A DNA stretch of 64,000 bases from Pseudorhizobium endolithicum (GTDB lineage: Bacteria > Pseudomonadota > Alphaproteobacteria > Rhizobiales > Rhizobiaceae), in contig NZ_CABFWF030000001.1 in NCBI RefSeq assembly GCF_902153245.2, forward strand, positions 434,001 through 498,000. Direction: 5' to 3'. Made by a program: the position numbers and the translations under genes. The notes below the pieces were generated by a model. That model saw nothing but the letters and a program-made list of their open reading frames with translations. It did not search any database and was not told where the DNA came from. This document shows positions 1-64,000 of this stretch, one piece after another. Position 1 is the first letter of the stretch; every line of letters starts with the position of its first letter.

Positions 1-1
1 C

Positions 2-481
2 GTTTCCGCGCGCAACGCGGCCGAGCGACTTGCCGCTGCCATCATGCACGCACCCCCGACGAACGGCCTGCCGGAAACGGCGATGATCCGCGGCCACAGC
101 GACCTGGTGCTGATCGGCGATTTCCTGGACGATGCCGACCGGATCATGGAGCGGCTCTCGCCGCTCGCCCGTCGCGGCCTGCGCGGGCATGTGGTGGAGA
201 TCGCCGATCCGGCCGAGGAAACCTTCCCCTATTCGGGACGCACGGAGTTCACCGATCCGGAAACCGGCGAGAAGCTGGTTTCCGGGCGCGCCGAAACGAT
301 CCGGGAGGATTATCAGCGCGCCTACCTGCTCCGGCGCGAGACGCTCGGGGATTCACTGCGCCGCCTCGGCTGGAGCTTCGTCTTCCACCGGACCGACCAC
401 CTCGCCTCCGAGGCTCTGATCGCCGTTCACGGATACCTATCCGGCATGCCCGCCGCCGCCGTTGCGGGGGGACGCCGATGA
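2..481 (+). CDS. DUF58 domain protein, C-terminal part (5' end outside window)
   Basis: The frame is open to the left edge of the window, so only the last 159 or so residues are visible. An internal Met lies at base 44, but the in-frame residues before it read as normal protein, so the true start is upstream. The visible part matches the end of a DUF58 protein: a stretch about directing and rotating residues (LIGDFLDD), then a short helix-rich tail ending in GWSFVFHRTDH. DUF58 proteins usually sit between a MoxR AAA+ ATPase and BatA-like membrane proteins, and the next two genes are of that type. The stop codon overlaps the next start as ATGA at 478-481, so the genes are translationally coupled. 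The family is thought to help MoxR chaperones act on membrane or periplasmic partners; the substrate is unknown. Confidence 0.78.
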   Translation, partial: VSARNAAERLAAAIMHAPPTNGLPETAMIRGHSDLVLIGDFLDDADRIMERLSPLARRGLRGHVVEIADPAEETFPYSGRTEFTDPETGEKLVSGRAETIREDYQRAYLLRRETLGDSLRRLGWSFVFHRTDHLASEALIAVHGYLSGMPAAAVAGGRR

Positions 482-3288
482 GCGCCTTCGCCTTCGCCAA
501 CCCCGCGATCCTTCTCGGCCTGCTGGCGCTGCCGGTGATCTGGTGGCTGCTGCGGCTCACGCCGCCGCGTCCGAAGACGGAGGTCTTCCCGCCGCTGCGC
601 ATCCTGGCAAGCGTTTTGAAGCGCGAGGAAACCCCGGCCAAGAGCCCGTGGTGGCTGACCCTGCTGCGCATGCTGCTGGCGGCCGCCCTGATCCTCGCGA
701 TCGCCGATCCCGTCCTCGATCCGCGTACCGGCTCGTTGAGCGCAGACGGTCCGCTGGTCCTCGTGGTCGACAACGGCTGGGCGACCTCGACAGACTGGGA
801 CCGCCGCATCGAGACCGCGGAAGCGCTGATTGCCGATGCGGAAGGCGCCGACCTGCCTGTGTCCATCACATTCACCGCGGACCCGACCCACGATGCCGTG
901 CCGGCAAGTGCCGCCTCGGCGCGGGAAAAGCTGGCGGCCGCCCGGCCCCGGCCGTTGGTCCCCGAGCGGGAGCGTGCCGCCAATGCAATCGGCGAAGCGT
1001 TGAACGGCACCGCCCCGGGCACGCTTGTCATCCTTTCCGATGGGTTGTCGGCGGCCGGCGACGAGGCCGCACTTGCCACCCTGGGTGGTCTTGCACCAGC
1101 CGATATACGGCTCATCGCAGGAGACGGCGTGAGCGCCGTAGCCCTCACCTCCGCCACCAACAGTGCCGAAACCATGTCCGTCACGGCGACCCGGCTGCCG
1201 GATGCGGCGGTCCGCAGCGTTTCCGTCAGCGCCCTCGACATCCAGGGCCGCCCGCTCGCCTCCGGCACGCTGCAATTTGCCGCCGGGGCCGCGACCGCCA
1301 CCGCAGAGATCGAGGCGCCGTTCGAGCTGCGCAACGATTTTGCGCGCCTCGGCATCGACGGGCTGGCGACCGCCGGCGCCGCACATCTCCTCGATGACGG
1401 CTTCAAGCGCCGCCGCGTGGCTCTGCTCGCCGGCGAAAGCGGCAGCGACTTCCAGCCGCTGCTCCAGCCGCTCTACTATATCAGCCGGGCCCTGCAGCCC
1501 TATGCCGACCTGATCGAGCCGACGACGGCGGATCTGTCGGTCTCCATCCCGCAAGTGCTGGAACGCAATCCGTCCGCCATCATCATGGCCGATGTCGGAC
1601 GCCTTCCCGCCGGTGCATACGAACCGCTGCAGCGGTGGATTTCCAGGGGCGGCACCCTGATCCGTTTCGCCGGACCGCGCCTTGCCGCCGCACCCTCCGA
1701 CGACCCGCTCGTGCCGGTCATCCTGCGGCAGGGGGAACGTACGCTCGGTGGTGCGCTCTCCTGGTCCGAACCGCAGCCGCTGGCAGATTTTCCGGATTTC
1801 GGCCCCTTTGCAGGGATGCCGCGCGCCGCGGACGTGACGATCAACCGGCAGGTGCTGGCGCAGCCGACACCGGATCTCGCCGAACGCACATGGGCAAGTC
1901 TTGCCGATGGCACGCCGCTCGTAACCACGAGGGAACAGGAGGCCGGCCGCATCGTTCTCTTCCACACCAGCGCGGAAGCCACGTGGTCGAACATGCCGCT
2001 GTCCGGAAACTTCGTTGAAATGCTGAGGCGTCTCGTGCAGATGGCACGCGCGGGCGGCGCCACCACAACGAGCGATGGAAGCGAGGCCGCTTCCTCCGCC
2101 CTTCCGCCCTATCGCCTGCTTGGTGCCGACGGCATACTCACCACCGAGACCGGAACCGCCAAGCCCATATCCATCACTCCCGGGCGGACGCCGTCCGCAA
2201 GCTTCGACCACCCGCCCGGCCTCTATGGAACCGAAGACGGCTTTTCCGCCGTCAACCTCCTTGCTCCCGGAACGGAACTGTCGGCCTTCCAGGCCGACCT
2301 GATCGGCCAGTCGGTCGTCCGCGAGGCGCTGGCGGGCGAAGAAGCCACGTCCCTGCGGCCGCACCTTTTCGCCCTCGCCTTCCTGCTGATCCTGCTCGAC
2401 AGCCTGGTCGTGCTCTTCATGAACGGCGCCTTCTCGCGCCTTCCCCGTGTCAAACGCGCGGCAGCCGCGATAACCGCCTTGGCATTGCTCCTCGCATTCC
2501 ATCCGGACCCGGCAGGGGCACAGGATGCGAAGCCCGGCGACGAACTGCTCATGCAGCGGCTGGACACGACGCATCTCGCCTATGTCGTCACCGGGGATGC
2601 GGAGGTCGACAGGCTTTCGGAACAGGGCCTGGCGGGGCTCAGCGAATTCCTCACCTACCGCACGACGCTGGCGCCGGGCGCCCCTGTCGGCCTCGACATC
2701 GCCACCGACGAGCTCTCCTTCTATCCGATGATCTACTGGCCGATTTCCGCCAGCGCTCCGATGCCGTCGGCGGCAGCGATCTCCCGCATCGACGCCTATA
2801 TGCGCAACGGCGGCACCGTTCTCTTCGACACGCGCGACCAGATCTCCAGCCTCGACGGTTCCGGCACGACCTCGGCCAATGGCGAGCGGCTCCAGGCGAT
2901 CCTCGCCAATATCGACATTCCGCCGCTGGAGCCGACGCCGGAAGACCACGTGCTGTCCCGGTCCTTCTACCTGTTGAACGACTTCCCCGGCCGCTACGCG
3001 GGGAGTCCGCTCTGGGTGGAGGCCCGGCAGGAGGCAGCGGAGACCAACAGCGAATTGTCGTCGTCCGGCGACGGGGTCACGCCCCTTCTGATCACCGGAA
3101 ACGACTTTGCCGGCGCCTGGGCGGTCGACAATCAGGGTAACGCGCTGCTTCCCACCGTTCCGGCTGACGAGATGCAGCGGGAATATGCCTATCGTGCGGG
3201 CGTGAACATCATGATGTATATGCTCACCGGCAACTACAAGTCCGACCAGGTCCATGTGCCGGATCTGCTCGAACGGCTCGGGCAGTAG
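478..3288 (+). CDS. BatA N-terminal / DUF4159 membrane protein
   Basis: A 936-residue membrane protein. Residues about 1-90 form the BatA (aerotolerance regulator) N-terminal unit with two membrane segments (near 10-28 and 59-78). A vWA-like region follows, but where a metal-binding DxSxS motif would be expected the chain reads VDNGWATS, so the MIDAS site is degenerate. Two further hydrophobic segments lie near 628-650 and 660-678, and the rest (about 680-936) is a DUF4159 domain with the typical FYPMIYWP and NGGTVLFDTRD elements. The start overlaps the DUF58 stop by 4 bp, and the next gene begins 13 bp downstream. Role inferred from context: partner of a MoxR/DUF58 chaperone-like complex in the envelope. 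The biochemical function is not known. Confidence 0.88.
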   Translation: MSAFAFANPAILLGLLALPVIWWLLRLTPPRPKTEVFPPLRILASVLKREETPAKSPWWLTLLRMLLAAALILAIADPVLDPRTGSLSADGPLVLVVDNGWATSTDWDRRIETAEALIADAEGADLPVSITFTADPTHDAVPASAASAREKLAAARPRPLVPERERAANAIGEALNGTAPGTLVILSDGLSAAGDEAALATLGGLAPADIRLIAGDGVSAVALTSATNSAETMSVTATRLPDAAVRSVSVSALDIQGRPLASGTLQFAAGAATATAEIEAPFELRNDFARLGIDGLATAGAAHLLDDGFKRRRVALLAGESGSDFQPLLQPLYYISRALQPYADLIEPTTADLSVSIPQVLERNPSAIIMADVGRLPAGAYEPLQRWISRGGTLIRFAGPRLAAAPSDDPLVPVILRQGERTLGGALSWSEPQPLADFPDFGPFAGMPRAADVTINRQVLAQPTPDLAERTWASLADGTPLVTTREQEAGRIVLFHTSAEATWSNMPLSGNFVEMLRRLVQMARAGGATTTSDGSEAASSALPPYRLLGADGILTTETGTAKPISITPGRTPSASFDHPPGLYGTEDGFSAVNLLAPGTELSAFQADLIGQSVVREALAGEEATSLRPHLFALAFLLILLDSLVVLFMNGAFSRLPRVKRAAAAITALALLLAFHPDPAGAQDAKPGDELLMQRLDTTHLAYVVTGDAEVDRLSEQGLAGLSEFLTYRTTLAPGAPVGLDIATDELSFYPMIYWPISASAPMPSAAAISRIDAYMRNGGTVLFDTRDQISSLDGSGTTSANGERLQAILANIDIPPLEPTPEDHVLSRSFYLLNDFPGRYAGSPLWVEARQEAAETNSELSSSGDGVTPLLITGNDFAGAWAVDNQGNALLPTVPADEMQREYAYRAGVNIMMYMLTGNYKSDQVHVPDLLERLGQ

Positions 3289-3301
3289 GGAGCGGCCGGA
3301 A

Positions 3302-5368
3302 ATGACGCTTGATTTCGCCCCCTTCCTTCCCTGGCCCGTCCTTGCAGGACTTGCGGTCCTCGCCTTACTCTTCTCCGCGCTCAGCCTGTGGCGGCGCATC
3401 CGCGGCGCGACATTGCGGACAGTGGCCCTCGCGGCTCTCCTGCTCGCTCTCTCCAACCCTCTGCTGATGCAGGAGGATCGCGAGCAGCTTTCGACCATCG
3501 TTCCCATCGTCGTGGACCGCTCCCAGAGCCAGGCGATGGCAGGGCGGAGCGAACAGACCGACCAGGCCCTTGCCGAACTGGAGGAACGCTTCTCGCGTTT
3601 CCCGCGGATCGAGACGCGCATCGTGGAAGTCGAGGATGATCCCGACACCGATGCTCCCGCGACGCGACTGTTCGGCGCGCTCTCCTCGGCCATTTCCGAC
3701 GTTCCTCCGGGGCGCGTCGGTGGCGCTGTCTTCCTGACGGACGGACAGATCCACGACCTGCCTCCCGTCAACCAGGAGCTTGCCGTCGGCGCCCCCATGC
3801 ACGGTCTCGTCACCGGCCGGCCGGACGAATTCGACCGGCGTGTTCAGGTGGTGCGGGCCCCGCGCTTCGGCATTGTCGGCGAAGAACAGGAAATGACGCT
3901 CCGGGTCTTCGACGACGGGCGGAGCGACGGCGGCACTGCCGACATCACCGTCCGTATGAACGGCGAGAAGATCGCGACGCTGCAGGCAGCGCCGGGGGCG
4001 GAACTGCCCTTTTCCTTCACCGTGCCGCGGGGCGGCGGCAACGTCATGGAGTTCTCCGTCGCGGAGGTGCCCGGAGAAGTCACGGCCGTCAACAACCGCG
4101 CCGTCCACGTCATCGACGGCATCCGGCAGAACCTGCGCGTGCTGCTGGTCTCGGGGGAACCGCATGCTGGCGAGCGCGCCTGGCGCAACCTCCTGAAGTC
4201 GGACGCCTCCGTGGACCTCGTGCACTTCACGATCCTGCGTCCTCCGGAGAAGCAGGATGGTACGCCGATCAACGAGTTATCGCTGATCGCTTTCCCAACG
4301 CGTGAACTCTTCGTGGAGAAGATCGAGGACTTCGACCTCATCATCTTCGACCGCTACACCCACCGCAACGTCCTGCCGATCCTGTATTACGACTACATCG
4401 CCCAGTACGTGCAGAACGGCGGGGCGCTTCTCATCGCTGCGGGCCCCGAGCACGCGGGCGACAGTTCGATCGCTGCCACACCGCTCTCGCAGGTTCTGCC
4501 GGCCGAGCCGACCGGAGAGATCCACAATGCCGGCTTCTACCCCCGCCTGTCCGACGAGGGCCGCAAGCACCCCGTCACCCGCGGGCTCGACGGAGCGGGC
4601 CAGGAACCGCCCTCCTGGGGTCGCTGGTTCCGTTCCATTGATGTGGCGCAGCCGCAGGGCGAAACCGTTATGCTCGGCGACCAGGGTCGCCCCCTGCTCG
4701 TCCTCAACCGCGAAGCCGAGGGCCGGGTCGCCATGCTGCTGTCCGACCACGGCTGGCTCTGGGCACGCGGTTTCGAGGGCGGCGGCCCGCATGTTTCCCT
4801 TTATCGCCGCATCGCCCACTGGCTGATGAAGGAGCCGGAACTGGAGGAGGAAGCGCTGACCGCGCGGGCCGTGGGACGCACCCTGGAAGCGACGCGCCAG
4901 ACCATCGGGGCAGACCCCGGCCCGGCGACAATCACCTATCCCTCCGGACGGAGCGAGACGGTACCGCTCACCGAAAGCGGGCCGGGTCTTTTCCGCTTCG
5001 AGCGCCGGATGGAGGAAACCGGGCTCTTCGAGGTGAAGAACGGCGAGTTCTCGACGCTGGTGCATGTCGGCACCGTCGATGCCCCCGAATTCAAGGCGAT
5101 GATCTCGACCGAGGAGACACTGGCGCCCTATGCCGGGAAGTCGAAGGGCCTGGCGACGCGGGTGGCCGACGGTGACGGCATCGCTCTGCCCGATATCCTG
5201 CCGGTACGCGGCGAGGTCCGGGTGCAGGACCGCAACCGGATGGTGATCCGCCTCACAGACGAGACCGTGCTGCGGGGTATCAACACGATCCCGCTCTTTG
5301 CGGGCTTCGGCGGGCTGTCGATCCTGCTCTTCGCGGTCGCCGCCATGTGGTGGCGCGAAGGCCGTTAG
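3302..5368 (+). CDS. vWA / glutamine amidotransferase-like membrane protein
   Basis: A 688-residue protein with membrane segments at the N terminus (about 10-28 and 38-55) and at the extreme C terminus (about 663-682), so most of the chain probably faces the periplasm. An intact MIDAS-like DRSQS motif lies near residue 72, followed by LTDGQIHD, as in vWA domains. The middle (about 275-470) has the LLVSGEPHAGE... LIIFDRY pattern of class I glutamine-amidotransferase-like folds found in this protein family, but I see no convincing Cys-His-Glu catalytic triad. An upstream in-frame alternative start at 3254 lies inside the previous gene; 3302 is preceded by GGAGCGG. It is the third gene of the DUF58/BatA cluster. 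In this pair the intact metal site is here and the neighbour's is lost. Confidence 0.85.
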   Translation: MTLDFAPFLPWPVLAGLAVLALLFSALSLWRRIRGATLRTVALAALLLALSNPLLMQEDREQLSTIVPIVVDRSQSQAMAGRSEQTDQALAELEERFSRFPRIETRIVEVEDDPDTDAPATRLFGALSSAISDVPPGRVGGAVFLTDGQIHDLPPVNQELAVGAPMHGLVTGRPDEFDRRVQVVRAPRFGIVGEEQEMTLRVFDDGRSDGGTADITVRMNGEKIATLQAAPGAELPFSFTVPRGGGNVMEFSVAEVPGEVTAVNNRAVHVIDGIRQNLRVLLVSGEPHAGERAWRNLLKSDASVDLVHFTILRPPEKQDGTPINELSLIAFPTRELFVEKIEDFDLIIFDRYTHRNVLPILYYDYIAQYVQNGGALLIAAGPEHAGDSSIAATPLSQVLPAEPTGEIHNAGFYPRLSDEGRKHPVTRGLDGAGQEPPSWGRWFRSIDVAQPQGETVMLGDQGRPLLVLNREAEGRVAMLLSDHGWLWARGFEGGGPHVSLYRRIAHWLMKEPELEEEALTARAVGRTLEATRQTIGADPGPATITYPSGRSETVPLTESGPGLFRFERRMEETGLFEVKNGEFSTLVHVGTVDAPEFKAMISTEETLAPYAGKSKGLATRVADGDGIALPDILPVRGEVRVQDRNRMVIRLTDETVLRGINTIPLFAGFGGLSILLFAVAAMWWREGR

Positions 5369-5447
5369 GGATAACCCTTTTTCCGGCTTCCCTCCCCTTG
5401 CCGCTGCTGATATCCGGCACGCCGTTCCACCACGACCGGCGTGCTGC

Positions 5448-5867
5448 ATGCTTCCCGAACTGACGATCACCGACCATTTCACTCCGGAGGAGGAGCAGGC
5501 GATACTCGACCGCCTGCAGGCCTACAACATCGAGAATTTCGGGCCAACGGACCGAAAGGATCTCGCCATCCTCCTGCGTGACGATGCCGGCGAGCCGGAA
5601 GGCGGACTTCTCGGGCGTACCGGCCGCGGCTGGCTCTACGTGCAGATGCTGTTCGTTCCGGAGCACCTTCGCGGCCAGGGCCTCGCAAAGAGGCTGCTGT
5701 CGATGGCGGAAGAGGAAGCCCGGCGCCGCGGCTGCGTCGGCGCCTATCTCGACACGATGAACCCGCAGGCGATGCCCTTCTACCTCAAGCAGGGATACGA
5801 GATCATCGGCACGCTGGAAGGCCTCACCGGAGGCCATTCCGTCACCTGGCTGAAGAAGCGGCTCTGA
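5448..5867 (+). CDS. GNAT family N-acetyltransferase
   Basis: A 139-residue GNAT protein. Acetyl-CoA binding motif A is seen as FVPEHLRGQGLAKRLLSMAEEEA (residues near 66-88, R/Q-x-x-G-x-G/A pattern), followed by the YLDTMNPQAMPFYLKQGYE segment typical of motif B, where the substrate-side Tyr and the conserved FYxxxGY occur. The Met at 5448 is chosen because upstream residues in this frame have no GNAT character. It stands alone between the BatA-type cluster and the oppositely oriented MFS gene, 6 bp from the end of the latter. The acyl acceptor cannot be told from sequence. Confidence 0.88.
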   Translation: MLPELTITDHFTPEEEQAILDRLQAYNIENFGPTDRKDLAILLRDDAGEPEGGLLGRTGRGWLYVQMLFVPEHLRGQGLAKRLLSMAEEEARRRGCVGAYLDTMNPQAMPFYLKQGYEIIGTLEGLTGGHSVTWLKKRL

Positions 5868-5873
5868 TCCGGA

Positions 5874-7187
5874 TCAGGCCAGCGAGGCCGCACGGGTTTC
5901 CGCATCGATCAGGAAGGCTGCCACGCCGGCCAGAAGCAGCAGTGCCGCGAAGATTGCGATCGCCAGGCCGAAGCTCTGCGCCACGACCAGCGCCATCAGC
6001 GACGGCGCCAGGAGCCCGCCGAAGCGGGCCATGGCGCCCGCCGCCCCCATGCCGGTCGCACGCGATGCCGTGGGATAAAGTTCCGGGGTGAAGGCATAGA
6101 GCGCTCCCCAGGTGCCGAGCAGCGCAAAGCTCATGATCAGCAGGGACGCGCCGATCAGGATCCCGCTGCCGGCAACGACGAAAAGAAGGCAGCCGATGGC
6201 CGACAGCAGGCAGAAGCCGACGAGCGTCGGCCGGCGCCCCCATTTCTCCACCCCGTAGGCCGCCAGAGCATAGCCGGGAAGCTGGGCGAGCGCGACGAGG
6301 ACGAGGAATCCGTAGCCGCGCACGAAGCCGAAGCCCTCGCCCGCCAGCCGCGGCGGCATCCAGGTGAAGACGCCGTAGTAGGAAATCGAAACGAGGAACC
6401 AGATCGCCAGGATGAGCAGGCTGCGACGGCGGAGCTCGCCCGCGAAGATCCGCGCCTCGCGAACCGGGGCCGGCACCGCCAGTTGCTGGCTGGCCGCGAT
6501 CGGATGCTTGCCGTTGACCACCAGGATCTGGTCGATGATCGACTTGGCCTCGTCGCCCCGCCCCGTCCGCATCAGGTAGAGTGGCGATTCCGGCACGAGG
6601 AAGCGCAGCCCGAAGCCCATCAGCGCCGGCAGCGCCGTGACCGCGAAGATGTAGCGCCAGGCATCCTCGACGCCTGCGAGGCTGGTCGCCCAGGCGGCGA
6701 GCGCGACGATCAGCGTTCCGACCGCCCAGAAGCCTTCGAGCAGCACCAGCCAGCGGCCGCGGTTCTTCGCCGGCAGGAATTCCGCCATCATCGCATAATC
6801 CACCGGCAGCGTGCCGCCGACCGCCATGCCCGTCAGGAAACGCAGGAGAAGAAGGACCGTGAAGTCAGGCGCGAAGATCGACAGCGTTCCGAAGATCGCG
6901 TCGCAAAGGACCGTGACGATCAGGACGTTCCGGCGGCCGATCCGGTCGGCGAGCCTGCCGAACCCGATGGCGCCGATCAGCATGCCGAGAAAGAACAGCG
7001 TTCCCGTCTGCAGCGCCTGCGGCACCGTCAGCCCGAAGGTCGCGGCGATCGATGATGCGGTGAAGCCGACAGCGAGGACCTGCATGGCGTCTGCCGCCCA
7101 TACAAGCCCGAAAATGCCGATCAGTCTCTTCTGATACGTCCCCGCCCCGGCGCGGTCGAGCGCCTCGTCTATCGTGATCGTCGTCAT
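5874..7187 (-). CDS. MFS transporter (aromatic acid / sugar-porter-like)
   Basis: A 437-residue, 12-helix major facilitator. The conserved loop 2-3 motif is seen as GRLADRIGRRN near residues 75-86, with a second copy-like motif VEKWGRRP in the second half, which places it with the organic-acid/aromatic-acid and sugar-porter branch of the MFS. PESPLYLMRTGR after helix 6 is also typical of that branch. A central cytoplasmic loop of about 50 residues links the halves. The ATG at 7187 is preceded by GGGGACGG. The gene is monocistronic. The substrate is not predictable; proton-coupled import of a small organic acid is the usual role. Confidence 0.87.
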   Translation of the reverse strand: MTTITIDEALDRAGAGTYQKRLIGIFGLVWAADAMQVLAVGFTASSIAATFGLTVPQALQTGTLFFLGMLIGAIGFGRLADRIGRRNVLIVTVLCDAIFGTLSIFAPDFTVLLLLRFLTGMAVGGTLPVDYAMMAEFLPAKNRGRWLVLLEGFWAVGTLIVALAAWATSLAGVEDAWRYIFAVTALPALMGFGLRFLVPESPLYLMRTGRGDEAKSIIDQILVVNGKHPIAASQQLAVPAPVREARIFAGELRRRSLLILAIWFLVSISYYGVFTWMPPRLAGEGFGFVRGYGFLVLVALAQLPGYALAAYGVEKWGRRPTLVGFCLLSAIGCLLFVVAGSGILIGASLLIMSFALLGTWGALYAFTPELYPTASRATGMGAAGAMARFGGLLAPSLMALVVAQSFGLAIAIFAALLLLAGVAAFLIDAETRAASLA

Positions 7188-7260
7188 ACCACCGTCCCCT
7201 GTGCTGACGAAACACCGGCAGGCCTGAGGTCAGGCCGAAGCCTCACTTAGAGGACTTGTC

Positions 7261-7776
7261 CTATTCGCGCCAGAGAATTGTTCCTTTGAGACGCTCGTGG
7301 ACGTCGCCGGCCATCGGCACCACGAGAACCCGTGCCGGATCCACCGGACCGGGAAATGCCAGCGCACCGTATGCCACCTTCTCGAATCCGAGCGGCATGT
7401 AATATGGCGGATCGCCGACCAGGATCACCGCTTCCGACCCTTTCCGCCGGGCCGCGTCGATTGCGATCCGAACCAGTTCGCGGCCAATTCCCCTGTTCTT
7501 GTGCGATGGACGGACCGCAAGCGGGCCGAGCAGGTGCCCCCTTACCGAACCGGCCAGCACCGGCGTCATCCTCACGGAAGCGATCGTCTCGCCGTCATCG
7601 GCGCAGACGAAGGACAGCGCCCGGTCATGCGGACCCTGCTCACGAATGCGTGCCGCCGCGCGCGTATGCCGTCCCGGCCCGAACGCTTCCGCGTTGATAA
7701 GTTCGATGACGGCATCGTGGGACGCGTCCTCGGTCAGGTAGACAAGATCGTGCTTGGGCGAAAGTTGCGGAGCCAT
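7261..7776 (-). CDS. GNAT family N-acetyltransferase
   Basis: A 171-residue GNAT protein if begun at the Met at 7776; the frame continues upstream to 7833 (190 residues), but the added residues look non-homologous. Neither start has a clear Shine-Dalgarno sequence. Visible family features are the AFGPGRHTRAAARIRE substrate-side helix, LGPLAVRPSHKNRGIGRELV (motif A with RxxGxG), and AVILVGDPPYYMPLGFEK (motif B). This subgroup is common in rhizobia as a single-gene acetyltransferase of unknown substrate. It faces the glutathionyl-hydroquinone reductase gene, so the intervening 248 bp hold both promoters. Confidence 0.85.
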   Translation of the reverse strand: MAPQLSPKHDLVYLTEDASHDAVIELINAEAFGPGRHTRAAARIREQGPHDRALSFVCADDGETIASVRMTPVLAGSVRGHLLGPLAVRPSHKNRGIGRELVRIAIDAARRKGSEAVILVGDPPYYMPLGFEKVAYGALAFPGPVDPARVLVVPMAGDVHERLKGTILWRE

Positions 7777-8024
7777 GGTGAAACCGAAGCCTTGGTAGTT
7801 ACGGGCAGGACAGATGATCTGGATGACGCTCATGGAGCGCCATGTCAGTGGATCAGCGTCGTCGCAGTGCCCGTGCTTCGGTCATGAGGGGTCCCGGAAT
7901 TGTGGCAAGCCAGATAGCAGCAAATATTGCCGGCGCCAAGATGAAAAACACATCGTTCGCAGACCAGCCTCTCGCAATTCTCCGCACCTGCGGCAAGTAT
8001 ACCTGGCAGCGAAAGGAGATGCCG

Positions 8025-9008
8025 ATGGGAAGACTGGTCGAGGGAGAATGGCAGGACGTCTGGTATGACACCAAGGCGACCAGGGGACACTTCAAGCGTT
8101 CGGAATCGCGGTTCCGCAACTGGATCACGGCCGACGGCTCCCCCGGCCCCAGCGGCGAAGGCGGCTTCAGGGCGGAGCCGGGGCGCTACCACCTCTACGT
8201 CTCCTATGCCTGTCCCTGGGCTCACAGGACGCTGATCTTCCGGAAACTGAAGCGCCTCGAGGACCTGATCTCCGTCTCGGTGGTCGACTACGTCATGCTG
8301 GAGAACGGCTGGGAATTCAAACGTGGCGAGGGATCGACCGGAGATCATCTGTTCGACTGCGACTTCCTCTATCAGGTCTATCTGAAGGCCGACCCCCGCT
8401 ACTCCGGCCGGGTTACCGTGCCTGCACTGTGGGACCGGCAACGGAACACGATCGTCTCGAACGAGAGCGCCGAGATCATCCGCATGTTCAACGCCGCCTT
8501 CGACGGCCTCACCGGCTCGACTGACGACTACTATCCGCAGGATCTGCGGGATGGGATCGACGCGATGAATACGCTGGTCTACGACACCGTCAACAATGGG
8601 GTCTACAAGGCGGGCTTCGCGACAACGCAGGAGGCCTACGAGGAAAACGTCGTCCAACTGTTCGCGACCCTCGACAGGCTGGAGGAGCGCCTGGCAACCA
8701 GCCGCTACCTCTTCGGCGACCGGATCACCGAAGCCGATTGGCGGCTCTTCACGACACTCGTCCGTTTCGACACAGTGTATGTCGGGCACTTCAAGTGCAA
8801 TATCCGCCGCATTGCCGACTATCCGAACCTGAACGGTTATCTTCGCGACCTCTATCAGGTGCCGGGCGTGGCTGAGACCGTGCACCTCGATCACATCAAG
8901 GGCCACTACTACCGCAGCCACACGACCATCAACCCAACCGGCGTCGTACCGGTGGGGCCGGCACTGGACCTCGACACGCCCCACCGGCGCGACAGCGTGG
9001 GGGCCTGA
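8025..9008 (+). CDS. glutathionyl-hydroquinone reductase (YqjG/ECM4-type GST)
   Basis: A 327-residue omega/Xi-class glutathione transferase. The active-site Cys lies in the CPWAHRT motif near residue 64, the family hallmark of enzymes that reduce glutathionyl-hydroquinones to free hydroquinones using GSH. SNESAEIIRMFN is the GSH-binding segment of the thioredoxin fold, and FGDRITEADWRLFTTLVRFD is the N-capping box region of the helical domain. The ATG at 8025 is chosen because AGGAG at 8014-8018 lies six bases upstream; a second ATG at 8019 directly abuts that site and is less likely. The C-terminal SHTTINPTGVVPVGP is also family-typical. Probably a stand-alone detoxification gene. Confidence 0.93.
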   Translation: MGRLVEGEWQDVWYDTKATRGHFKRSESRFRNWITADGSPGPSGEGGFRAEPGRYHLYVSYACPWAHRTLIFRKLKRLEDLISVSVVDYVMLENGWEFKRGEGSTGDHLFDCDFLYQVYLKADPRYSGRVTVPALWDRQRNTIVSNESAEIIRMFNAAFDGLTGSTDDYYPQDLRDGIDAMNTLVYDTVNNGVYKAGFATTQEAYEENVVQLFATLDRLEERLATSRYLFGDRITEADWRLFTTLVRFDTVYVGHFKCNIRRIADYPNLNGYLRDLYQVPGVAETVHLDHIKGHYYRSHTTINPTGVVPVGPALDLDTPHRRDSVGA

Positions 9009-9009
9009 C

Positions 9010-9498
9010 TCACCACATATCCGAGGGAGGCTCCTGCCCCGTCAGTTCACGAATGCGCCTCAGCGTTGCGGAGGTGACGTCCTTCGGCAGATCGTCCAAG
9101 GCAAAGAAGCCGCTTTCGGCAATCTCGCGGTCCGGCGGGCGCGGTGCGGTCTGCTCCACCTCGACCCTGTAGAAAAGCACGTGGTCGCGCTTGCTGACCA
9201 GCCGGTTGTAGTAGACGTGAAAAAGCTGCGGCGCGGCCGTCATCACCAGATTGCCTTCTTCGCGCAATTCCTTTTCGAGCGCCTGGAGCACCGTCTCGTG
9301 CCGCTCGACGCCGCCGCCCGGAAGGTACCAGCCCGGCACATAGGTATGGCGCACCATGAAAATGCGCCCCTCCCTGTCGAAGCACGCTGCGCGCACGCCG
9401 AGCGTCATGCCGCGCCTCAACATGAAGAACCTGTGGAAAAGCCACACCGCAAGACGGCTTTTGAGGCCGCTGACCTCCGGAATACCCGGCCCCGTCAT
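9010..9498 (-). CDS. Nudix hydrolase
   Basis: A 162-residue Nudix protein. The Nudix box starts at the GGGVERHE segment and continues to KELREEGN; it follows G-x5-E-x7-R-E-U-x-E-E-x-G-U except that Arg is Lys and the late Gly is Asn, with the metal-binding glutamates kept. YVPGWYLPGGG precedes it. The reaction in this family is cleavage of nucleoside diphosphate-X compounds. The start at 9498 is preferred over the upstream Met at 9546 because GGGAG lies just before it and the upstream 16 residues look unrelated. Stops 1 bp from the end of the convergent reductase gene and is divergent from the metallophosphoesterase, with about 64 bp between starts. Confidence 0.88.
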   Translation of the reverse strand: MTGPGIPEVSGLKSRLAVWLFHRFFMLRRGMTLGVRAACFDREGRIFMVRHTYVPGWYLPGGGVERHETVLQALEKELREEGNLVMTAAPQLFHVYYNRLVSKRDHVLFYRVEVEQTAPRPPDREIAESGFFALDDLPKDVTSATLRRIRELTGQEPPSDMW

Positions 9499-9562
9499 CT
9501 CATGCTCCCGTGCGCCGAGAAAAGGGATAACGAAACGGCGGCTCATGCGTTATGTGTGCGCC

Positions 9563-10516
9563 ATGTTCAAGTTCGCGCATATTTCCGACATCCATCTCGG
9601 GCCGCTTCCCAAACTGACGCTCCGTGAACTGTTCTCGAAGCGGATCACCGGCTTTGTGAACTGGCACCGCAACCGGCGCAAGCACCTTTTCGTCAACACG
9701 CTCGACCTGCTGCTGAGCGACCTGAGGACACGTGAGCCGGACCACCTCGTCATCACCGGCGATCTTGTCAACCTTGCGACGGGCATCGAGATCAAGCTGG
9801 CCGCGGAATGGCTGGAGACCATCGGAGACCCCCGGGAGACAACCGTCGTACCAGGAAACCACGACGCCTATGTGCGCGGCGCCCATGACCGTTCCGTCAA
9901 GGCCTGGTATCCCTTCATCATTGGCGACGAAGGCACGCGCAACTGGGACGACGAAACCAAGATCTTCCCGACCATCCGCCGCCGCGGGCCGGTCGCCATC
10001 ATCGGCTGCTCGACGTCGGTGGCCACCCCTCCCTTCTCCGCCTCCGGCTATTTCAGCCCGCGGCAGGCCCGCGAGACGGTCAACCTCCTGAAGAAGGCGG
10101 GCGAAGAAGGACTGTTCCGGGTCGTGCTCATCCACCATCCGCCCATCCACGGCGCCGCCTCCTCCCACAAGCGCATGATCGGCATACGCCGTTTCGCGGC
10201 CGCGATTTCCACCGGCGGAGCCGAACTGGTCCTGCATGGTCATACCCATCTCAACACGATCTACTGGCTGAAGAGCCATCACGGGCAGGTGCCGGTCGTG
10301 GGAATTGCCTCGGCATCCCAGGGGCCATACGGGCACAAGCCGCGCGCGGCCTACAACCTCTTCACCCTGTCGGGGGAGCCCGGCGCCTGGAACCTCGTCT
10401 GCGACCGCTACAGCCTGACGGAGGCTGGCGATGCGGTCGCGCTCGATAACAGCCGCCTCTTCTATGGGGAGGCGATTTCACCGATGTCGGTCCCGGAAGC
10501 GGCACGGATGATTTAG
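9563..10516 (+). CDS. calcineurin-like metallophosphoesterase
   Basis: A 317-residue metallophosphoesterase showing every dinuclear-metal motif in order: SDIHLG near residue 9, GDLVN near 64, GNHD near 102, HHPPIH near 193 and GHTHLN near 226. This arrangement is that of the cyclic-nucleotide phosphodiesterase / Icc-like subfamily, but substrate cannot be assigned. The Met at 9563 directly precedes the first beta strand (FKFAHISD); an in-frame ATG at 9545 would add six residues. Monocistronic; a small inverted repeat at 10545-10560 follows the stop. Confidence 0.92.
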   Translation: MFKFAHISDIHLGPLPKLTLRELFSKRITGFVNWHRNRRKHLFVNTLDLLLSDLRTREPDHLVITGDLVNLATGIEIKLAAEWLETIGDPRETTVVPGNHDAYVRGAHDRSVKAWYPFIIGDEGTRNWDDETKIFPTIRRRGPVAIIGCSTSVATPPFSASGYFSPRQARETVNLLKKAGEEGLFRVVLIHHPPIHGAASSHKRMIGIRRFAAAISTGGAELVLHGHTHLNTIYWLKSHHGQVPVVGIASASQGPYGHKPRAAYNLFTLSGEPGAWNLVCDRYSLTEAGDAVALDNSRLFYGEAISPMSVPEAARMI

Positions 10517-10598
10517 GCGCCGGCGTTGTCGAATCGCCACAATCCCTTCATATCTGAAGGTTAACCACCTCGGCCATGAAACGAGTTCGTTCCAACGC

Positions 10599-11216
10599 AT
10601 GACCCATTTCCACCCATCGCTGGACATCAGGCAAACGCGACACGCCCGCGTTTCGTCGGCCCCGGCCGTCTCGATCCGGTTGACGCGGTCCCGGATCGCT
10701 GCCGGCTGCCTTCTCTTCTTTGCCCTGGGCGGAGGCCTCGGCTACATGCTTGGCCTGCAGCCTGCCGCACCGGTCCGTCCGGCGATCGCCGACACGACCG
10801 ACGACTGGCTGGACGACGTGGTGGCGCATTACCGGACCTTCTCGCGCCCCGGCGCGCGGCTGGCGGAGCTTTCCGCCTCCGATCCGGCGGCGATCGTGGA
10901 ATGGCTGCTGGCCAATACGGGCGTGAATTTCCGCATTCCTGATCTGTCCGCGAACGGACTGACGCTCCAAGGCGCCCGGCTCCTGGTGGCAGGAGGGCTG
11001 CCCGTCGGGCACCTCGTCTACACCTCCGCCGATGGCGAGATCATCGGGCTCCTGTTCCGCAAGAACCTGCCGAACGAAGACGGATTCTCCGAACTGATCC
11101 GGGACAACATCGCCCTTCTCTCCTGGAGAAACGTCACCGCCACCTACGTCGTCGTCGGTCCCTCCTCGACCGCCTCTCTTGACGAGATTGCTGCAAAGGC
11201 CGCCGGGCTGATCTGA
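10599..11216 (+). CDS. anti-sigma-factor-like single-pass membrane protein
   Basis: A 205-residue protein with a basic N-terminal segment, one membrane helix near residues 35-52 (IAAGCLLFFALGGGLGYMLGL) and a periplasmic domain. The domain pattern (AHYRTFSRPGARLAEL, NFRIPDLSANGLTLQGARLLV, GHLVYTSADGEIIGL) matches the C-terminal part of membrane anti-sigma factors common in rhizobia, but the N-terminal cytoplasmic zinc-finger or sigma-binding domain is missing and no ECF sigma gene is adjacent. It may therefore act as a sensor or a remnant rather than a complete anti-sigma factor. Its last 73 bp overlap the 3' end of the convergent hydrolase gene. Confidence 0.65.
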   Translation: MTHFHPSLDIRQTRHARVSSAPAVSIRLTRSRIAAGCLLFFALGGGLGYMLGLQPAAPVRPAIADTTDDWLDDVVAHYRTFSRPGARLAELSASDPAAIVEWLLANTGVNFRIPDLSANGLTLQGARLLVAGGLPVGHLVYTSADGEIIGLLFRKNLPNEDGFSELIRDNIALLSWRNVTATYVVVGPSSTASLDEIAAKAAGLI

Positions 11217-12007
11217 TCTGCCGCGGCGATGATGCCGCGGAGCGCTTGCATAACCTCCTCCGGACGCTCTTCGACCAGCATGTGTCCCGCCCCCGCCAGC
11301 CGTCGAACCGCAACCGTCGGCGGCAGGTCATCGGCCTGTCCTGCGGGAAGAATGGGATCGGCGGTGCCCCACAGGACCTGCACCGGCATGGGCAGGCGTG
11401 CGAGGTCTTCTGTCGGCAGTACGCCCTGCGTCCGCCCCTCCGGATCGGCCAGGATGACCTTCAGGATCTTTGCCAGCGCCTCGCGCGCGCCGGGCAGCCG
11501 GCGTGCATCGAGAACCGCCTGGACCTGCCGGTTGTCGAGGCCATGGTCTGGCCCGCACATTGAACCCAGCGCCTTGGCCATCTGCGCGACGTCTTCGGCA
11601 AAGGCATAGCGGCGCAGTGCCGCGCCATTGATGTGCGGCCCGAAGCCGCCCGGCGCCAGAAGCGTCAGGCTGGCGAGACGCTCCGGCTGCCGCAGGGCAA
11701 GAAGCGCTGCCATGGCGCCGCCCATGGAATGACCGGCAAGGTGGAAGCGGTCGATGCCTCGCTCCTTGAGAACGGAGGCGATCGCCTTGGCCATGAACCC
11801 GGCCCCGCCGGTTCCGGCGGGAATCGATCCACCGTGCCCCGGCAGGTCGAGAGCGAGGACAGGTCGCTCCGTCGCCAGCGTCGCAGCCAGCGGGCACCAG
11901 AGGGCGGAGCACCCGCCGAAGCCGTGGAGCAGGACCAGCGGGATTTCTCCGCCAGCGCCCCCGCTCCACGTCTCGCAATGGAGCACGGGGTCAGCCCTTG
12001 GCCGCAC
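11144..12007 (-). CDS. alpha/beta hydrolase
   Basis: A 287-residue alpha/beta-hydrolase. HGFGG near residue 29 gives the oxyanion region, GHSMGG near residue 99 carries the nucleophile Ser, and GAGHMLVEERPEEV near the C terminus carries the catalytic His. DLPGHGGS is also present. The only convincing start, at 12007, lies 17 bp inside the end of leuA, so translation is probably coupled to leuA. The closest families are acetoin dehydrogenase E2-like and esterase-type hydrolases; substrate unknown. The final 20 or so residues overlap, tail to tail, the gene on the other strand. Confidence 0.88.
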   Translation of the reverse strand: MRPRADPVLHCETWSGGAGGEIPLVLLHGFGGCSALWCPLAATLATERPVLALDLPGHGGSIPAGTGGAGFMAKAIASVLKERGIDRFHLAGHSMGGAMAALLALRQPERLASLTLLAPGGFGPHINGAALRRYAFAEDVAQMAKALGSMCGPDHGLDNRQVQAVLDARRLPGAREALAKILKVILADPEGRTQGVLPTEDLARLPMPVQVLWGTADPILPAGQADDLPPTVAVRRLAGAGHMLVEERPEEVMQALRGIIAAADQISPAAFAAISSREAVEEGPTTT

Positions 12008-13709
12008 GCTCTTCCAGCACGCGGTTGGCGGCAGAGACGATCGCCTCCAGGGAGGCCGCGACGATGTTCTTGTTCACGCCTGCTCCGAAAAGCTTGCCGC
12101 CGGGATGTTCCACCTCGACATAGGCGATCGCCGAGGCATTGGAGCCGTGCTGGAGCGAGTGCTCGGAATAGTCGTTCACCGAAAGCTCGATCCCGATATA
12201 GGCCGACAAGGCGTTGATGAAGCCATCGATCGGCCCGGTACCCTTCCCCTCGATCCGTTTCGTCTCGCCGCGATCGGTAATTTCCGCCGCCACGATCCGC
12301 ACGCCCTTGTGGTCGGTGCCCGCCGGATAGGTGTGGTGATCGACGAACTTCAGACGCGCGTCGGGCTGCTCCACGTAGCGCTCGATGAACCGGTCGTAGA
12401 TGCGCCGGGAGGGAAGCTCCACGCCTTCTTCGTCGGTGATGCGTTGGATGTCCTCGCGGAACTCGACCTGCAGGTTGCGCGGCAGGTTCAGCCCGTAGTC
12501 CTCCTGCAGGATATAGGCGATGCCCCCCTTGCCGGACTGCGAGTTGATGCGGATGATCGCTTCATACGAGCGGCCGACGTCCTGCGGGTCGATCGGCAGG
12601 TAAGGCACTTCCCAGACGGGCGAGTTCGCCTTGCGGATCGCCTTCATGCCCTTGTTGATGGCATCCTGGTGCGAGCCGGAGAATGCCGTATAGACCAGTT
12701 CGCCGACGTAAGGGTGGCGCTCCGGGATCGTCATCTCGTTCGAATATTCGTAGACGGCCTTGATCCGCTCGATGTCGGCGCAATCCAGTTCCGGATCGAC
12801 GCCCTGCGTATACATGTTGAGCGCCAGCGTCACGATGTCGACATTGCCGGTGCGCTCGCCATTGCCGAACAATGTTCCCTCGACGCGGTCGGCGCCGGCC
12901 ATCAGTCCCAGTTCGGTCGCGGCGATGCCCGTGCCGCGGTCGTTATGCGGGTGCAGCGAGACGATGATGTTCTCGCGGTTGTCGATGTTGCGGCACATCC
13001 ACTCGATCTGGTCGGCATAGATGTTCGGCGTCGCCATCTCCACGGTGGACGGCAGGTTGAGGATCAGCTTGTTCTCCGCCGTCGGCTTCACCTCGGCGAT
13101 CACCGCATTGCAGATCTCCAGCGCCACCTCCAGCTCGGTGCCGGTAAAGCTTTCCGGGGAATATTCGAAGCGGTATCCGCCGCCCGCCTTCGCCGCCATG
13201 TCGGTGATCATCTTCGCCGCATCGACCGCGATCTGCTTGATGCCCGCCACGTCCTTGCCGAACACGACGCGCCGCTGCAACTCCGAGGTAGAATTGTAGA
13301 AATGGATGATCGGCCTGTGCGCACCCTCAAGCGCCTCGAATGTCCGCGTGATCAGCTCCGGCCGGCACTGGACCAGCACCTGAAGGGACACGTCCTGCGG
13401 CACCCCGCCCTCTTCCACGCACCATCGCGCGAAGTCGAAATCCGTTTGCGAGGCGGAAGGGAAACCGATCTCGATTTCCTTGAAGCCCATGTCGAGCAGC
13501 AGCTTGAACATACGCGCCTTGCGGTCGTGACCCATCGGGTTGACCAGCGACTGGTTGCCGTCGCGCAGGTCGACGGAACACCAGATCGGCGCCTTGTCGA
13601 TCACCTTCGACGGCCAGGTACGGTCAGGAATATTGATCTGCGGATAGGGCCGGTACTTTACTGCCGCGTCCGGCATGCCCTTGGCTGAAATGGGAGTTTT
13701 TGCATCCAT
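11991..13709 (-). CDS. leuA: 2-isopropylmalate synthase
   Basis: A 572-residue LeuA of the longer type seen in Corynebacterium and many rhizobia. It condenses acetyl-CoA with 2-oxoisovalerate, the committed step of leucine synthesis. DLRDGNQSL near residue 46 is the HMGL-like domain signature with the metal-binding Asp, and SLHPHNDRGTG carries the metal-binding His pair. The last 130 or so residues, ending in the VEHPGGKLFGAGVNKNIVAAS segment, form the regulatory LeuA-dimer domain through which leucine inhibits. The Met at 13709 is taken; further Mets at 13736 and 13676 are possible. Upstream is a Leu-rich leader frame and hairpins suggesting attenuation. The alpha/beta hydrolase gene overlaps its end. 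Confidence 0.95.
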   Translation of the reverse strand: MDAKTPISAKGMPDAAVKYRPYPQINIPDRTWPSKVIDKAPIWCSVDLRDGNQSLVNPMGHDRKARMFKLLLDMGFKEIEIGFPSASQTDFDFARWCVEEGGVPQDVSLQVLVQCRPELITRTFEALEGAHRPIIHFYNSTSELQRRVVFGKDVAGIKQIAVDAAKMITDMAAKAGGGYRFEYSPESFTGTELEVALEICNAVIAEVKPTAENKLILNLPSTVEMATPNIYADQIEWMCRNIDNRENIIVSLHPHNDRGTGIAATELGLMAGADRVEGTLFGNGERTGNVDIVTLALNMYTQGVDPELDCADIERIKAVYEYSNEMTIPERHPYVGELVYTAFSGSHQDAINKGMKAIRKANSPVWEVPYLPIDPQDVGRSYEAIIRINSQSGKGGIAYILQEDYGLNLPRNLQVEFREDIQRITDEEGVELPSRRIYDRFIERYVEQPDARLKFVDHHTYPAGTDHKGVRIVAAEITDRGETKRIEGKGTGPIDGFINALSAYIGIELSVNDYSEHSLQHGSNASAIAYVEVEHPGGKLFGAGVNKNIVAASLEAIVSAANRVLEERAAKG

Positions 13710-13805
13710 TGTCGTCGTCTCTTCTCGCTCACGCACCGCCGGTCATATACCGTTGCGGGTGCGGACCCTCGCGGGTCTTCATGTGGTCCGTCTGAATGAT
13801 TGTGA

Positions 13806-13853
13806 GAGGAGCTCTTGCGCCGGCATTGGCTTTTCGGCCGCCGGGCGCTCCTC
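13806..13853 (-). promoter_or_regulatory. leuA leader hairpin (candidate attenuator element)
   Basis: On the minus strand GAGGAGC pairs with GCTCCTC, extended inside by GCCGGC complementarity around a GGCCGAAAAGCC core. The hairpin starts at the leader-peptide stop codon. Downstream, CGGACC (about 13783-13791) can pair either with GGTCCG inside the leader end or with the GGGTCCG closer to leuA, and GACCC/GGGTC forms a third option, so alternative folds exist. No uridine run follows, so termination may be Rho-dependent or the control may act on leuA translation. Confidence 0.5.
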
Positions 13854-13977
13854 AACGGACCCGGCAACCGCGCGTAAGGTCGAGGCTAAGAAGCGAGAGA
13901 GGCGCGAAAACCGTCGCGCCGGCTGCGGTGCAGCGGGCGGTCGAACGGTCGGACATGATCGCGCCTGTCATGGTCAT
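13852..13977 (-). CDS. candidate leucine leader peptide upstream of leuA
   Basis: A 41-codon frame begins at 13977 (a shorter start at 13956 gives 34 residues) and ends 143 bp before leuA. Five Leu codons fall within eight positions, in the segment PLSLLSLDL, followed by TRGCRVR and a stop. The stop overlaps the base of a stable hairpin. A ribosome stalling at the Leu run would change which downstream helices form, the classic arrangement for leucine attenuation, and alphaproteobacterial leuA genes have been proposed to use such leaders. No strong Shine-Dalgarno is visible. The peptide itself is unlikely to have another role, although trans-acting leader peptides are known in rhizobia. Confidence 0.6.
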   Translation of the reverse strand: MTMTGAIMSDRSTARCTAAGATVFAPLSLLSLDLTRGCRVR

Positions 13978-14018
13978 GGGTAGAGTGATAACCTTTGAAG
14001 CAACAAGGTGCAAGCCTG

Positions 14019-14258
14019 TTACTCGGCGGCGGTGGAGGCTTTTTCCAATCGTTCGCGAACCCATTGCGAGATCAGCCGATCACGGCTGATGTTCAATCGA
14101 GTAGCTTCGGCATCAAGGGCCGCAAGCCGCTCCCTTGACAAATCCAGCTCGACAAGCTCGCGCTCGCTGTTGACGCGGCGGACTCGAGCCAAGTCAAAAT
14201 ACTGCAGCACGTCTTCTTCACCTTCATCGAAAAGCTTATCGAGATCTTTGGCTTTCAT
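14019..14258 (-). CDS. brnA: BrnA family antitoxin
   Basis: A 79-residue protein directly downstream of, and overlapping by 23 bp, a BrnT toxin gene. The C-terminal half (LSRERLAALDAEATRLNISRDRLISQWVRERLE) resembles a ribbon-helix-helix segment, as in BrnA antitoxins that bind BrnT and autoregulate the operon; the N-terminal DLDKLFDEGEEDVLQYFD is acidic and would contact the basic toxin. The ATG at 14258 is preceded by AGGAGG ten bases upstream; the extra in-frame TTG three codons earlier is not needed. Toxin-first order is typical for brnTA. Confidence 0.8.
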   Translation of the reverse strand: MKAKDLDKLFDEGEEDVLQYFDLARVRRVNSERELVELDLSRERLAALDAEATRLNISRDRLISQWVRERLEKASTAAE

Positions 14259-14508
14259 AAAGCGCAACCTCCTGCTTACGGGAACGGCGCACCGAGACGA
14301 TCCTGACTCGCCCGTCTCGGCGAACGACGATGGCCGACCAATGCTTGTCCGCGATCCTGCCGATGACCATCATGCGCGGCTCATCCTTGTCGCGTGCCGG
14401 CAACTCAATCGAGAAGCTGTCCAGCCACAGGGCCTGAGCCTCGTCGAAATCGATCCCGTGCTTCTCCGTGTTGATGGCGCTCTTTGCAGGATCGAACTCG
14501 AACTCCAT
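14236..14508 (-). CDS. brnT: BrnT family toxin (ribonuclease)
   Basis: A 90-residue BrnT protein. It shows the family start (FEFDPAKSAINTEKHGIDFDEA), the central LPARDKDEPRMMVIGRIADKHWSAIVVRRDGRVRIVSVRRSRKQE segment, and the terminal basic SVRR region assigned to the RelE-like RNase fold. Family function: bacteriostatic RNase neutralised by BrnA. The ATG at 14508 is used; a TTG two codons earlier is also open. It lies between the leuA leader and a BenE-type carrier, a place where a small TA module could have inserted. Integrity of both genes suggests an active module. Confidence 0.87.
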   Translation of the reverse strand: MEFEFDPAKSAINTEKHGIDFDEAQALWLDSFSIELPARDKDEPRMMVIGRIADKHWSAIVVRRDGRVRIVSVRRSRKQEVALYESQRSR

Positions 14509-14547
14509 GACCAAACATAGCGCCGAGCAGGCTTCTTGGCGAGTCGG

Positions 14548-15729
14548 TCAGCCCCGGCGCACAACCACCCGCTGCAGCCCCATCATCAGCCCGCCGGCGA
14601 GCAGCCCCCAGAACGCACCGGAGATCCCCGCAAACGAGACGCCCGAGGCCGTGATCAGGAAGGTCACGGCCGCCGCCTCGCGCGTCTCCGGCTCCTTGAA
14701 GGCCGCCACGGCCGAACCAGAAAAGGCGCCGATCAGCGCAAGCCCCGCAACCGCCTGGATAAGGATCGGCGGCGCCAGCGATACGAAGGCCGTCACCGCT
14801 CCGGCCAGCAATCCCAGGGCCACATAACCGGCCCCGCCGATGATTGCCGCCCAGTAGCGCTTTGCCGGGTCGGGATGGGCATCCTCGCCCGCGCACATGG
14901 CCGCAGTGATCGCCGCCAGGTTGACCGCATGCCCGCCGAACGGCGCCGACAGCAGCGAGAAGACCCCGCTCGTGGCAAAAAGCGGCCCTGGACTGGGCTC
15001 GTAGTGGTTGACCTTCAGCACCGCGATGCCGGGGATGTTCTGTGAGGCCATGGTGACGATGAAGAGGGGCAGCGCGATCGAGATCAGCGCCGGCAGCGTG
15101 AATGCCGGCGCCACCAGTTCCACCGGCGGCGCAAGCGCCTGCGACCACTCAGCCATCGCCCCCTCCGGCAGATCGACGCCAAAAACCATGACGGCCACGA
15201 AGGCGGCGAGCGCGGCCGGGACCGCATAGAGCCGTTTCACCATGAGCACCGCCGCCCAGGCAACGAGGATCGGCAGCCCCAGGAGCGGATCGAAGGCGAT
15301 CGCCTTGAAGGGGGCGAAGCAGAGCCCGAGGATGACGCCGGACAGCATGGCATTGGCGAGCGGCGCCGGGATGGCGGCCACAGCCCGGCCCAGTGGCCGG
15401 AACAGCCCGGCGATCACGATGAGCAGACCACAGACGAGAAAGGCTCCGACGGCGGCTGGAAAACCTCCCTCGACCGTTCCGGCCGTCGCCAGCAATGCCG
15501 CGCCGGGCGTCGACCACGCGATGGAGACCGGCAGCCGCGTCCAGCCGCTCAGCACGATCGCGCAGACTCCCATCGAAACCGACAGCGCCATCAGGCCAGA
15601 GGCAGCCTGGAGATCGGTGGCGCCGACACCCTTGAGCCCCTGTAGTACCACGGCGAAGGAACTGGCGAAGCCGACGAAGGCCGTCAGGCAGCCCATGAAG
15701 AAGCTCTGGGCGGAAAGGTCTTTGAGCAT
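14548..15729 (-). CDS. BenE family benzoate/H+ symporter
   Basis: A 393-residue inner-membrane protein of 11-12 helices. The sequence follows BenE: GCLTAFVGFASSFAVVLQGL at the start, STPGAALLATAG after helix 3, the FAPFKAIAFDPLLGLPILVAW centre, and FGGHAVNLAAITAAMCAG, the family-conserved segment. The family imports benzoate or related aromatic acids with protons. The ATG at 15729 is chosen; a TTG start 15 codons earlier is open but weaker. No catabolic genes are adjacent, so the substrate is inferred only from family. Confidence 0.88.
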   Translation of the reverse strand: MLKDLSAQSFFMGCLTAFVGFASSFAVVLQGLKGVGATDLQAASGLMALSVSMGVCAIVLSGWTRLPVSIAWSTPGAALLATAGTVEGGFPAAVGAFLVCGLLIVIAGLFRPLGRAVAAIPAPLANAMLSGVILGLCFAPFKAIAFDPLLGLPILVAWAAVLMVKRLYAVPAALAAFVAVMVFGVDLPEGAMAEWSQALAPPVELVAPAFTLPALISIALPLFIVTMASQNIPGIAVLKVNHYEPSPGPLFATSGVFSLLSAPFGGHAVNLAAITAAMCAGEDAHPDPAKRYWAAIIGGAGYVALGLLAGAVTAFVSLAPPILIQAVAGLALIGAFSGSAVAAFKEPETREAAAVTFLITASGVSFAGISGAFWGLLAGGLMMGLQRVVVRRG

Positions 15730-15849
15730 GGGCGACTCTGCAATGGCGGCTCTGAAAGTCGCTAGCGAGATCAAATAACGATGTTTTTGGCAAGCCGCCT
15801 CCGGCGCCCAACCGTTCGCGGACCTTCTGCGCGCATCGGATGGTTCCGC

Positions 15850-17589
15850 TCAGCCCATGCCCGCCTTGGCCAGCCGGTAGAAGGCGCCGTCCCGGTTGGC
15901 GACCAGCGCCTCATGTGATCCCTTCTCGATGATCCGCCGGCCGTCCACGACCAGGATGCGGTCCGCCTTTGTCACCGTCGACAGCCGGTGTGCGATGACC
16001 AGTGTGGTGCGTCCCTCGGAAAGCTCCGCAAGCGACGCCTGGATCGCCTGCTCCGTCTCGGTATCGAGGGCGGAGGTCGCCTCGTCGAGGATGAGGATCG
16101 GCGGGTTCTTCAGGAAGATGCGCGCGATTGCCAGCCGCTGCTTTTGGCCGCCGGAAAGCTTCACGCCGCGCTCCCCGACGATCGTGTCGTAGCCGTCCGG
16201 CAGAGCCGCGATCATCTCGTCCAGCCGCGCCCGCCGCGCCGCATGCCGCACCTCTTCCTCCGTGGCGTCCAACCGACCATAGAGGATGTTGTCGCGGATC
16301 GTGCCGGCAAACAGGAAGACGTCCTGCTGGACGATGCCGATATTGTCGCGCAACGACTTCAGCGTCAGGTCGCGGATGTCGATGCCGTCGATGGAGATCG
16401 ATCCTTCAGTCACCTCGTAGAAGCGCGGCAGAAGCGAGCAGATGGTTGTCTTGCCGGCACCCGACGGTCCGACGAAGGCCACCGTTTCCCCCGCCGCGAT
16501 CTCGAAGTCGAGGCCCTCCACCACACGGCGTCCGCCGCGGTAGCCGAAGCCGACGCGGTCGTAGCGGATGCGTCCTTCCGCTCGCGGCAGGTCCTTCGCG
16601 CCGGGACAGTCGGCAATATCCGGCCGGGTTTCCAGGAACTTCAGGTACCGCTGGAAGCCGGCGATGCCCTTCGGATAGCTTTCGATGACGGCATTGATCT
16701 TCTCGATCGGCCGGAAGAAGACGTTGACCAGCAGCAGGAACCCGACGAAGCCGCCCGCGGTGAGATCCCCCCGCGTCACGAACCAGGCGCCCGCCAGCAT
16801 CACCACTACCTGCACGAAACGCATGGAGAGGTAGCTGAGCGAGGTCGCCGCCGCCATCACCTTGTAGGCCTGAAGCTTCGTATCCCGGTAATTGCGGTTG
16901 TCCTCGTCGAAGAGGCGTCGCTCGTGGTCCTCATTGGTGAAGGCCTGCACCACCCGGATGCCGCCGACATTCGCCTCGATTCGCGTGTTGAAATCCGCCA
17001 CCCGTCCGTAGAGCGCATGCCAGGTGCCGGTCATGCGCTGGCCGTAGAAGGTCGTGACGATCGCCGTGAGCGGCACGATGACCGCCGTGATGGTCGCGAG
17101 CGGCGGATGCACCCACATCATCAGCGCAAAGGCGCCGATCAGCGTCATCACCGCCAGGAACAGATCCTCCGGTCCGTGATGGGCCACCTCGCCGATCTCC
17201 TCGAGGTCCTTGGTCAGCCGCGCCACGAGATTGCCGGTCTTCTCGTTGTCGAAGAAGCCGAAGGAGAGCTTCTGCAGGTGGTCGAAAGCCTTGCGGCGCA
17301 TCTCCGTCTCGATGTTGATGCCCAGCATGTGGCCCCAATAGGTCACCACCACCTGCAGGCCCGCATTCAGCAGATAGACCATGAGAAGACAGAGCGCGGC
17401 GAGCGCGATGAGGTCCAGCCGCCCCGTCGGCAGCAGGCGGTCGATGAACAGCGTCACCGCCATCGGAAAGGCGAGTTCAAGCAGGCCCGCCGCCACGGCG
17501 CTCGAGAAGTCCATCAGGAAGAGCTTGCGGTGCGGCCGGTAATAGACGGCGAAGCGGCGGATGAGATCGGTCATGCGGAGGGCCTTCAT
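15850..17589 (-). CDS. ABC transporter, fused membrane and ATPase domains (exporter fold)
   Basis: A 579-residue half-transporter of the type IV (exporter) fold: six helices in residues about 15-310, then an ATPase domain with Walker A GPSGAGKTT near 373, Q-loop QQDVFLF, signature LSGGQ near 478, Walker B ILILDEATSALD and an H-loop IAHRLST. It would work as a homodimer. It starts 8 bp after the stop of the ferric-siderophore permease and so appears to be the last gene of that operon. Most members export lipids or drugs, but some exporter-fold proteins (YbtPQ, IrtAB) handle siderophores, making a role in siderophore traffic plausible. Starts at 17589 or 17574 are both possible. Confidence 0.92.
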   Translation of the reverse strand: MKALRMTDLIRRFAVYYRPHRKLFLMDFSSAVAAGLLELAFPMAVTLFIDRLLPTGRLDLIALAALCLLMVYLLNAGLQVVVTYWGHMLGINIETEMRRKAFDHLQKLSFGFFDNEKTGNLVARLTKDLEEIGEVAHHGPEDLFLAVMTLIGAFALMMWVHPPLATITAVIVPLTAIVTTFYGQRMTGTWHALYGRVADFNTRIEANVGGIRVVQAFTNEDHERRLFDEDNRNYRDTKLQAYKVMAAATSLSYLSMRFVQVVVMLAGAWFVTRGDLTAGGFVGFLLLVNVFFRPIEKINAVIESYPKGIAGFQRYLKFLETRPDIADCPGAKDLPRAEGRIRYDRVGFGYRGGRRVVEGLDFEIAAGETVAFVGPSGAGKTTICSLLPRFYEVTEGSISIDGIDIRDLTLKSLRDNIGIVQQDVFLFAGTIRDNILYGRLDATEEEVRHAARRARLDEMIAALPDGYDTIVGERGVKLSGGQKQRLAIARIFLKNPPILILDEATSALDTETEQAIQASLAELSEGRTTLVIAHRLSTVTKADRILVVDGRRIIEKGSHEALVANRDGAFYRLAKAGMG

Positions 17590-17596
17590 GGCAGGA

Positions 17597-19582
17597 TTAC
17601 CCGTCGCTCTTACGGCCTAGCAGCCAAAGAAGATAGGGGCCGCTGATCAGCGCGGAAAACAGGCCGAGCGGTATCTGGTAGGGATAGATGACGAGCCGCG
17701 ACAGCCAGTCCGCTGCGACGAGGAGGCCGGCTCCGATCATCAGTGCGGCAGCCAGTTGGTGGCCCGGGCGGCGAAAACCTGACATGCGGGCCAGATGCGG
17801 CGCCACGAGGCCGGTCAGGCTGAGCGGCCCGGCGACGAAGGAGCCGGCAGCGGTCAGAAGCGCCGCCAGCAACGCCAGCAGCAGGCGCGTCCCTGCCACC
17901 GGAAGCCCGACGCTGCGGGCGACATCCGGTCCGAGCGGCAGGAGCGCCAGCCAGCGGCCGAGGAAGAACAGCGGCGCCGTCAAGAGCACGAGCGCGCCGA
18001 TCGTGATGGCCGCCTCCATCGCCCCCACCCGGTTGGTCGAGCCGGAAATCCACAGGAGCAGGATATAGCTGCGCATGTCGCCTTGGGCGAGCACCAGCGA
18101 CACCAGCGCCATCCCGAGCGCGCCGGCCGCCACGCCGGCCAGCAGCACCCGTTCGGCGGAAAAACCGGAGCGGGCCATGAGCGCCATCATCATGAGGAAG
18201 GTGAGAAGCGCCCCGCCTGCCATGGAGCCCAGCATCACCGGCAGCGACGGGAAGGCCACCACGAAGAGCGCGACCGTCAGGCCGGCACCGGCGCCGGCGC
18301 TGACACCGAGCACCTCGGGGCTGGCCAGCGGATTGCCCGTGATCCGCTGCATCACGAGCCCCGCCGCCGCAAGCATTGCCCCTGCCCCACCGGCAGCGAG
18401 AAGCCGCGGCAGCCGGAACGGCAGGAGTTCCGTGAACGCAGGTCCCGCGCTCATCACCAGGCCGTCATCGGAAACGCCGAGCGTCAGCGTCAGCGCAAAC
18501 AGGAGAATGAGACCGACAGCCAGGAGAGCCAAGCCGGTCTCCGGACGCCGGAGCCGGCGCAGCGGGACCGCCGTCGCCGTCTTCAGCCCGAGCGTGCTCC
18601 GCACCCGCGGCAGGAGGAGGAGCAGCAGCGGCCCGCCGAACAGGGCGGTGGCCGCACCCGCGGGAGCGAGATCGGAAAAGCCCGGTCCGAGGATCTGCAT
18701 CAGGCTGTCGGCGGAAAACAGGAGAAGCCCGCCCGCAATGGCCGCCCCGAAGGCGATCTCGCCCGTGGTGCGCGCGCCACGGTAACGGGCGATGGCCGGT
18801 GCCGCCAGGCCGAGAAAACCGATGACGCCGACAATAGCCGTCACCGAGGCGGCAAGCCAGACGGCCAGCGCCAGGACGGCGAGCCGGGTCGCATGGATCG
18901 CCACGCCGAGGCTTCGCGCGGCCGAGTCGTCCAGCGACATCACCCTGAGCGGCCGCATCAGGAGCACGGTGGCGATCACTCCGAAGATCAGCCGCGGCAC
19001 GAGCGACAGCACCCCGCTCCAGTCCTGTTGGCTGAGCGAGCCGGAGCCCCAGATGAAGATCGACATGACATATTCGCCGCGCGCGAGGATGATGGCGACG
19101 CTAAGCGCCGAGGCGATCATCGTCACGATCATGCCCGACAGCGCCACCGTCACCGGATCGAGCTGACGCCGCCAGCTCAATCCCAGGACCACAGCGAGCG
19201 ACAGGAACCCGCCGGAAAAGGCGATCATCTCGCGCGGCAGCACCAAAAGCGCCGGCCAGAGCGCCAGCGCCACCGTCAGCGCCAGCTGCGCACCGGACGC
19301 GATCCCGAGAGTCGAGGCATCGGCAATCGGGTTGCGCAGCACATGCTGGAGCAGCGCTCCGGAAAGGCCGAGCGCCGCTCCGGCGAGAACCGCGAGAAGG
19401 GCGCGCGGCATCAGGCTCTGCCAGAGCAGGATCGACCGCAGCCGCTCGGCCTGCTCCGCGGGCCCCGGCACCGCCGGCATCATCCACACGGTCATAAGCA
19501 GCAGCGCCAGGCACCCGATGCCCGTCGCGGCAAACGCAAGACCACGCCGCTCTAACGGGCGCGGACGGGCGATCTCAGCCAT
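17597..19582 (-). CDS. fhuB: Fe3+-hydroxamate ABC permease, fused FhuB-type
   Basis: A 661-residue protein made of two tandem BtuCD/FecCD permease halves (about 1-330 and 335-661), the FhuB arrangement used for hydroxamate siderophores, with about 20 membrane helices in total. Each half has the LRxPR/LPRxLLA and GNPLA(S/D) motifs: MPRALLAVLAGAALGLSGALLQ...RNPIAD in the first half and RLPRLLAAGGAGAMLAAAGLVMQ...GNPLASPEVLG in the second. The ATG at 19582 overlaps the binding-protein stop (8 bp), indicating translational coupling. It passes iron-siderophore from the periplasmic binding protein to the cytoplasm with the upstream ATPase. Confidence 0.93.
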   Translation of the reverse strand: MAEIARPRPLERRGLAFAATGIGCLALLLMTVWMMPAVPGPAEQAERLRSILLWQSLMPRALLAVLAGAALGLSGALLQHVLRNPIADASTLGIASGAQLALTVALALWPALLVLPREMIAFSGGFLSLAVVLGLSWRRQLDPVTVALSGMIVTMIASALSVAIILARGEYVMSIFIWGSGSLSQQDWSGVLSLVPRLIFGVIATVLLMRPLRVMSLDDSAARSLGVAIHATRLAVLALAVWLAASVTAIVGVIGFLGLAAPAIARYRGARTTGEIAFGAAIAGGLLLFSADSLMQILGPGFSDLAPAGAATALFGGPLLLLLLPRVRSTLGLKTATAVPLRRLRRPETGLALLAVGLILLFALTLTLGVSDDGLVMSAGPAFTELLPFRLPRLLAAGGAGAMLAAAGLVMQRITGNPLASPEVLGVSAGAGAGLTVALFVVAFPSLPVMLGSMAGGALLTFLMMMALMARSGFSAERVLLAGVAAGALGMALVSLVLAQGDMRSYILLLWISGSTNRVGAMEAAITIGALVLLTAPLFFLGRWLALLPLGPDVARSVGLPVAGTRLLLALLAALLTAAGSFVAGPLSLTGLVAPHLARMSGFRRPGHQLAAALMIGAGLLVAADWLSRLVIYPYQIPLGLFSALISGPYLLWLLGRKSDG

Positions 19583-20468
19583 TCCATGCACGGGTGAGCC
19601 CCTCCGTCAGAAGATCGGCGAAACGGCCGGCTGCGGGCAACGCCCCGTAGGGATTGACCGGTCCGAGGATCAGCACCCGCCCTTCCCTCACCTGCGGCAG
19701 TGCGTTCCAGAAGGCGCTCGTCTCCAGCGTCCCTATCGCATCCGCCGGATGCGGCGGAATGAGGAGGCCCCATGCGTCCGGCATCGTCGCCAGCGTCTCG
19801 ATGCCGATCGGCGCCGTGGCGGTATAGGCGGTCGGCCCCGTCCAGGCATTGGCCAGTCCCAGCCGCGCCAGCACCTCGCCGAACATGCTGTCGCTGCCGA
19901 AGACGCGGAAATGCCGCGCATCGCCCAGATTGATCGGCAGCACCGGCCGGCCGTCGCCCGACGACAGCGCCCGGCGCTGGCGGTCGAGTTGCGCCGCCAG
20001 CGCCTCGATCATCGCCGTGCCGGCGGATAGTTCCAGCCGCTCCCCGATTGCCCGCGTCGCCTCGACGGCAAGCGCGAACGGGCTGGTTCCCGGCAGGTAG
20101 ATCGAATGGGTCTCGACGGGCGCGATGCGGGCAAGCACCGGTTCGTTGGCGGCATAGAAGTTGGAATTGAAGATCAGTTCCGGGCGGGCGTGGTGGAGCG
20201 CCTCGAAATTCGGCAGTCCACGCAGCCCGAGATCGGTCACGCCAACAGGCACGTGAGGCTCCACCGCCACCTGCCGGAACTGGCGGAGCTCCGCACCCGC
20301 CACCACGTTGGCGCCGATCGCCAGGAGCGTTTCGAGCAGCGCCCAGTCCAGCGTCGCAACGCGCGGGCTCACGGATGCTGCAGCATGGGCACGCCCCGGC
20401 ACGGCCAGGCCGGCTGTCAGCGCCGCCAGCATCTGCCGCCGCGTCAGGGAAGTGGATGCGCCGGTCAC
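19575..20468 (-). CDS. fhuD: periplasmic iron-siderophore binding protein, FhuD-type
   Basis: A 297-residue class III binding protein. It starts with GTG at 20468, which overlaps the stop of the ATPase gene (GTGA). The N terminus has a twin-arginine-like motif (TRRQMLAAL) followed by an Ala-rich segment ending at RAHA, so export, possibly by Tat, is likely. RVATLDWALLETLLAIGANVVAGAEL, GLRGLPNFEALHHARPELIFNSNF and FAPLF-like helical backbone elements match FhuD proteins for ferric hydroxamates. A large overlapping frame in the same reading frame upstream is only an extension of the open frame. Confidence 0.9.
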   Translation of the reverse strand: MTGASTSLTRRQMLAALTAGLAVPGRAHAAASVSPRVATLDWALLETLLAIGANVVAGAELRQFRQVAVEPHVPVGVTDLGLRGLPNFEALHHARPELIFNSNFYAANEPVLARIAPVETHSIYLPGTSPFALAVEATRAIGERLELSAGTAMIEALAAQLDRQRRALSSGDGRPVLPINLGDARHFRVFGSDSMFGEVLARLGLANAWTGPTAYTATAPIGIETLATMPDAWGLLIPPHPADAIGTLETSAFWNALPQVREGRVLILGPVNPYGALPAAGRFADLLTEGLTRAWNG

Positions 20469-21259
20469 AGCAGGTAACTGACCGGCTGGCGGTGCTGCGG
20501 ATGCTCGAAGACCCCCATCTCGACGCCGAAGATCTCTCTCAGCGGTTCCTGCCGCATGATCTCGGCGGGAGGGCCGCTCATCAGGATGCGGCCGCCGCCG
20601 AGCGCCGTGATCCGGTCGCAATAGCGGGCCGCGAGGTTGATGTCGTGCAGCACGACGATGACGGTCAGCCCACGCTCCTCCGCGAGGCTCCGCACCAGCG
20701 AAAGCACGCCGGTCTGGTGCGCAAGGTCGAGGGCGGAGGTCGGCTCGTCGAGGATCAGGCAGCGCGCGTCCTGGGCGAGCATCATGGCGATCCACGCCCT
20801 CTGCCGCTCGCCCCCGGACATCTCGTCCACACGGCGGTCGGCGAACTCCTCCAGTTCGGTCCGGGCAATTGCCTCCTCCACGGCGCGGGCATCCTTCTCG
20901 CCGAACCGGCCGAGCGTGCCGTGCCAGGGAAAGCGCCCGAGCGCCACCAACTCGCGCACGGTCATCCCGTCCGCGGCCGGCGTGAACTGCGGCATGTAGG
21001 AGACGTGCCTGGCGAAGGCGCGGTTGCTCCACGCAGAAGCAGGCCGCCCGCCCCACATCACGCTGCCGGAGGTGGGAACCACCTGCCGGGCGATGATCTT
21101 CAAGAGCGTGCTCTTGCCCGAGCCGTTCGGCCCGACGAGGCCGCAGACCGTGCCGGGCCCGATATCGAGGTCGATGCCGGACAGGATCGCCTTCCGCCCT
21201 GCCGAGAACCCGATATCCCTCAGCGAAAGAAAGTCTCGCCGCACCCCCTCATCCACCAT
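20465..21259 (-). CDS. fhuC: iron-siderophore ABC ATPase, FhuC-type
   Basis: A 264-residue ATPase. Walker A GPNGSGKST near residue 39, Q-loop YMPQF, signature MSGGERQR near 139, Walker B CLILDEPTSALD near 160 and H-loop VLHDINLAARYCDR are all intact and typical of the FepC/FhuC/BtuD family that energises FecCD-type permeases. The Met at 21259 is chosen from family alignment; the frame continues upstream but without homologous residues. It follows the receptor gene by 11 bp and overlaps the binding-protein start. Confidence 0.93.
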   Translation of the reverse strand: MVDEGVRRDFLSLRDIGFSAGRKAILSGIDLDIGPGTVCGLVGPNGSGKSTLLKIIARQVVPTSGSVMWGGRPASAWSNRAFARHVSYMPQFTPAADGMTVRELVALGRFPWHGTLGRFGEKDARAVEEAIARTELEEFADRRVDEMSGGERQRAWIAMMLAQDARCLILDEPTSALDLAHQTGVLSLVRSLAEERGLTVIVVLHDINLAARYCDRITALGGGRILMSGPPAEIMRQEPLREIFGVEMGVFEHPQHRQPVSYLL

Positions 21260-21270
21260 CGGTTCTCCTG

Positions 21271-23457
21271 CTACCACGTCTTGCTCAGCTTGAAGGTCAC
21301 GGTGCGTGCCTCGCCATATCCGCAGACGGTCAGGCCCTGGCACCCGCTGACATATTTTTTGTCGAACAGGTTGGCGACATTGAGCGAGGCCGTCCAATCG
21401 TTCTTCTGGTAGCGGATCGCCGCGTCGAAAAGGGTCGCGGCGGGCACCTTCTCCGTGTTTGCTTCATCCGCCCAGGACTCGCCGAGATAGCGAACGCCGG
21501 CGCCGATGCTCAAGCCTTCCAGCGCATCCGTCGTGAAGGCATAGTCAACCCATAGCGCGGCCGTCATCTCCGGGGTGATATAGGGCGAATTGCCAACCAG
21601 CGACGGGTTGAGGTCGTTCTTGACGATCTCCACATCCGTATACGCGAGGGAGGCAAGGAGCTTCCAGTTCTCGTCGATGTTGAACTTGCCTTCGAGTTCG
21701 AAGCCGCGCGATTCCACCTCGCCGAGTTGGTCCTGGGCGAAGGTGGCGGGATCGGTGACCGTGTAATTTTCCTTGGTGATATGAAAGACTGAGGCAGTGA
21801 TCGAACCGTCGACGAATGCCGGCTCATATTTCACGCCGCCCTCCACCTGATAGCCCTCTTCCGGCTCCAGTGCGCCGGAGACGCCGGTTCCGATCAGCGG
21901 ATTGAAGAAGCTCGCTACGCTTACATAGGGCGTCAGGCCGTTGTCGAATTCATAGGCCAGGCCGGCCCGACTGCTGAAGGCCCTGTCCGTCGTGTCGTAG
22001 ATCGTGCCCACAACTGCATCGGAGTCCGTCGAGACCCAGTCATGGCGGCCGTTCAGCGTCAGCAGCCAGCCTTGGCCGAAGTGGATCTGGTCCTGCAGGT
22101 AGAGCCCGAGCTGCTTCTGCGTCACCACCTGGTCGATCTGGATGTCATTGGCCGGCTGCGCCACCCCGTAGACGGGATCGGTGGGGTCGATCGGTGTCGC
22201 GGTGGTCGGCCATGTCGGCCACCGCTGCACGTGATCGAGCTTGTAGTACTTGTAATCCAGCCCGGCGATGACGTTGTGTGTCGCGCCGCCGAACTCGAAT
22301 TCACGCTCGGCTCTGTTGTCTACCGCGAAGCTGTCCGCTTCCGTCTCACCCTCGAAGCCGATGCGCCCCATCCAGTAGTAGTAGGGCGCCGTGGGGTCAG
22401 TGGTGTTGACGTAGCCGTTGCCGTAGGGACCGATCTCGTGCTTGTCGAGATGGCTGTAGCGGAGGTTCTGGGAGAGCTTCCACCCAATGTCAAACTCGTG
22501 CTCGACCTCGTAGCCGACCATCTTCTGAGTATACCTGCCCTCGTCGATATCCGGCTCGCCGACGAAGAAGTCCCGGTCGATCCGGCCGAAGGGTGCATCC
22601 ACGACGGTACCGACATAGGGGAAAAAGCCGTTGCCGGTGTGGACCTGGTCGAGGCCTCCGAGATAGCCCCATACGGTCAGCTTCGTTGCATCGTCGGGCG
22701 AAACCGTCAGCTGCGGCATGATGAAGCCACGCAGGTCTTCGGAGTAATCCGAATAGTTGTCGCCGCCGGCCACCTTTCCGGTCAGGCGGTAGCGCATCGT
22801 GCCGTCTTCACTGACCGCATCGGAAAAGTCAAAGCCGAAGAAGGCGTTGCCGTTCGAGTTGATGCCGGTTTCCGTATAGTAGAGCGGCTCGTCCGTCGGC
22901 CGCTTGCGCACCATGTTGATGAGCCCGCCCGGATTGGCGCCGCCATAGAGCACCGAAGACGGTCCCTTGAGCACGTCGATCCGCTCCAGCATGAACGGAT
23001 CGATCTGGAACCCGCCGAAGCCATAGCTGAAAAGGTTTAGGTTATCCAAATAGACACCCGTCTGCGTCGCGTCGAAGCCGCGGATGAAGTACCAGTCGGT
23101 GTCCGGATCGCTGCCGAAGGGCTGGCTGACCACACCCGGTGTGTATCGCAGCAGCTCGTCCACCTTGTTGGTGACGCCGCGATCCTGGAATTCCTGCTGG
23201 CCGATGACAGAGACCGATTGCGGGATCTCGTTAACCGGCGTGTCCCCCTTCGATCCGGCCGAGGAGGTCTTGGCCACATAACCTTTCAAGGGTGCAACGG
23301 CACTCTGGCTGTCGCCCGCGCCTTCCGTCTCGATGACGATCGTCTGGAGCTGCGTATCCTGCGCCCTCGCCGGCCCCGGCATCACCGCCGCGATTGCCGC
23401 AACGGCCGCACCCGCCTTCAAAAGCCCCGTCTTCACCTTCAAATCGCATGTCGTCAT
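21271..23457 (-). CDS. TonB-dependent ferric-siderophore receptor
   Basis: A 728-residue outer-membrane receptor. Residues 1-33 are a signal peptide (cleavage after PARAQ). The plug domain has IPQSVSVIGQQEFQDRG, VDELLRYTPGV and the RGF and LKGPSSVLYGGANPGGLINMVRKRP segments of siderophore receptors of the FhuA/FoxA class. About 22 beta strands follow, and the protein ends in LSKTW with the terminal aromatic residue needed for barrel assembly. An IRO-type box lies 50-64 bp upstream. It is the first gene of the operon running to 15850. Ligand by class is a hydroxamate; not provable from sequence. Confidence 0.94.
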   Translation of the reverse strand: MTTCDLKVKTGLLKAGAAVAAIAAVMPGPARAQDTQLQTIVIETEGAGDSQSAVAPLKGYVAKTSSAGSKGDTPVNEIPQSVSVIGQQEFQDRGVTNKVDELLRYTPGVVSQPFGSDPDTDWYFIRGFDATQTGVYLDNLNLFSYGFGGFQIDPFMLERIDVLKGPSSVLYGGANPGGLINMVRKRPTDEPLYYTETGINSNGNAFFGFDFSDAVSEDGTMRYRLTGKVAGGDNYSDYSEDLRGFIMPQLTVSPDDATKLTVWGYLGGLDQVHTGNGFFPYVGTVVDAPFGRIDRDFFVGEPDIDEGRYTQKMVGYEVEHEFDIGWKLSQNLRYSHLDKHEIGPYGNGYVNTTDPTAPYYYWMGRIGFEGETEADSFAVDNRAEREFEFGGATHNVIAGLDYKYYKLDHVQRWPTWPTTATPIDPTDPVYGVAQPANDIQIDQVVTQKQLGLYLQDQIHFGQGWLLTLNGRHDWVSTDSDAVVGTIYDTTDRAFSSRAGLAYEFDNGLTPYVSVASFFNPLIGTGVSGALEPEEGYQVEGGVKYEPAFVDGSITASVFHITKENYTVTDPATFAQDQLGEVESRGFELEGKFNIDENWKLLASLAYTDVEIVKNDLNPSLVGNSPYITPEMTAALWVDYAFTTDALEGLSIGAGVRYLGESWADEANTEKVPAATLFDAAIRYQKNDWTASLNVANLFDKKYVSGCQGLTVCGYGEARTVTFKLSKTW

Positions 23458-23506
23458 GAAACAACCCCACCTCGGCCGCAGCCCCTGCTTACGGCATAAA
23501 TAAGAT

Positions 23507-23521
23507 GAGCCGATAACTCAT
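23507..23521 (-). promoter_or_regulatory. IRO-type iron box (TGA-N9-TCA) before the siderophore receptor
   Basis: TGAGCCGATAACTCA matches the TGA-N9-TCA consensus of the IRO box used by the iron-sulfur regulator RirA in Rhizobium and Sinorhizobium. It sits inside a longer palindrome (AAGATGAG...CTCATCTT, 23503-23525), 50-64 bp before the receptor ATG, where RirA would block the promoter in iron-replete cells. Confidence 0.75.
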
Positions 23522-23589
23522 CTTTGTAGGCGCGGATTGAATGCATTTGCGTCTTTTGAACGATCCCGACAAATCCGGCGGCTTTTCGC

Positions 23590-24510
23590 CTATGTCTGTG
23601 CCTTGCGCCAATGGGCGGGGGTGGTCCCGACCACCTGCCGGAACATGCGCGTGAAATGGGCCTGGTCGGCAAATCCGGTTTCGGCCGCGATCTCGCTCAA
23701 CGAATTTTGGCGCGACAGCAGCAGTTGCTGGGCCCGCTTGATGCGCATCCTCATCTGCCACTGGTGCGGCGAAGCCCCTGTCGAGGCCTTGAAGGCGCGG
23801 CTGAAGTGCGACTGGGAGAGCCCCGTCAGCGATGCCAGTTCTTCGAGCCGGATATTGCGCAGGCAGTTCGCCTCGATGAAGTCCAGCGCCCGCCGCAACT
23901 GCCATGAGGCCAGCGCACTCCGCGGCTTTGCGGGCTGGCGCGACAGCTTCATCGCATCGACGATCAGCGCCAGCGAAAGCCCGTCGCCGTAAAGATCGTG
24001 CAGCGGCTGCGGATTGGCACATTCCGCCGCGATCAGTTGGCCTAGCGCCAGGATCCGCTGGTCGCTGAACAGGAGGTTTGCATCCTCCAGCCGCCTCGGA
24101 TCGAGATCCTCGCCCAGCCGCTGCATCACGACGTCCGCATCGAAGTGGAGGTCGAGATGGCGCATCCGGCGCACGCCCACGACATCCACCCAGAGGTCCA
24201 TGCCCGCCGGCACGAAGGAAATCGGGCGATGCTGCGTATCCTGCGGCAGGCCGGCCCCGTTGGACGTCATCTTCACCAGCGGCCGCCCCTCGCCCTCCGC
24301 GTCCAGCAGAATGAAGAGCCGCGGGTCCCGTGCGACGTAGTAGCCGCCCGCATAGGGCGCGCACTCCACCTCGGTCAGGTCGGCGATGATGCCGTTCCAC
24401 CGGCGGCTGTGGATCTGGCCCACGACCTTGAATCCGTCGATGCGGTTGTTCATCCGGGGCTGGAACGTCAAGGCAGGCGCCATAAGTGGAGTTTGAAGCG
24501 AAGCTTTCAT
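23590..24510 (-). CDS. AraC family transcriptional regulator
   Basis: A 306-residue regulator with two C-terminal HTH units (about 205-300): RRALDFIEANCLRNIRLEELASLTGLSQSHFSRAFKASTG, then LLLSRQNSLSEIAAETGFADQAHFTRMFRQVVGTTPAHWR. The N-terminal 200 residues are the usual variable ligand-binding part. The ATG at 24510 is chosen; an upstream in-frame Met at 24552 is possible. Located 133 bp before the siderophore receptor in the same direction, so like RhrA and PchR-type regulators it may sense intracellular ferric-siderophore and activate the operon. Its own terminator is not obvious. Confidence 0.9.
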   Translation of the reverse strand: MKASLQTPLMAPALTFQPRMNNRIDGFKVVGQIHSRRWNGIIADLTEVECAPYAGGYYVARDPRLFILLDAEGEGRPLVKMTSNGAGLPQDTQHRPISFVPAGMDLWVDVVGVRRMRHLDLHFDADVVMQRLGEDLDPRRLEDANLLFSDQRILALGQLIAAECANPQPLHDLYGDGLSLALIVDAMKLSRQPAKPRSALASWQLRRALDFIEANCLRNIRLEELASLTGLSQSHFSRAFKASTGASPHQWQMRMRIKRAQQLLLSRQNSLSEIAAETGFADQAHFTRMFRQVVGTTPAHWRKAQT

Positions 24511-24562
24511 GCGTGATGGCGGTGGCGCTGTCAATCCCGGACAGAGGCCCATTCAAGACGGC

Positions 24563-24595
24563 AAAAGCCCCGCCGAACCTGCCGGCGGGGCTTTT
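24563..24595 (-). terminator. strong bidirectional terminator after clpP
   Basis: A 12-bp perfect stem AAAAGCCCCGCC / GGCGGGGCTTTT with a nine-base loop, ending in T/A runs on both strands. It lies 23 bp past the clpP stop and can act for clpP; on the plus strand it has no gene to serve. Confidence 0.85.
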
Positions 24596-24617
24596 GATAC
24601 TTCTACCGGCGATAGGG

Positions 24618-25220
24618 TCAGCCGATCTCGGACTGGTTCACCACAACGCGTGAGGCCAGGCCGTAGGCCACGCCCTCTTCGGCGGACAGCCAGTAGTCGC
24701 GGTCGATGTCCTTGGCGATCTTCTCCTCGCTCTGGCCGGTCGCCTTGGCGAAGATCTTGATCAGCCGCTCATTCATCTTGATGATCTCGCGGGCCTGGAT
24801 CTCGATGTCGGAGGCCATGCCGCGCGTGCCGCCGGACGGTTGGTGCAGGAGGAAGCGCGTGTTCGGGAGCGCAATGCGGCGCTCCTTCGGAGCCGCGACA
24901 TAGATCAGCGCGCCGGCGGAGGCGACCCAGCCGGTGCCGATCATCCAGACCTTCGGCTTGATGAACTTGATCATGTCGTGGATCGAGTCACCCGATTCCA
25001 CGTGGCCGCCGGGCGAATTGACGTAGATGCGGATGTCGTCGTCGCTGGCTGCGGCGAGCGCCACCAGTTGCGTGTTGACCTTCTGCGCCAGTTCCTGGGT
25101 GATCGGACCATAGATGAAGATCGAACGCGACTTGAAGAGGTTCGCTTCCGTTTCCTTGCCGAGCGGCAATTCCTTGACCTTGTCTTCGTCGTTTTCGTCG
25201 TTCATCAGCATCTCCAGCAT
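24618..25220 (-). CDS. clpP: ATP-dependent Clp protease proteolytic subunit
   Basis: A 200-residue ClpP with the complete catalytic triad: Ser101 in VASAG, His126 in HQPSGG and Asp175 in DRDYW; their spacing (25 and 49 residues) equals that of E. coli ClpP. The N-terminal acidic [11 protein letters not shown] segment is unlike E. coli and fits a second or third rhizobial ClpP paralogue. [17 protein letters not shown] replaces the usual GQAASMGA version of the Ser motif. It forms the tetradecameric protease chamber fed by ClpA or ClpX; no chaperone gene is next to it. Start at 25220 is preceded by GAGG. Confidence 0.93.
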
Positions 25221-25417
25221 GGAATTGTCCTCAGGGACATAATGCGTTCGCGGCCGTAAAACAATGCGCGAAACCGACTAAGGTGAATGACGTAGGTGCA
25301 GCGCCTCCGTGGGTCCGTACCGCCATGGACACGCGCCCTCGGCCTGTCTTATCGTGTCCGCCGATATTGCTGCCTCGCGCCCGCCAGGGTCCGAGGCGTC
25401 TTCCAGAGGGTCAAAGA

Positions 25418-26005
25418 ATGTTGAAACGCCTTTCCGTCGCCGCAGCCATGTCCGTCACTGCCGCCGCACCGGCCTTTGCGCATCTCGACCCCACAGAACA
25501 CGGCTCTTTCATGGCTGGCGTTTCGCACCCGCTCTTCGGCGCCGACCATATTCTTGCGATGGTGGCTGTCGGACTCTGGGCCAGCCAGATTGCGGCAAAC
25601 TCCGGAAATCGTCGCCCGCTCTGGATCGTTCCTGCAGCCTTCGTCGGCACTATGGCAGTCGGCTTCCTGGCTGCGGTGGCCGGCATCGGCCTTCCCTTCG
25701 TCGAGCCCGCCATCCTCGCTTCGGTGGTGGCGCTCGGCCTCCTCGTCGCGATGGCGGCTCGCCTGCCGGTCGCAGCCTCGGCCGCCATCGTCGCCGTCTT
25801 CGCCCTCTTTCACGGCCATGCGCATGGTGGCGAACTCGGCTCGGCCGGCACCCTGCAATTCGGCATCGGGTTCATGGCTGCCACGGCCCTGCTTCATGCC
25901 GCCGGTATCGGACTCGGGCTCGGCATCGGCCATGTGGCGCCCTGGGCAACCCGCCTAGCCGGCGGTCTCACCGCCCTTGCCGGTCTTACCCTCGCCTTCG
26001 GCTAA
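25418..26005 (+). CDS. HupE/UreJ family membrane protein
   Basis: A 195-residue membrane protein with a signal peptide (cut after AFAH) and five to six helices. HPLFGADHILAMVAVGLWASQ and FALFHGHAHG contain the metal-binding histidines conserved in HupE/UreJ nickel/cobalt permease-like proteins. In this family the N-terminal HPxxxxDH motif is essential for metal passage. The Met at 25418 is preceded by AAAGA. No hydrogenase or urease genes are near, so it may supply nickel or cobalt to another system. It is divergent from clpP. Confidence 0.88.
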   Translation: MLKRLSVAAAMSVTAAAPAFAHLDPTEHGSFMAGVSHPLFGADHILAMVAVGLWASQIAANSGNRRPLWIVPAAFVGTMAVGFLAAVAGIGLPFVEPAILASVVALGLLVAMAARLPVAASAAIVAVFALFHGHAHGGELGSAGTLQFGIGFMAATALLHAAGIGLGLGIGHVAPWATRLAGGLTALAGLTLAFG

Positions 26006-26017
26006 ACCTCAGGCCAG

Positions 26018-26041
26018 AAGGGCACCCGACGAGGTGCCCTT
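26018..26041. terminator. bidirectional terminator between hupE and queF
   Basis: AAGGGCACC pairs with GGTGCCCTT around a six-base loop, followed by T-rich sequence on the plus strand. It separates two convergent genes and can serve both. Confidence 0.75.
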
Positions 26042-26067
26042 CCTATCTTCAGTTCAACTGCCGCCGA

Positions 26068-26526
26068 TCAGCCGCGACCGCGATAGCTCGCCACGCCCTG
26101 CTCCGGCAGCCACACGCCCTGCGGCGCGTCGCCCGTCTGCCAGAAGACGTCGATCGGAATACCCCCGCGCGGATACCAGTAGGCGCCGATCCGCAGCCAC
26201 TTCGGCTCCAGCAGTTCCACCAGCCGCTTGGCAATGTAGATCGAGCAGTCCTCATGGAAGGCGCCGTGGTTGCGGAATGAATGCAGGAAGAGCTTCAGCG
26301 ACTTCGATTCCACCAGATGCGCGTCCGGAATGTAGTCGATGACGATATGGGCGAAGTCCGGCTGGCCCGTCATCGGGCAGAGCGAGGTGAATTCCGGCGC
26401 CGTGAAGCGCACCACGTAATCCGTCTTCTGGTTGCCGTTCGGCACCTTTTCCAGCACCGCCTCCTCCGGGCTTGCAGGCGCATCCACCTGCCGGCCGAGT
26501 TGGGAGAGGCTCGAAGTGTCAGTCAT
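26068..26526 (-). CDS. queF: NADPH-dependent 7-cyano-7-deazaguanine reductase
   Basis: A 152-residue short-type (unimodular) QueF. The catalytic pair is Cys50 ([12 protein letters not shown]) and Asp57, seven residues apart as in the Bacillus enzyme; Cys50 forms a thioimide with preQ0. The [18 protein letters not shown]-binding segment and the final REDUCED-substrate part are present. The enzyme makes preQ1 for queuosine in tRNA. It starts 2 bp after the stop of the cation-efflux gene, in the same direction, so translation is coupled. No other queuosine gene is adjacent. Confidence 0.94.
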
Positions 26527-26528
26527 GC

Positions 26529-27446
26529 TCACTGGGATGTTCCTTCTACCTTGACCTTGATGCCGTGCGCCCGCTCGCCCTCCGGCTCCACATGGATGGC
26601 GAGGCTTGCGCCCGGTATGACCTCCTTGATGGCGTCTTCCAGCCGATCGCAGATCTCGTGCGCCTCCGCCACCGGCATCTCCGCCGGCACGACCAGATGG
26701 AAGTCGATGAAGGCAGCCGCCCCCGCCCGCCGGGTGCGCAGGTCGTGCACGCCCAGCGAGCCAGCGGAATTGGCCTTGATCGCCGCGCGGATGGCCGCCT
26801 CTTCCTCGGGCGTCACGGCCCGATCCATCAGCCCGCCCAGCGAATGGGAGATCACCTTGTAGCCTTGGTAGAGAATGTGGACGGCCACGGCCATCGCCAG
26901 CAGCGGATCGAGGATCGCGTAGCCGGTCGACACTGCCAACAGCAGCCCGACGAAGACCCCCGCAGAGGTGACGACGTCCGACATGATATGGCGGCCGTCT
27001 GCCGCAAGCGCAGGCGACGCATGCTCCCGCCCCACCCGGATCAGCATGCGTGCCCAGACCAGGTTCACGACGCCCGCAGCGGCATTGATCCCGAGACCGA
27101 GCACCGGCGCATCGAGAAGCTTCGGTGCAAAGAGCTCGCCCCAAGCTTCCCGGAAGATGAGGAGTGCTGCGACGATGATCAGCGCGCCCTCCAGCACCGC
27201 CGACATATACTCCGCCTTGTGGTGCCCGAACTGATGGTCGTCATCCGCAGGCCTCGCGGCATAGCGGATCATGAAATAGGCAATGAAGGCGGCGACCACG
27301 TTGACGGTGGATTCCAGCCCGTCAGACAGCAGCGCCACCGACCCCGTCACCCACCAGGCGAACAGTTTCAGTCCCATGACCCCGAAGGCAAGCGGGATGC
27401 CCCAGAAAGCCAGTCTCTGGACAACCGGATCGGTTCTCGCTGTCAC
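26529..27446 (-). CDS. cation diffusion facilitator family efflux protein
   Basis: A 305-residue CDF transporter with six membrane helices and a cytoplasmic C-terminal domain. The metal-binding Asp/His sites in helices 2 and 5 are seen as LLSDGLES and [15 protein letters not shown], and the [10 protein letters not shown] loop is typical of Zn/Fe/Mn CDFs. The C-terminal dimer domain has [27 protein letters not shown] start at 27446 is preferred because AGAGGGGG lies just before it; the ATG at 27467 has no ribosome-binding sequence. It lies upstream of queF. Metal not predictable; Zn, Fe or Mn is usual. Confidence 0.91.
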
Positions 27447-27502
27447 GTGCAAGCCCCCTCTGCGCATGCAAACCACTTGCAGGAGCCAGGCTCCTGAACA
27501 GC

Positions 27503-27533
27503 GAAACCGCCCGGGCGGGACCCGGGCGGTTTC
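27503..27533 (-). terminator. strong terminator-like hairpin
   Basis: A perfect 13-bp stem GAAACCGCCCGGG / CCCGGGCGGTTTC with a five-base loop. It stands between the small membrane protein gene and the CDF transporter, both on the minus strand, and would end transcripts from the former. The U-run is short. Confidence 0.7.
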
Positions 27534-27604
27534 GAATGCTGGGCGTATGGCCCACGATAGCTTGTTTGTCAAAGCGTAAGACGCGCTGGCCGACACGTCC
27601 GACG

Positions 27605-27754
27605 CTAATTTTGCGCCGGCGCCGCCGGATTCTGCTGCTGGTCTCCGACTGCCGGCGGCGGTGCGGTGTTGTCGCCGGATTCCGGCATCATCGTCAGCGC
27701 CATCACCACGACAACGAGGACGGCGACAAGTCCAATCAGTACGTTTCTGCTCAT
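27605..27754 (-). CDS. small membrane protein, 49 residues
   Basis: A short frame of 49 residues starts MSRNVLIGLVAVLVVVV, giving a single hydrophobic helix (residues 5-21), then a Pro/Ala/Gln-rich tail (GDNTAPPPAVGDQQQNPAAPAQN) probably outside the membrane. GGGAAAG precedes the ATG. Its base composition and codon use are like the neighbours. It lies between trpE(G) and the cation-efflux gene, both on the minus strand, with a terminator hairpin after it. I do not recognise a named family; a short membrane-anchored protein of similar layout is seen near trpE in rhizobia. Function unknown. Confidence 0.7.
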   Translation of the reverse strand: MSRNVLIGLVAVLVVVVMALTMMPESGDNTAPPPAVGDQQQNPAAPAQN

Positions 27755-27824
27755 CTGTCTTTCCCGGTTTGAGAGGTCGGTCGACCCCTAAACCCGGCAC
27801 CGGCACAAAGGTTGCGGCCGTCAC

Positions 27825-30014
27825 TCAGGCGGCCTGTACCTTCCGCTTTCTCGACAGATGCGCCACGACGTTCTCGATCATCCGCATGCCGGCGTCCTGG
27901 CCGAGCGTCATGATCGATTCCGGATGGAACTGTACCGCGGCGATCGGCTCCTTCACGTGCTCGATCCCCATGATCGTGCCGTCCTCGCTTTCCGCCGTGA
28001 TGGTGAAGTCGGCGGGCAGGGTCTTCGGGTCCGCGAAGATCGAGTGGTAGCGGCCGACCGTCACCTCGTTTGAAAGCCCCGAAAAGACGATGCCCGGCTC
28101 CAGGACCCGGATGCGAGACGGCTTGCCATGCATCGGCACGGCGAGTTGCCGCAGTTCCCCGCCATAGGCTTCCGCCAGCGCCTGCAGGCCAAGGCAGACG
28201 CCGAAGATCGGCAGCCCCTTCGCCCGAGCCGTCCTGATCGTCGTCTTGCAGTCAAAATCCTTTGGGTTGCCCGGCCCCGGCGACAGGACGACGAGATCCG
28301 GGTCGACCCGGTCGAAGATCTCCTCCGGCACCGGTGTCCGCACCGTCGACACCTCGGCCCCCGTCTGGCGGAAATAATTGGCAAGGGTGTGGACGAACGA
28401 GTCCTCGTGGTCGACGAGCAGAATCTTCACTCCCTGCCCGACCCGCGCCACGTCGCGCGCCACCTTGCCGGAATTGCCTGCACGTGCGTCACGGATTGCC
28501 GAAATCATCGCCGATGCCTTCAGTTCGGTTTCTGCCTCTTCCTCATGCGGGTCGCTGTCGTTCAGGAGCGTCGCACCCGCGCGCACCTCGGCAATGCCAT
28601 CCTTGATGCGGATGGTGCGGAGCGTCAGGCCTGTATTCATGTCGCCGTTGAAGCCGACCATGCCGATCGCCCCGCCATACCAGGCGCGCGGGCTCTTTTC
28701 ATGGTTCTCGATGAAGCGCATCGCCCACAGCTTCGGCGCTCCCGTCACCGTCACGGCCCAGGCGTGGCTGAGGAAGCCGTCGAAGGCATCCATGTCCTCC
28801 CGCAGCCGCCCCTCGATATGGTCAACCGTATGGATAAGCCTCGAATACATCTCGATCTGCCGCCGCCCGATCACCTTGACCGAGCCCGGCTCGCAGACGC
28901 GCGACTTGTCGTTGCGGTCGACGTCGGAGCACATGGTCAGTTCCGACTCGTCCTTCTTGGAGTTGAGGAGCTTGAGGATCTGCTCGCTATCGGCAATCGC
29001 ATCCTCACCGCGGCGGATCGTCCCGGAGATCGGGCAGGTCTCGATCCGCCGGCCGGAGACGCGCACGAACATTTCCGGCGAGGCGCCGACCAAGTATTCC
29101 TGCTGCCCGAGATTGATGAAGAAGGAATAGGGCGACGGGTTGATCGCCTTCAGCCGGTTGGAGATCTCCGACGGCTTCGAATCGCAGCGTTCCATGAACT
29201 TCTGCCCCGGCACCACCTCGAACAGGTCGCCGCGGCGGAAGCTCTCCTTCGCCTTCACCACCAGTTCCGCATATTCGCCGGGCTTGTGGTCGCCCTTCGG
29301 CGGCGTCACGGTGGTGCGCTGGAACGGCTCCGGCGCAATCTCGCCTGACTTGCCGGCAGTGGTCACGCCGTCCTTCTCAAAATCATAGCGGTCGATCCAG
29401 GCCTTGGCCGCATGGTGGTCGACGACCAGGATCTCGTCCGGCAGGAACAGCACCATGTCGCGCTGGTCTTCCGGCCGCTGCATGGAAAGCTTGATTGCGT
29501 CGAACTGGAAGGCAAGGTCGTAGCCGAAGGCGCCGAACAGGCCGATGGCGGAATCCGCGTCGGAGTAGAACAGGTCGACCACCGCGCGCAGCACGGTGAA
29601 CACCGTCGGCATCTTCGAGCGCTCTTCCTCGGTAAAGGCGCGGGTCGGCTCGTTGACGGTTAGTTCGAGGCGGCGGGCAGCGCGCATGCCGAGCGTCAGG
29701 TCTTCAACGGTTTTCAGCCTGTCGGCGACGAAGGCGAGCAGCACCTCCCCCCGTTCGTTATAGGCCTCGATCCACACCTTGCGGCAGTGTGATGAAATAC
29801 CGAGCGGCGGATCCACGATCGCCGTATCCCAGCGGGTATAGCGGCCGGGATATTCGTAGTTGGAGGAGAAGACGGCGCCTCGCCGCTCGTCGAGCTTGTC
29901 AACATAGCCGGAGACGGCATCCGCGTAGGGTGTCGGCCGGCGCGTGCGGGTGACGGCGATGCCGCCCTTGGTCTCGTAGGTCTCCGAACCGTCGTCCCTG
30001 ATGATCGTCACCAT
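27825..30014 (-). CDS. trpE(G): fused anthranilate synthase TrpE(G)
   Basis: A 729-residue fusion of TrpE (residues about 1-500) and the TrpG glutamine amidotransferase (about 525-729), the rhizobial form and the same length as the S. meliloti enzyme. The TrpE part contains the [24 protein letters not shown] and [20 protein letters not shown] signatures; the TrpG part has GVCLGLQ with the nucleophile Cys and VQFHPES with the catalytic His. It makes anthranilate from chorismate and glutamine. The Met at 30014 is preferred; an in-frame upstream Met at 30056 overlaps the attenuator terminator. A leader peptide with three adjacent Trp codons and a terminator precede it. Confidence 0.97.
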
Positions 30015-30054
30015 TTCCTGCTCTCCGTTTCCCTCACCCGAAACCGCGGACAAC

Positions 30055-30084
30055 AAAAAAGCCGCCTCGGTTTTCGGGCGGCTT
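30055..30084 (-). terminator. trp attenuator terminator
   Basis: On the minus strand, AAGCCGCC and GGCGGCTT form a stable stem with an AAAAC-type loop, followed by a run of six T. It lies between the leader peptide and trpE(G), so it is the intrinsic terminator of a transcription attenuator. When tryptophan is plentiful the leader is translated without stalling and this terminator forms, giving a short leader RNA. Confidence 0.88.
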
Positions 30085-30122
30085 TGGGGTCTTGTCGATG
30101 GACATGACTGGTCAAGGCCGCG

Positions 30123-30155
30123 TCAGCGTGCCCACCACCAGTTGCCGATGTTCAT
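30123..30155 (-). CDS. trpL: trp leader peptide (peTrpL-type)
   Basis: A 10-residue frame, MNIGNWWWAR, with three consecutive Trp codons. Rhizobial trp leaders typically end WWWAR; in S. meliloti the longer peTrpL (14 residues) also acts in trans on other mRNAs, and its RNA (rnTrpL) works as a small RNA. The frame is 108 bp before trpE(G) with the terminator in between. The near-identical C-terminal end and the position make this a confident call. Confidence 0.93.
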   Translation of the reverse strand: MNIGNWWWAR

Positions 30156-30274
30156 CGAATTGATCATGCCGCAAGAAATACCGTGGCGGAGGTTTCTCCG
30201 CAAGCGGATTTCTCACGGCTGCGACCAAATCCGCTTTGAAGCGTTGGTTATGGCCGATCCACGGAGCCTAGCCG

Positions 30275-31270
30275 ATGCAGCGTCTCCCCGTAATTCTCCT
30301 CTTGGCCCTGCCGCTTCTGACGGCCGCCGCCCTGCCGCGCACCGGTCCCGTACCCGCACCGAAGCCCGCGGTCGAGGACGAAAGACAGGACGGCACCGCG
30401 GCACCCGGGAAGACGGCCGAAGCACCTCCGCCGGGTGCCGCGACTGTTCCGACGCCCGAGCCAAAGCCAAAGACGAAAGCGCCTGCTGCACCCTCCCGCG
30501 CTCCGGAAGAACCCTCGGACGCCCAATCCGCTGGATCCCCGGCTGAAGAAGGCGCGGGCGGCAAGACCCCGCCCGTGACCGCCGACGGGAAAGAGGAGCA
30601 GGCCGAACCAGCCAGGGAAGAACCAGAGAAAGAAGCGGAACAGAACGGAGAGGAGTCCACAGAGCCGGCAAAGGAGTCAGAGGAGCCTCCACCCCCGCCG
30701 CCGGTCGCCAAGGAAGACCCGGAGGCCTTGAAGGCGTGCCTCGCCAATCTCGCTACTTTAGGGACGAAGTACGACACCGCCGCTCCCATCGACGACGGCG
30801 ACGGCTGCGGCATAGACCAGCCGCTCGAGGTGACCGAAGTCCTGCCGGGCATCGATACCGGCGGCGCGCAGATGCGCTGCGAAACCGCCCGCGCCCTCGC
30901 CCATTGGCTGAAGGATACGGTGAAGCCAGCGCTCGACATCGCCATGCCGGGACGAAAGATCACCGGCCTCACCACCGGCTCCACCTATGCCTGCCGCCTG
31001 CGCAACGGCGCCTCCACCGGGGAGATCTCCGAGCACGCCCGCGGAAACGCCATCGACATCGCAGCCTTCCGGCTGGACGACGGCACGGAGATCACCATGA
31101 AGCCACGCGACGAGGACGGCACCATGGAAGGCGCCTTCCAACGCACCGCCACCGCCGGCGCCTGCTTACACTTCACCACCGTTCTCTCCCCCGGCAGCGA
31201 CGCCGCCCACCAGGACCACCTGCATCTGGACGTGCTGGAGCGGGAGAGCGGATACCGATATTGCCGGTGA
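30275..31270 (+). CDS. extensin-like secreted protein
   Basis: A 331-residue protein. After a signal peptide (residues 1-20) comes a long low-complexity linker rich in Pro, Ala, Glu and Lys (about 22-150), then an extensin-like C-terminal domain (about 150-331). The domain shows CLANLATLGTKYD, GCGIDQPLEV, ISEHARGNAIDIAAFRL and the terminal HQDHLHLDV, whose His residues are laid out as in DD-peptidase-like metal sites. That suggests a periplasmic zinc peptidase-like role in cell-wall work, although the family is named only by similarity to plant extensins. SD is GGAG before 30275. Confidence 0.85.
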   Translation: MQRLPVILLLALPLLTAAALPRTGPVPAPKPAVEDERQDGTAAPGKTAEAPPPGAATVPTPEPKPKTKAPAAPSRAPEEPSDAQSAGSPAEEGAGGKTPPVTADGKEEQAEPAREEPEKEAEQNGEESTEPAKESEEPPPPPPVAKEDPEALKACLANLATLGTKYDTAAPIDDGDGCGIDQPLEVTEVLPGIDTGGAQMRCETARALAHWLKDTVKPALDIAMPGRKITGLTTGSTYACRLRNGASTGEISEHARGNAIDIAAFRLDDGTEITMKPRDEDGTMEGAFQRTATAGACLHFTTVLSPGSDAAHQDHLHLDVLERESGYRYCR

Positions 31271-31334
31271 TCGCACGGGCCAACCGCCATCTCGAAGCGG
31301 CGGACGGACCAGGCCTGCAGTCTGAACAGCACGG

Positions 31335-32246
31335 CTAGAGATGAAGATCACCTGAAGATTCCGGCTGGTAGATCACCTTCTCTATCCGGATGCGGCGCGT
31401 TCGATCCGTCACCATCCAGTCTATGGCATCACCTTCCTGGTAGCCCAGGATCGCTGTGCCGATGTCGGAGAGAACCGACAGTTTTCGAGCTCGGTCTTCG
31501 GCATCTTGCGGATAAACGAGAGCGACTTCCTCTCGCTCGTCGTCGAGATGCAGGACGACCCTGGAATTCATGGTTACGACATCGCCGGCAACACGCTGAG
31601 GCTCGACGACGATGGCTCGCTCGATCTCGTGTTCGAGGTCGACCCTGGGCGCCTCTTCCTCAAATGCCATCAGGCTCTGGAGCCGGGCCTTGTCAATCTC
31701 GGTCACATAGATCTCGGCTGAACCTGCCATGGCGCCGTCGCGCAGAAGCTGGCGATAGCGGCCAGCGCTCATCGCCAAGGAATTGAGCGTAGGCGTTTCG
31801 CGTTGAAGATGAAAGCCGCAGCGCTCGAAGCCCCTCAGCGAGCGCGTGTTGTTCGGGTGGATCTTGGCGACGACATTTTCGGCGCGCATGTCGAGGAAGG
31901 CGAGCTTCAGGCCCTCCCGGATGGTGCTCCCGCCCAGCCCCTGCCCCCAGTTGTCGTGCTCGCCGACGACCAGGACGATTTCACAATCGGCGCCGCTCTT
32001 GACGAGCCGCACGAAGCCGACCGGGCGATCGCTTCGGTCGTAGGCCATGAAGAAGCGACCACCCTGATTGAACAGATGCGTCAGGATCGGCATCTGAGCC
32101 CGATCGACAGCCTGTTCGATGAACCGGGAAACGCTGCTGGAATCGCTCAGGTAGCGCGTGACCCGTTCGTCTTTCATCCAGTTCATCAGGGTGAATGCGT
32201 GCGTCCGGGTGATTTCCGGACGCAGCGAAATAAAAGGCTTGTTCAT
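31335..32246 (-). CDS. GNAT acetyltransferase fused to an Rnk-like domain
   Basis: A 303-residue fusion. Residues about 1-165 form a GNAT domain: VLVVGEHDNWGQGLGGSTIREGLKLAF is motif A (with Q/G-x-G-L-G), and NNTRSLRGFERCGFH is motif B. Residues about 170-303 match the nucleoside diphosphate kinase regulator (Rnk) / GreA-GreB C-terminal family: AEIYVTEIDKARLQSLMAF, RVVLHLDDEREEVALVYPQDA, LSVLSDIGTAILGYQEGDAIDW. Rnk binds RNA polymerase near the secondary channel. The fusion is in one continuous frame, so it is not a sequencing joint of two genes. AAAGGTGGCG precedes the ATG at 32246. Biological role unknown. Confidence 0.85.
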   Translation of the reverse strand: MNKPFISLRPEITRTHAFTLMNWMKDERVTRYLSDSSSVSRFIEQAVDRAQMPILTHLFNQGGRFFMAYDRSDRPVGFVRLVKSGADCEIVLVVGEHDNWGQGLGGSTIREGLKLAFLDMRAENVVAKIHPNNTRSLRGFERCGFHLQRETPTLNSLAMSAGRYRQLLRDGAMAGSAEIYVTEIDKARLQSLMAFEEEAPRVDLEHEIERAIVVEPQRVAGDVVTMNSRVVLHLDDEREEVALVYPQDAEDRARKLSVLSDIGTAILGYQEGDAIDWMVTDRTRRIRIEKVIYQPESSGDLHL

Positions 32247-32471
32247 CTTCGCCACCTTTGGTCGCAAGAATGAAAGCCTGTCACAGTGTGTGTACCGTGC
32301 TGGTTCTTTCGGGGGAGTGCTGAAAACAGGAAAGCTCCTTTAGCAAAGATCCACCCGCGATGGCCAGCGGAGAAGCGCATCCTCATATGCCGCCGGCGCA
32401 AGCTGCCTTGCTGTCCTTCCCTCCTTTGTCCCCAATCCGCCCGCGGCTACCGCGACAGTTGAATCCCTAGG

Positions 32472-34148
32472 TTAGAAAAGCCCCTCTATGTGTCCGTCCC
32501 GATTCAGGAAAATCCGTTCTGCAGAGGGTGAACTCGGCAGGCCGGGCATGGTCATGATCTCGCCGGTGATGGCGACGACGAACCCGGCTCCGGCGGCAAG
32601 CCGCACCTCGCGCACCGGCACCACATGCCCCTCCGGCGCACCACGCAGGTTGGGCTCGGTGGAGAAGGAATACTGGGTCTTTGCCATGCAGACCGGCAGG
32701 TGGCCATAGCCTGCCGCCTCCCAGGCCTTCAACTGGTCGCGCACCGCCTTGTCAGCCGTCACCTCGCCGGCATGGTAGATCTTCGACGCCACCGTCTCGA
32801 TCTTCTCCATCAGCGGCATGTCGTCCGGGTAGAGCGGCCGGAAGTCCGCCTGCCCGCTGTCGGCGAGTTCCGCCACGCGCTCCGCCAGTTCCGTGATTCC
32901 GGCCGAGCCTTCGGCCCAGTGGCGGCAGAGGATGGCATCGGCGCCGTGGCGCGCAACATAGTCCTGCAGTGCAGCCACCTCTGCGTCCGTGTCGCTGGTA
33001 AAATGGTTGATCGCCACGACCACCGGTACGCCGAAGCGCCGGACATTGGCAATGTGCCGGCCGAGATTGGCGCAGCCACGGGTCAGTGCCGCCACATCCT
33101 CCTGTCCCAGATCTTCCTTCTTCACGCCCCCGTTCATCTTCAGCGCCCGGACGGTGGCGACGATCACGGCGGCCGAGGGCGTCAGTCCCGCCTTACGGCA
33201 CTTGATGTCGAAGAACTTCTCCGCGCCCAGATCGGCGCCAAAACCCGCTTCCGTCACCACATAGTCTGCAAGCTTCAGCGCCGTCTTGGTGGCGATCACC
33301 GAATTGCAGCCATGGGCGATGTTGGCGAAGGGCCCGCCATGCACGAAGGCCGGATTGTTCTCCAGCGTCTGCACCAAGTTCGGCTGCATGGCGTCCTTGA
33401 GCAGCACCACCATCGCCCCGTCCGCCTTCAGATCGCGGGCGAAGACCGGCGTCCTGTCGCGCCGGTAGGCGACGATGATCGAGCCCAGCCGCCGCTCCAG
33501 GTCCTGAAAATCCTCCGCCAGGCAGAGGATCGCCATCACCTCCGAGGCAACGGTGATGTCGAAACCGCATTCTCGCGGAAAACCGTTCGCCACTCCGCCG
33601 AGCGATCCGACCATCTGCCGCAGCGCCCGGTCGTTCATGTCCATCGCGCGCCGCCAGGTGATCCGCCGCACGTCGATGTCGAGCGCATTGCCCCAGTAGA
33701 CGTGGTTGTCGATCATCGCAGCGAGCAAGTTGTGCGCCGAGGTGATCGCGTGGAAGTCGCCGGTGAAGTGGAGGTTGATGTCTTCCATCGGAACGACCTG
33801 CGCGTAGCCCCCGCCCGCCGCCCCGCCCTTCATCCCGAACGAAGGGCCGAGCGAGGGCTCGCGGATGCAGACGACGGCGCGCCGGCCGATGCGGTTCAGC
33901 CCGTCGACCAGTCCGACCGTGGTGGTCGTCTTCCCCTCGCCTGCGGGCGTCGGGCTGATGGCGGTGACGAGGATCAGCCTGCCGTCCGGCCGGTCACGCA
34001 GCGAGCGGATGAAGCCGGCGTCGACCTTGGCCTTGTCATGCCCATAGGGCGCCAGATGCTCGGCGGCAATGCCGAGCCCGGCGCCCACCGCCAGGATCGG
34101 CTTCTTCCGCGCCACCCGCGCGATCTCGATGTCGGACTTTACCGCCAA
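32472..34148 (-). CDS. fhs: formate--tetrahydrofolate ligase
   Basis: A 558-residue formyl-THF synthetase. It contains the ATP-binding P-loop-like [11 protein letters not shown] near residue 62, [27 protein letters not shown] and the [15 protein letters not shown] region conserved in all members. The reaction activates formate with ATP and THF to 10-formyl-THF. The start is a TTG at 34148, preceded by GGGGACG; the open frame extends upstream to 34388, but those residues are low-quality and the TTG gives the usual family length. Monocistronic; divergent from the DUF2235 gene, with 163 bp between. Confidence 0.94.
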
Positions 34149-34311
34149 TGTTTTCGTCCCCGTGGTCCCGTTACCGCCGACTTGGCCACAGAGCCGGCCG
34201 TCTGGCAAGCATCGGACCGGTACAGCGCAGGCAGATTCTACCTTATGGTGTAATTCGACTTGATATTTACTAATGGATGCAGCTACTGTCCTGCGGCTTG
34301 GGGAGGACACG

Positions 34312-35874
34312 ATGAACATCATCGTCTGCTGCGACGGGACATGGAACACGCCCGATGCCATGGAGGACGGGCTACCCAGCCCCACCAACGTGGTGAAGCT
34401 CTATAATGCGCTGGCACATGTCGATGCCGCCGGGCAGGAGCAGAAATTCTACTATCATCCCGGCGTAGGGACAGACGGCACCTGGATCAGCCGCGCACTC
34501 AGCGGCGGCACCGGCAAAGGGCTCAGCCTCAATATCATGAGCGCCTACAACTGGCTGGCCCGCAACTATCGCGAAGGCGACCGCATCTGGCTCTTCGGCT
34601 TCAGCCGCGGCGCCTACACCGTGCGCAGCCTCGGCGGCATGATCTCCATGTGCGGGCTTCTGGATCTTTCGACGTTCAAGGGCCGTCCCAAGGATGCGTG
34701 GGACGAGGTGCAGAAGATCTTCGATGCCTACCGGGAGGAGAAGCCGGGGCGCATCAGCGCCTCGGCGAGGCACGCGTTCCATCACGCGCGTGCCGGCGAA
34801 CCTCCGGCCGGCCGCACGCCGATCCATTTTATCGGCGTCTGGGATACCGTCGGCTCACTCGGCATTCCCGATGACATGGCGCTCCTCAATCTCCTCGACG
34901 ATCCCGAAAACCACCGTTTCCACAACACTACCCTCGGGCCGGTCGTCCGCCATGCCCGCCATGCCGTGGCATTGGATGAATTCCGCCAGAGCTTCCTGCC
35001 GACGCTCTGGGAGAAGCCGGAGGGCTGGGACGGGACGCTGAAGCAAGTCTGGTTCCCCGGCGCGCACGGGGATGTCGGCGGCGGCTACAGCCAGTGCGGC
35101 CTTTCCGACGGAGCGCTCTATTGGATGATGCAGGAGGCGGAGGCGGAAGGCCTTTGCTTCAGCCTCGGGGCCATCAACCAGTTGAAGCCGGATCCCCGCG
35201 GCCTGCTGCACGATTCCGTGCAAGGTCTCTTCAAGGCGCTGAAGACGAGACCGCGGGCCACGCCGGCCGTCACGGAGGAAGCAACGGACGCGGTGCATGA
35301 ATCAGCCAGCGACAGGCATCGCAACCCGCCCCTCACCCAGGGCCGTTACCGGCCACGCAAGCACCTTCCCGTCACGCTGGATATCTTTGCCCGCGACCAC
35401 TGGAACGACACGGGCGTCTACCTTGAAGGCGGCAGGACCTATCACCTCGAGGCAAGCGGCGAATGGATGGACGGTGCCTCGATCAAGTGCGGCCCCGGCG
35501 GCGCCCGCGACGGCAAACTGCAGGCCGCTGAAATCGCCCATATTGCCTCCTCCGTCTGGGGCGGTATCGAGACGGTCTGGAAGAAGGTGACCGGCAACAG
35601 GCAGATCGACTTCTGGTGGACGCGGCGCGAGGAAGACATGCCTTGGTTCTGCCTCGTCGGTCTCGTGGCGAACAATGTGCCGCCTCCCAGGAAGGACGAG
35701 GACCAGAAGATCGAGCGCCTGCCGCACGAGGTGTTCAAGATCGGCGAGGGCCTGAAGTTGACACCGCGCAAGTCGGGCTATCTCTACTGCTTCGCCAACG
35801 ATGCCTGGCACGCCTACGAGAACAACCGCGGCAGCGTGCAATTGACCATAACCGAAGTAGAAGGATCGGCCTGA
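34312..35874 (+). CDS. DUF2235 hydrolase with C-terminal LecA-like domain
   Basis: A 520-residue protein. Residues about 1-300 form the DUF2235 alpha/beta-hydrolase domain (family of Tle1-like phospholipases): [10 protein letters not shown] at the start, the nucleophile motif GFSRGAY near 97, [11 protein letters not shown], and [12 protein letters not shown]. Residues about 350-520 look like the galactose-binding lectin LecA: the ASGEWMDG...KCGPGG segment and the final [20 protein letters not shown] segment align with LecA's YNDVPGTYGNNSGSFSVNI, where Asp and two Asn bind calcium and sugar. The start at 34312 is preceded by GGGGAGG. No signal peptide is seen; no secretion genes are adjacent. 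Confidence 0.85.
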
Positions 35875-35952
35875 GACGGGGCACTGCTTTCGCAGACCGA
35901 TGGAGCGCGGCGCAATCTCCCGCGCCGCGCCTGCGGAAGGTCCGCCCTGCCC

Positions 35953-38172
35953 CTAGAACCGCTGGGTCAGCGAGATCTTGAACGTCCGGCCCGGCTCGGA
36001 ATAATACTCATCCGGCTGCGGCGTCTGCCGCGTGGCAAGGTTCACCGCGTCGTAATAGGTCTTGTCGAACAGGTTGTAAACGCCGGCGCGGATGGTAAGC
36101 CCCTTCGTCTGTTCGGGCTCCCACCATCCGGTGAGGTCGAAGATGCCGTATCCGGGCGCGTCGATCGTGTTGGCGTCGCCATCATCGTCCACCCCCTGCG
36201 CGGCGGTGAAGATCAGGTCCGCTCCCCAGGTCTCCGTCGCATAGCCGGTTCCGAGAACGACCTTCAGCGGCGGCACCGAGCGGATGTCCTCGTCCGTGTC
36301 GAGATCCACGCCGTCCGCGAACGACAGGGCACCATAGACACGCATGCCGTTGTCGAAGCGCTTGTGACCGGAAAGCTCCACCCCATAGATCCGCACCTTG
36401 TCACGGTTGAAATACTGCGTGATGCCTTGCGGATAGGTGCCTGTGGGATCGGTGCGCGTCTCGCTGTCGATGAAATTGCGATAGCGGTTGTAGAAGGCGC
36501 CGAGATGGCCGCCGAAATCGTCGTCGCCTAGATTGGCGCCGATTTCGAAGCCGTTGCTCGTTTCCGGCTCGAGGTTCGGGTTTCCGGCGCGGAAGTAGGT
36601 TCCGGGGGCGCCGAAGTTGAGGTAGAGCTCGGAGACGTCGGGGGCGCGGAAGCCCATTGCCCACTGCGCATAGAGCTCGACCCGAGGATTCGGTTCGTAG
36701 GAAGCGCGAAGCTTCGGCGAGAATTGACTGTCCGACTGGCCGGGCGGCATGCCGGTATAGTTGGCGCCGTTCGTATAGGCATCGGTTTCCTTCGGATCGT
36801 AGTCGTACCAGTCGAACCGCAGGCCGGGCGTCAGGTAAAAGGCGCTGTCGCCGAGGCCGATCTTGTCTTCGATGAACAGCCCGACCGTCCTGCCGTCGAC
36901 ATCCGGCATGTCCGACTGGTTCGTATGCAGGAAGTTGCAGGAGTAGAAGGGCAGCCAGGGCGGGGTCGGATATGGCCCGGCCGGGCATGCGTCCTCACCG
37001 GCCGAATACTGGGAGGCCTTCGACCAGGCGACGCTGAGGCCACCCGTCAGGCGATGGGTAAGGTCGCCGGTGACGAAGGACTTCTCCGCATTGCCGGCGA
37101 AGCCGATGCTGCGTTCCTGGAACTCGTTGTCACGCGAATAGGCACCGACCGGCGAAGAAGACCGGTAGCCCTCGGCACCGCTCTCCCGCAGCACGTCCTG
37201 CCAGTAGAAGACGGCATTGGCACTGTCGACCCAGGCCTCGTCACCCACTGCCTCGAAGCGGTAGTCGAGCGACAGCCGGTCGCGCCTGATGTCTTCGTTG
37301 CCGTCGAGGTTGCCCGGCCGGTAGGTCCCGGTCAGGCTCTGGCCGGTCATGTTGTGGAAGCTCTCGTCCCGATCATAGCGCTCGCCCGTGAAACCGAAGA
37401 CATGGCCTCCTTCCGCCTGCTGGCGCAGCTTGAACAACAGGTTATATTGGTCGAACTCTGCCGGATTGGGTTCGCTGCGGGCCGTCGAATAGCCGCCGAC
37501 ATCGCCTTGGTTGTCGCGCTCCTGCCCCCTGCGATAGCCGCCCTGGAACAGGATCGAGGTGTTCTCGATCCGCTTCGCCACTGCCGCCGAACCGCCGAAA
37601 CTGCGATCTTCGCTGTCATAGAGGGACTTGGCGACACCGCCCCAGTCCCTGCCCTCGCCGATCAGGTCTTCCGGTTCCAGTGTCCGCAGCACCACGGCTC
37701 CACCCAGCGCCCCGGAGCCGGCACGGCTGGAATCGGCCCCACGCACGATGTCGATGGTGGATAGCGAATTGAAGTCGAAGCTGTCCGCGCCGCCGTCGGC
37801 ATCGCGGGCCCCGTCGATCAGATAGGGGATCGGAATACCGTCGATGCTGGTCAGGATCCGGTTCTGCTCCAGTCCGCGGATGTTGACGCTGCGCGTCTCC
37901 CGGTTGAAGGACACGCCGGGCTCCAGGCTGCGGCCGAGATCCTCGAGGCTGGTGATCTGTCTTTCGTCGATCTCCTCCGCCGTGGTCTGCGAGGTGAGCG
38001 GCGTATCCGCCACGTCGCCTGCCGGCACGGCGATCCGCTTGCCCTTCAGCACGATCGTCTGCAGCACGGTCGCCTGGCCGGAGGCGGCATCCTGAGCCGT
38101 AGCGGGAGACGAAGCGACGATCACCATGGCCGTGCACGTCAGCAGGAGCGATCTGGTGGTCCGGGAGCTCAT
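35953..38172 (-). CDS. shmR: TonB-dependent haem/haemoglobin receptor
   Basis: A 739-residue outer-membrane receptor of the haemoglobin/transferrin/lactoferrin class. The signal peptide ends near ATAQ. The plug has VSFNRETRSVNIRGLEQNRILTSIDGIPIPY and DIVRGADSSRAGSGALGGAVVLRT, typical of haem receptors. Its C terminus is FKISLTQRF, ending in Phe. AAAGGATTATC precedes the ATG at 38172. Two IRO-type iron boxes lie 128-167 bp upstream. A receptor of this kind next to trpE(G) is known as ShmR in S. meliloti; the symbol is given on that basis and from memory. Confidence 0.93.
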   Translation of the reverse strand: MSSRTTRSLLLTCTAMVIVASSPATAQDAASGQATVLQTIVLKGKRIAVPAGDVADTPLTSQTTAEEIDERQITSLEDLGRSLEPGVSFNRETRSVNIRGLEQNRILTSIDGIPIPYLIDGARDADGGADSFDFNSLSTIDIVRGADSSRAGSGALGGAVVLRTLEPEDLIGEGRDWGGVAKSLYDSEDRSFGGSAAVAKRIENTSILFQGGYRRGQERDNQGDVGGYSTARSEPNPAEFDQYNLLFKLRQQAEGGHVFGFTGERYDRDESFHNMTGQSLTGTYRPGNLDGNEDIRRDRLSLDYRFEAVGDEAWVDSANAVFYWQDVLRESGAEGYRSSSPVGAYSRDNEFQERSIGFAGNAEKSFVTGDLTHRLTGGLSVAWSKASQYSAGEDACPAGPYPTPPWLPFYSCNFLHTNQSDMPDVDGRTVGLFIEDKIGLGDSAFYLTPGLRFDWYDYDPKETDAYTNGANYTGMPPGQSDSQFSPKLRASYEPNPRVELYAQWAMGFRAPDVSELYLNFGAPGTYFRAGNPNLEPETSNGFEIGANLGDDDFGGHLGAFYNRYRNFIDSETRTDPTGTYPQGITQYFNRDKVRIYGVELSGHKRFDNGMRVYGALSFADGVDLDTDEDIRSVPPLKVVLGTGYATETWGADLIFTAAQGVDDDGDANTIDAPGYGIFDLTGWWEPEQTKGLTIRAGVYNLFDKTYYDAVNLATRQTPQPDEYYSEPGRTFKISLTQRF

Positions 38173-38299
38173 GATAATCCTTTCTCGAACCGGCATGCGA
38201 CATCGACGGCGCGCTTGGGCACGCCGGGCAGGAGGTCCTTCCGGTGCTGGTTGGCAGGGCTGGGAGGCGGGCGGCCTCACTCCCGCCATCTAAAAAACA

Positions 38300-38314
38300 T
38301 GATTTTTATTGTCA
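38300..38314 (-). promoter_or_regulatory. IRO-type iron box 1 before the haem receptor
   Basis: TGATTTTTATTGTCA fits TGA-N9-TCA exactly. It is 128-142 bp before the receptor start in an unusually AT-rich stretch, close to a second copy. Proposed RirA site. Confidence 0.7.
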
Positions 38315-38324
38315 ACATTAAAGA

Positions 38325-38339
38325 TGACAGAACTAGTCA
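38325..38339 (-). promoter_or_regulatory. IRO-type iron box 2 before the haem receptor
   Basis: TGACAGAACTAGTCA is another exact TGA-N9-TCA match, centred 25 bp from the first, so the two sites are on nearby faces of the DNA helix and could be bound together. Confidence 0.65.
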
Positions 38340-38538
38340 TATTTTAGGAGCGCGGGCGAGGCCGGCGGCGCTGCAAAGCCCCCGGCGCAATGCCCAATGT
38401 ATACCCTCTACCAATGGCGAGATTGTCAGAACCGGACAATCCGGCTAATTAGCTAAAATCTGATGATATGTCGTAAATGGGTGGAAGGGCCCGCCCTGTA
38501 AGGTCGACGGCATTCAACGAACCGGGCGGACATTCGCA

Positions 38539-39273
38539 TTGTCAGTAGTGAAGGTGGAAACGCTGGAAAGGCAGGCGGCGCTGAGCGGCGCGATCGCCGC
38601 TGCCGAATCCCAGGCCGAGGTCCTGGCCGCGCTTGAGCGCGCGGCGCACGCCTTCGGCTTCACCTATGTCACGCTGATGGTGAAGTTCAACGAGGACGAC
38701 GAATATATGGCGCGGCTCATCATCCAGAGCACGCTGCCGGCGGATTTCGTGCGCGAGTTCGACCGCAACCGGTTCCTCGCCAAATGTCCGGTTCTGCCCA
38801 CCCTCTTCGATACCATGCTGCCGCAGGCCTGGACGCTGGAAAACCTGGAGCGGGAGGGAGTCGTTCCGGCTCAGATCACTCAGTTGTTGCGCCGCTTCTC
38901 GCTGTTCACGACGGTGGTAATGCCGCTGCACTCGCTGGACGGCGAACGCTTCCTGCTGCGTTTCGACGGCAAGCGCCCGCCGCTGCGCCAGTCGGAAGTC
39001 AACGAGTTCGCGATGATCTCGCTGCATGCCTTCGACGTGTTCGAGAAGATCCGGCGAACGCACCGCATCGCCATCCCGAGCCCCCTTTCCATGCGGGAAC
39101 TGGAGGTCGTGCGCTGGACGGCGCAGGGCAAGACTTCCGTCGAGATCGGCCGCATCCTCTCGCTCTCCGATCACACGGTCAACGCCCACATGACCAACGC
39201 CATCAAGAAGCTCGATTGCGTCAACCGCACGCAGCTCGTCGCCAAGGCGATCCGGCTCGGCCTGATCGCCTGA
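38539..39273 (+). CDS. LuxR family regulator (autoinducer-domain solo)
   Basis: A 244-residue LuxR-type protein. Residues about 20-165 fit the autoinducer-binding domain, and 180-244 the LuxR HTH (LSMRELEVVRWTAQGKTSVEIGRILSLSDHTVNAHMTNAIKKLDCVNRTQLVAKAIR). Of the usual acyl-homoserine-lactone contacts, the Trp in QAW is kept but the Asp in the DP motif is replaced by Cys (AKCPVLP) and the WxxxY pair is absent, so binding of a standard lactone is doubtful. The start is a TTG at 38539 (GTG at 38548 is an alternative), preceded by GGGCGG. No luxI synthase is in the window. Confidence 0.87.
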   Translation: MSVVKVETLERQAALSGAIAAAESQAEVLAALERAAHAFGFTYVTLMVKFNEDDEYMARLIIQSTLPADFVREFDRNRFLAKCPVLPTLFDTMLPQAWTLENLEREGVVPAQITQLLRRFSLFTTVVMPLHSLDGERFLLRFDGKRPPLRQSEVNEFAMISLHAFDVFEKIRRTHRIAIPSPLSMRELEVVRWTAQGKTSVEIGRILSLSDHTVNAHMTNAIKKLDCVNRTQLVAKAIRLGLIA

Positions 39274-39277
39274 CGGG

Positions 39278-40420
39278 CTAGCGGTCGAGCACTGAGCGCA
39301 CCTCCACCAGATTGGAGCGCACCCTCAGGATATAGAAGCCCATGGTCGCGAGATGCGTCGGCATGATCCAGCCGTCCTCGCGACCGTTGGAGATGATCGC
39401 CGGCTGGATGCGCAGCGCCGAGCGGAACTGCTCGAGCGTCTCCGTCCACAGCGGGCCGAGATTGCGCTCGCGGATGACCTGCGAGAAGTCGGCGCCGGCC
39501 GCGGAAAGAATGGCATAATACCCGTAGAGCTGGCCGTAGGCGAACCAGAAGCGGTCGTCCGCCCGCGTGTCGAACCAGCCGGCATTGTAGTGCTCCGAGC
39601 GCTCGCGCAGGATTGCGGAGGTGCTGCCGAGATCGTTGGCGATGCGGTCCACGAACTGCACGAGGTTGTCGGCGCGGCTGTCGAAGGTCGCGCGGCAGGC
39701 GGCAAGATCGGTGTTGAACTTGCGGAAACTGTCGATCGCCGCGCGGTAGTAGCTCGGCGTCGGCGTTTTCGGGCCGAATGGGCTCAGGCCGAAATACCAG
39801 GAATATTCGTCGAACTGCAGGTTGTTTCGGGCATCCTGCAGGTCGTTGTTGATCCCGGAGGTACCCCGCACGCGGGCAAGCGTATCGACCAGTTCGACCG
39901 AAGTCCTGCGCACCGCCTGGTTCACGCCCCGCTGGAAGGATGCCTTGTTGTCGAGGAAGGGCGTGTGGTCCCAGTCTATTCCGAACAGCCCCAGCCGGTA
40001 GAGCAGCATGGAGGAGATCCAGGCGTTCTGGTTGACGTTGACGTCGATCATGTCCGCGACCACGTCGACAATGGCGGAGGATTGGCACTGTTGCCCGCCC
40101 GCCGCCTGCGTTCCGGATGCTGCGGGTGCGGGCGCGGCGATCTCTTGTCCGGCGGGAGCCGTCCGCTCCGACAGTCTGTACTCCTCCACGAAATCGGGAT
40201 CGAAGCTGCTCCAGACCTGCGTCTGCCAGAAGAAGTAGCCGTAGAGCCCGACGAACAGCACGATGAACGCCAGAAGCGGTCCTTTGATCATCCAGCTCCG
40301 GTGCGAATACCAGCCGCGCGCCGCCATGAACGGCCAGACCAGCCACGCGACGGCGAGCCCGGCGCCCCGCCCGGCCGCTGAAAAGACCCGGCGGAAGAAA
40401 CGTAGGATCGCATCAAGCAT
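39278..40420 (-). CDS. DUF2333 family membrane-anchored protein
   Basis: A 380-residue protein. A single membrane helix lies near residues 45-63 (GPLLAFIVLFVGLYGYFFW) and most of the rest is predicted outside the cytoplasm. The sequence NVNQNAWISSMLLYRLG, DNKASFQRGVNQAVRRTSVELVDTLAR and EYSWYFG...PSYYRAAIDSFRKFN are conserved features of DUF2333. The start at 40420 overlaps the upstream coiled-coil gene by 8 bp, so the two are coupled. The family is widespread in alpha- and gammaproteobacteria and has no known function; a role in the envelope is inferred. Confidence 0.85.
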   Translation of the reverse strand: MLDAILRFFRRVFSAAGRGAGLAVAWLVWPFMAARGWYSHRSWMIKGPLLAFIVLFVGLYGYFFWQTQVWSSFDPDFVEEYRLSERTAPAGQEIAAPAPAASGTQAAGGQQCQSSAIVDVVADMIDVNVNQNAWISSMLLYRLGLFGIDWDHTPFLDNKASFQRGVNQAVRRTSVELVDTLARVRGTSGINNDLQDARNNLQFDEYSWYFGLSPFGPKTPTPSYYRAAIDSFRKFNTDLAACRATFDSRADNLVQFVDRIANDLGSTSAILRERSEHYNAGWFDTRADDRFWFAYGQLYGYYAILSAAGADFSQVIRERNLGPLWTETLEQFRSALRIQPAIISNGREDGWIMPTHLATMGFYILRVRSNLVEVRSVLDR

Positions 40421-41315
40421 GATTTGCCTCCGGCCCTGTCCCAAATCCTAAAGCCGCCCGTGTGCCCGGAGGCGCGCCGAAGTGCTCCGTGAAACGGCTG
40501 TCGATTCCAGCCTTCCGCCGGTCTATCTCCCGGCTCGAAAGCATATCCTTCTCGTAGAGATCGATCAGCGGCGCCAGGTGCGGCAAAGATTCGCGGTGGC
40601 GGAACTGAGGTGGCCCCGTCTCGCCCGCAGGCGAGAGGATGCCGTCGAGCAGTATCCCCCGCTCCGCCTCGATCGTCAGCTTGTTCATGAGCAGGTTCAC
40701 ATCCGCCACCTGCCGGTTGATGTCCACCAGCAGCGTCTGGAGCATCTGCAGGTAGTCCTCCACCCGCGCCGCCGCCGCCGTGACCTCGCGTCCCTGCCGT
40801 TTCGCCTCCGCCAGGAGGTTGTCGGCAAGCGCCTGTCGATGCCCGGTGAGGTCCACCAGGTCCGCCTCGATCGAGCGCCGTGCCGTCATCAACCGCTCCC
40901 GATGCCGCGACAGCATATCTGACAGCGCATCCGCCTCGGTCAGCGCCTGCCGGAGCATCGCGGCGGGCGTCCGGACCTGCGGGCGAAAGCGAAGCGAGAG
41001 TACGGCACGCGCTGCGTGCTGCAGCCGCTCCTTCACGGTCGGCTGCGGGATATCCTCCAGCGGAGCCTGCGCATGGTCGATGAGGTTTGCGACGCGGCCG
41101 ACCATGGATGCGAGGGATGTCGAAGCCGATGACCACGCCGTGGCGATCGATCCGGCCGCCACGTCCTCCGACTCATCCTCCCGCGCCGCCGGAACAAGCT
41201 TGGTGCGGGCGGCCTCCGCTACCGTCCGTGCAGCCCGGCCGATCCGCTCGTCCAGCTCCGTCAGCACGCCTTCGAGCGCTGCAAGTCCGTTCCCGCCGCG
41301 TTCGGTCCTGCCCAT
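40413..41315 (-). CDS. coiled-coil protein of unknown function
   Basis: A 300-residue soluble protein with no recognised domain. Helical heptad-like stretches run through residues about 15-90 and 120-230 (SRHRERLMTARRSIEADLVDLTGHRQALADNLLAEAKRQGREV and VEDYLQMLQTLLVDINRQVADVNLLMNKLTIEAE). No signal peptide or membrane segment is present. It lies upstream of and overlaps DUF2333, which suggests the two products act together. It starts with ATG at 41315, or possibly at 41339. I could not place it in a named family. Confidence 0.75.
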   Translation of the reverse strand: MGRTERGGNGLAALEGVLTELDERIGRAARTVAEAARTKLVPAAREDESEDVAAGSIATAWSSASTSLASMVGRVANLIDHAQAPLEDIPQPTVKERLQHAARAVLSLRFRPQVRTPAAMLRQALTEADALSDMLSRHRERLMTARRSIEADLVDLTGHRQALADNLLAEAKRQGREVTAAAARVEDYLQMLQTLLVDINRQVADVNLLMNKLTIEAERGILLDGILSPAGETGPPQFRHRESLPHLAPLIDLYEKDMLSSREIDRRKAGIDSRFTEHFGAPPGTRAALGFGTGPEANHA

Positions 41316-41342
41316 TCCGCTCCCCAAGACATCTGGCACAAT

Positions 41343-41376
41343 AAAAAGGCCACCATGGACTTATACCATGGTGGCC
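41343..41376 (-). terminator. terminator after pseudoazurin
   Basis: Read on the minus strand, a perfect 11-bp stem GGCCACCATGG / CCATGGTGGCC with a seven-base loop is followed by TTTTTAT. It is 24 bp past the pseudoazurin stop, so it ends that monocistronic transcript. Confidence 0.88.
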
Positions 41377-41399
41377 GGATGTAAAGCGGGACGGTCCTG

Positions 41400-41855
41400 T
41401 CAGAGGCCGAGTTCGGCGATCGCGGCGTCGACGCGCTCGCGTGCCTTCTTCGGCAGCTTGCCGGTCTTGACGGCATCCAGGTTTGCCGGGGCGTCACCGA
41501 CAACGATGACCGCGACCATGCCCATGCCGAGATGCGGCGTGCACTTCACGACATAGGCGCCTTCCTTGTCGAGCGTGACGGAGAGTTCCTGGTTCATCTT
41601 GCCCTTGAACTCCTCGGCACCCTCCGGGATCATGCCCTTCATGGCTGCCGCGTCATGGCCCTTGTCGGAGGGAACGAACTTGATCGTGTCGCCCGGTGCG
41701 GCCTTGATGGCGGCCGGTTCGAACACCATGGCCTGACCGTCGCTGCCCTTGTTGAGCATCTTGACCTCGATCTCAGCGCTGAGGGCCGGAACCGCATACA
41801 GGGCGAGGCCAGCGGCGAGGACGAAGGCGGTCTTTGCAGTCTTGAACATTTTCAA
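41400..41855 (-). CDS. pseudoazurin (blue copper protein)
   Basis: A 151-residue cupredoxin. A signal peptide ends near ALSA. The type 1 copper ligands are His67 (GHDAAA), Cys105 and His108 (KCTPH) and Met113 (GMGM), with the same spacing as in known pseudoazurins (38, 3 and 5). It carries electrons in the periplasm, usually to nitrite reductase or nitrous-oxide reductase. A FixK/FNR-like box lies 64-77 bp upstream and a strong terminator follows. No nir or nos gene is in the window; the NnrU-family fragment at the right edge belongs to the same general field. Confidence 0.95.
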
Positions 41856-41918
41856 TCTCCTGAAACGAGCCTTGGGAGGCGTCGGGGACCTTCATAGGGC
41901 GATCCCGGCAACAGCTCT

Positions 41919-41932
41919 TTGACGAAGATCAA
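41919..41932 (-). promoter_or_regulatory. FixK/FNR-like box before pseudoazurin
   Basis: TTGACGAAGATCAA fits TTGA(T/C)-N4-(A/G)TCAA, a Crp/Fnr family site. Its centre is about 70 bp before the start codon, leaving a usual class II spacing and a short untranslated leader. FixK, FnrN or NnrR in rhizobia bind such sites in low oxygen or with nitric oxide. The last bases overlap the tdk stop codon. Confidence 0.68.
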
Positions 41933-42519
41933 GTAACTAAGACGCAGCGGATTTTGTCTTCCCAGTGCCGCCGGCAGAAGGAGACGTACTTCTCGTTGCC
42001 GCCGACATCCACCTGCGCCCCATCGCGCACGAAATTCCCCTCCTCGTCGAGCCGCGCCACCATGGTAGCCTTGCGCCCGCAGAAGCAGATCGTACGCACC
42101 TCCCGCAGTTCGTCGGCGATCGCCAGCAGTTCCTGGGATCCGGGAAAAAGCTTGCCCTGGAAATCCGTTCGCAGGCCGTAGGTCATCACCGGCAAGCCGA
42201 GCCGGTCGGCAAGGCGGGCCAACTGCCACACCTGCTCCGGCGTCAGGAACTGCGCCTCGTCCACGAAGACGCAGGCGACCGGCTCCTCCGCATGCATGAG
42301 CTCGACAAGCGCGAAGAGATCGTCGCCCGGCTCGAAGGGAATGGCATCGGCGGCCAGCCCGATCCGCGAGGCGACACGCCCGACCCCCGCACGGCTGTCG
42401 AGCGCCGCCGTCAGGATCGCGGTGCGCATCCCCCGCTCCTGATAATTGTAGGAGGCCTGCAGGAGCAGGGTCGATTTTCCCGCGTTCATCGACGCGTAGT
42501 GAAAGTAGAGTTTTGCCAT
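41929..42519 (-). CDS. tdk: thymidine kinase
   Basis: A 196-residue type II thymidine kinase. The P-loop MNAGKST lies near residue 11, FVDEAQFLTPEQVW gives the Walker B-like DEAQ and the base-catalysing Glu nearby, and the zinc site is formed by the Cys pair in CFCGRK and a later CRRHW. The lasso region GNEKYVSFCRRH is complete. It phosphorylates thymidine in nucleotide salvage. ATG at 42519 is chosen as the family start; the longer open frame upstream has no homology. Ends about 74 bp before pseudoazurin, in the same direction. Confidence 0.95.
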   Translation of the reverse strand: MAKLYFHYASMNAGKSTLLLQASYNYQERGMRTAILTAALDSRAGVGRVASRIGLAADAIPFEPGDDLFALVELMHAEEPVACVFVDEAQFLTPEQVWQLARLADRLGLPVMTYGLRTDFQGKLFPGSQELLAIADELREVRTICFCGRKATMVARLDEEGNFVRDGAQVDVGGNEKYVSFCRRHWEDKIRCVLVT

Positions 42520-42709
42520 TCCCGCCTTCTCCTCCGCATTGCCGCTGAGAAAAAGTCCACAGAAAGCTGAAACCACAGGAAAGCCACCGGCTCTGACCAC
42601 TGCAAGCCCGCCCGTTGCAAAGTCGACACGAACTGACGCGCTCGGGCTAGCTTGCCTCGACTTCGCATATATTTATAAATGGCCGGGAACAAAGACAGGA
42701 GCGCCAACC

Positions 42710-43657
42710 ATGAACCATCCGATGAAGATCCTGCTTGCCGGAGCCGTCTCGCTGCTGGTCCTGGGCGAGGCCGCCCAAGCGGCGGAACCGGAATCCTGCG
42801 GCACGGTCCGCTTCTCCGACGTCGGTTGGACCGACATCACAGCCACGACCGCCACCGCATCGGTCCTCCTCGAGGCGCTTGGATATGAGACGGACGTCAA
42901 GGTCCTCTCGGTTCCCGTCACCTACAGTTCGCTAAAGAACAAGGACATCGACGTCTTCCTCGGCAACTGGATGCCGACCATGGAAGCCGACATCGCCCCC
43001 TATCGCGCGGACAAGTCCGTGGAGTCCTATGGTCCCAACCTGACAGGCGCGAAATACACGCTGGCGACCAACGCCAAGGGCGCCGAACTGGGCATCAAGG
43101 ATTTTAAGGACATCGCGGCACACAGCGATGAACTGGGCGGCAAGATCTACGCCATCGAGCCCGGCAATGATGGCAATCGGCTGATCCTCGGCATGGTCGA
43201 GAACGACACCTTCGGGCTCAAGGATTTCGATGTCGTCGAATCCTCCGAGCAGGGAATGCTGGCGCAGGTGGCGCGGGCAGACAAGGCGGGAGAGCCCGTC
43301 GTCTTTCTCGGATGGGAACCGCATCCGATGAACGCCAACTTCGATCTCACCTATCTCACGGGTGGCGACGACGTCTTCGGCCCGAACTTGGGCGGCGCCG
43401 AAATTTTCACCAACCTCCGCGCCGGTTACGCCGAGGAATGCCCCAATGTCGGTACCTTCGTTAAGAACCTGAAGTTCACGCTGGCAATGGAAAACGAGAT
43501 CATGAGCGCCATCCTTGATGATGGGGAGGACGCCGAAGATGCCGCCCGGGATTGGCTGAAGGCAAACCCCGACGCCGTCACTCCTTGGCTCGCGGGTGTG
43601 ACCACCAAGGACGGTGGCGACGCCCTCGCTGCCGTGAAGGCCGAACTCGGCCTCTGA
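42710..43657 (+). CDS. choX: choline-binding periplasmic protein ChoX
   Basis: A 315-residue OpuAC-type substrate-binding protein. Signal peptide to about residue 24. SDVGWTDITATTATASVLLEALGYETDV and the FLGNWMPTMEADIAPY and GWEPHPMN segments contain the aromatic residues (Trp) and Asp that form the ligand cage in choline and betaine binders. The permease and ATPase of a choline importer follow. In S. meliloti choXWV is choline-inducible and serves catabolism and symbiosis rather than osmotic stress. AGGA lies upstream of the ATG at 42710. Confidence 0.94.
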   Translation: MNHPMKILLAGAVSLLVLGEAAQAAEPESCGTVRFSDVGWTDITATTATASVLLEALGYETDVKVLSVPVTYSSLKNKDIDVFLGNWMPTMEADIAPYRADKSVESYGPNLTGAKYTLATNAKGAELGIKDFKDIAAHSDELGGKIYAIEPGNDGNRLILGMVENDTFGLKDFDVVESSEQGMLAQVARADKAGEPVVFLGWEPHPMNANFDLTYLTGGDDVFGPNLGGAEIFTNLRAGYAEECPNVGTFVKNLKFTLAMENEIMSAILDDGEDAEDAARDWLKANPDAVTPWLAGVTTKDGGDALAAVKAELGL

Positions 43658-43730
43658 CGATTTCTACGGGTCGCCCCGGCGACCCGTTCTCTATTTCTCG
43701 CGCAACACTTACGGAAGAGGCAAGCACCGC

Positions 43731-44591
43731 GTGACCTGGCTTCCTGAATGGCTCGTGGATTCCGATGGCCAATTGCGCCTCGGCACCTGGGCGAAGGACT
43801 TCGTCGACTGGCTGACCGACAACGGCGCCTGGTTCTTCGACTGGCTGTCAAGCGTGCTTGCCACCGTTATCGACGGGCTGCTCTACGTGCTCCAGACGCC
43901 CCATCCCCTGGTCATCGTCGCGGCGATGACGGGGCTTTCCTGGTGGTTCCGCCGCTCCATCGGTGTGGCGCTGTTCACTGCCCTCGGCCTGCTCCTCATC
44001 ATCAACCAGGGATATTGGGAGGAAACCACCGAGACTCTGGCGCTGGTGGTCGCCGCCACCGCCGTCAGCATGCTGGTGGGGATCCCGCTTGGCATCGCCG
44101 CCGCCCGCCGCGCCTGGATCTACGAGGTGATGCGCCCCGTCCTCGACCTGATGCAGACCATTCCCACCTTCGTCTATCTTATCCCGGCGCTGATCCTCTT
44201 CGGCCTGGGCATGGTGCCGGGCCTGATCGCGACCGTCATCTTCGCGATCCCCGCCCCCATCCGCCTGACCCGCCTCGGGATCGTGTCGACCCCGGAGGCC
44301 CTCACCGAGGCGGCCGTCGCCTTCGGCGCCACCCCCGGCCAGGTGCTGCGGAAGGTCGAACTCCCCTATGCCATGCCGCAGATCATGGCCGGGCTGACGC
44401 AGACCATCATGCTGTCGCTCTCCATGGTCGTCATCGCCGCCCTGGTCGGCGCCAACGGCCTCGGTGTGCCGGTGGTCCGCGCCCTCAACACCGTCAACAT
44501 CGCCCGGGGCTTCGAGGCCGGCCTCTGCATCGTCATCCTCGCCATCATCCTCGACCGGATGTTCCGGCCGGCTTCGGGAGACCCGACATGA
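43731..44591 (+). CDS. choW: choline ABC transporter permease ChoW
   Basis: A 286-residue permease with GTG as start codon. It has about six membrane helices and the binding-protein-dependent transport signature EAAVAFGATPGQVLRKVELPYAMPQIMAGL (EAA loop), placing it in the ProW/OpuAB family. GGAAGAGG is found upstream. Its stop overlaps the ATG of the ATPase gene (ATGA at 44588-44591). It forms the membrane channel of the choline importer with ChoX and ChoV. Confidence 0.93.
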   Translation: MTWLPEWLVDSDGQLRLGTWAKDFVDWLTDNGAWFFDWLSSVLATVIDGLLYVLQTPHPLVIVAAMTGLSWWFRRSIGVALFTALGLLLIINQGYWEETTETLALVVAATAVSMLVGIPLGIAAARRAWIYEVMRPVLDLMQTIPTFVYLIPALILFGLGMVPGLIATVIFAIPAPIRLTRLGIVSTPEALTEAAVAFGATPGQVLRKVELPYAMPQIMAGLTQTIMLSLSMVVIAALVGANGLGVPVVRALNTVNIARGFEAGLCIVILAIILDRMFRPASGDPT

Positions 44592-45646
44592 CCGATGCAG
44601 TCGTTTTCAGGAATGTCGACATCGTCTTCGGGGACAAGCACGCTGAGGTGCTTGGCCTGATCGATCAGGGCAGAAGCAGGGACGAGATCAGCGCCGAGAC
44701 GGGCATCGTCGTCGGGGTTGCAAACGCCTCGCTCTCGGTCAGCGAGGGCGAGATCGTCGTCCTCATGGGCCTATCCGGTTCCGGTAAGTCGACCCTGCTG
44801 CGCGCCGTGAACGGCCTCGCGCCGGTGGCACGCGGCGATGTCGAGGTAACGACACCCGATGGGCGGATCGATCCCTACAAGACCAGCGCAAAGACGCTGC
44901 GGCAGTTGCGCACCGACACGGTCTCGATGGTCTTCCAGCAGTTCGGCCTCCTCCCCTGGCGCACGGTCGAGGAGAATGTCGGCTTTGGTCTAGAGCTTGC
45001 GGGCGTACCCGAGAAGGAGCGCCGTCGGCGGGTCGGCGAACAACTGGAACTGGTGAACCTCAGCCAGTGGGCGGATCGCAAGGTAGGCGAGTTGTCGGGC
45101 GGCATGCAGCAGCGCGTCGGCCTCGCACGCGCGTTCGCGACCGGGGCACCCATCCTCCTGATGGACGAGCCGTTCTCGGCTCTCGACCCGCTGATCCGCA
45201 CCCGCCTGCAGGATGAACTTCTGGAATTCCAGCGGCGGCTGAAGAAAACCATCCTATTCGTCAGCCACGATCTCGACGAGGCCTTCCGCATCGGCAACCG
45301 CATCGCCATCATGGAAGGCGGCCGCATCATCCAGTGCGGCACGCCGCAGGAAATCGTCCGGGATCCGGCCGATCAGTATGTGGCGGACTTCGTTCAGAAC
45401 ATGAACCCGATCACGATGCTGACGGCGGGCGACGTGATGCGTCACGGCGTTGCTGCCGGCGGACCTGCGAACGGTGTCGCCGCGACCGCGCGTGTCGACA
45501 CTCCTCTCGTTGACATCCTCGACGCACTCGCCCGCCAGCCCGGCACGATCGGCGTCATCGACAACGGCGCGGTGATCGGCACCATTTCCGCCGACGACAT
45601 CATCGCCGGCCTTACCCGGCACAGGCGAAGGAGCACCGCGGCATGA
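44588..45646 (+). CDS. choV: choline ABC transporter ATPase ChoV
   Basis: A 352-residue ATPase of the glycine-betaine/proline group. It contains Walker A GLSGSGKST near residue 60, Q-loop QQFGLLPWRTV, signature LSGGMQQR near 172, Walker B ILLMDEPFSALDPL near 192, and the H-loop SHDLDEA. After the ATPase domain come about 65 residues with the regulatory CBS-like segment seen in this family (TARVDTPLVDILDALARQPGTIGVIDNGAVIGTISADDII). It overlaps choW by 4 bp and is itself overlapped by hugZ. Confidence 0.94.
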   Translation: MTDAVVFRNVDIVFGDKHAEVLGLIDQGRSRDEISAETGIVVGVANASLSVSEGEIVVLMGLSGSGKSTLLRAVNGLAPVARGDVEVTTPDGRIDPYKTSAKTLRQLRTDTVSMVFQQFGLLPWRTVEENVGFGLELAGVPEKERRRRVGEQLELVNLSQWADRKVGELSGGMQQRVGLARAFATGAPILLMDEPFSALDPLIRTRLQDELLEFQRRLKKTILFVSHDLDEAFRIGNRIAIMEGGRIIQCGTPQEIVRDPADQYVADFVQNMNPITMLTAGDVMRHGVAAGGPANGVAATARVDTPLVDILDALARQPGTIGVIDNGAVIGTISADDIIAGLTRHRRRSTAA

Positions 45647-46446
45647 ACGACAGGCCGGCTGACAAGCAGACCGAAGGGCAGACCGAAGGGCGGACGGACA
45701 GGCCGAGCGTGCTGCGCGAGACCGACGAGGAAGCTCGCCGCCTCGCCCGCACCCTCGTGCGCGGCGCGCGCCAGATGGCCCTCGCCGTCATCGATCCGGA
45801 TACCGGCTTTCCCTCCGTGAGCCGGGCGCTGGCCGCCACCGATCTCGACGGCACGCCCGTCATTCTGGCCTCCGCCCTCTCCGCCCATACGAAAGGTCTG
45901 CTGGCCGACGATCGCTGCTCGCTCCTCGCCGGAGAGCCGGGCAAGGGCGACCCGCTGGCGCATCCACGCATGACGCTGCAGTGCCGGGCAGTTCCGGTCG
46001 ATCGCGATGGCGACCTCCACCAGCGGCTGCGCGAGCGTTTTCTCGACCGGCACCCGAAAGCCGCGCTCTACATCGACTTTCCGGATTTCCGCTTTTTCCG
46101 CCTCGTGCCGCAGGTGGCTTCCTTGAACGGCGGCTTCGGCCGCGCCTATGCGCTCCCCGGAAGCGACCTCATCCTGTCCGACTCACTCGAAGTAATGAAA
46201 TGGCGCGATCTGCAGGCAAGGCTGCGGGAAATGCCTGAGGCCGCCGCGCAGATTGCCGCACGCTTGTCTTCTGCCAAATCGGCAAAATGGCGTTTTGGGG
46301 GTGTCGATCCGTCCGGTTTCGATCTGATCGGCGGCGATATCCAGCTCAGGCAGGAGTTTGAAGCGCCGATTTCGTCGCCGGAGACGGCATTCGATCACAT
46401 TTCCGGGATGGCTGATTCCATAGGCACATCCGCCGTTTCACCTTAA
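45643..46446 (+). CDS. hugZ: HugZ-type haem utilisation protein
   Basis: A 267-residue protein with a pyridoxamine-phosphate-oxidase-like split-barrel (residues about 25-175), as in HugZ haem-degrading or haem-iron proteins, and a C-terminal DUF2470-like helical part that supplies the haem-binding region. ARQMALAVIDPDTGFPSVSRA, LLADDRCSLLAGEPGKGDPLAHPRMTLQCRA and YIDFPDFRFFRLVPQVASLNGGFGRAY are characteristic. The N terminus carries an odd repeated TEGQTEGRTD stretch. It overlaps choV by 4 bp (ATGA), so it is translated with the choline genes, an unusual pairing for a haem protein. Confidence 0.85.
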   Translation: MNDRPADKQTEGQTEGRTDRPSVLRETDEEARRLARTLVRGARQMALAVIDPDTGFPSVSRALAATDLDGTPVILASALSAHTKGLLADDRCSLLAGEPGKGDPLAHPRMTLQCRAVPVDRDGDLHQRLRERFLDRHPKAALYIDFPDFRFFRLVPQVASLNGGFGRAYALPGSDLILSDSLEVMKWRDLQARLREMPEAAAQIAARLSSAKSAKWRFGGVDPSGFDLIGGDIQLRQEFEAPISSPETAFDHISGMADSIGTSAVSP

Positions 46447-46447
46447 A

Positions 46448-46463
46448 TTTAGGGATATACAAT
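46448..46463 (+). promoter_or_regulatory. NolR-box-like site in the nolR promoter
   Basis: TTTAGGGATATACAAT fits (A/T)TTAG-N9-A(T/A), the consensus reported for NolR operators, as I recall. It lies 83-98 bp before the nolR ATG, right after the hugZ stop. NolR is known to repress its own gene. The motif has only seven fixed bases, so chance match is possible. Confidence 0.5.
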
Positions 46464-46545
46464 TGTTACTAACCCTTGTTAATCTAGAGCTTTCCATGCA
46501 GGGCATTTTTTGAAGCGTTCCCGCTTCGAGGGGAAATAAAGACTT

Positions 46546-46866
46546 ATGGATACGCTGCCACTTTCCGAGCATTCGCTCGCCGCCGCAGGTTTGCTGTCTG
46601 CCATGGCAAATCCCAAGCGCCTTCTGATCCTGTGCTGCCTCGTCAAGGGAGAAGTTGCGGTCGGCGCGCTTGCGGTTCGCGTCGGGCTGAGCCAGTCGGC
46701 TCTCTCCCAGCATCTTTCCAAGCTCCGCGCGCAGAAGCTGGTGAAGACCCGGCGCGACGCGCAGACCATCTACTATTCCTGCTCTTCTCCGGCCGTCCTG
46801 AAGATTCTCGACTCGCTCGAGGATATCTACTGCCAGCCCGCCCAGGCGCAGTCCGCCGCCGCTTGA
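46546..46866 (+). CDS. nolR: ArsR family regulator, NolR-like
   Basis: A 106-residue winged-helix protein. FLSAMANPKRLLIL-like residues (LLSAMANPKRLLILCCLVKGEVAVGALAV) and the recognition helix region LSQSALSQHLSKLRAQKLVKTRRDAQTIYY agree closely with NolR, the rhizobial repressor of nod and other genes. The metal-binding motif of ArsR sensors (ELCVCDL) is absent, as in NolR. A NolR-box-like site stands in its promoter, and a small hairpin (GAAGCG/CGCTTC, 46512-46527) and GGGGA precede the ATG. Confidence 0.85.
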   Translation: MDTLPLSEHSLAAAGLLSAMANPKRLLILCCLVKGEVAVGALAVRVGLSQSALSQHLSKLRAQKLVKTRRDAQTIYYSCSSPAVLKILDSLEDIYCQPAQAQSAAA

Positions 46867-46990
46867 TGACAGCGCTGACATGATGGATAGGCCGAGGCGG
46901 CGCCGGTCTGGCCCCGCCCCGTCTTTGCGGAACTTGCTATCGGATACGGTCTGATCGCCGCGGCTTGACGGCGCAAATGCCCCTGATAAT

Positions 46991-47006
46991 TTGACCATGC
47001 AGTCAA
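46991..47006 (+). promoter_or_regulatory. inverted repeat before the aminotransferase gene
   Basis: TTGAC-N6-GTCAA lies 34-49 bp upstream of the next start codon. Such short inverted repeats are usual operators of GntR- or Lrp-type regulators, and the spacing would overlap the core promoter. No cognate regulator gene is near. Confidence 0.4.
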
Positions 47007-47039
47007 AAAAGCCGGCCTCTGCCGGACGGGGAGCATTTC

Positions 47040-48368
47040 ATGTCCAACCGCCTCAATACCACGCCCAACGATCTTCGGGCGTTCTGGATGCCGTTTACGG
47101 CCAACCGTCAGTTCAAGAAGGAACCGCGCCTCTTCGTCGGTGCAAAGGACATGCACTACACGACGCATGACGGGCGCCAGGTGCTGGACGCGACGGCCGG
47201 TCTCTGGTGCGTCAACGCCGGCCACTGCCGTCCGAAGATCACCGAGGCGATCCGCGAGCAGGCGGGCGAACTGGACTACGCGCCGGCCTTCCAGCTCGGC
47301 CACCCCAAGGCCTTCGAGCTTGCCAACCGCCTCGTCGACATTGCCCCGGAAGGCCTCAACCACGTTCTCTACACCAATTCCGGCTCCGAGTCGGTCGATA
47401 CCGCCCTCAAGGTGGCGCTGGCTTACCATCGGGTGAAGGGCAATGGCGCGCGCTTCCGCCTGATCGGCCGCGAGCGCGGCTATCACGGCGTCAATTTCGG
47501 CGGCATCTCCGTTGGCGGCATCGTCGCCAACCGCAAGATGTTCGGCACGCTTCTGACCGGCGTCGACCACATGCCGCACACCCATCAACCGGGCAAGAAC
47601 GCCTTTACCCGCGGCGAGCCCGAGCATGGCGGCGACATCGCGTCCGAGCTCGAGCGGATCGTCACCCTGCACGACGCCTCCACCATCGCCGCCGTGATCG
47701 TCGAGCCGGTGGCCGGCTCCACCGGCGTGCTGATCCCGCCGAAGGGCTACCTGCAGAAGCTCCGCGACATCTGCACCAAGCACGGCATCCTCTTGATTTT
47801 CGACGAGGTCATCACCGGCTTCGGCCGCATGGGCACGCCGTTCGCCGCCCAGTACTACGGCGTGACGCCGGACATCATGACGACCGCCAAGGGCCTCACC
47901 AACGGCGTCATCCCGATGGGCGCCGTGCTCGTCAGCTCCGAAATCCACGACGCCTTCATGAGCGGGCCGGAGCACATGATCGAGTTCTTCCACGGCTACA
48001 CCTATTCCGGCAATCCGATCGCCGCCGCCGCGGGCCTCGCAACGCTGGAAACCTACAAGGAGGAAGGCCTCTTCGACCGGGCCCGCGACATGGCGCCCTA
48101 CTGGGAAGACGGCCTGCACTCGCTGAAGGACCTGCCGAACGTCATCGACATCCGCAATATCGGCATGATCGGCGCGATCGAGCTTGATCCGATCGCCGGC
48201 GAGCCCACCAAGCGCGCCTTCTCCGCCTTCCTGAAGGCCTATGAGAACGGTCTCCTGATCCGCACCACCGGCGACATCATCGCCATGTCCCCGCCGCTGA
48301 TCGCCGAGAAGCACCATATCGACGAGATTTTCGGCAAGTTGCGCGAGATCCTGAAGTCCAACATCTGA
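47040..48368 (+). CDS. omega-amino acid--pyruvate aminotransferase
   Basis: A 442-residue class III PLP aminotransferase. It begins with the NDLRAFWMPFTANRQFK segment and has GLWCVNAGHC, TNSGSESVDTALKVAL, GRERGYHGVNFGGISVGGI, LLIFDEVITGFGRMG (Asp binding the PLP ring nitrogen) and MTTAKGLTNG with the Schiff-base Lys near 284. These match beta-alanine/omega-amino acid:pyruvate aminotransferases. The substrate is probably an omega-amino acid such as beta-alanine or a related amine. The ATG at 47040 is preceded by GGGGAG. A strong terminator follows. Confidence 0.94.
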   Translation: MSNRLNTTPNDLRAFWMPFTANRQFKKEPRLFVGAKDMHYTTHDGRQVLDATAGLWCVNAGHCRPKITEAIREQAGELDYAPAFQLGHPKAFELANRLVDIAPEGLNHVLYTNSGSESVDTALKVALAYHRVKGNGARFRLIGRERGYHGVNFGGISVGGIVANRKMFGTLLTGVDHMPHTHQPGKNAFTRGEPEHGGDIASELERIVTLHDASTIAAVIVEPVAGSTGVLIPPKGYLQKLRDICTKHGILLIFDEVITGFGRMGTPFAAQYYGVTPDIMTTAKGLTNGVIPMGAVLVSSEIHDAFMSGPEHMIEFFHGYTYSGNPIAAAAGLATLETYKEEGLFDRARDMAPYWEDGLHSLKDLPNVIDIRNIGMIGAIELDPIAGEPTKRAFSAFLKAYENGLLIRTTGDIIAMSPPLIAEKHHIDEIFGKLREILKSNI

Positions 48369-48425
48369 GCGATCGTCGCCGACCTCCCGCCAATCGGGAA
48401 GAAGGCGCTGAGCCCTCCACTATCA

Positions 48426-48455
48426 AGAGGCCCGCCGGGGCCTCTTTTCTTTTTG
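48426..48455 (+). terminator. terminator after the aminotransferase
   Basis: An 8-bp stem AGAGGCCC / GGGCCTCT with a GCCG loop, followed by TTTTCTTTTT. It is 58 bp past the aminotransferase stop and about 125 bp before the cyclase gene. Confidence 0.88.
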
Positions 48456-48579
48456 CCTCTCCGGCGGAGGAATCTCTTCCTCCACCGGCCCACCTCCTGC
48501 GGAGGCTTGCCCTTGCTCCCCACCGGTTCTGGATTACTCTCAGGCGGCATCAAGTCTGCGGAAAAGAGGGGAATTCAAA

Positions 48580-49392
48580 ATGTGCAATCACTGCGTCATC
48601 GAGAATGTGAAGCGGAACATGCTGTCGCGCCGGTCGCTGTTCAAGGGAGCAGCCTTTGCCGGAGCAGCCGCCATAGTCGCGACGGGCCTGCCGCGGGAGG
48701 TCGTCGCGCAACCGGCAAGCAAGGTCGTCGACCTCACCCATGCCTATGATTCGACCTTCCCGACCTTCGACGGCAAGCCGGGCATAGAATACGAGTGGGC
48801 CGTCGAGATGGCCCAGAGCGGCTACCAGCTTCACAAGCTGACCATCTTCGAGCACACCGGCACCCATATCGACGCCCCGCTCCATTTCAGCGCCGACGGC
48901 ACCAGCGTCGATGAGATCGAGCCGGCAAAGCTCGTGGCGCCGCTCGTCATCGTCGACATCACGGATCGCGCGAAAGAAGACGCCAATGCCGCGCTTGAAG
49001 CGGCCGATATCGAGGCATGGATCAGCGCCAACGGCGATATTCCGGCTGGCGCCATCGTCACCCTGCGCTCGGGCTGGGCGAAGAAGGTCAAGGAAGCTTC
49101 CTTCCGCAACGACGAAGCCGGCAACTTCACCTTCCCCGGTTTCGCCAAATCGGCCACGGATCTGCTCCAGACCCTCGACGTCGTGGCCATCGGCGTCGAT
49201 ACGCTGTCGCTCGATCCGGGCAATTCCGCAGATTTCGCCGTCCACAACTCCTGGCTCCCGGCCGGCCGTTACGGCATCGAGGGCCTTGCCAACCTGGAGG
49301 AACTTCCGGTCAAGGGCGCCACGATCGTGGTAGGCGCACCGAAGCATCGCGGCGGCACGGGCGGCCCGGCCCGCGTGCTGGCGCTGGTCTAG
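48580..49392 (+). CDS. cyclase family protein with Tat-type signal
   Basis: A 270-residue cyclase/kynurenine-formamidase-like protein. The N terminus carries SRRSLFKGAAFAGAAA, a clear twin-arginine signal, followed by AAIVATG and mature residues from about 45. The metal site is HTGTHIDAPLHF (H-x-G-T-H-x-D-x-x-x-H), and the rest shows TLRSGWAKK and LDTLSLDPG-like family elements. The usual cytosolic members hydrolyse amide or lactone bonds using two zinc or manganese ions; a folded export through Tat fits metal loading in the cytoplasm. It is followed 12 bp later by an AhpD-like gene. Substrate unknown. Confidence 0.88.
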   Translation: MCNHCVIENVKRNMLSRRSLFKGAAFAGAAAIVATGLPREVVAQPASKVVDLTHAYDSTFPTFDGKPGIEYEWAVEMAQSGYQLHKLTIFEHTGTHIDAPLHFSADGTSVDEIEPAKLVAPLVIVDITDRAKEDANAALEAADIEAWISANGDIPAGAIVTLRSGWAKKVKEASFRNDEAGNFTFPGFAKSATDLLQTLDVVAIGVDTLSLDPGNSADFAVHNSWLPAGRYGIEGLANLEELPVKGATIVVGAPKHRGGTGGPARVLALV

Positions 49393-49404
49393 GGAGACAG
49401 GAAG

Positions 49405-49821
49405 ATGGCTGTCGTTCCCCTGTTGAATGACGAGGAGGCGAGCGCGGAAGCGCTCGCCGTCTTCAACGACATCCGCGAGGCTCGAGGCACCGATTACGTC
49501 AACAATTTCTGGCGCGCGCTTGCCCACGACCCTGGCCAGCTAAAGTCGGTCTGGGACAGGATACAGTCGGTCATGGCACCCGGCGCGCTCGATCCGCTGG
49601 TCAAGGAACTCATCTATGTCGCCGTCTCCACGGCCAATGGCTGCGGCTACTGCGTCCATTCACACACGGCATCCGCAAGAGCCAAGGGCATGACGCCGGA
49701 CATGCATGCGGAACTGCTGGCGGTCGTCGCCATGGCAAGCCAGACCAATGCGCTGGCGACGGCCCTTGGCGTGCCAATCGACGCACCTTTCGAGGCCGAG
49801 CAGGCAAGGGCTGGAGACTAA
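49405..49821 (+). CDS. carboxymuconolactone decarboxylase / AhpD-like protein
   Basis: A 138-residue CMD-family protein. The redox motif CGYCVHSH (Cys80, Cys83, His85, His87) is the AhpD-type CxxC plus His, so a peroxidase or disulfide role fits better than decarboxylation. [13 protein letters not shown] and [10 protein letters not shown] are common to the family. GGGAGACAGG precedes the ATG. It lies 12 bp after the Tat-exported cyclase and probably forms an operon with it. A small inverted repeat GGGCTGG/CCAGCCC at 49808-49830 spans its stop codon. Confidence 0.88.
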
Positions 49822-50123
49822 AACCAGCCCGCCGCTCATCGGGAGCACCTGCGGAAGGCTTCTCCCGGCCTTCCCATGACATAAAACTCCCCTGCCGCTC
49901 AGATCTTCGGCAGCATCTCTTCGCGTGCGCCTCCATTTTCAGCAATATCCTTGCGAATGCCGCCCGGACGTCCTACCACAGGATCAAGCTCGCACGGCAG
50001 CCAGACATGGCCCGGCAAGCCAGGACCACGCTACGCAGCACCAGGAACGAGCAGAGGATCGAGGCGCTGCGGGACGGTCGTCGTTTTATATCGGGCGTTT
50101 TAGCCCAAGCAAGGAGAACGAAA
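49822..50123. other. intergenic region before the LivK-like gene
   Basis: 302 bp. It contains an imperfect hairpin GGAAGGC/GGCCTTCC at 49853-49874 and, near 50085-50101, an AT-rich TTTTATAT patch that could be a promoter -10 region, then AAGGAG at 50111-50116 serving the next gene. No convincing frame or other element is visible. Confidence 0.6.
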
Positions 50124-51230
50124 ATGAACCGGAAACTTCTCGCCGGCGCGACCATGCTCGCTTCGCTGGCTTTCGCCCCCCTCGCCCACGCCGAGATCGT
50201 CATCGGCCTCATCGCGCCGCTGACCGGTCCGGTCGCCGCCTATGGCGCGCAGGTCAAGAACGGCGCCGAAGTCGCCGTCGAGGAGATCAACAAGGCCGGC
50301 GGCATCAATGGCGAGCAGGTGGTGCTGAAGATCGCTGACGACGCGGGCGAGCCGAAGCAGGGCGTCTCCGCTGCCAACCAGCTTGTCGGCGAAGGCATCC
50401 GCTTCGTCGTGGGCCCGGTCACCTCCGGCGTCGCCATCCCTGCGGCCGATGCCTTGGCCGAAAACGGCGCTCTCATGGTCACCCCGACCGCCACTGCCCC
50501 GGACCTGACCGCCCGCGGCCTGACCAACGTCCTGCGCACCTGCGGTCGTGACGACCAGCAGGCGGAAGTCGCGGCGAACTACGTTCTCGAGAACCTCAAG
50601 GACAAGAAGGTCGCCATCATCAACGACAAGGGCCAGTACGGCAAGGGTCTCGCGGACGCCTTCAAGGCGACCCTCAACGCCGGCGGCGTGAACGAAGTCT
50701 TCAACGACGCCCTGACCCCGGGCGACAAGGATTTCAGCGCGCTGACCACCCGCATGAAGCAGGAAGGCGTCGAGGTCATCTATTTCGGCGGTTACCACCC
50801 TGAAGCCGGCCTGCTGGCCCGCCAGCTGGCCGATGCCGGCCTAGAGGCGACCATCATCGGCGGCGACGGCCTGTCCAACAGCGAATACTGGAACATCGCC
50901 AACGAGCAGGCCGCCGGCACCGTCTTCACCAATGCCACGGACGCCACCAAGAACCCTGACTCCAAGGCCGCTGCCGATGCTCTTGGCGCGAAGAACATCC
51001 CGGCCGAAGCCTTCACGCTGAATGCCTATGCCGCCGTCGAGGTGATCAAGGCCGGCATCGAAAAGGCCGGCAACGCCGAGGATACCGAGGCGGTCGCGGC
51101 AGCGCTCAAGGACGGCTCCCCGATCAAGACCGCGATCGGCGAACTCACCTATGGCGAGACCGGCGACCTCACCTCGCAGAGCTTCTCGCTCTTCAAGTGG
51201 GAAGACGGCAAGATCGTCGCGGTCGAATAA
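50124..51230 (+). CDS. branched-chain amino acid ABC binding protein, LivJ/K-type
   Basis: A 368-residue periplasmic protein. The signal peptide ends near [79 protein letters not shown] and [11 protein letters not shown] are typical of type I binding proteins for Leu/Ile/Val, such as LivJ and LivK. AAGGAG precedes the ATG at 50124. No liv permease or ATPase is adjacent, so it must work with a distant importer. A strong terminator follows. Confidence 0.93.
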
Positions 51231-51248
51231 CCGAGACAGCCGGAAACC

Positions 51249-51283
51249 AGGTGAGGCGTCCGCGAGGGCGCCTCACCTCTTTT
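51249..51283 (+). terminator. terminator after the LivK-like gene
   Basis: A 10-bp stem AGGTGAGGCG / CGCCTCACCT with a ten-base loop, then CTTTTG. It is 18 bp past the stop codon. Confidence 0.85.
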
Positions 51284-51371
51284 GGGGGCATGGATACCTG
51301 CTGCGCGCTGGTATCGGCAGCAGTGGCAATGGGAGCCGCAGGGGTTCGCTCGCCTCCTTCTCGTCACATGC

Positions 51372-51674
51372 CTAGGACTGGCAGCGGCCCGATCCTCTGC
51401 CGGATTGCGCCACCTCATCCGGATGCCCTGGCTCTTCCCTTGGCCGATGTGCCGCACCGATCTCTTCCAGCGCCAGCGCATGCAGCAGGACCAGCAGGTC
51501 CCGCTTTATGTCCGGCCCGTCGAGAACGTCCGGATTTGTTGACGCCACCAGAATTGTTCTGCGGGCAATGCGGCTGGCGACAGCTTCGCATCGCGTGTAT
51601 CTGCGGGCCCAGACCGTGAGCCAGGCAGCCACTTCGGGTTTCCGGGCGTCATCTGCGACGGTGGGAACGGCCAT
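51372..51674 (-). CDS. hypothetical protein, 100 residues
   Basis: A 100-residue soluble protein preceded by a strong ribosome-binding sequence (GGGGAGGAG) before the ATG at 51674, which is why it is kept as a gene. The sequence is rich in Arg and Ala with a helical central part (VWARRYTRCEAVASRIARRTIL). No signal, membrane helix or recognised domain. The gene stands alone between the LivK-like gene (convergent) and the SDR gene. Codon use is somewhat different from the neighbours, with a less extreme GC third-position bias. Confidence 0.55.
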   Translation of the reverse strand: MAVPTVADDARKPEVAAWLTVWARRYTRCEAVASRIARRTILVASTNPDVLDGPDIKRDLLVLLHALALEEIGAAHRPREEPGHPDEVAQSGRGSGRCQS

Positions 51675-51855
51675 AGGCGCTCCTCCCCTGTCTCGGCAGG
51701 CGGGAGCACATAGTAACCCTCAGCCGTCACCGCCTACGAATTCATCTGGTGACGATGGCATTAGCATACGCGCATATCAACCAGAGTCCATCCCGCGGTA
51801 GAAATAACGGCAATGTCGATCGAGGCACCAGGGGGCTAGCGATTCCCCCGCGCCG

Positions 51856-52533
51856 TCACCCCGCGTAGATCATCTTCCGCATCATGCCGCCGTCCAGCGT
51901 CAGCACCTGACCGGTCATGAAGCCGGCGGACGCCAGGTAGAGAACGGCGCTGGCGATGTCCTGCGGACGCCCCACCCGTCCGGCCGGATGCTGCTCGTGG
52001 TCCACCGGCCGCAGGTCCGTCTCCCCCGAGATCCAGCCCGGCGCAATAGCGTTCACGCGGATCTTCGGCCCAAGGCTGATGGCGAGCGCATGTGTGAGCG
52101 CCACCAGTCCGCCCTTCGCCGCCGCATAGGCTTCGGTCTGCGGCTCAGACATGAAGGCGCGTGTGGAAGCCATGTTGATGATCGACGCCCCCTCCTCCAT
52201 CAGCGGCACGGCCGAGCGCGTCATCAGGAAGGCGCCCGTCAGGTGGCTGTCGGTGACCCGCCGCCATTCGGAGAGCGAGAGCTCCGCGATCGATCCGTTG
52301 CCCGGTGAGGCGATACCGGCATTGTTGACGAGCAGGTCCAGCCTCCGCCAGCCCAGTTCACCGAAGGCGTCGGCCACCGATGCCTCGTCGGCCACGTCGC
52401 AATGGACGTGCCGCACACCCTCCGGTCCTGGCTCCATGTCGAAGGAGGCCACCTCATAGCCGTTATCGGTGAGGCTCCTGCAAAGTCCCGTGCCGATAAG
52501 GCCGGCACCGCCCGTGATGATCGCTGTCTTCAT
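51856..52533 (-). CDS. SDR family oxidoreductase
   Basis: A 225-residue classical short-chain dehydrogenase. The N-terminal nucleotide motif is TGGAGLIGTGLC (TGxxxGxG), DLLVNNAGIASPG gives NNAG, the catalytic Ser is in INMASTRAFM, and YAAAKGG supplies Tyr and Lys. CDVADEASVADAFG fits binding of the coenzyme's adenine. The C terminus has LTLDGGM. Reaction: NAD(P)-dependent oxidation or reduction of an unknown alcohol or ketone. The Met at 52533 is chosen; the open frame is longer but without homology. Confidence 0.9.
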   Translation of the reverse strand: MKTAIITGGAGLIGTGLCRSLTDNGYEVASFDMEPGPEGVRHVHCDVADEASVADAFGELGWRRLDLLVNNAGIASPGNGSIAELSLSEWRRVTDSHLTGAFLMTRSAVPLMEEGASIINMASTRAFMSEPQTEAYAAAKGGLVALTHALAISLGPKIRVNAIAPGWISGETDLRPVDHEQHPAGRVGRPQDIASAVLYLASAGFMTGQVLTLDGGMMRKMIYAG

Positions 52534-52634
52534 GGCGCCGAAGATAGGTCCCGCGCCCGCCCTGTCGAGCCGGCATGCTGGTTTTTGGAACTTCACGGAA
52601 GCAACGGAAGACGGTCGCTGCGGGTCGTGACCGG

Positions 52635-52874
52635 TTAGGACCGGACGAGGATGCCGGCTTCTGCCGCCGCCGCCACGAAGGCGGTCCGGGCATCTTCGGG
52701 CTTGCGCTTTCCGTCCGCCACCGAGGCGCAAACGAGAAGCGCCCGGTCGAGCGCCGGCCCCTCGTCGAGGGGCCAATCCTCGATCATCGCCCAGGAGGCG
52801 GCCTGCACGCTGTCGATGGCCGTCGCCACGGGCGGCTCGCCAATCGAGATCAGGACGGGGTTTTTCCAGCTCAT
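52635..52874 (-). CDS. DUF982 family protein
   Basis: A 79-residue protein typical of DUF982, a small family almost restricted to Rhizobiales. It shows LISIGEPPVATAIDSVQAASWAMIEDWP, the ALDRALLVCASVADGKRKPEDARTAFVAAAAEAGI pattern, and matches the expected length. AAAGG stands before the ATG. It is 101 bp upstream of the SDR gene and could be read together with it. Function unknown; many copies exist in rhizobial genomes. Confidence 0.82.
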   Translation of the reverse strand: MSWKNPVLISIGEPPVATAIDSVQAASWAMIEDWPLDEGPALDRALLVCASVADGKRKPEDARTAFVAAAAEAGILVRS

Positions 52875-53002
52875 CGGCAGACCTTTAGTCGATCTGCCCT
52901 GTCGCTTCCAGCACCATTTGGTCTCGCCCGCCCGACCGGACTTCCCTCGACGCCTGACAATCCTTAAAACCCTCGTGAAGACGAACTTTGCGGAGAAACG
53001 GT

Positions 53003-54697
53003 ATGAGCCGGCGCCTCGAAAAGCTGATCGACCAGGGTACCGGCCGGGAGCCTGCCGATATCGTGCTGAAGAACGGTCGCTTCTTCGACCTCGTCACCGG
53101 CGAACTCGTCGCCTCCGACATCGCCATCTGCGGCGAGCGCATTGTCGGCACCTGCGGCAGCTATTCCGGGAAGACGGAGATGGACATCTCCGGCAGGATC
53201 GTCGTCCCGGGCTTCATCGATACGCATCTGCACATTGAATCGTCGCTCGTCACCCCGCACGAATTCGACCGTTGCGTCCTCCCCTATGGCGTCACCACCG
53301 CCATCTGCGACCCGCACGAGATCGCCAATGTGCTCGGCGAGGAAGGCATCCGCTTCTTCCTCGAATCGGCCGAGCGAACGATCATGGACATCCGCGTCCA
53401 GCTCTCGTCCTGCGTGCCCGCCACCCATCTGGAAACCGCCGGCGCCGACCTGCCCATCGAAAAGCTCCTGCCCTTCCGCGACCACCCGAAGGTGATCGGC
53501 CTTGCCGAATTCATGAATTTCCCCGGCGTCATCCACAAGGACCCCGGCTGCCTTGCCAAGCTCGACGCCTTCTGGGACGACCACATCGACGGCCACGCGC
53601 CCCTCCTGCGCGGCAACGACCTCAACGGCTACCTTTCCGCCGGCATCCGCACCGAGCACGAATGCACGACGGAGGAGGAAGCGCTCGAAAAGATCCGCAA
53701 GGGCATGCACATCCTCATCCGCGAAGGTTCCGTCTCCAAGGACCTCCACGCGCTGATGCCGATCCTCACCGAACGGCTGTCGCCCTTCCTGGCGCTCTGC
53801 ACGGACGACCGCAACCCGCTCGACATCGCCGAGCAGGGCCATCTCGACTACATGATCCGCACCGCGATCGCCCACGGCGTCGAACCGCTCGCCGTCTACC
53901 GCGCCGCCTCGATCTCCGCTGCCCGCGCCTTCGGTCTGCGCGACCGCGGGCTGATCGCCCCCGGCTGGCGTGCCGACCTCGTCGTCGTCGACAGCCTCGA
54001 TAGCTGCAAGGCAAGCATGGTCTTCTCCGCCGGCCGCCGCGTCACCGACGACCTCTTCGCCACCCGAAAGCCTGTCGCACCCGTCGGCCTCGACAGCGTC
54101 AGGGCCCGCCCGGTGCAGGCCATGCATTTCGGCGTGCCCGTGAGCGAGGGCGAGGTGCCGGTGATCGGCGTCGTGCCCGGCAAGATCATCACCGAGCACC
54201 GCCGCTACCGACTACCCGCCTCCGGCAACCAGACGGGCGTCGATCTCGACCGCGACATCATCAAGGTCGCCGTCATCGAGCGCCACGGCAGGAACGGCAA
54301 CCATGCCAACGGCTTCGTCCAGGGCTTCGGGCTGAGGAGGGGCGCCATCGCCTCCACCGTCGGCCATGACAGCCACAACATCTGCATCGTCGGCGTCTCG
54401 GAGGACGACATGGCGCTCGCCGCCAATCGCCTCGGCGAGATCAAGGGCGGCTTCGTGGTGGTGGAAGACGGCAGGGTCACCGGCGAGATCGCGCTCCCGG
54501 TTGCTGGCTTGATGAGCCTGGAACCTTACGAAGTGGTGCGCGACACGCTGCACGACCTCCGCAAGGCCGCCTACGCCCTCGGCACGACACTGGAAGAACC
54601 CTTCCTCCAGGTGGCCTTCCTACCGCTGCCCGTCATCCCCCACCTGACGATCTCCGACAGGGGCATGGTGGACGTCGACCGGTTCGAGCTGATCTAG
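53003..54697 (+). CDS. ade: adenine deaminase
   Basis: A 564-residue adenine deaminase of the amidohydrolase superfamily, converting adenine to hypoxanthine. Metal-binding elements [24 protein letters not shown] and HECTTEEE are present, and the [10 protein letters not shown] segment carries the catalytic Asp. The C-terminal domain ([32 protein letters not shown]) is specific for the family. The Met at 53003 is preceded by GGAG; a TTG at 52988 would add five residues. Monocistronic. No other purine-salvage gene is in the window. Confidence 0.94.
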
Positions 54698-54741
54698 CGC
54701 GTGCAGCGCGCCGCCGGCGACGCCGCATGCCTGCCGATTTG

Positions 54742-54773
54742 GTACAAAGGGTCGCACATGCGCGCCCTTGTAC
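54742..54773. repeat. imperfect inverted repeat in the intergenic region after ade
   Basis: GTACAAAGGG pairs with CCCTTGTAC around a 13-base loop (one bulged A). It lies 45 bp past the ade stop and has no T-run on either strand, so it is not a clear terminator; an operator or RNA stem is possible. Confidence 0.45.
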
Positions 54774-54950
54774 TGGCGGATTCAATCACCAAGTTCATGA
54801 TATGTCTAGTTTACTGCACAAACAGCTGCTCAAGGCAGATGCCTCCGCCCGGAGGGTGCGGGGCTCTTCCTAGCAGCCTGATCCTCCGGGCAACAACAGT
54901 CCAGATTTGCCTGTTTTGAAGTCGGGTTTCATCCCGGCGCCGGAGATATC

Positions 54951-55133
54951 ATGCTTAGATCTAGAAACTGCCAGCTTTGCCATCGAAACCTGCCTCGCGC
55001 TGCCGTGCGTTGTCCTTGGTGTGCGAATGCCCCGACGGGCCTCATGCCGACGCAAGGCAGTAGGGGCGGCCCTGCCCCGACGAACCCCGTTATCACCTCC
55101 AGGCGCGCGTGGGACGCCCATCATCAGCGTTGA
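54951..55133 (+). CDS. possible 60-residue zinc-ribbon protein
   Basis: A 60-residue frame with CQLCHRNLPRAAVRCPWC (C-x2-C-x10-C-x2-C, residues 7-24), the arrangement of a small zinc ribbon, followed by a basic, Pro/Gly-rich tail. GGAG lies six bases before the ATG at 54951. The coding evidence is only this motif and the ribosome-binding site; the tail is of doubtful quality. It stands alone between ade and the XRE regulator. If real, it would be a nucleic-acid or protein-binding microprotein of unknown role. Confidence 0.35.
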   Translation: MLRSRNCQLCHRNLPRAAVRCPWCANAPTGLMPTQGSRGGPAPTNPVITSRRAWDAHHQR

Positions 55134-55309
55134 ATGGGCTCCCATTCTTGCGGTGAGAAGTGGAATCCGGGGCTGCGCCCCCGTCACCGGGCCTGCGGCG
55201 CCAAGCGAACCGTCCATCTGGTGCGCCGCCTGGCTCCGACCTCGACCATGGCCTTCGCGATCGTCATTGAACGCGCGATGGCAACAATCGAATTGAGAAA
55301 GGAGACGTC

Positions 55310-55621
55310 ATGATCAAGGGTGCTCAATGTCGTGCTGCCCGTGCACTTGTCGGTATCTCGACGGAGAAACTTGCAAAGCTCGCCAATGTCGATGCTGCGG
55401 TGATCCAGGCTTTCGAACTGAAGATTGCACGCCCCTCTGCGGACATCATCAGGAAGCTTGAGCGCGCCCTGGAATATGCAGGTGCGGTCTTCCTGCCCGA
55501 AGCAAGCGACGGAGTGGGCGTCGGCGTCCGCTTGAAGTTCGACAGCGCAACGGCGAGGCGCCTGGCAATTCTGGAAAATGAGGGCGGCATCGTTCGCCCC
55601 GACCGGCTTGCCTGGCCCTGA
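55310..55621 (+). CDS. XRE family transcriptional regulator
   Basis: A 103-residue protein with an XRE/Cro-type helix-turn-helix in residues about 5-60 (QCRAARALVGISTEKLAKLANVDAAVIQAFELKIARPSADIIRKLERALEYAGAVFL). The rest is a short tail. AAAGGAG lies just before the ATG. This short HTH-only layout is common in rhizobia, often acting as a local repressor. No partner gene is evident next to it. Confidence 0.82.
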   Translation: MIKGAQCRAARALVGISTEKLAKLANVDAAVIQAFELKIARPSADIIRKLERALEYAGAVFLPEASDGVGVGVRLKFDSATARRLAILENEGGIVRPDRLAWP

Positions 55622-55737
55622 AGCCTCGGCCGAAACCCTGTTTCTGGCCGCTGGCAACGGTGGCGGGAGGCCACAGCTCCTGCATCGTCGAGCCTGACGG
55701 GCGAGGATGGCAGCCGGCCGGCTGCCATCTCACAAAT

Positions 55738-55944
55738 CTAGAGCTTTGCCCCATCCAGAAGCGCCAGCAGCGAGTCACGGTCCGCGATCGACCGGACCCG
55801 TATCGTCATCTTCTCGCTTTTGACGGGCACTTGCGGAGGCAGGCTGAACGCTATGTCGGGGGCGTTTGCCGCCGCCCATTGTTTGAACCGCGGCAGCTTG
55901 TTCGGGCCGCTGATGGGGAAGGTGCAACTGCATCTGAAGGTCAT
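55738..55944 (-). CDS. hypothetical small protein, 68 residues
   Basis: A 68-residue frame from the Met at 55944 (the frame is open to 56070). The sequence SGPNKLPRFKQWAAANAPDIAFSLPPQVPVKSEKMTIRVRSIADRDSLLALLDGAKL looks protein-like, with a helical start and a possible beta-alpha end. The ribosome-binding site is weak (GGATGATGAC). No recognised domain. Convergent with the XRE gene. Could be real but evidence is thin. Confidence 0.42.
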   Translation of the reverse strand: MTFRCSCTFPISGPNKLPRFKQWAAANAPDIAFSLPPQVPVKSEKMTIRVRSIADRDSLLALLDGAKL

Positions 55945-56410
55945 GTCATCATCCAATAGGGCGCGATCATGCGCACCTCCCAGGAGGAGGCGCGGACTCG
56001 CACGAAATGAAAAAGGAAGGGTGCGAGACCTGGCACCGCTCTTGCTTGCGCAGGTAGTGGTGCCAGGCAACTAGCCGGTCTTGCGGCTAGCCCTGAAATT
56101 CATGGATCGGATGAACAGAAACCTGAACATGGCCAATCTCTCGGCCATTCGGAACGCAAAGTCAAACCGTCGCCACGCGTTGTTCTGCCGCAGCAGCATC
56201 GAGCAACCTATTCCCGGTCGCAATCAGGCCATCCGGAAGATTGGTTAGCGAACCGTTGCGCGATTTCCTTATATTTAACCATGCTGTTTTACGCTGTTCT
56301 TCATAGAGGCCTTCAGACGCGGCTCGGGGCGATATTCGGAACAGCGATGTTCTATTCCCCTACCCCGCGCGACGGTGCGTCAGCGGCTGCATTCTCAGAA
56401 GGGAACGGAC
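55945..56410. other. intergenic region before the chemotaxis receptor, with paired hairpins
   Basis: 466 bp. Two adjacent perfect hairpins stand at 56029-56067 (CCTGGCACC/GGTGCCAGG) and 56071-56090 (CTAGCCG/CGGCTAG). A short frame of 48 codons at 56102-56248 follows, with no recognisable protein features. Around 56270-56280 an AT-rich patch (TTATATTTAA) may be the receptor promoter. AGAAGGGA before 56411 is the ribosome-binding site. Confidence 0.6.
56029..56090. repeat. two adjacent stable hairpins (possible structured RNA)
   Basis: The first stem has 9 bp (CCTGGCACC with GGTGCCAGG) around a loop of about 20 bases; the second has 7 bp (CTAGCCG with CGGCTAG) and a six-base loop. The spacing is three to four bases. 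No gene covers them and there is no T-run after the second, so a terminator is not obvious. Either strand could be transcribed. Confidence 0.5.
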
Positions 56411-58285
56411 ATGAGAAGCATGAGAACATTCGGCGTCGTCGGGCGTCTGGCGGCAGGGTTCGGATTCCTGCTGCTTCTGATGGTAGGCCTGACCATCTAT
56501 TCTACGATGCAAGTTGCGACCATCGACTCCAACCTGGAAGTGATCAACGACGTCAACAGCGTCAAGCAGCGCTACGCGATCAACTATCGGGGCTCCGTGC
56601 ACGACCGGGCGATTGCGATCCGGGATGTCACGTTGGTGACCTCCGACGAAGAACGCAAGGCAGCGATCGATCTGATCGACAAGCTGGCAGCCGCCTATGC
56701 GGAAAACGAGACGAAGATGTCCGAGATGATGGCAACAGGCTCCTCGGCCGAGGAAACCGCCATCCTTGGTGAGATTGCCGACATCCAGTCGAAAACGAAT
56801 CCGCTCGTCATGCAGATCATTGCTCTGCAAGGGCAAGGCGACGGAGAGACGGCCCGCAGGATTTTGCTGGAGCAGGCACGCCCGCTGTTTGTCGACTGGC
56901 TTGGGGCTATCAACAAGTTCATCGACTATCAAGAGGCTCTGAACAAGTCGATCGGAGCAGACGTGCGCAGCGCAGCGAGCGGTTTCCGCTCTCTTGCCGT
57001 AACCGCGCTGGGCCTCGCGATCGTTCTTGCCATCCTGGTGGCCGCCTTCACCGCTCGTTCGATCGTAACCCCGCTGGACAAGCTCCAGCGCTCGCTGAAA
57101 TCGATGGCCCAGGGTGACCTGGAAGGCGATCGTTTCCTGGAAGGTCGCAGGGACGAGATCGGCATGCTGGCGAGGGCTGTTGCCGCATTGCGCGATGCAA
57201 TTGCCGCCAAGGCCGCACGGGATGCCGAGAACGAGGCAAGGCGTGCGGGTGAAGAACACCGGCGAATCGAGGCCGAGGCCCGGGAGCGCCAGGAGCTTGC
57301 CGAGCAGACCGACAGGGCGGTCGAGCAGCTGGCCGGCGCCCTCCGGGCTCTTGCCGATGGCGACCTGACGCGGCAGATCTCCACGACGTTCCACGGATCG
57401 CTGGATCAGCTTCGGGTCGACTTCAACCAGGCGGTCGGCAAGCTCCGTGGCGCAATGCAGGATGTTGCCCAGAATGCCAGCGCCATAGCGGCCGGTGCCG
57501 CGGAGATCCGGTCCGCCTCCGACGATCTCGCCAGGCGGACGGAACAGCAGGCAGCCTCCGTCGAGGAAACCGCAGCTGCCCTGGAAGAGATCACCACCAC
57601 GGTCACCGACTCCAGCAACCGCGCCCAGGAAGCGGGGCAACTCGTCCGGCAGACGAAGGAGAATGCCGAGCATTCCGGCCGTGTCGTGCGCGACGCCGTC
57701 CATGCGATGGGCAAGATCGAAGCCTCCGCCACCGAGATCGGCAACATCATCGGCGTTATCGACGAAATCGCCTTCCAGACCAATCTCCTCGCCCTCAACG
57801 CCGGTGTTGAAGCGGCGCGGGCGGGCGACGCCGGAAAGGGATTTGCCGTGGTCGCCCAGGAGGTCCGTGAGCTCGCCCAGAGGTCGGCTCAGGCTGCGAA
57901 GGAGATCAAGGAACTCATCAACACATCCAACAGCCACGTCAGGAGCGGGGTCGAACTGGTGGGACAAACCGGCATGGCCCTCGAACAGATCGTCGTCCAG
58001 GTCCAACAGGTGGACGGAAACGTCGGAGCGATCGTACAGTCGTCCAGGGAGCAGGCTGGCGGGTTGAGGGAAATTAACACCTCCGTCAATGCGATGGATC
58101 AGGGCACGCAACAGAATGCTGCCATGGTCGAACAGGCCACTGCGGCCGCGCATAGCCTGGCCTCGGAATCGGACGCCTTGTTCAAACTGCTGTCGCAGTT
58201 CAACATCGGTGTCGAGCCGTCCCATGGCCACGGACGGCCGGTGAACGTCGCATCCTTCGAACGCAGGAAGGCGATCGCCCGCTAG
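56411..58285 (+). CDS. methyl-accepting chemotaxis protein
   Basis: A 624-residue receptor. Membrane segments lie near residues 10-32 and 190-212; the periplasmic part between them is a four-helix bundle (MCP 4HB type). A HAMP domain follows (about 213-265), then the kinase-control domain with the invariant hairpin tip EIAFQTNLLALNAGVEAARAGDAGKGFAVVAQEVRELAQRSA near 450-490. The C terminus lacks the NWETF-type tether for CheR/CheB. AGAAGGGA precedes the ATG at 56411. It is not linked to a che cluster. Ligand unknown. Confidence 0.94.
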   Translation: MRSMRTFGVVGRLAAGFGFLLLLMVGLTIYSTMQVATIDSNLEVINDVNSVKQRYAINYRGSVHDRAIAIRDVTLVTSDEERKAAIDLIDKLAAAYAENETKMSEMMATGSSAEETAILGEIADIQSKTNPLVMQIIALQGQGDGETARRILLEQARPLFVDWLGAINKFIDYQEALNKSIGADVRSAASGFRSLAVTALGLAIVLAILVAAFTARSIVTPLDKLQRSLKSMAQGDLEGDRFLEGRRDEIGMLARAVAALRDAIAAKAARDAENEARRAGEEHRRIEAEARERQELAEQTDRAVEQLAGALRALADGDLTRQISTTFHGSLDQLRVDFNQAVGKLRGAMQDVAQNASAIAAGAAEIRSASDDLARRTEQQAASVEETAAALEEITTTVTDSSNRAQEAGQLVRQTKENAEHSGRVVRDAVHAMGKIEASATEIGNIIGVIDEIAFQTNLLALNAGVEAARAGDAGKGFAVVAQEVRELAQRSAQAAKEIKELINTSNSHVRSGVELVGQTGMALEQIVVQVQQVDGNVGAIVQSSREQAGGLREINTSVNAMDQGTQQNAAMVEQATAAAHSLASESDALFKLLSQFNIGVEPSHGHGRPVNVASFERRKAIAR

Positions 58286-58299
58286 GGCAAGTCAAATCT

Positions 58300-58338
58300 G
58301 GGCTACGCTTCGAACCGAACCCGATGCGTAGCCCTCCT
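58300..58338. terminator. terminator between two convergent genes
   Basis: A perfect 9-bp stem GGGCTACGC / GCGTAGCCC with a loop of about 17 bases, followed by TCCTTT on the plus strand. It separates the chemotaxis receptor from the convergent alpha-glucosidase gene. Confidence 0.7.
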
Positions 58339-58339
58339 T

Positions 58340-59992
58340 TCATACCCTCCCGCAGAACGCATCGAGTGCCGCAAGCTTCACCGCACCACCCTCTACCGCG
58401 GGCGCAAAACCCGGCATCGGGATCGGCAGGCAGTTCCGCATCGTCGCCGGCAGAGGAAAATCCTGCGCCTCTCGGGTCAGGTTGAAGACGAAGAGCAGCC
58501 GCTCGCCCTCCTTCTCCCGGATGAAGGCCAGCAGGTCGCGGTTGTGCGTCTCGACGAAGGTCATCTCGCCGTCGAAAAGCGGCGGATGCGCCTTCCGAAA
58601 TGCCAGTGCCTGCCTGTAGTGGTGGAGCACCGAATCCTGGTCCAGTTCCTGCACGTCGACGGCGGCGGTGGAATGCTCCGGCGGCACCGGCAGCCAGGTT
58701 CTTCCCGCTTCCGAGAAGCCGGCATGCTGCTTCTGCACCTCCCAGGGCATCGGCGTGCGGCATCCGTCGCGGCCCTTGAAGGCTGGCCAGAAGCGGATGC
58801 CGTAGGGGTCGGTCAGGTCCTCGAAGGCAAGCTCCGCCTCCGTCAGCCCCAGTTCCTCGCCCTGGTAGAGGCAGATCGAACCGCGCAGCGCCGCAAGAAC
58901 GCTGATCGCAAGCTTCGCCACCCGCTCGCGCTCCGCCGGTGTTTGCGCAAACCGTGTCACGTGCCGCACCACGTCGTGATTGGAAAAGGCCCAGCATACC
59001 CAGCCGTTCACCACCGTATCCTGGAAGGTGGAGACGACGCGCCGGATGAAGCGGGCGGAAAACGCCGGCCCCAGGAGGTCGAAGGTGTAGCACATGTGAA
59101 GCTTGTCATTGCCGCTCGTGTAGATGGCGAGCGTCGTCAGCGAGCGCGGCCCGTCGCCCACCTCGCCTACCGTGGTGCGGTTCGGATAGCTGTCGATCAG
59201 CGACCTCAGCCGCTTCAGGAACTCGATGTTCTCCGGCTGGCTCTTGTCGTGCAGGTGGTTCTGCATCGAATAGGGATTGGTGTCCGATTCCAGCCCCGCC
59301 GTTTCCGTGTCGTAGATCATCGGCGGGTTGTCGCGCAGATGCTTGTCGTGGAAGTAGTAGTTCACGGTGTCGAGCCGGAAGCCGTCCACGCCGCGGTCGA
59401 GCCAGAAGCGCACGGCATCCAGCACCGCCTGCTGGACTTCCGGATTGTGGAAGTTGAGGTCCGGCTGCGAGGTCAGGAAGTTGTGCATGTAATACTGCTT
59501 GCGCACGCCGTCCCATTCCCAGCCCGGCCCGCCGAAGATCGACAGCCAGTTGTTGGGGGGCGTGCCGTCGGGCTTGGGATCGGCCCAGACATACCAGTCC
59601 GCCTTCGCGTTGCTGCGGCTGGCGCGGCTCTCGATGAACCATGGATGCTTGTCGGAGGTGTGGCTGATCACCTGATCGATGATCACCTTCAGCCCCAGCC
59701 GATGCGCCTCCGTCATCATCTCGTCGAAATCGGCAAGCGTGCCGAACATCGGATCGACATCGCAATAGTTCGAGACATCATAGCCCATGTCGGCCATCGG
59801 CGAGGTGAAGAAGGGTGACAGCCAGATCGCGTCGACGCCCAGCGATGCGATATACGGCAGCCGCTGCGTGATGCCCTTCAGGTCGCCGATCCCGTCACCA
59901 TTGGTGTCCTGGAACGAGCGGGGGTAGACTTGGTAGATTACGGCGCCCCGCCACCAGTCTGCGTCTTCCAACCTGCTTCTGCCCGCTGCCAT
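58340..59992 (-). CDS. aglA: alpha-glucosidase (GH13)
   Basis: A 550-residue glycoside hydrolase family 13 enzyme. The conserved regions are DQVISHTSDKHPWF (region I), GVDGFRLDTVNYYF with the nucleophile Asp (region II), TVGEVGD with the acid/base Glu (region III) and FSNHDVVRH (region IV). It belongs to the oligosaccharide alpha-1,4-glucosidase group like rhizobial AglA. AGGAGG stands before the ATG at 59992. The divergent neighbour is a sugar kinase, so both may serve sugar use, although no transporter is here. The symbol is given by similarity of family. Confidence 0.91.
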   Translation of the reverse strand: MAAGRSRLEDADWWRGAVIYQVYPRSFQDTNGDGIGDLKGITQRLPYIASLGVDAIWLSPFFTSPMADMGYDVSNYCDVDPMFGTLADFDEMMTEAHRLGLKVIIDQVISHTSDKHPWFIESRASRSNAKADWYVWADPKPDGTPPNNWLSIFGGPGWEWDGVRKQYYMHNFLTSQPDLNFHNPEVQQAVLDAVRFWLDRGVDGFRLDTVNYYFHDKHLRDNPPMIYDTETAGLESDTNPYSMQNHLHDKSQPENIEFLKRLRSLIDSYPNRTTVGEVGDGPRSLTTLAIYTSGNDKLHMCYTFDLLGPAFSARFIRRVVSTFQDTVVNGWVCWAFSNHDVVRHVTRFAQTPAERERVAKLAISVLAALRGSICLYQGEELGLTEAELAFEDLTDPYGIRFWPAFKGRDGCRTPMPWEVQKQHAGFSEAGRTWLPVPPEHSTAAVDVQELDQDSVLHHYRQALAFRKAHPPLFDGEMTFVETHNRDLLAFIREKEGERLLFVFNLTREAQDFPLPATMRNCLPIPMPGFAPAVEGGAVKLAALDAFCGRV

Positions 59993-60147
59993 CGCAACCT
60001 CCTGTCTCGCATCGCGATGGCAACCTAGAGCCATGCCGCCAAAAGACAAACCCCTTCCCGTCCCCGTACTCCGATGCCGCCACGCCAGCTTGCCTTGGCC
60101 GAAAGTTCAGAATATTGCGAAACCAGACTGTTGAGGGGAGCGCGCGC

Positions 60148-61059
60148 GTGGCAGGACGTCTGTTATCCATCGGAGAATGCATGGTCGAGCTGTCGCAGGC
60201 GGGCGAAGGCCTGCTGCGCCGGGGCTTTGCCGGCGACACGTTCAACACCGCCTGGTATGCCCGCGCCTGCCTGCCGGCCGAATGGAGCGTCGACTACTTC
60301 ACGGCCCTCGGCGACGATCCGATGTCCTCGGAAATGCTGACCTTCATGAAGGAAGCGGGCATCGGCACCGAAGGGGTCCGCCGCATTCCCGGCAAGACGC
60401 CCGGCCTCTACCTCATCACGCTCAAGAACGGCGAACGGACCTTCAGCTATTGGCGCGACACCGCAGCCGCCCGCAAGCTTGCCGACGACGCCGACCATTT
60501 GCGGAAATGCATCGAGGCGGCCGATATCGTCTACTTCTCCGGCATCACACTCGGCATCCTGACTGCGGAAGCGAACGACACGCTGCTCGCGGAGCTCCGC
60601 CGCGCCAAGGCGGCCGGCAAGCGGGTCGCCTTCGATCCCAACATCCGTCCGCGGCTTTGGTCCGACAAGGATACCATGCTGAAGACGATCAGCGACGGCG
60701 CGCGCGCCGCAACCCTCGTCCTGCCGAGCTTCGATGACGAAACCAACCATTTCGGCGACGCCTCGGTGGAGGAAACCGTCGCCCGCTACCATGGCCTGGG
60801 CGTCGAAGGCGTCGTCGTCAAGAACGGGGAGCACGGTGCGACGCTAAGCTTCGGCGCCGCCGCGACACATGTACCGGCCGTGACGGCACCGCAGGTGGTG
60901 GACACGACGAGCGCCGGAGACAGCTTCAACGGCGGCTTCCTCTCCCGCCTCGTCCGCGGCGCGCGCCCTGAGGATGCCGCCGCCTACGGAGCGGCCGTCG
61001 CCTCCGTCGTCATCGGCCACCACGGCGCACTGATCAGCCCGGCGCTGCTGCCGGGCTGA
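60148..61059 (+). CDS. PfkB family sugar kinase (KDG kinase-like)
   Basis: A 303-residue PfkB-family kinase. GECMVELSQAGEGLLRRGFAGDTFNTAWYAR is the N-terminal substrate-binding region seen in 2-keto-3-deoxygluconate kinases, and DTTSAGDSFNGGFLSRLV near 251-268 is the PfkB signature with the catalytic Asp. The GTG start at 60148 is chosen since GAGGGGAG lies eight bases upstream; the ATG and TTG before it are less likely. It is divergent from the alpha-glucosidase gene. The probable reaction is ATP-dependent phosphorylation of 2-dehydro-3-deoxygluconate, but another sugar is possible. Confidence 0.88.
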   Translation: MAGRLLSIGECMVELSQAGEGLLRRGFAGDTFNTAWYARACLPAEWSVDYFTALGDDPMSSEMLTFMKEAGIGTEGVRRIPGKTPGLYLITLKNGERTFSYWRDTAAARKLADDADHLRKCIEAADIVYFSGITLGILTAEANDTLLAELRRAKAAGKRVAFDPNIRPRLWSDKDTMLKTISDGARAATLVLPSFDDETNHFGDASVEETVARYHGLGVEGVVVKNGEHGATLSFGAAATHVPAVTAPQVVDTTSAGDSFNGGFLSRLVRGARPEDAAAYGAAVASVVIGHHGALISPALLPG

Positions 61060-61167
61060 GGCACACCCGTTCGCATTCGCACCGGCTTATCCTGAAACAT
61101 AATCCGGCCCGTGAGGTTCTGTCTCCGTCAAACCAGCCGGCACAGTCGGCTCAAACGGAGGAAACTC

Positions 61168-61467
61168 ATGTATTCCAGACTTGCAGCCGCCCTCGCCCTC
61201 TCCCTCGGCCTTGCCGTCAGCGCAGCAGCCCAGACCAGCGGCGGAAGTGACGGCAGTGGCTCGGGTTCAGGCTCGGGTTCAGGTTCTGGCAGCCAGGGCA
61301 GCGGCTCCACGAGCGGCTCGTCCGATACGTCCGGCACCGGCACCCACAGCGGTGACCATAGCGACAACGCCGCCGGCACCGCCGATTGCGCGCCTGACAA
61401 TCAGGCCGGTTCCAACACGGCAACGGCTGCCGGAACGCAAAATCCGGATAAGCCCGACAACTGCTGA
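61168..61467 (+). CDS. small secreted Gly/Ser-rich protein
   Basis: A 99-residue protein with a signal peptide (residues about 1-22, MYSRLAAALALSLGLAVSAAA) and a mature part with a Gly-Ser repeat (residues about 26-45; DNA repeat at 61255-61300), then an acidic region and two Cys (DCAPDN and the final NC) that could form a disulfide. GGAGG lies before the ATG. The family is not recognised. Composition suggests a flexible extracytoplasmic protein. It stands alone between the sugar kinase and der. Confidence 0.6.
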   Translation: MYSRLAAALALSLGLAVSAAAQTSGGSDGSGSGSGSGSGSGSQGSGSTSGSSDTSGTGTHSGDHSDNAAGTADCAPDNQAGSNTATAAGTQNPDKPDNC

Positions 61468-61520
61468 GGTATCAGGCTGCGGTCGCAGTCACGGATGAAT
61501 CAGCCTGTGAAGACCTTGAG

Positions 61521-61549
61521 GCGGCGGTACAGTTACCGCCGCTTCTTCT
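61521..61549 (+). terminator. hairpin at the end of der / after the small secreted protein
   Basis: GCGGCGGTA pairs with TACCGCCGC, followed by TTCTTCTTT on the plus strand. On the minus strand it overlaps the der stop codon. It probably ends transcription from the small secreted-protein gene. Confidence 0.55.
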
Positions 61550-62960
61550 TTGATTCGAAAGGGTTTTCCGACGCTTTCAGATGAATGCGGATCGGCACCC
61601 CCGGCATCTGGAAATCGGTGCGCAAGCCATTGGTGAGGTAGCGCAGGTAATGTTCCGGCACAGCCTCGGGCCGCGTGCAGGAGATCATGAAGGCCGGCGG
61701 GCGCGCCTTCACCTGGGTCATGTATTTGAGCTTGAGGCGCCGGCCGGAAACCGCCGGTGGCGGATGCTGAACCTGTACGCCTTCCAGCCACTTGTTCAGC
61801 TTGGCCGTCGAGATGCGCTTGTTCCACACCTTGTCGGTGTCGATGATGTTCTGCATCAGCTTGTCGAGGCCGTAGCCGGTCTGGCCAGAGATCGGCACCG
61901 CGCGGATGCCACGCGCCTGCGGCAGGAGCCGGTCCGTCTTCTCGCGCAAGTCGGTGAGCACCGCCTGCGGCTCCTCGACCAGATCCCACTTGTTGAAGGC
62001 GAGCACTGCCGCGCGCCCCTCGCGCAGCACGAGGTCGACGATCTGCAGGTCCTGCTTCTCGAAGGGGATCGTCGCATCGAAGACGATCACCACCGTCTCG
62101 GCGAAACGGATCGCGCGCAGCGCATCGGCGACCGAGAGCTTTTCCAGCTTCTCCTGCACCCGCGCCTTGCGCCGCATGCCCGCGGTATCGAACATCTTGA
62201 TGGTGCGGCCACGCCAGTCCCACTCGACGGAGATCGAATCGCGGGTGATGCCGGCCTCCGGCCCCGTCAGCAGCCGGTCTTCGCCGAGGAAGCGGTTGAT
62301 CAGCGTCGACTTGCCGGCATTCGGCCGCCCGACGATGGCCACGCGCAACGGCTTCGTCTCGTCATAGGCCGGCTCGATCTCCTCATCCTCGTCGCCTTCC
62401 ACCTCGGAAGCCCGAACGGTGACGTCGGTGACGGCTTCGTCCTCGTCATCGCCGAAGGCACGCTCCTCGCCAATCGCCTCGACGATAGCGTCGCGCAGGT
62501 CGATCATCCCCTGTCCGTGCTCGGCCGAGATCGGCACCGGCTCGCCGAGGCCGAGCGTATAGGCGTCGTAGAAGCCGCCGTCGGAGCCGCGCGCCTCGGA
62601 CTTGTTGGCGACCAGCACCACCGGCTTGCCGCTGCGGCGCAAAAGTTCGCCGAAGGTCTTGTCCAGCGGCGTCAGCCCCATCTTGGCGTCGACGACGAAA
62701 AGCGTCAGGTCCGCCTCCTCGATCGCCAGTTCCGTCTGCGCCCGCATCCGGCCTTCGAGCGTGTCCGGTCCGGTTTCTTCCAGTCCGGCGGTGTCGATGA
62801 TGGTGAAACGCAGGTCGACCAGCTTGGCGTCGCCTGGACGCCTGTCGCGCGTCACGCCCGGCGTGTCGTCCACCAGCGCGAGCTTCTTGCCCACCAGCCG
62901 GTTGAACAGCGTGGACTTGCCGACATTCGGACGTCCGACGATCGCGACGGTGAAGCTCAT
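61533..62960 (-). CDS. der: GTPase Der (EngA)
   Basis: A 475-residue protein with two tandem G domains and a KH-like C-terminal domain. G1 motifs are GRPNVGKST near residue 8 and GRPNAGKST near 212; G3 motifs DTAG occur in both; G4 is NKSE in the first and NKWD in the second. The linker (about 165-205) is acidic. Der is needed for assembly of the 50S ribosomal subunit. The first G4 motif differs from the NKxD consensus (NKSE), as it does in some alphaproteobacteria. Followed by the TPR gene upstream, in the same direction. Confidence 0.96.
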
Positions 62961-62993
62961 GCGTCTTTTCCTTCAGCCCATCCCTGCCGGGAC

Positions 62994-63665
62994 TTAGGGC
63001 GCCTTGCCGGATGCGGCGATGTTGTCGAGCATGATCTGGGCGCGGCTTGCGACATTGCGGGGGGCGGTCGCGTCGTCGGCGATCGCCTGGAACCACTCCT
63101 TCGCTCGCGCCATGTCGTCGCCCTTGTAGGCGGCAAGGCCCAGTGCCTCCCGCGCGGAGTTGCGCAGCGCGTGGTTGCCGCCGGTCAGGACTTCGGCTTC
63201 CGCGGAAACCTCTTCATAGCTACCGGTATCGATCAGCAGCCACGCGGCACGCAGCCTCGCCACGTCGCGCATGGCTTCCGGTGCCGAACCTTCGGCGGCC
63301 ACTGCCTTGAACGCCTGGACCGCACCCGCAACGTCATCCCTTTCCGCCAGGACCGCCGCCGCACGCATCTGCGCCAGGACCGGATAGGCGCCGCTGCCAT
63401 CAGCTTCCAGCGCCTGGAAGGCAGCCAGCGCCTCGTCGTGCTTGCCTTCGGAAGCAAGGTTCAGTGCCGCCAGGAACCGGTCACCAGACTGGGATGCATT
63501 GTGCTCCTGCCAGTATTCATAGCCGCGATAGCCCGCCGTCGCGAGCACGATGACGACCGCGGCCCCGATGGCGATCTTGCCATAGCGGCTCCAGGCAGTC
63601 CTGAACTGGTCGGAACGCAGTTCCTCGTTCACCTCGCGGATAAAGCTGTCGTTGTCGTGCGCCAT
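62994..63665 (-). CDS. YfgM-like TPR membrane protein
   Basis: A 223-residue protein of the YfgM/tetratricopeptide type. A cytoplasmic N terminus (SFIREVNEELRSDQFRTAWSRYG) leads to one membrane helix near 30-48 (IAIGAAVVIVLATAGYRGYEYW), and helical repeats of about 34 residues follow outside. In E. coli YfgM sits next to der and is an ancillary partner of the SecYEG translocon with PpiD. Here it is upstream of der by 33 bp in the same direction, which supports the assignment. GGAG precedes the ATG at 63665. Confidence 0.87.
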   Translation of the reverse strand: MAHDNDSFIREVNEELRSDQFRTAWSRYGKIAIGAAVVIVLATAGYRGYEYWQEHNASQSGDRFLAALNLASEGKHDEALAAFQALEADGSGAYPVLAQMRAAAVLAERDDVAGAVQAFKAVAAEGSAPEAMRDVARLRAAWLLIDTGSYEEVSAEAEVLTGGNHALRNSAREALGLAAYKGDDMARAKEWFQAIADDATAPRNVASRAQIMLDNIAASGKAP

Positions 63666-63763
63666 CAAAGTCTCCGGCCCCGCAGGGCCCATCCTCGTCC
63701 ATCATGCGGAAAGGCGCCTTCTAGCGCATTTTCCGCATGATGTAAGGGGTGAGGCGGCGATTC

Positions 63764-64000
63764 TCAGATCGGCAGCGGCTGGACGCCGATCAGCCAGAGA
63801 TGCAGGCGCCAGATGAAGAGGAGGTAGACGATCGTGCCGACCACCACGGCAGCGGCGTCATAGCGGGCCGAAAGGAAGGGCTTGCGCACCAGGTCGCCGC
63901 TCCGCTCGCGCCGCTTCAGGGCGATGCGCAGCACGACACCCCAGGCGAGAAATCCAGCGAACAGGATGACCGACGAGGTTTCACCGTTGGCGAGCAGATG
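63764..64000 (-). CDS. NnrU family membrane protein, C-terminal part
   Basis: The frame is open to the right edge; 78 residues of the 3' end are visible. HLLANGETSSVILFAGFLAWGVVLRIALKRR and the final LHLWLIGVQPLPI match the end of NnrU-family proteins, which have multiple helices. Named after a gene with denitrification clusters, but in most rhizobia it is a general housekeeping membrane protein near der. The start lies outside the window. Confidence 0.78.
   Translation of the reverse strand, partial: HLLANGETSSVILFAGFLAWGVVLRIALKRRERSGDLVRKPFLSARYDAAAVVVGTIVYLLFIWRLHLWLIGVQPLPI

Follow-up and report, generated by a model that had tools for sequence, protein, structure and literature searches.

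The locus described here is best set against the acetyltransferases of the SpeG/AAC(6') fold group, the Gre/Rnk proteins, and the structured leader RNAs that precede the genes of the latter. On the Gre/Rnk side, the leader RNAs of greA and rnk function as transcription attenuators (PMC2965389); the S124L substitution in E. coli GreA, at the residue adjoining P125, strongly impaired antipause activity while RNA polymerase binding was kept (PMC7527559); and the function of E. coli Rnk was still unknown as of a 2015 review (PMC4598747). We analyzed a stretch of 64,000 nucleotides from Pseudorhizobium endolithicum (contig NZ_CABFWF030000001.1, positions 434,001 to 498,000), called the window below, which encodes a GNAT acetyltransferase joined to an Rnk module, a kind of module known to contact RNA polymerase. 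An Rnk module welded to an enzyme, spread across classes and provided with a dedicated RNA control element, would offer two direct handles: the compound or condition sensed by the leader, and whatever the Rnk module holds the enzyme to.

Results and Discussion

The fusion gene and its authenticity

The GNAT-Rnk fusion was encoded by one unbroken frame on the minus strand of the window (31335-32246), which ran from an ATG at 32246 to a stop codon ending at 31335 and specified 303 aa. The mechanical list of open reading frames placed the start seven codons earlier, at a TTG at 32267 (310 aa); the ATG was preferred because relatives align from it. The N-terminal part matched Acetyltransf_3 (PF13302; residues 9-146, 31809-32222) with an E-value of 7.8e-15 and 56.2 bits against a cut-off of 25.4, and the CoA-loop region of this GNAT domain read W100-G101-x-x-L104-G105. 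Rnk_N (E 2.7e-5; residues 178-214, 31605-31715), which formed a short helix pair in the predicted model, and the GreA/GreB/Rnk C-terminal domain (GreA_GreB, E 1.4e-13; residues 222-293, 31368-31583), also seen in the predicted fold, followed in the domain order of Rnk, both over their Pfam cut-offs, and together delimited a complete Rnk module at residues 178-293. The NCBIfam Rnk equivalog (PRK05753.1) covered residues 177-302 at 100.5 bits, below its cut-off of 109, and scored 100.4-101.2 bits in all three fusions scanned (the window and two others).

A sequence-only reading of this DNA had claimed one continuous frame holding a complete GNAT domain and a complete Rnk-type domain, and the frame, the Pfam matches, and the conserved relatives bore this out. 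Its coordinates, 31335-32246, were right; the minus strand and the conserved leader just upstream were absent from it, and the leader RNA is the element that is new relative to the conserved fusion. The domain survey suggested in that reading recovered full-length fused relatives across three proteobacterial classes. Their presence in other assemblies excluded a misassembled frame, and the objection that the homologues might be separate genes failed within the fusion family, as the separate Rnk and GNAT relatives found reached at most 43% identity once decayed fusion remnants were set aside. An assembly artefact or a chance open frame, a reading for which we found no support, was thus refuted for practical purposes by full-length relatives in many independent assemblies.

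Distribution, selection, and lateral movement

Full-length relatives of 54-88% identity occurred in alpha-, beta-, and gammaproteobacteria. Two genomes besides the source carried one among 397 genomes of the order Rhizobiales (77% and 65% identity), and none of 35 further members of its genus had a full-length relative. In a scan of one genome per species, 128 stretches encoded a relative and 80 loci were kept, 79 of which matched residues 1-302 or 1-303 at 67-88% identity while the remaining one (L071) stopped at a contig end. These loci were retrieved by peptide patterns with degenerate codons, by which the amino acids near the start, and not the codons, were selected for. Hosts included Mesorhizobium, Aminobacter, Devosia, Asticcacaulis, Achromobacter, Bordetella, Diaphorobacter, Pseudomonas, and others; of the 199 Pseudomonas genomes sampled, 25 had the fusion. 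Five of 388 sampled Pseudomonadota matched the leader model (see below) strongly, namely the source genome and four others, and in all four a full-length fusion (54-68% identity) adjoined the match. Every one of 30 fusion genomes checked held 3-6 places with a GreA_GreB domain, the fusion included, and the fusion is therefore an extra gene. Our search of titles and abstract openings, with subscription literature mostly outside its reach, found no paper on a GNAT-Rnk fusion. In the automatic annotation of NCBI, such proteins go by a name of the type "bifunctional GNAT family N-acetyltransferase/nucleoside diphosphate kinase regulator."

Both halves were under purifying selection, dN/dS across 10 pairs being 0.052-0.123 in the GNAT portion and 0.049-0.163 in the Rnk portion. 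A tree of 82 sequences was rooted at the midpoint only; in it, the 53 Pseudomonas rows grouped together (100/98) inside a larger group with two Achromobacter rows (100/99), and further Achromobacter rows fell outside that larger group. The nesting of Pseudomonas rows within Achromobacter suggested transfer between classes, and the sequence comparisons as a whole strongly suggested lateral spread of the fusion gene. Decayed copies were also encountered: a remnant of the fusion C-terminus on a Pseudorhodobacter turbinis plasmid (NZ_CP039965.1; L054 4001-4154) kept 87% identity over ca. 51 residues, and two Pseudomonas genomes contained remnants, one of them alongside an intact copy. An IMG/VR contig (L191, 270-1215) carried the leader and a fusion copy that, read by eye, was apparently broken close to the start and had phage tail-like genes next to it.

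The 79 of 81 loci in which the gene could be placed showed no generally conserved neighbor, operon, or partner gene. In 13 of the 79, all in Pseudomonas (e.g., L083, L087, L106), the immediate neighbor was a frame read as glmS, and two other recurring neighbors appeared in 4 and 3 loci. The site downstream of glmS is the Tn7 attachment site, a known insertion hotspot. A defense system was sought with PADLOC, with no match at E 0.1. In the window itself, a long minus-strand frame at 27825-30056 resembled a fused anthranilate synthase TrpE-TrpG by eye.

The conserved leader RNA

The sequences upstream of the fusions were strikingly alike from alpha- to gammaproteobacteria over an element of ca. 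46 nt with the core GAAAGAACC-NN-CAYGG-loop-CCRTGA-NN-GGCTTTC. In the window, alignment and a covariance model (R1, built from 38 leaders) placed the element at 32267-32314 on the minus strand, where hairpin A pairs GAAAG with CTTTC, CC with GG, and CACGGT with ACTGTG. The modelled element ended about 16-27 nt before the ATG, and its loop and spacer lengths varied by indels. Conservation as an N-terminal protein extension was considered and rejected, as the frame of the block relative to the ATG differs between alpha- and gammaproteobacteria; because indels before the ATG shift its frame, the block is non-coding.

Across 59 sequences, 94.4% of the 701 cells of hairpin A were paired, against 19-47% in slid versions. 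Double-change cells numbered 24, compared with 6.7 in shuffles, and none of 500 shuffles reached 24. In the inner stem U-A had become C-G, and in the outer stem A-U had become G-C, each in 12 sequences; the double changes were confined to two pairs, possibly reflecting few events, and neither the count of changed pairs (2, vs. 2.2 in shuffles) nor the number of further pair types (7, vs. 8.0) lay above shuffles. The hairpin slid by +3 came close in covariation score (0.114 vs. 0.119), yet was only 42.5% paired. Within the limits set by so few changed pairs, the alignment indicated a conserved and covarying, aptamer-like hairpin. Isolated leaders folded as hairpin A in three of three cases, with z-scores of -2.5 (window), -4.5 (L069), and -4.7 (L102). 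When twelve further Pseudomonas leaders were cut before the start with some upstream sequence kept, the outer stem formed in four only (L204, L206, L207, and, bulged, L200), and in many of the twelve an upstream CGGTT competed for AACCG. The leader of one of these genomes (G569; L204) retained GAAAG/CTTTC with a changed inner stem, and two P. protegens leaders were degenerate (25 and 34 bits; z +0.5 for L079).

With E-values of up to 10 allowed, the window leader matched no Rfam family, and the four matches of the L069 leader were all to eukaryotic families and all below the gathering score. A sigma-70 promoter scan of the window leader found none, and no terminator-like site lay on the leader's strand within the element. 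By eye, Pseudomonas and Achromobacter loci (e.g., L083, L102) shared a further conserved, promoter-like block, TTCGGC...TTAAAAT, ca. 15 nt before the leader, and alphaproteobacterial loci shared a different block around TTTGCTA upstream of it.

The leader and the fusion gene were tightly associated in the genome sequences searched. Of 30 genomes searched, 29 had a leader match with an E-value of 0.1 or less; the top match lay each time just upstream of the fusion, and the sole genome without one (G519) contained a fusion remnant only; the four extra matches were three reverse-strand self-matches and one weak place. Of the 25 Pseudomonas genomes with the fusion, 24 had the R1 element immediately before it, some of these leaders (e.g., G447, G449) being themselves members of the model, vs. 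0 of 174 other Pseudomonas genomes; the 25th, G569, had its match at E 0.06 in the 30-genome search. Among 297 genomes of the order, strong matches occurred in the source genome and G237 only. Five weak matches with E-values of 0.01 or less compared with about three expected by chance, all five stood without a fusion frame, and the one in L187 lay inside another open frame. A regulon under the leader was considered and rejected, there being no second strong copy in the genomes searched.

A second helix was predicted over the start of the gene. In the RNAalifold consensus, helix B joins AGGCUUUCAUY to the start codon and codons 2-4; its 5' strand (AGGCTTTCATT, 32269-32279) overlaps the 3' strand of hairpin A, and its 3' strand (32235-32247), placed by the consensus and the codons, covers ATG AAC AAG CCT, which was fixed at synonymous sites. 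Helix B was almost invariant, with 96% of 649 cells paired and one double-change cell, and 173 of 500 shuffles equaled its score; because of this near-invariance, covariation does not test it. Support of another kind came from the codons. The second codon was AAC in 75 of 76 sequences with Asn there, the third AAG in 77 of 77 with Lys, and the fourth CCT in 81 of 82, in an analysis of 82 of the 83 sequences, one having been dropped by a completeness and motif filter that required Pro4. Six of the other eight conserved prolines were mostly CCG, vs. CCT at P4. P4 was more fixed than any of the 56 conserved four-fold codons past codon 14 and K3 more than any of 60 two-fold codons, of which 2 were as fixed as N2; at F5, beyond helix B, the share of the top codon fell to 0.76. 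The case for helix B thus comes from conservation and from synonymous constraint at codons 2-4, not from covariation.

Folding of the leader together with the start region paired the start codon through helix B in seven of seven stretches, with z-scores of -3.7 for the window and -2.8, -3.0, -2.9, and -3.1 for L057, L068, L069, and L102, respectively; the fold was no better than chance in L086 (z -0.9), and L079 had z +0.5. In a first set of 14 leaders, which overlapped those seven, helix B formed in 11, hairpin A in L109, and neither in L071 and L105. Minimum-energy folds of the twelve further Pseudomonas leaders contained helix B in seven (L196, L197, L201, L203, L205, L206, L207), and it was not formed in L198, L199, L200, L202, and L204. 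A conserved leader with no Rfam match that is predicted to fold over a start codon and is tied to one gene family is a ready candidate for riboswitch discovery.

The position of the element directly upstream of the gene, with one strong copy per fusion genome, would also suit an autoregulatory or operator site, at which the fusion or another protein would bind the mRNA hairpin or the palindromic DNA and repress the gene. The palindromic design is consistent with such a site, as inverted repeats could be DNA operators, and the attenuators reported for greA and rnk (PMC2965389) offer a parallel. An upstream operator does not predict synonymous constraint extending into codons 2-4, however, and the indels that change loop and spacer lengths, together with the possible occurrence of the element before a GNAT gene without an Rnk half (next section), also spoke against it. 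We consider an autoregulatory or operator site doubtful, though worth keeping in view beside the preferred reading of control at translation.

The GNAT half

An AlphaFold2 model of the whole protein, built with 56 fusions, had a mean pLDDT of 68. A Foldseek search with this model returned NAT9, AAC(6')-Ib, and SpeG for the N-half, with E 2e-8 to GNAT structures, and E. coli Rnk (3BMB) at rank 47 for the C-half. By sequence, the N-half showed weak similarity to AAC(6') and MbtK structures. The CoA loop was partly degenerate as judged from the alignment, residue 103 being Asn in 34 of 56 fusions but Gly in no more than 11, and all 56 fusions had Phe140 at the site of a Tyr in the aligned AAC(6') chains. 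These two features would fit a GNAT half that senses acetyl-CoA or acyl-CoA without catalysis and thereby tunes the Rnk module. Such a sensor appeared improbable to us, as the acyltransferase MbtK, aligned from the PDB, also has Phe at the Phe140 position, the GNAT half was under strong purifying selection, and a stand-alone GNAT relative exists; for the same reason of MbtK, the absent Tyr was rejected as proof of inactivity. In the reading that we prefer (see below), the GNAT half probably acetylates an amine, on a small molecule or a protein.

The stand-alone relative was found in a gut "phage" clone, MT836484 (unverified and unannotated), as a 176-aa GNAT with 36% identity over 165 residues and no Rnk half. 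A leader-model match (L208 2913-2951) stood 25 nt before its start; it was weak (21.3 bits), with E-values of 3e-5 in 3.8 kb searched without filters, 6.5e-4 in 82 kb, and 0.011 in 1.3 Mb. Because chance matches of 22-26 bits occur in whole genomes, the case for this leader rests on its place. The core AAAGAACCGUC...GAAGGGCUUU was retained with a different inner stem, and the fold with the start region, in which GGCUUUU pairs with AAAAGCC across the start, did not exceed chance (z -1.3). No further stand-alone copy was found in the plasmids or viral contigs searched. As a lead rather than proof, the clone suggested that the leader may belong to the GNAT half and that the GNAT may be the core function. 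The GNAT frame of the clone (L208 2977-3507) lay 0.5 kb after a long frame (849-2465) that looked serine recombinase-like by eye.

The Rnk half

The C-half was modelled with AlphaFold2 over residues 169-303 using stand-alone Rnk rows (pLDDT 89.7), and its best PDB match was E. coli Rnk (3BMB, TM 0.84), followed by the Nitrosomonas Rnk-like protein, with GreA, GreB, and Gfh1 clearly lower. The short coiled coil of the Rnk fold was present (helices 15-26 and 32-42 of the domain model), and by sequence the nearest solved structures were Rnk-like 2PN0 and 3BMB. The main departure from Rnk lay at residue 261 (codon at 31464-31466, minus strand), which aligned with E. coli GreA P125. This position was Asp (54) or Glu (2) in all 56 fusions, whereas all 23 stand-alone Rnk and all 9 GreA proteins from genomes of the same order had Pro. 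Pro was likewise found in 15 of 15 further stand-alone Rnk proteins from Pseudomonas and one betaproteobacterial genome, obtained from 20 fetched regions of which two held fusion remnants and three had no match. The change argues against a plain carry-over of Gre/Rnk docking, and docking may be weaker in the fusion. We do not claim it as proof of lost RNA polymerase binding, as a tandem Rnk copy (L003 1845-2429) also has no Pro. That copy is the second of two tandem Rnk-like genes in the source genome (L003 1198-1764 and 1845-2429) and has, by eye, Leu for the usual Pro; adjacent pairs of Rnk matches were also seen in relatives such as G009, G019, and G050.

The sequence-only reading had interpreted the join as acetylation directed to RNA polymerase or its partners, or as regulation of the GNAT by polymerase binding. 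In such an arrangement, the Rnk module would bind the secondary channel of the polymerase and bring the GNAT to it, or binding would control the enzyme, and the C-half, a full Rnk module in both sequence and predicted structure, is what this would call for. The replacement of Pro by Asp/Glu at 261 in 56 of 56 fusions counted against it, as did the other GreA_GreB-domain places in 30 of 30 fusion genomes and the weak leader match that accompanies a GNAT with no Rnk half. The polymerase-directed reading, acetylation aimed at RNA polymerase included, is unlikely in our judgment.

Proposed mechanism

The reading that we prefer, with a probability of roughly 0.4, is a mobile single-gene acetyltransferase unit that is controlled by its leader at translation and carries an Rnk docking module. 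An acetyltransferase of the SpeG/AAC(6') fold group is fused to the Rnk module, and the leader, as it emerges from transcription, would fold into hairpin A. Once the start region has been made, the 3' strand of hairpin A would re-pair with the start codon and codons 2-4 as helix B, and translation would be shut. The gene would stay on as long as hairpin A was stabilized, be it by a ligand, a protein bound to it, or a stalled ribosome. The Rnk module would then dock the enzyme on RNA polymerase or, given the altered loop, on a changed partner. The sequences themselves show the fusion and its conservation, the covarying hairpin A, the close link between leader and gene, and the synonymous constraint at codons 2-4; the action of A and B as a switch, and any inducer, substrate, or docking, are what we infer.

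A more specific version is speculative and, we think, less likely than the foregoing: the leader could be a riboswitch of a class not yet described, sensing a compound that enzymes of this GNAT subfamily handle. It would travel from phylum to phylum together with the GNAT, which stands by itself in gut bacteria and is Rnk-fused in Proteobacteria, and would mark an inducible detoxification or resistance-like gene, with the Rnk module tying the enzyme to the transcription machinery.

Comparison with known systems

The N-half resembled SpeG and AAC(6') in predicted fold and by a weak sequence match. It differed from the AAC(6') enzymes in carrying Phe where the aligned chains carry Tyr, and it fell far under the cut-off of every AAC family, the best score being 24.7 of 400 bits. 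The C-half aligned over its length with E. coli Rnk (3BMB) and the Nitrosomonas Rnk-like protein (2PN0) at 30-37% identity and shared with 3BMB the fold and the short helix pair that replaces the long Gre coiled coil. Unlike either, the fusion adds a GNAT, has Asp/Glu for Pro in the loop of GreA S124-P125, and is an extra gene alongside other Gre-domain genes.

The leader shared with translational riboswitches a compact hairpin before the gene and, if helix B forms as predicted, a mutually exclusive fold over the start codon; this leader could instead be protein-bound or ribosome-controlled. With the leaders of greA and rnk it shared a structured 5' position before a gene of the Gre/Rnk kin. 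Those leaders are terminator-based attenuators (PMC2965389), whereas the fusion leader has no terminator-like site within the element and no Rfam match, apparently acts on the start codon, and may go with the GNAT half.
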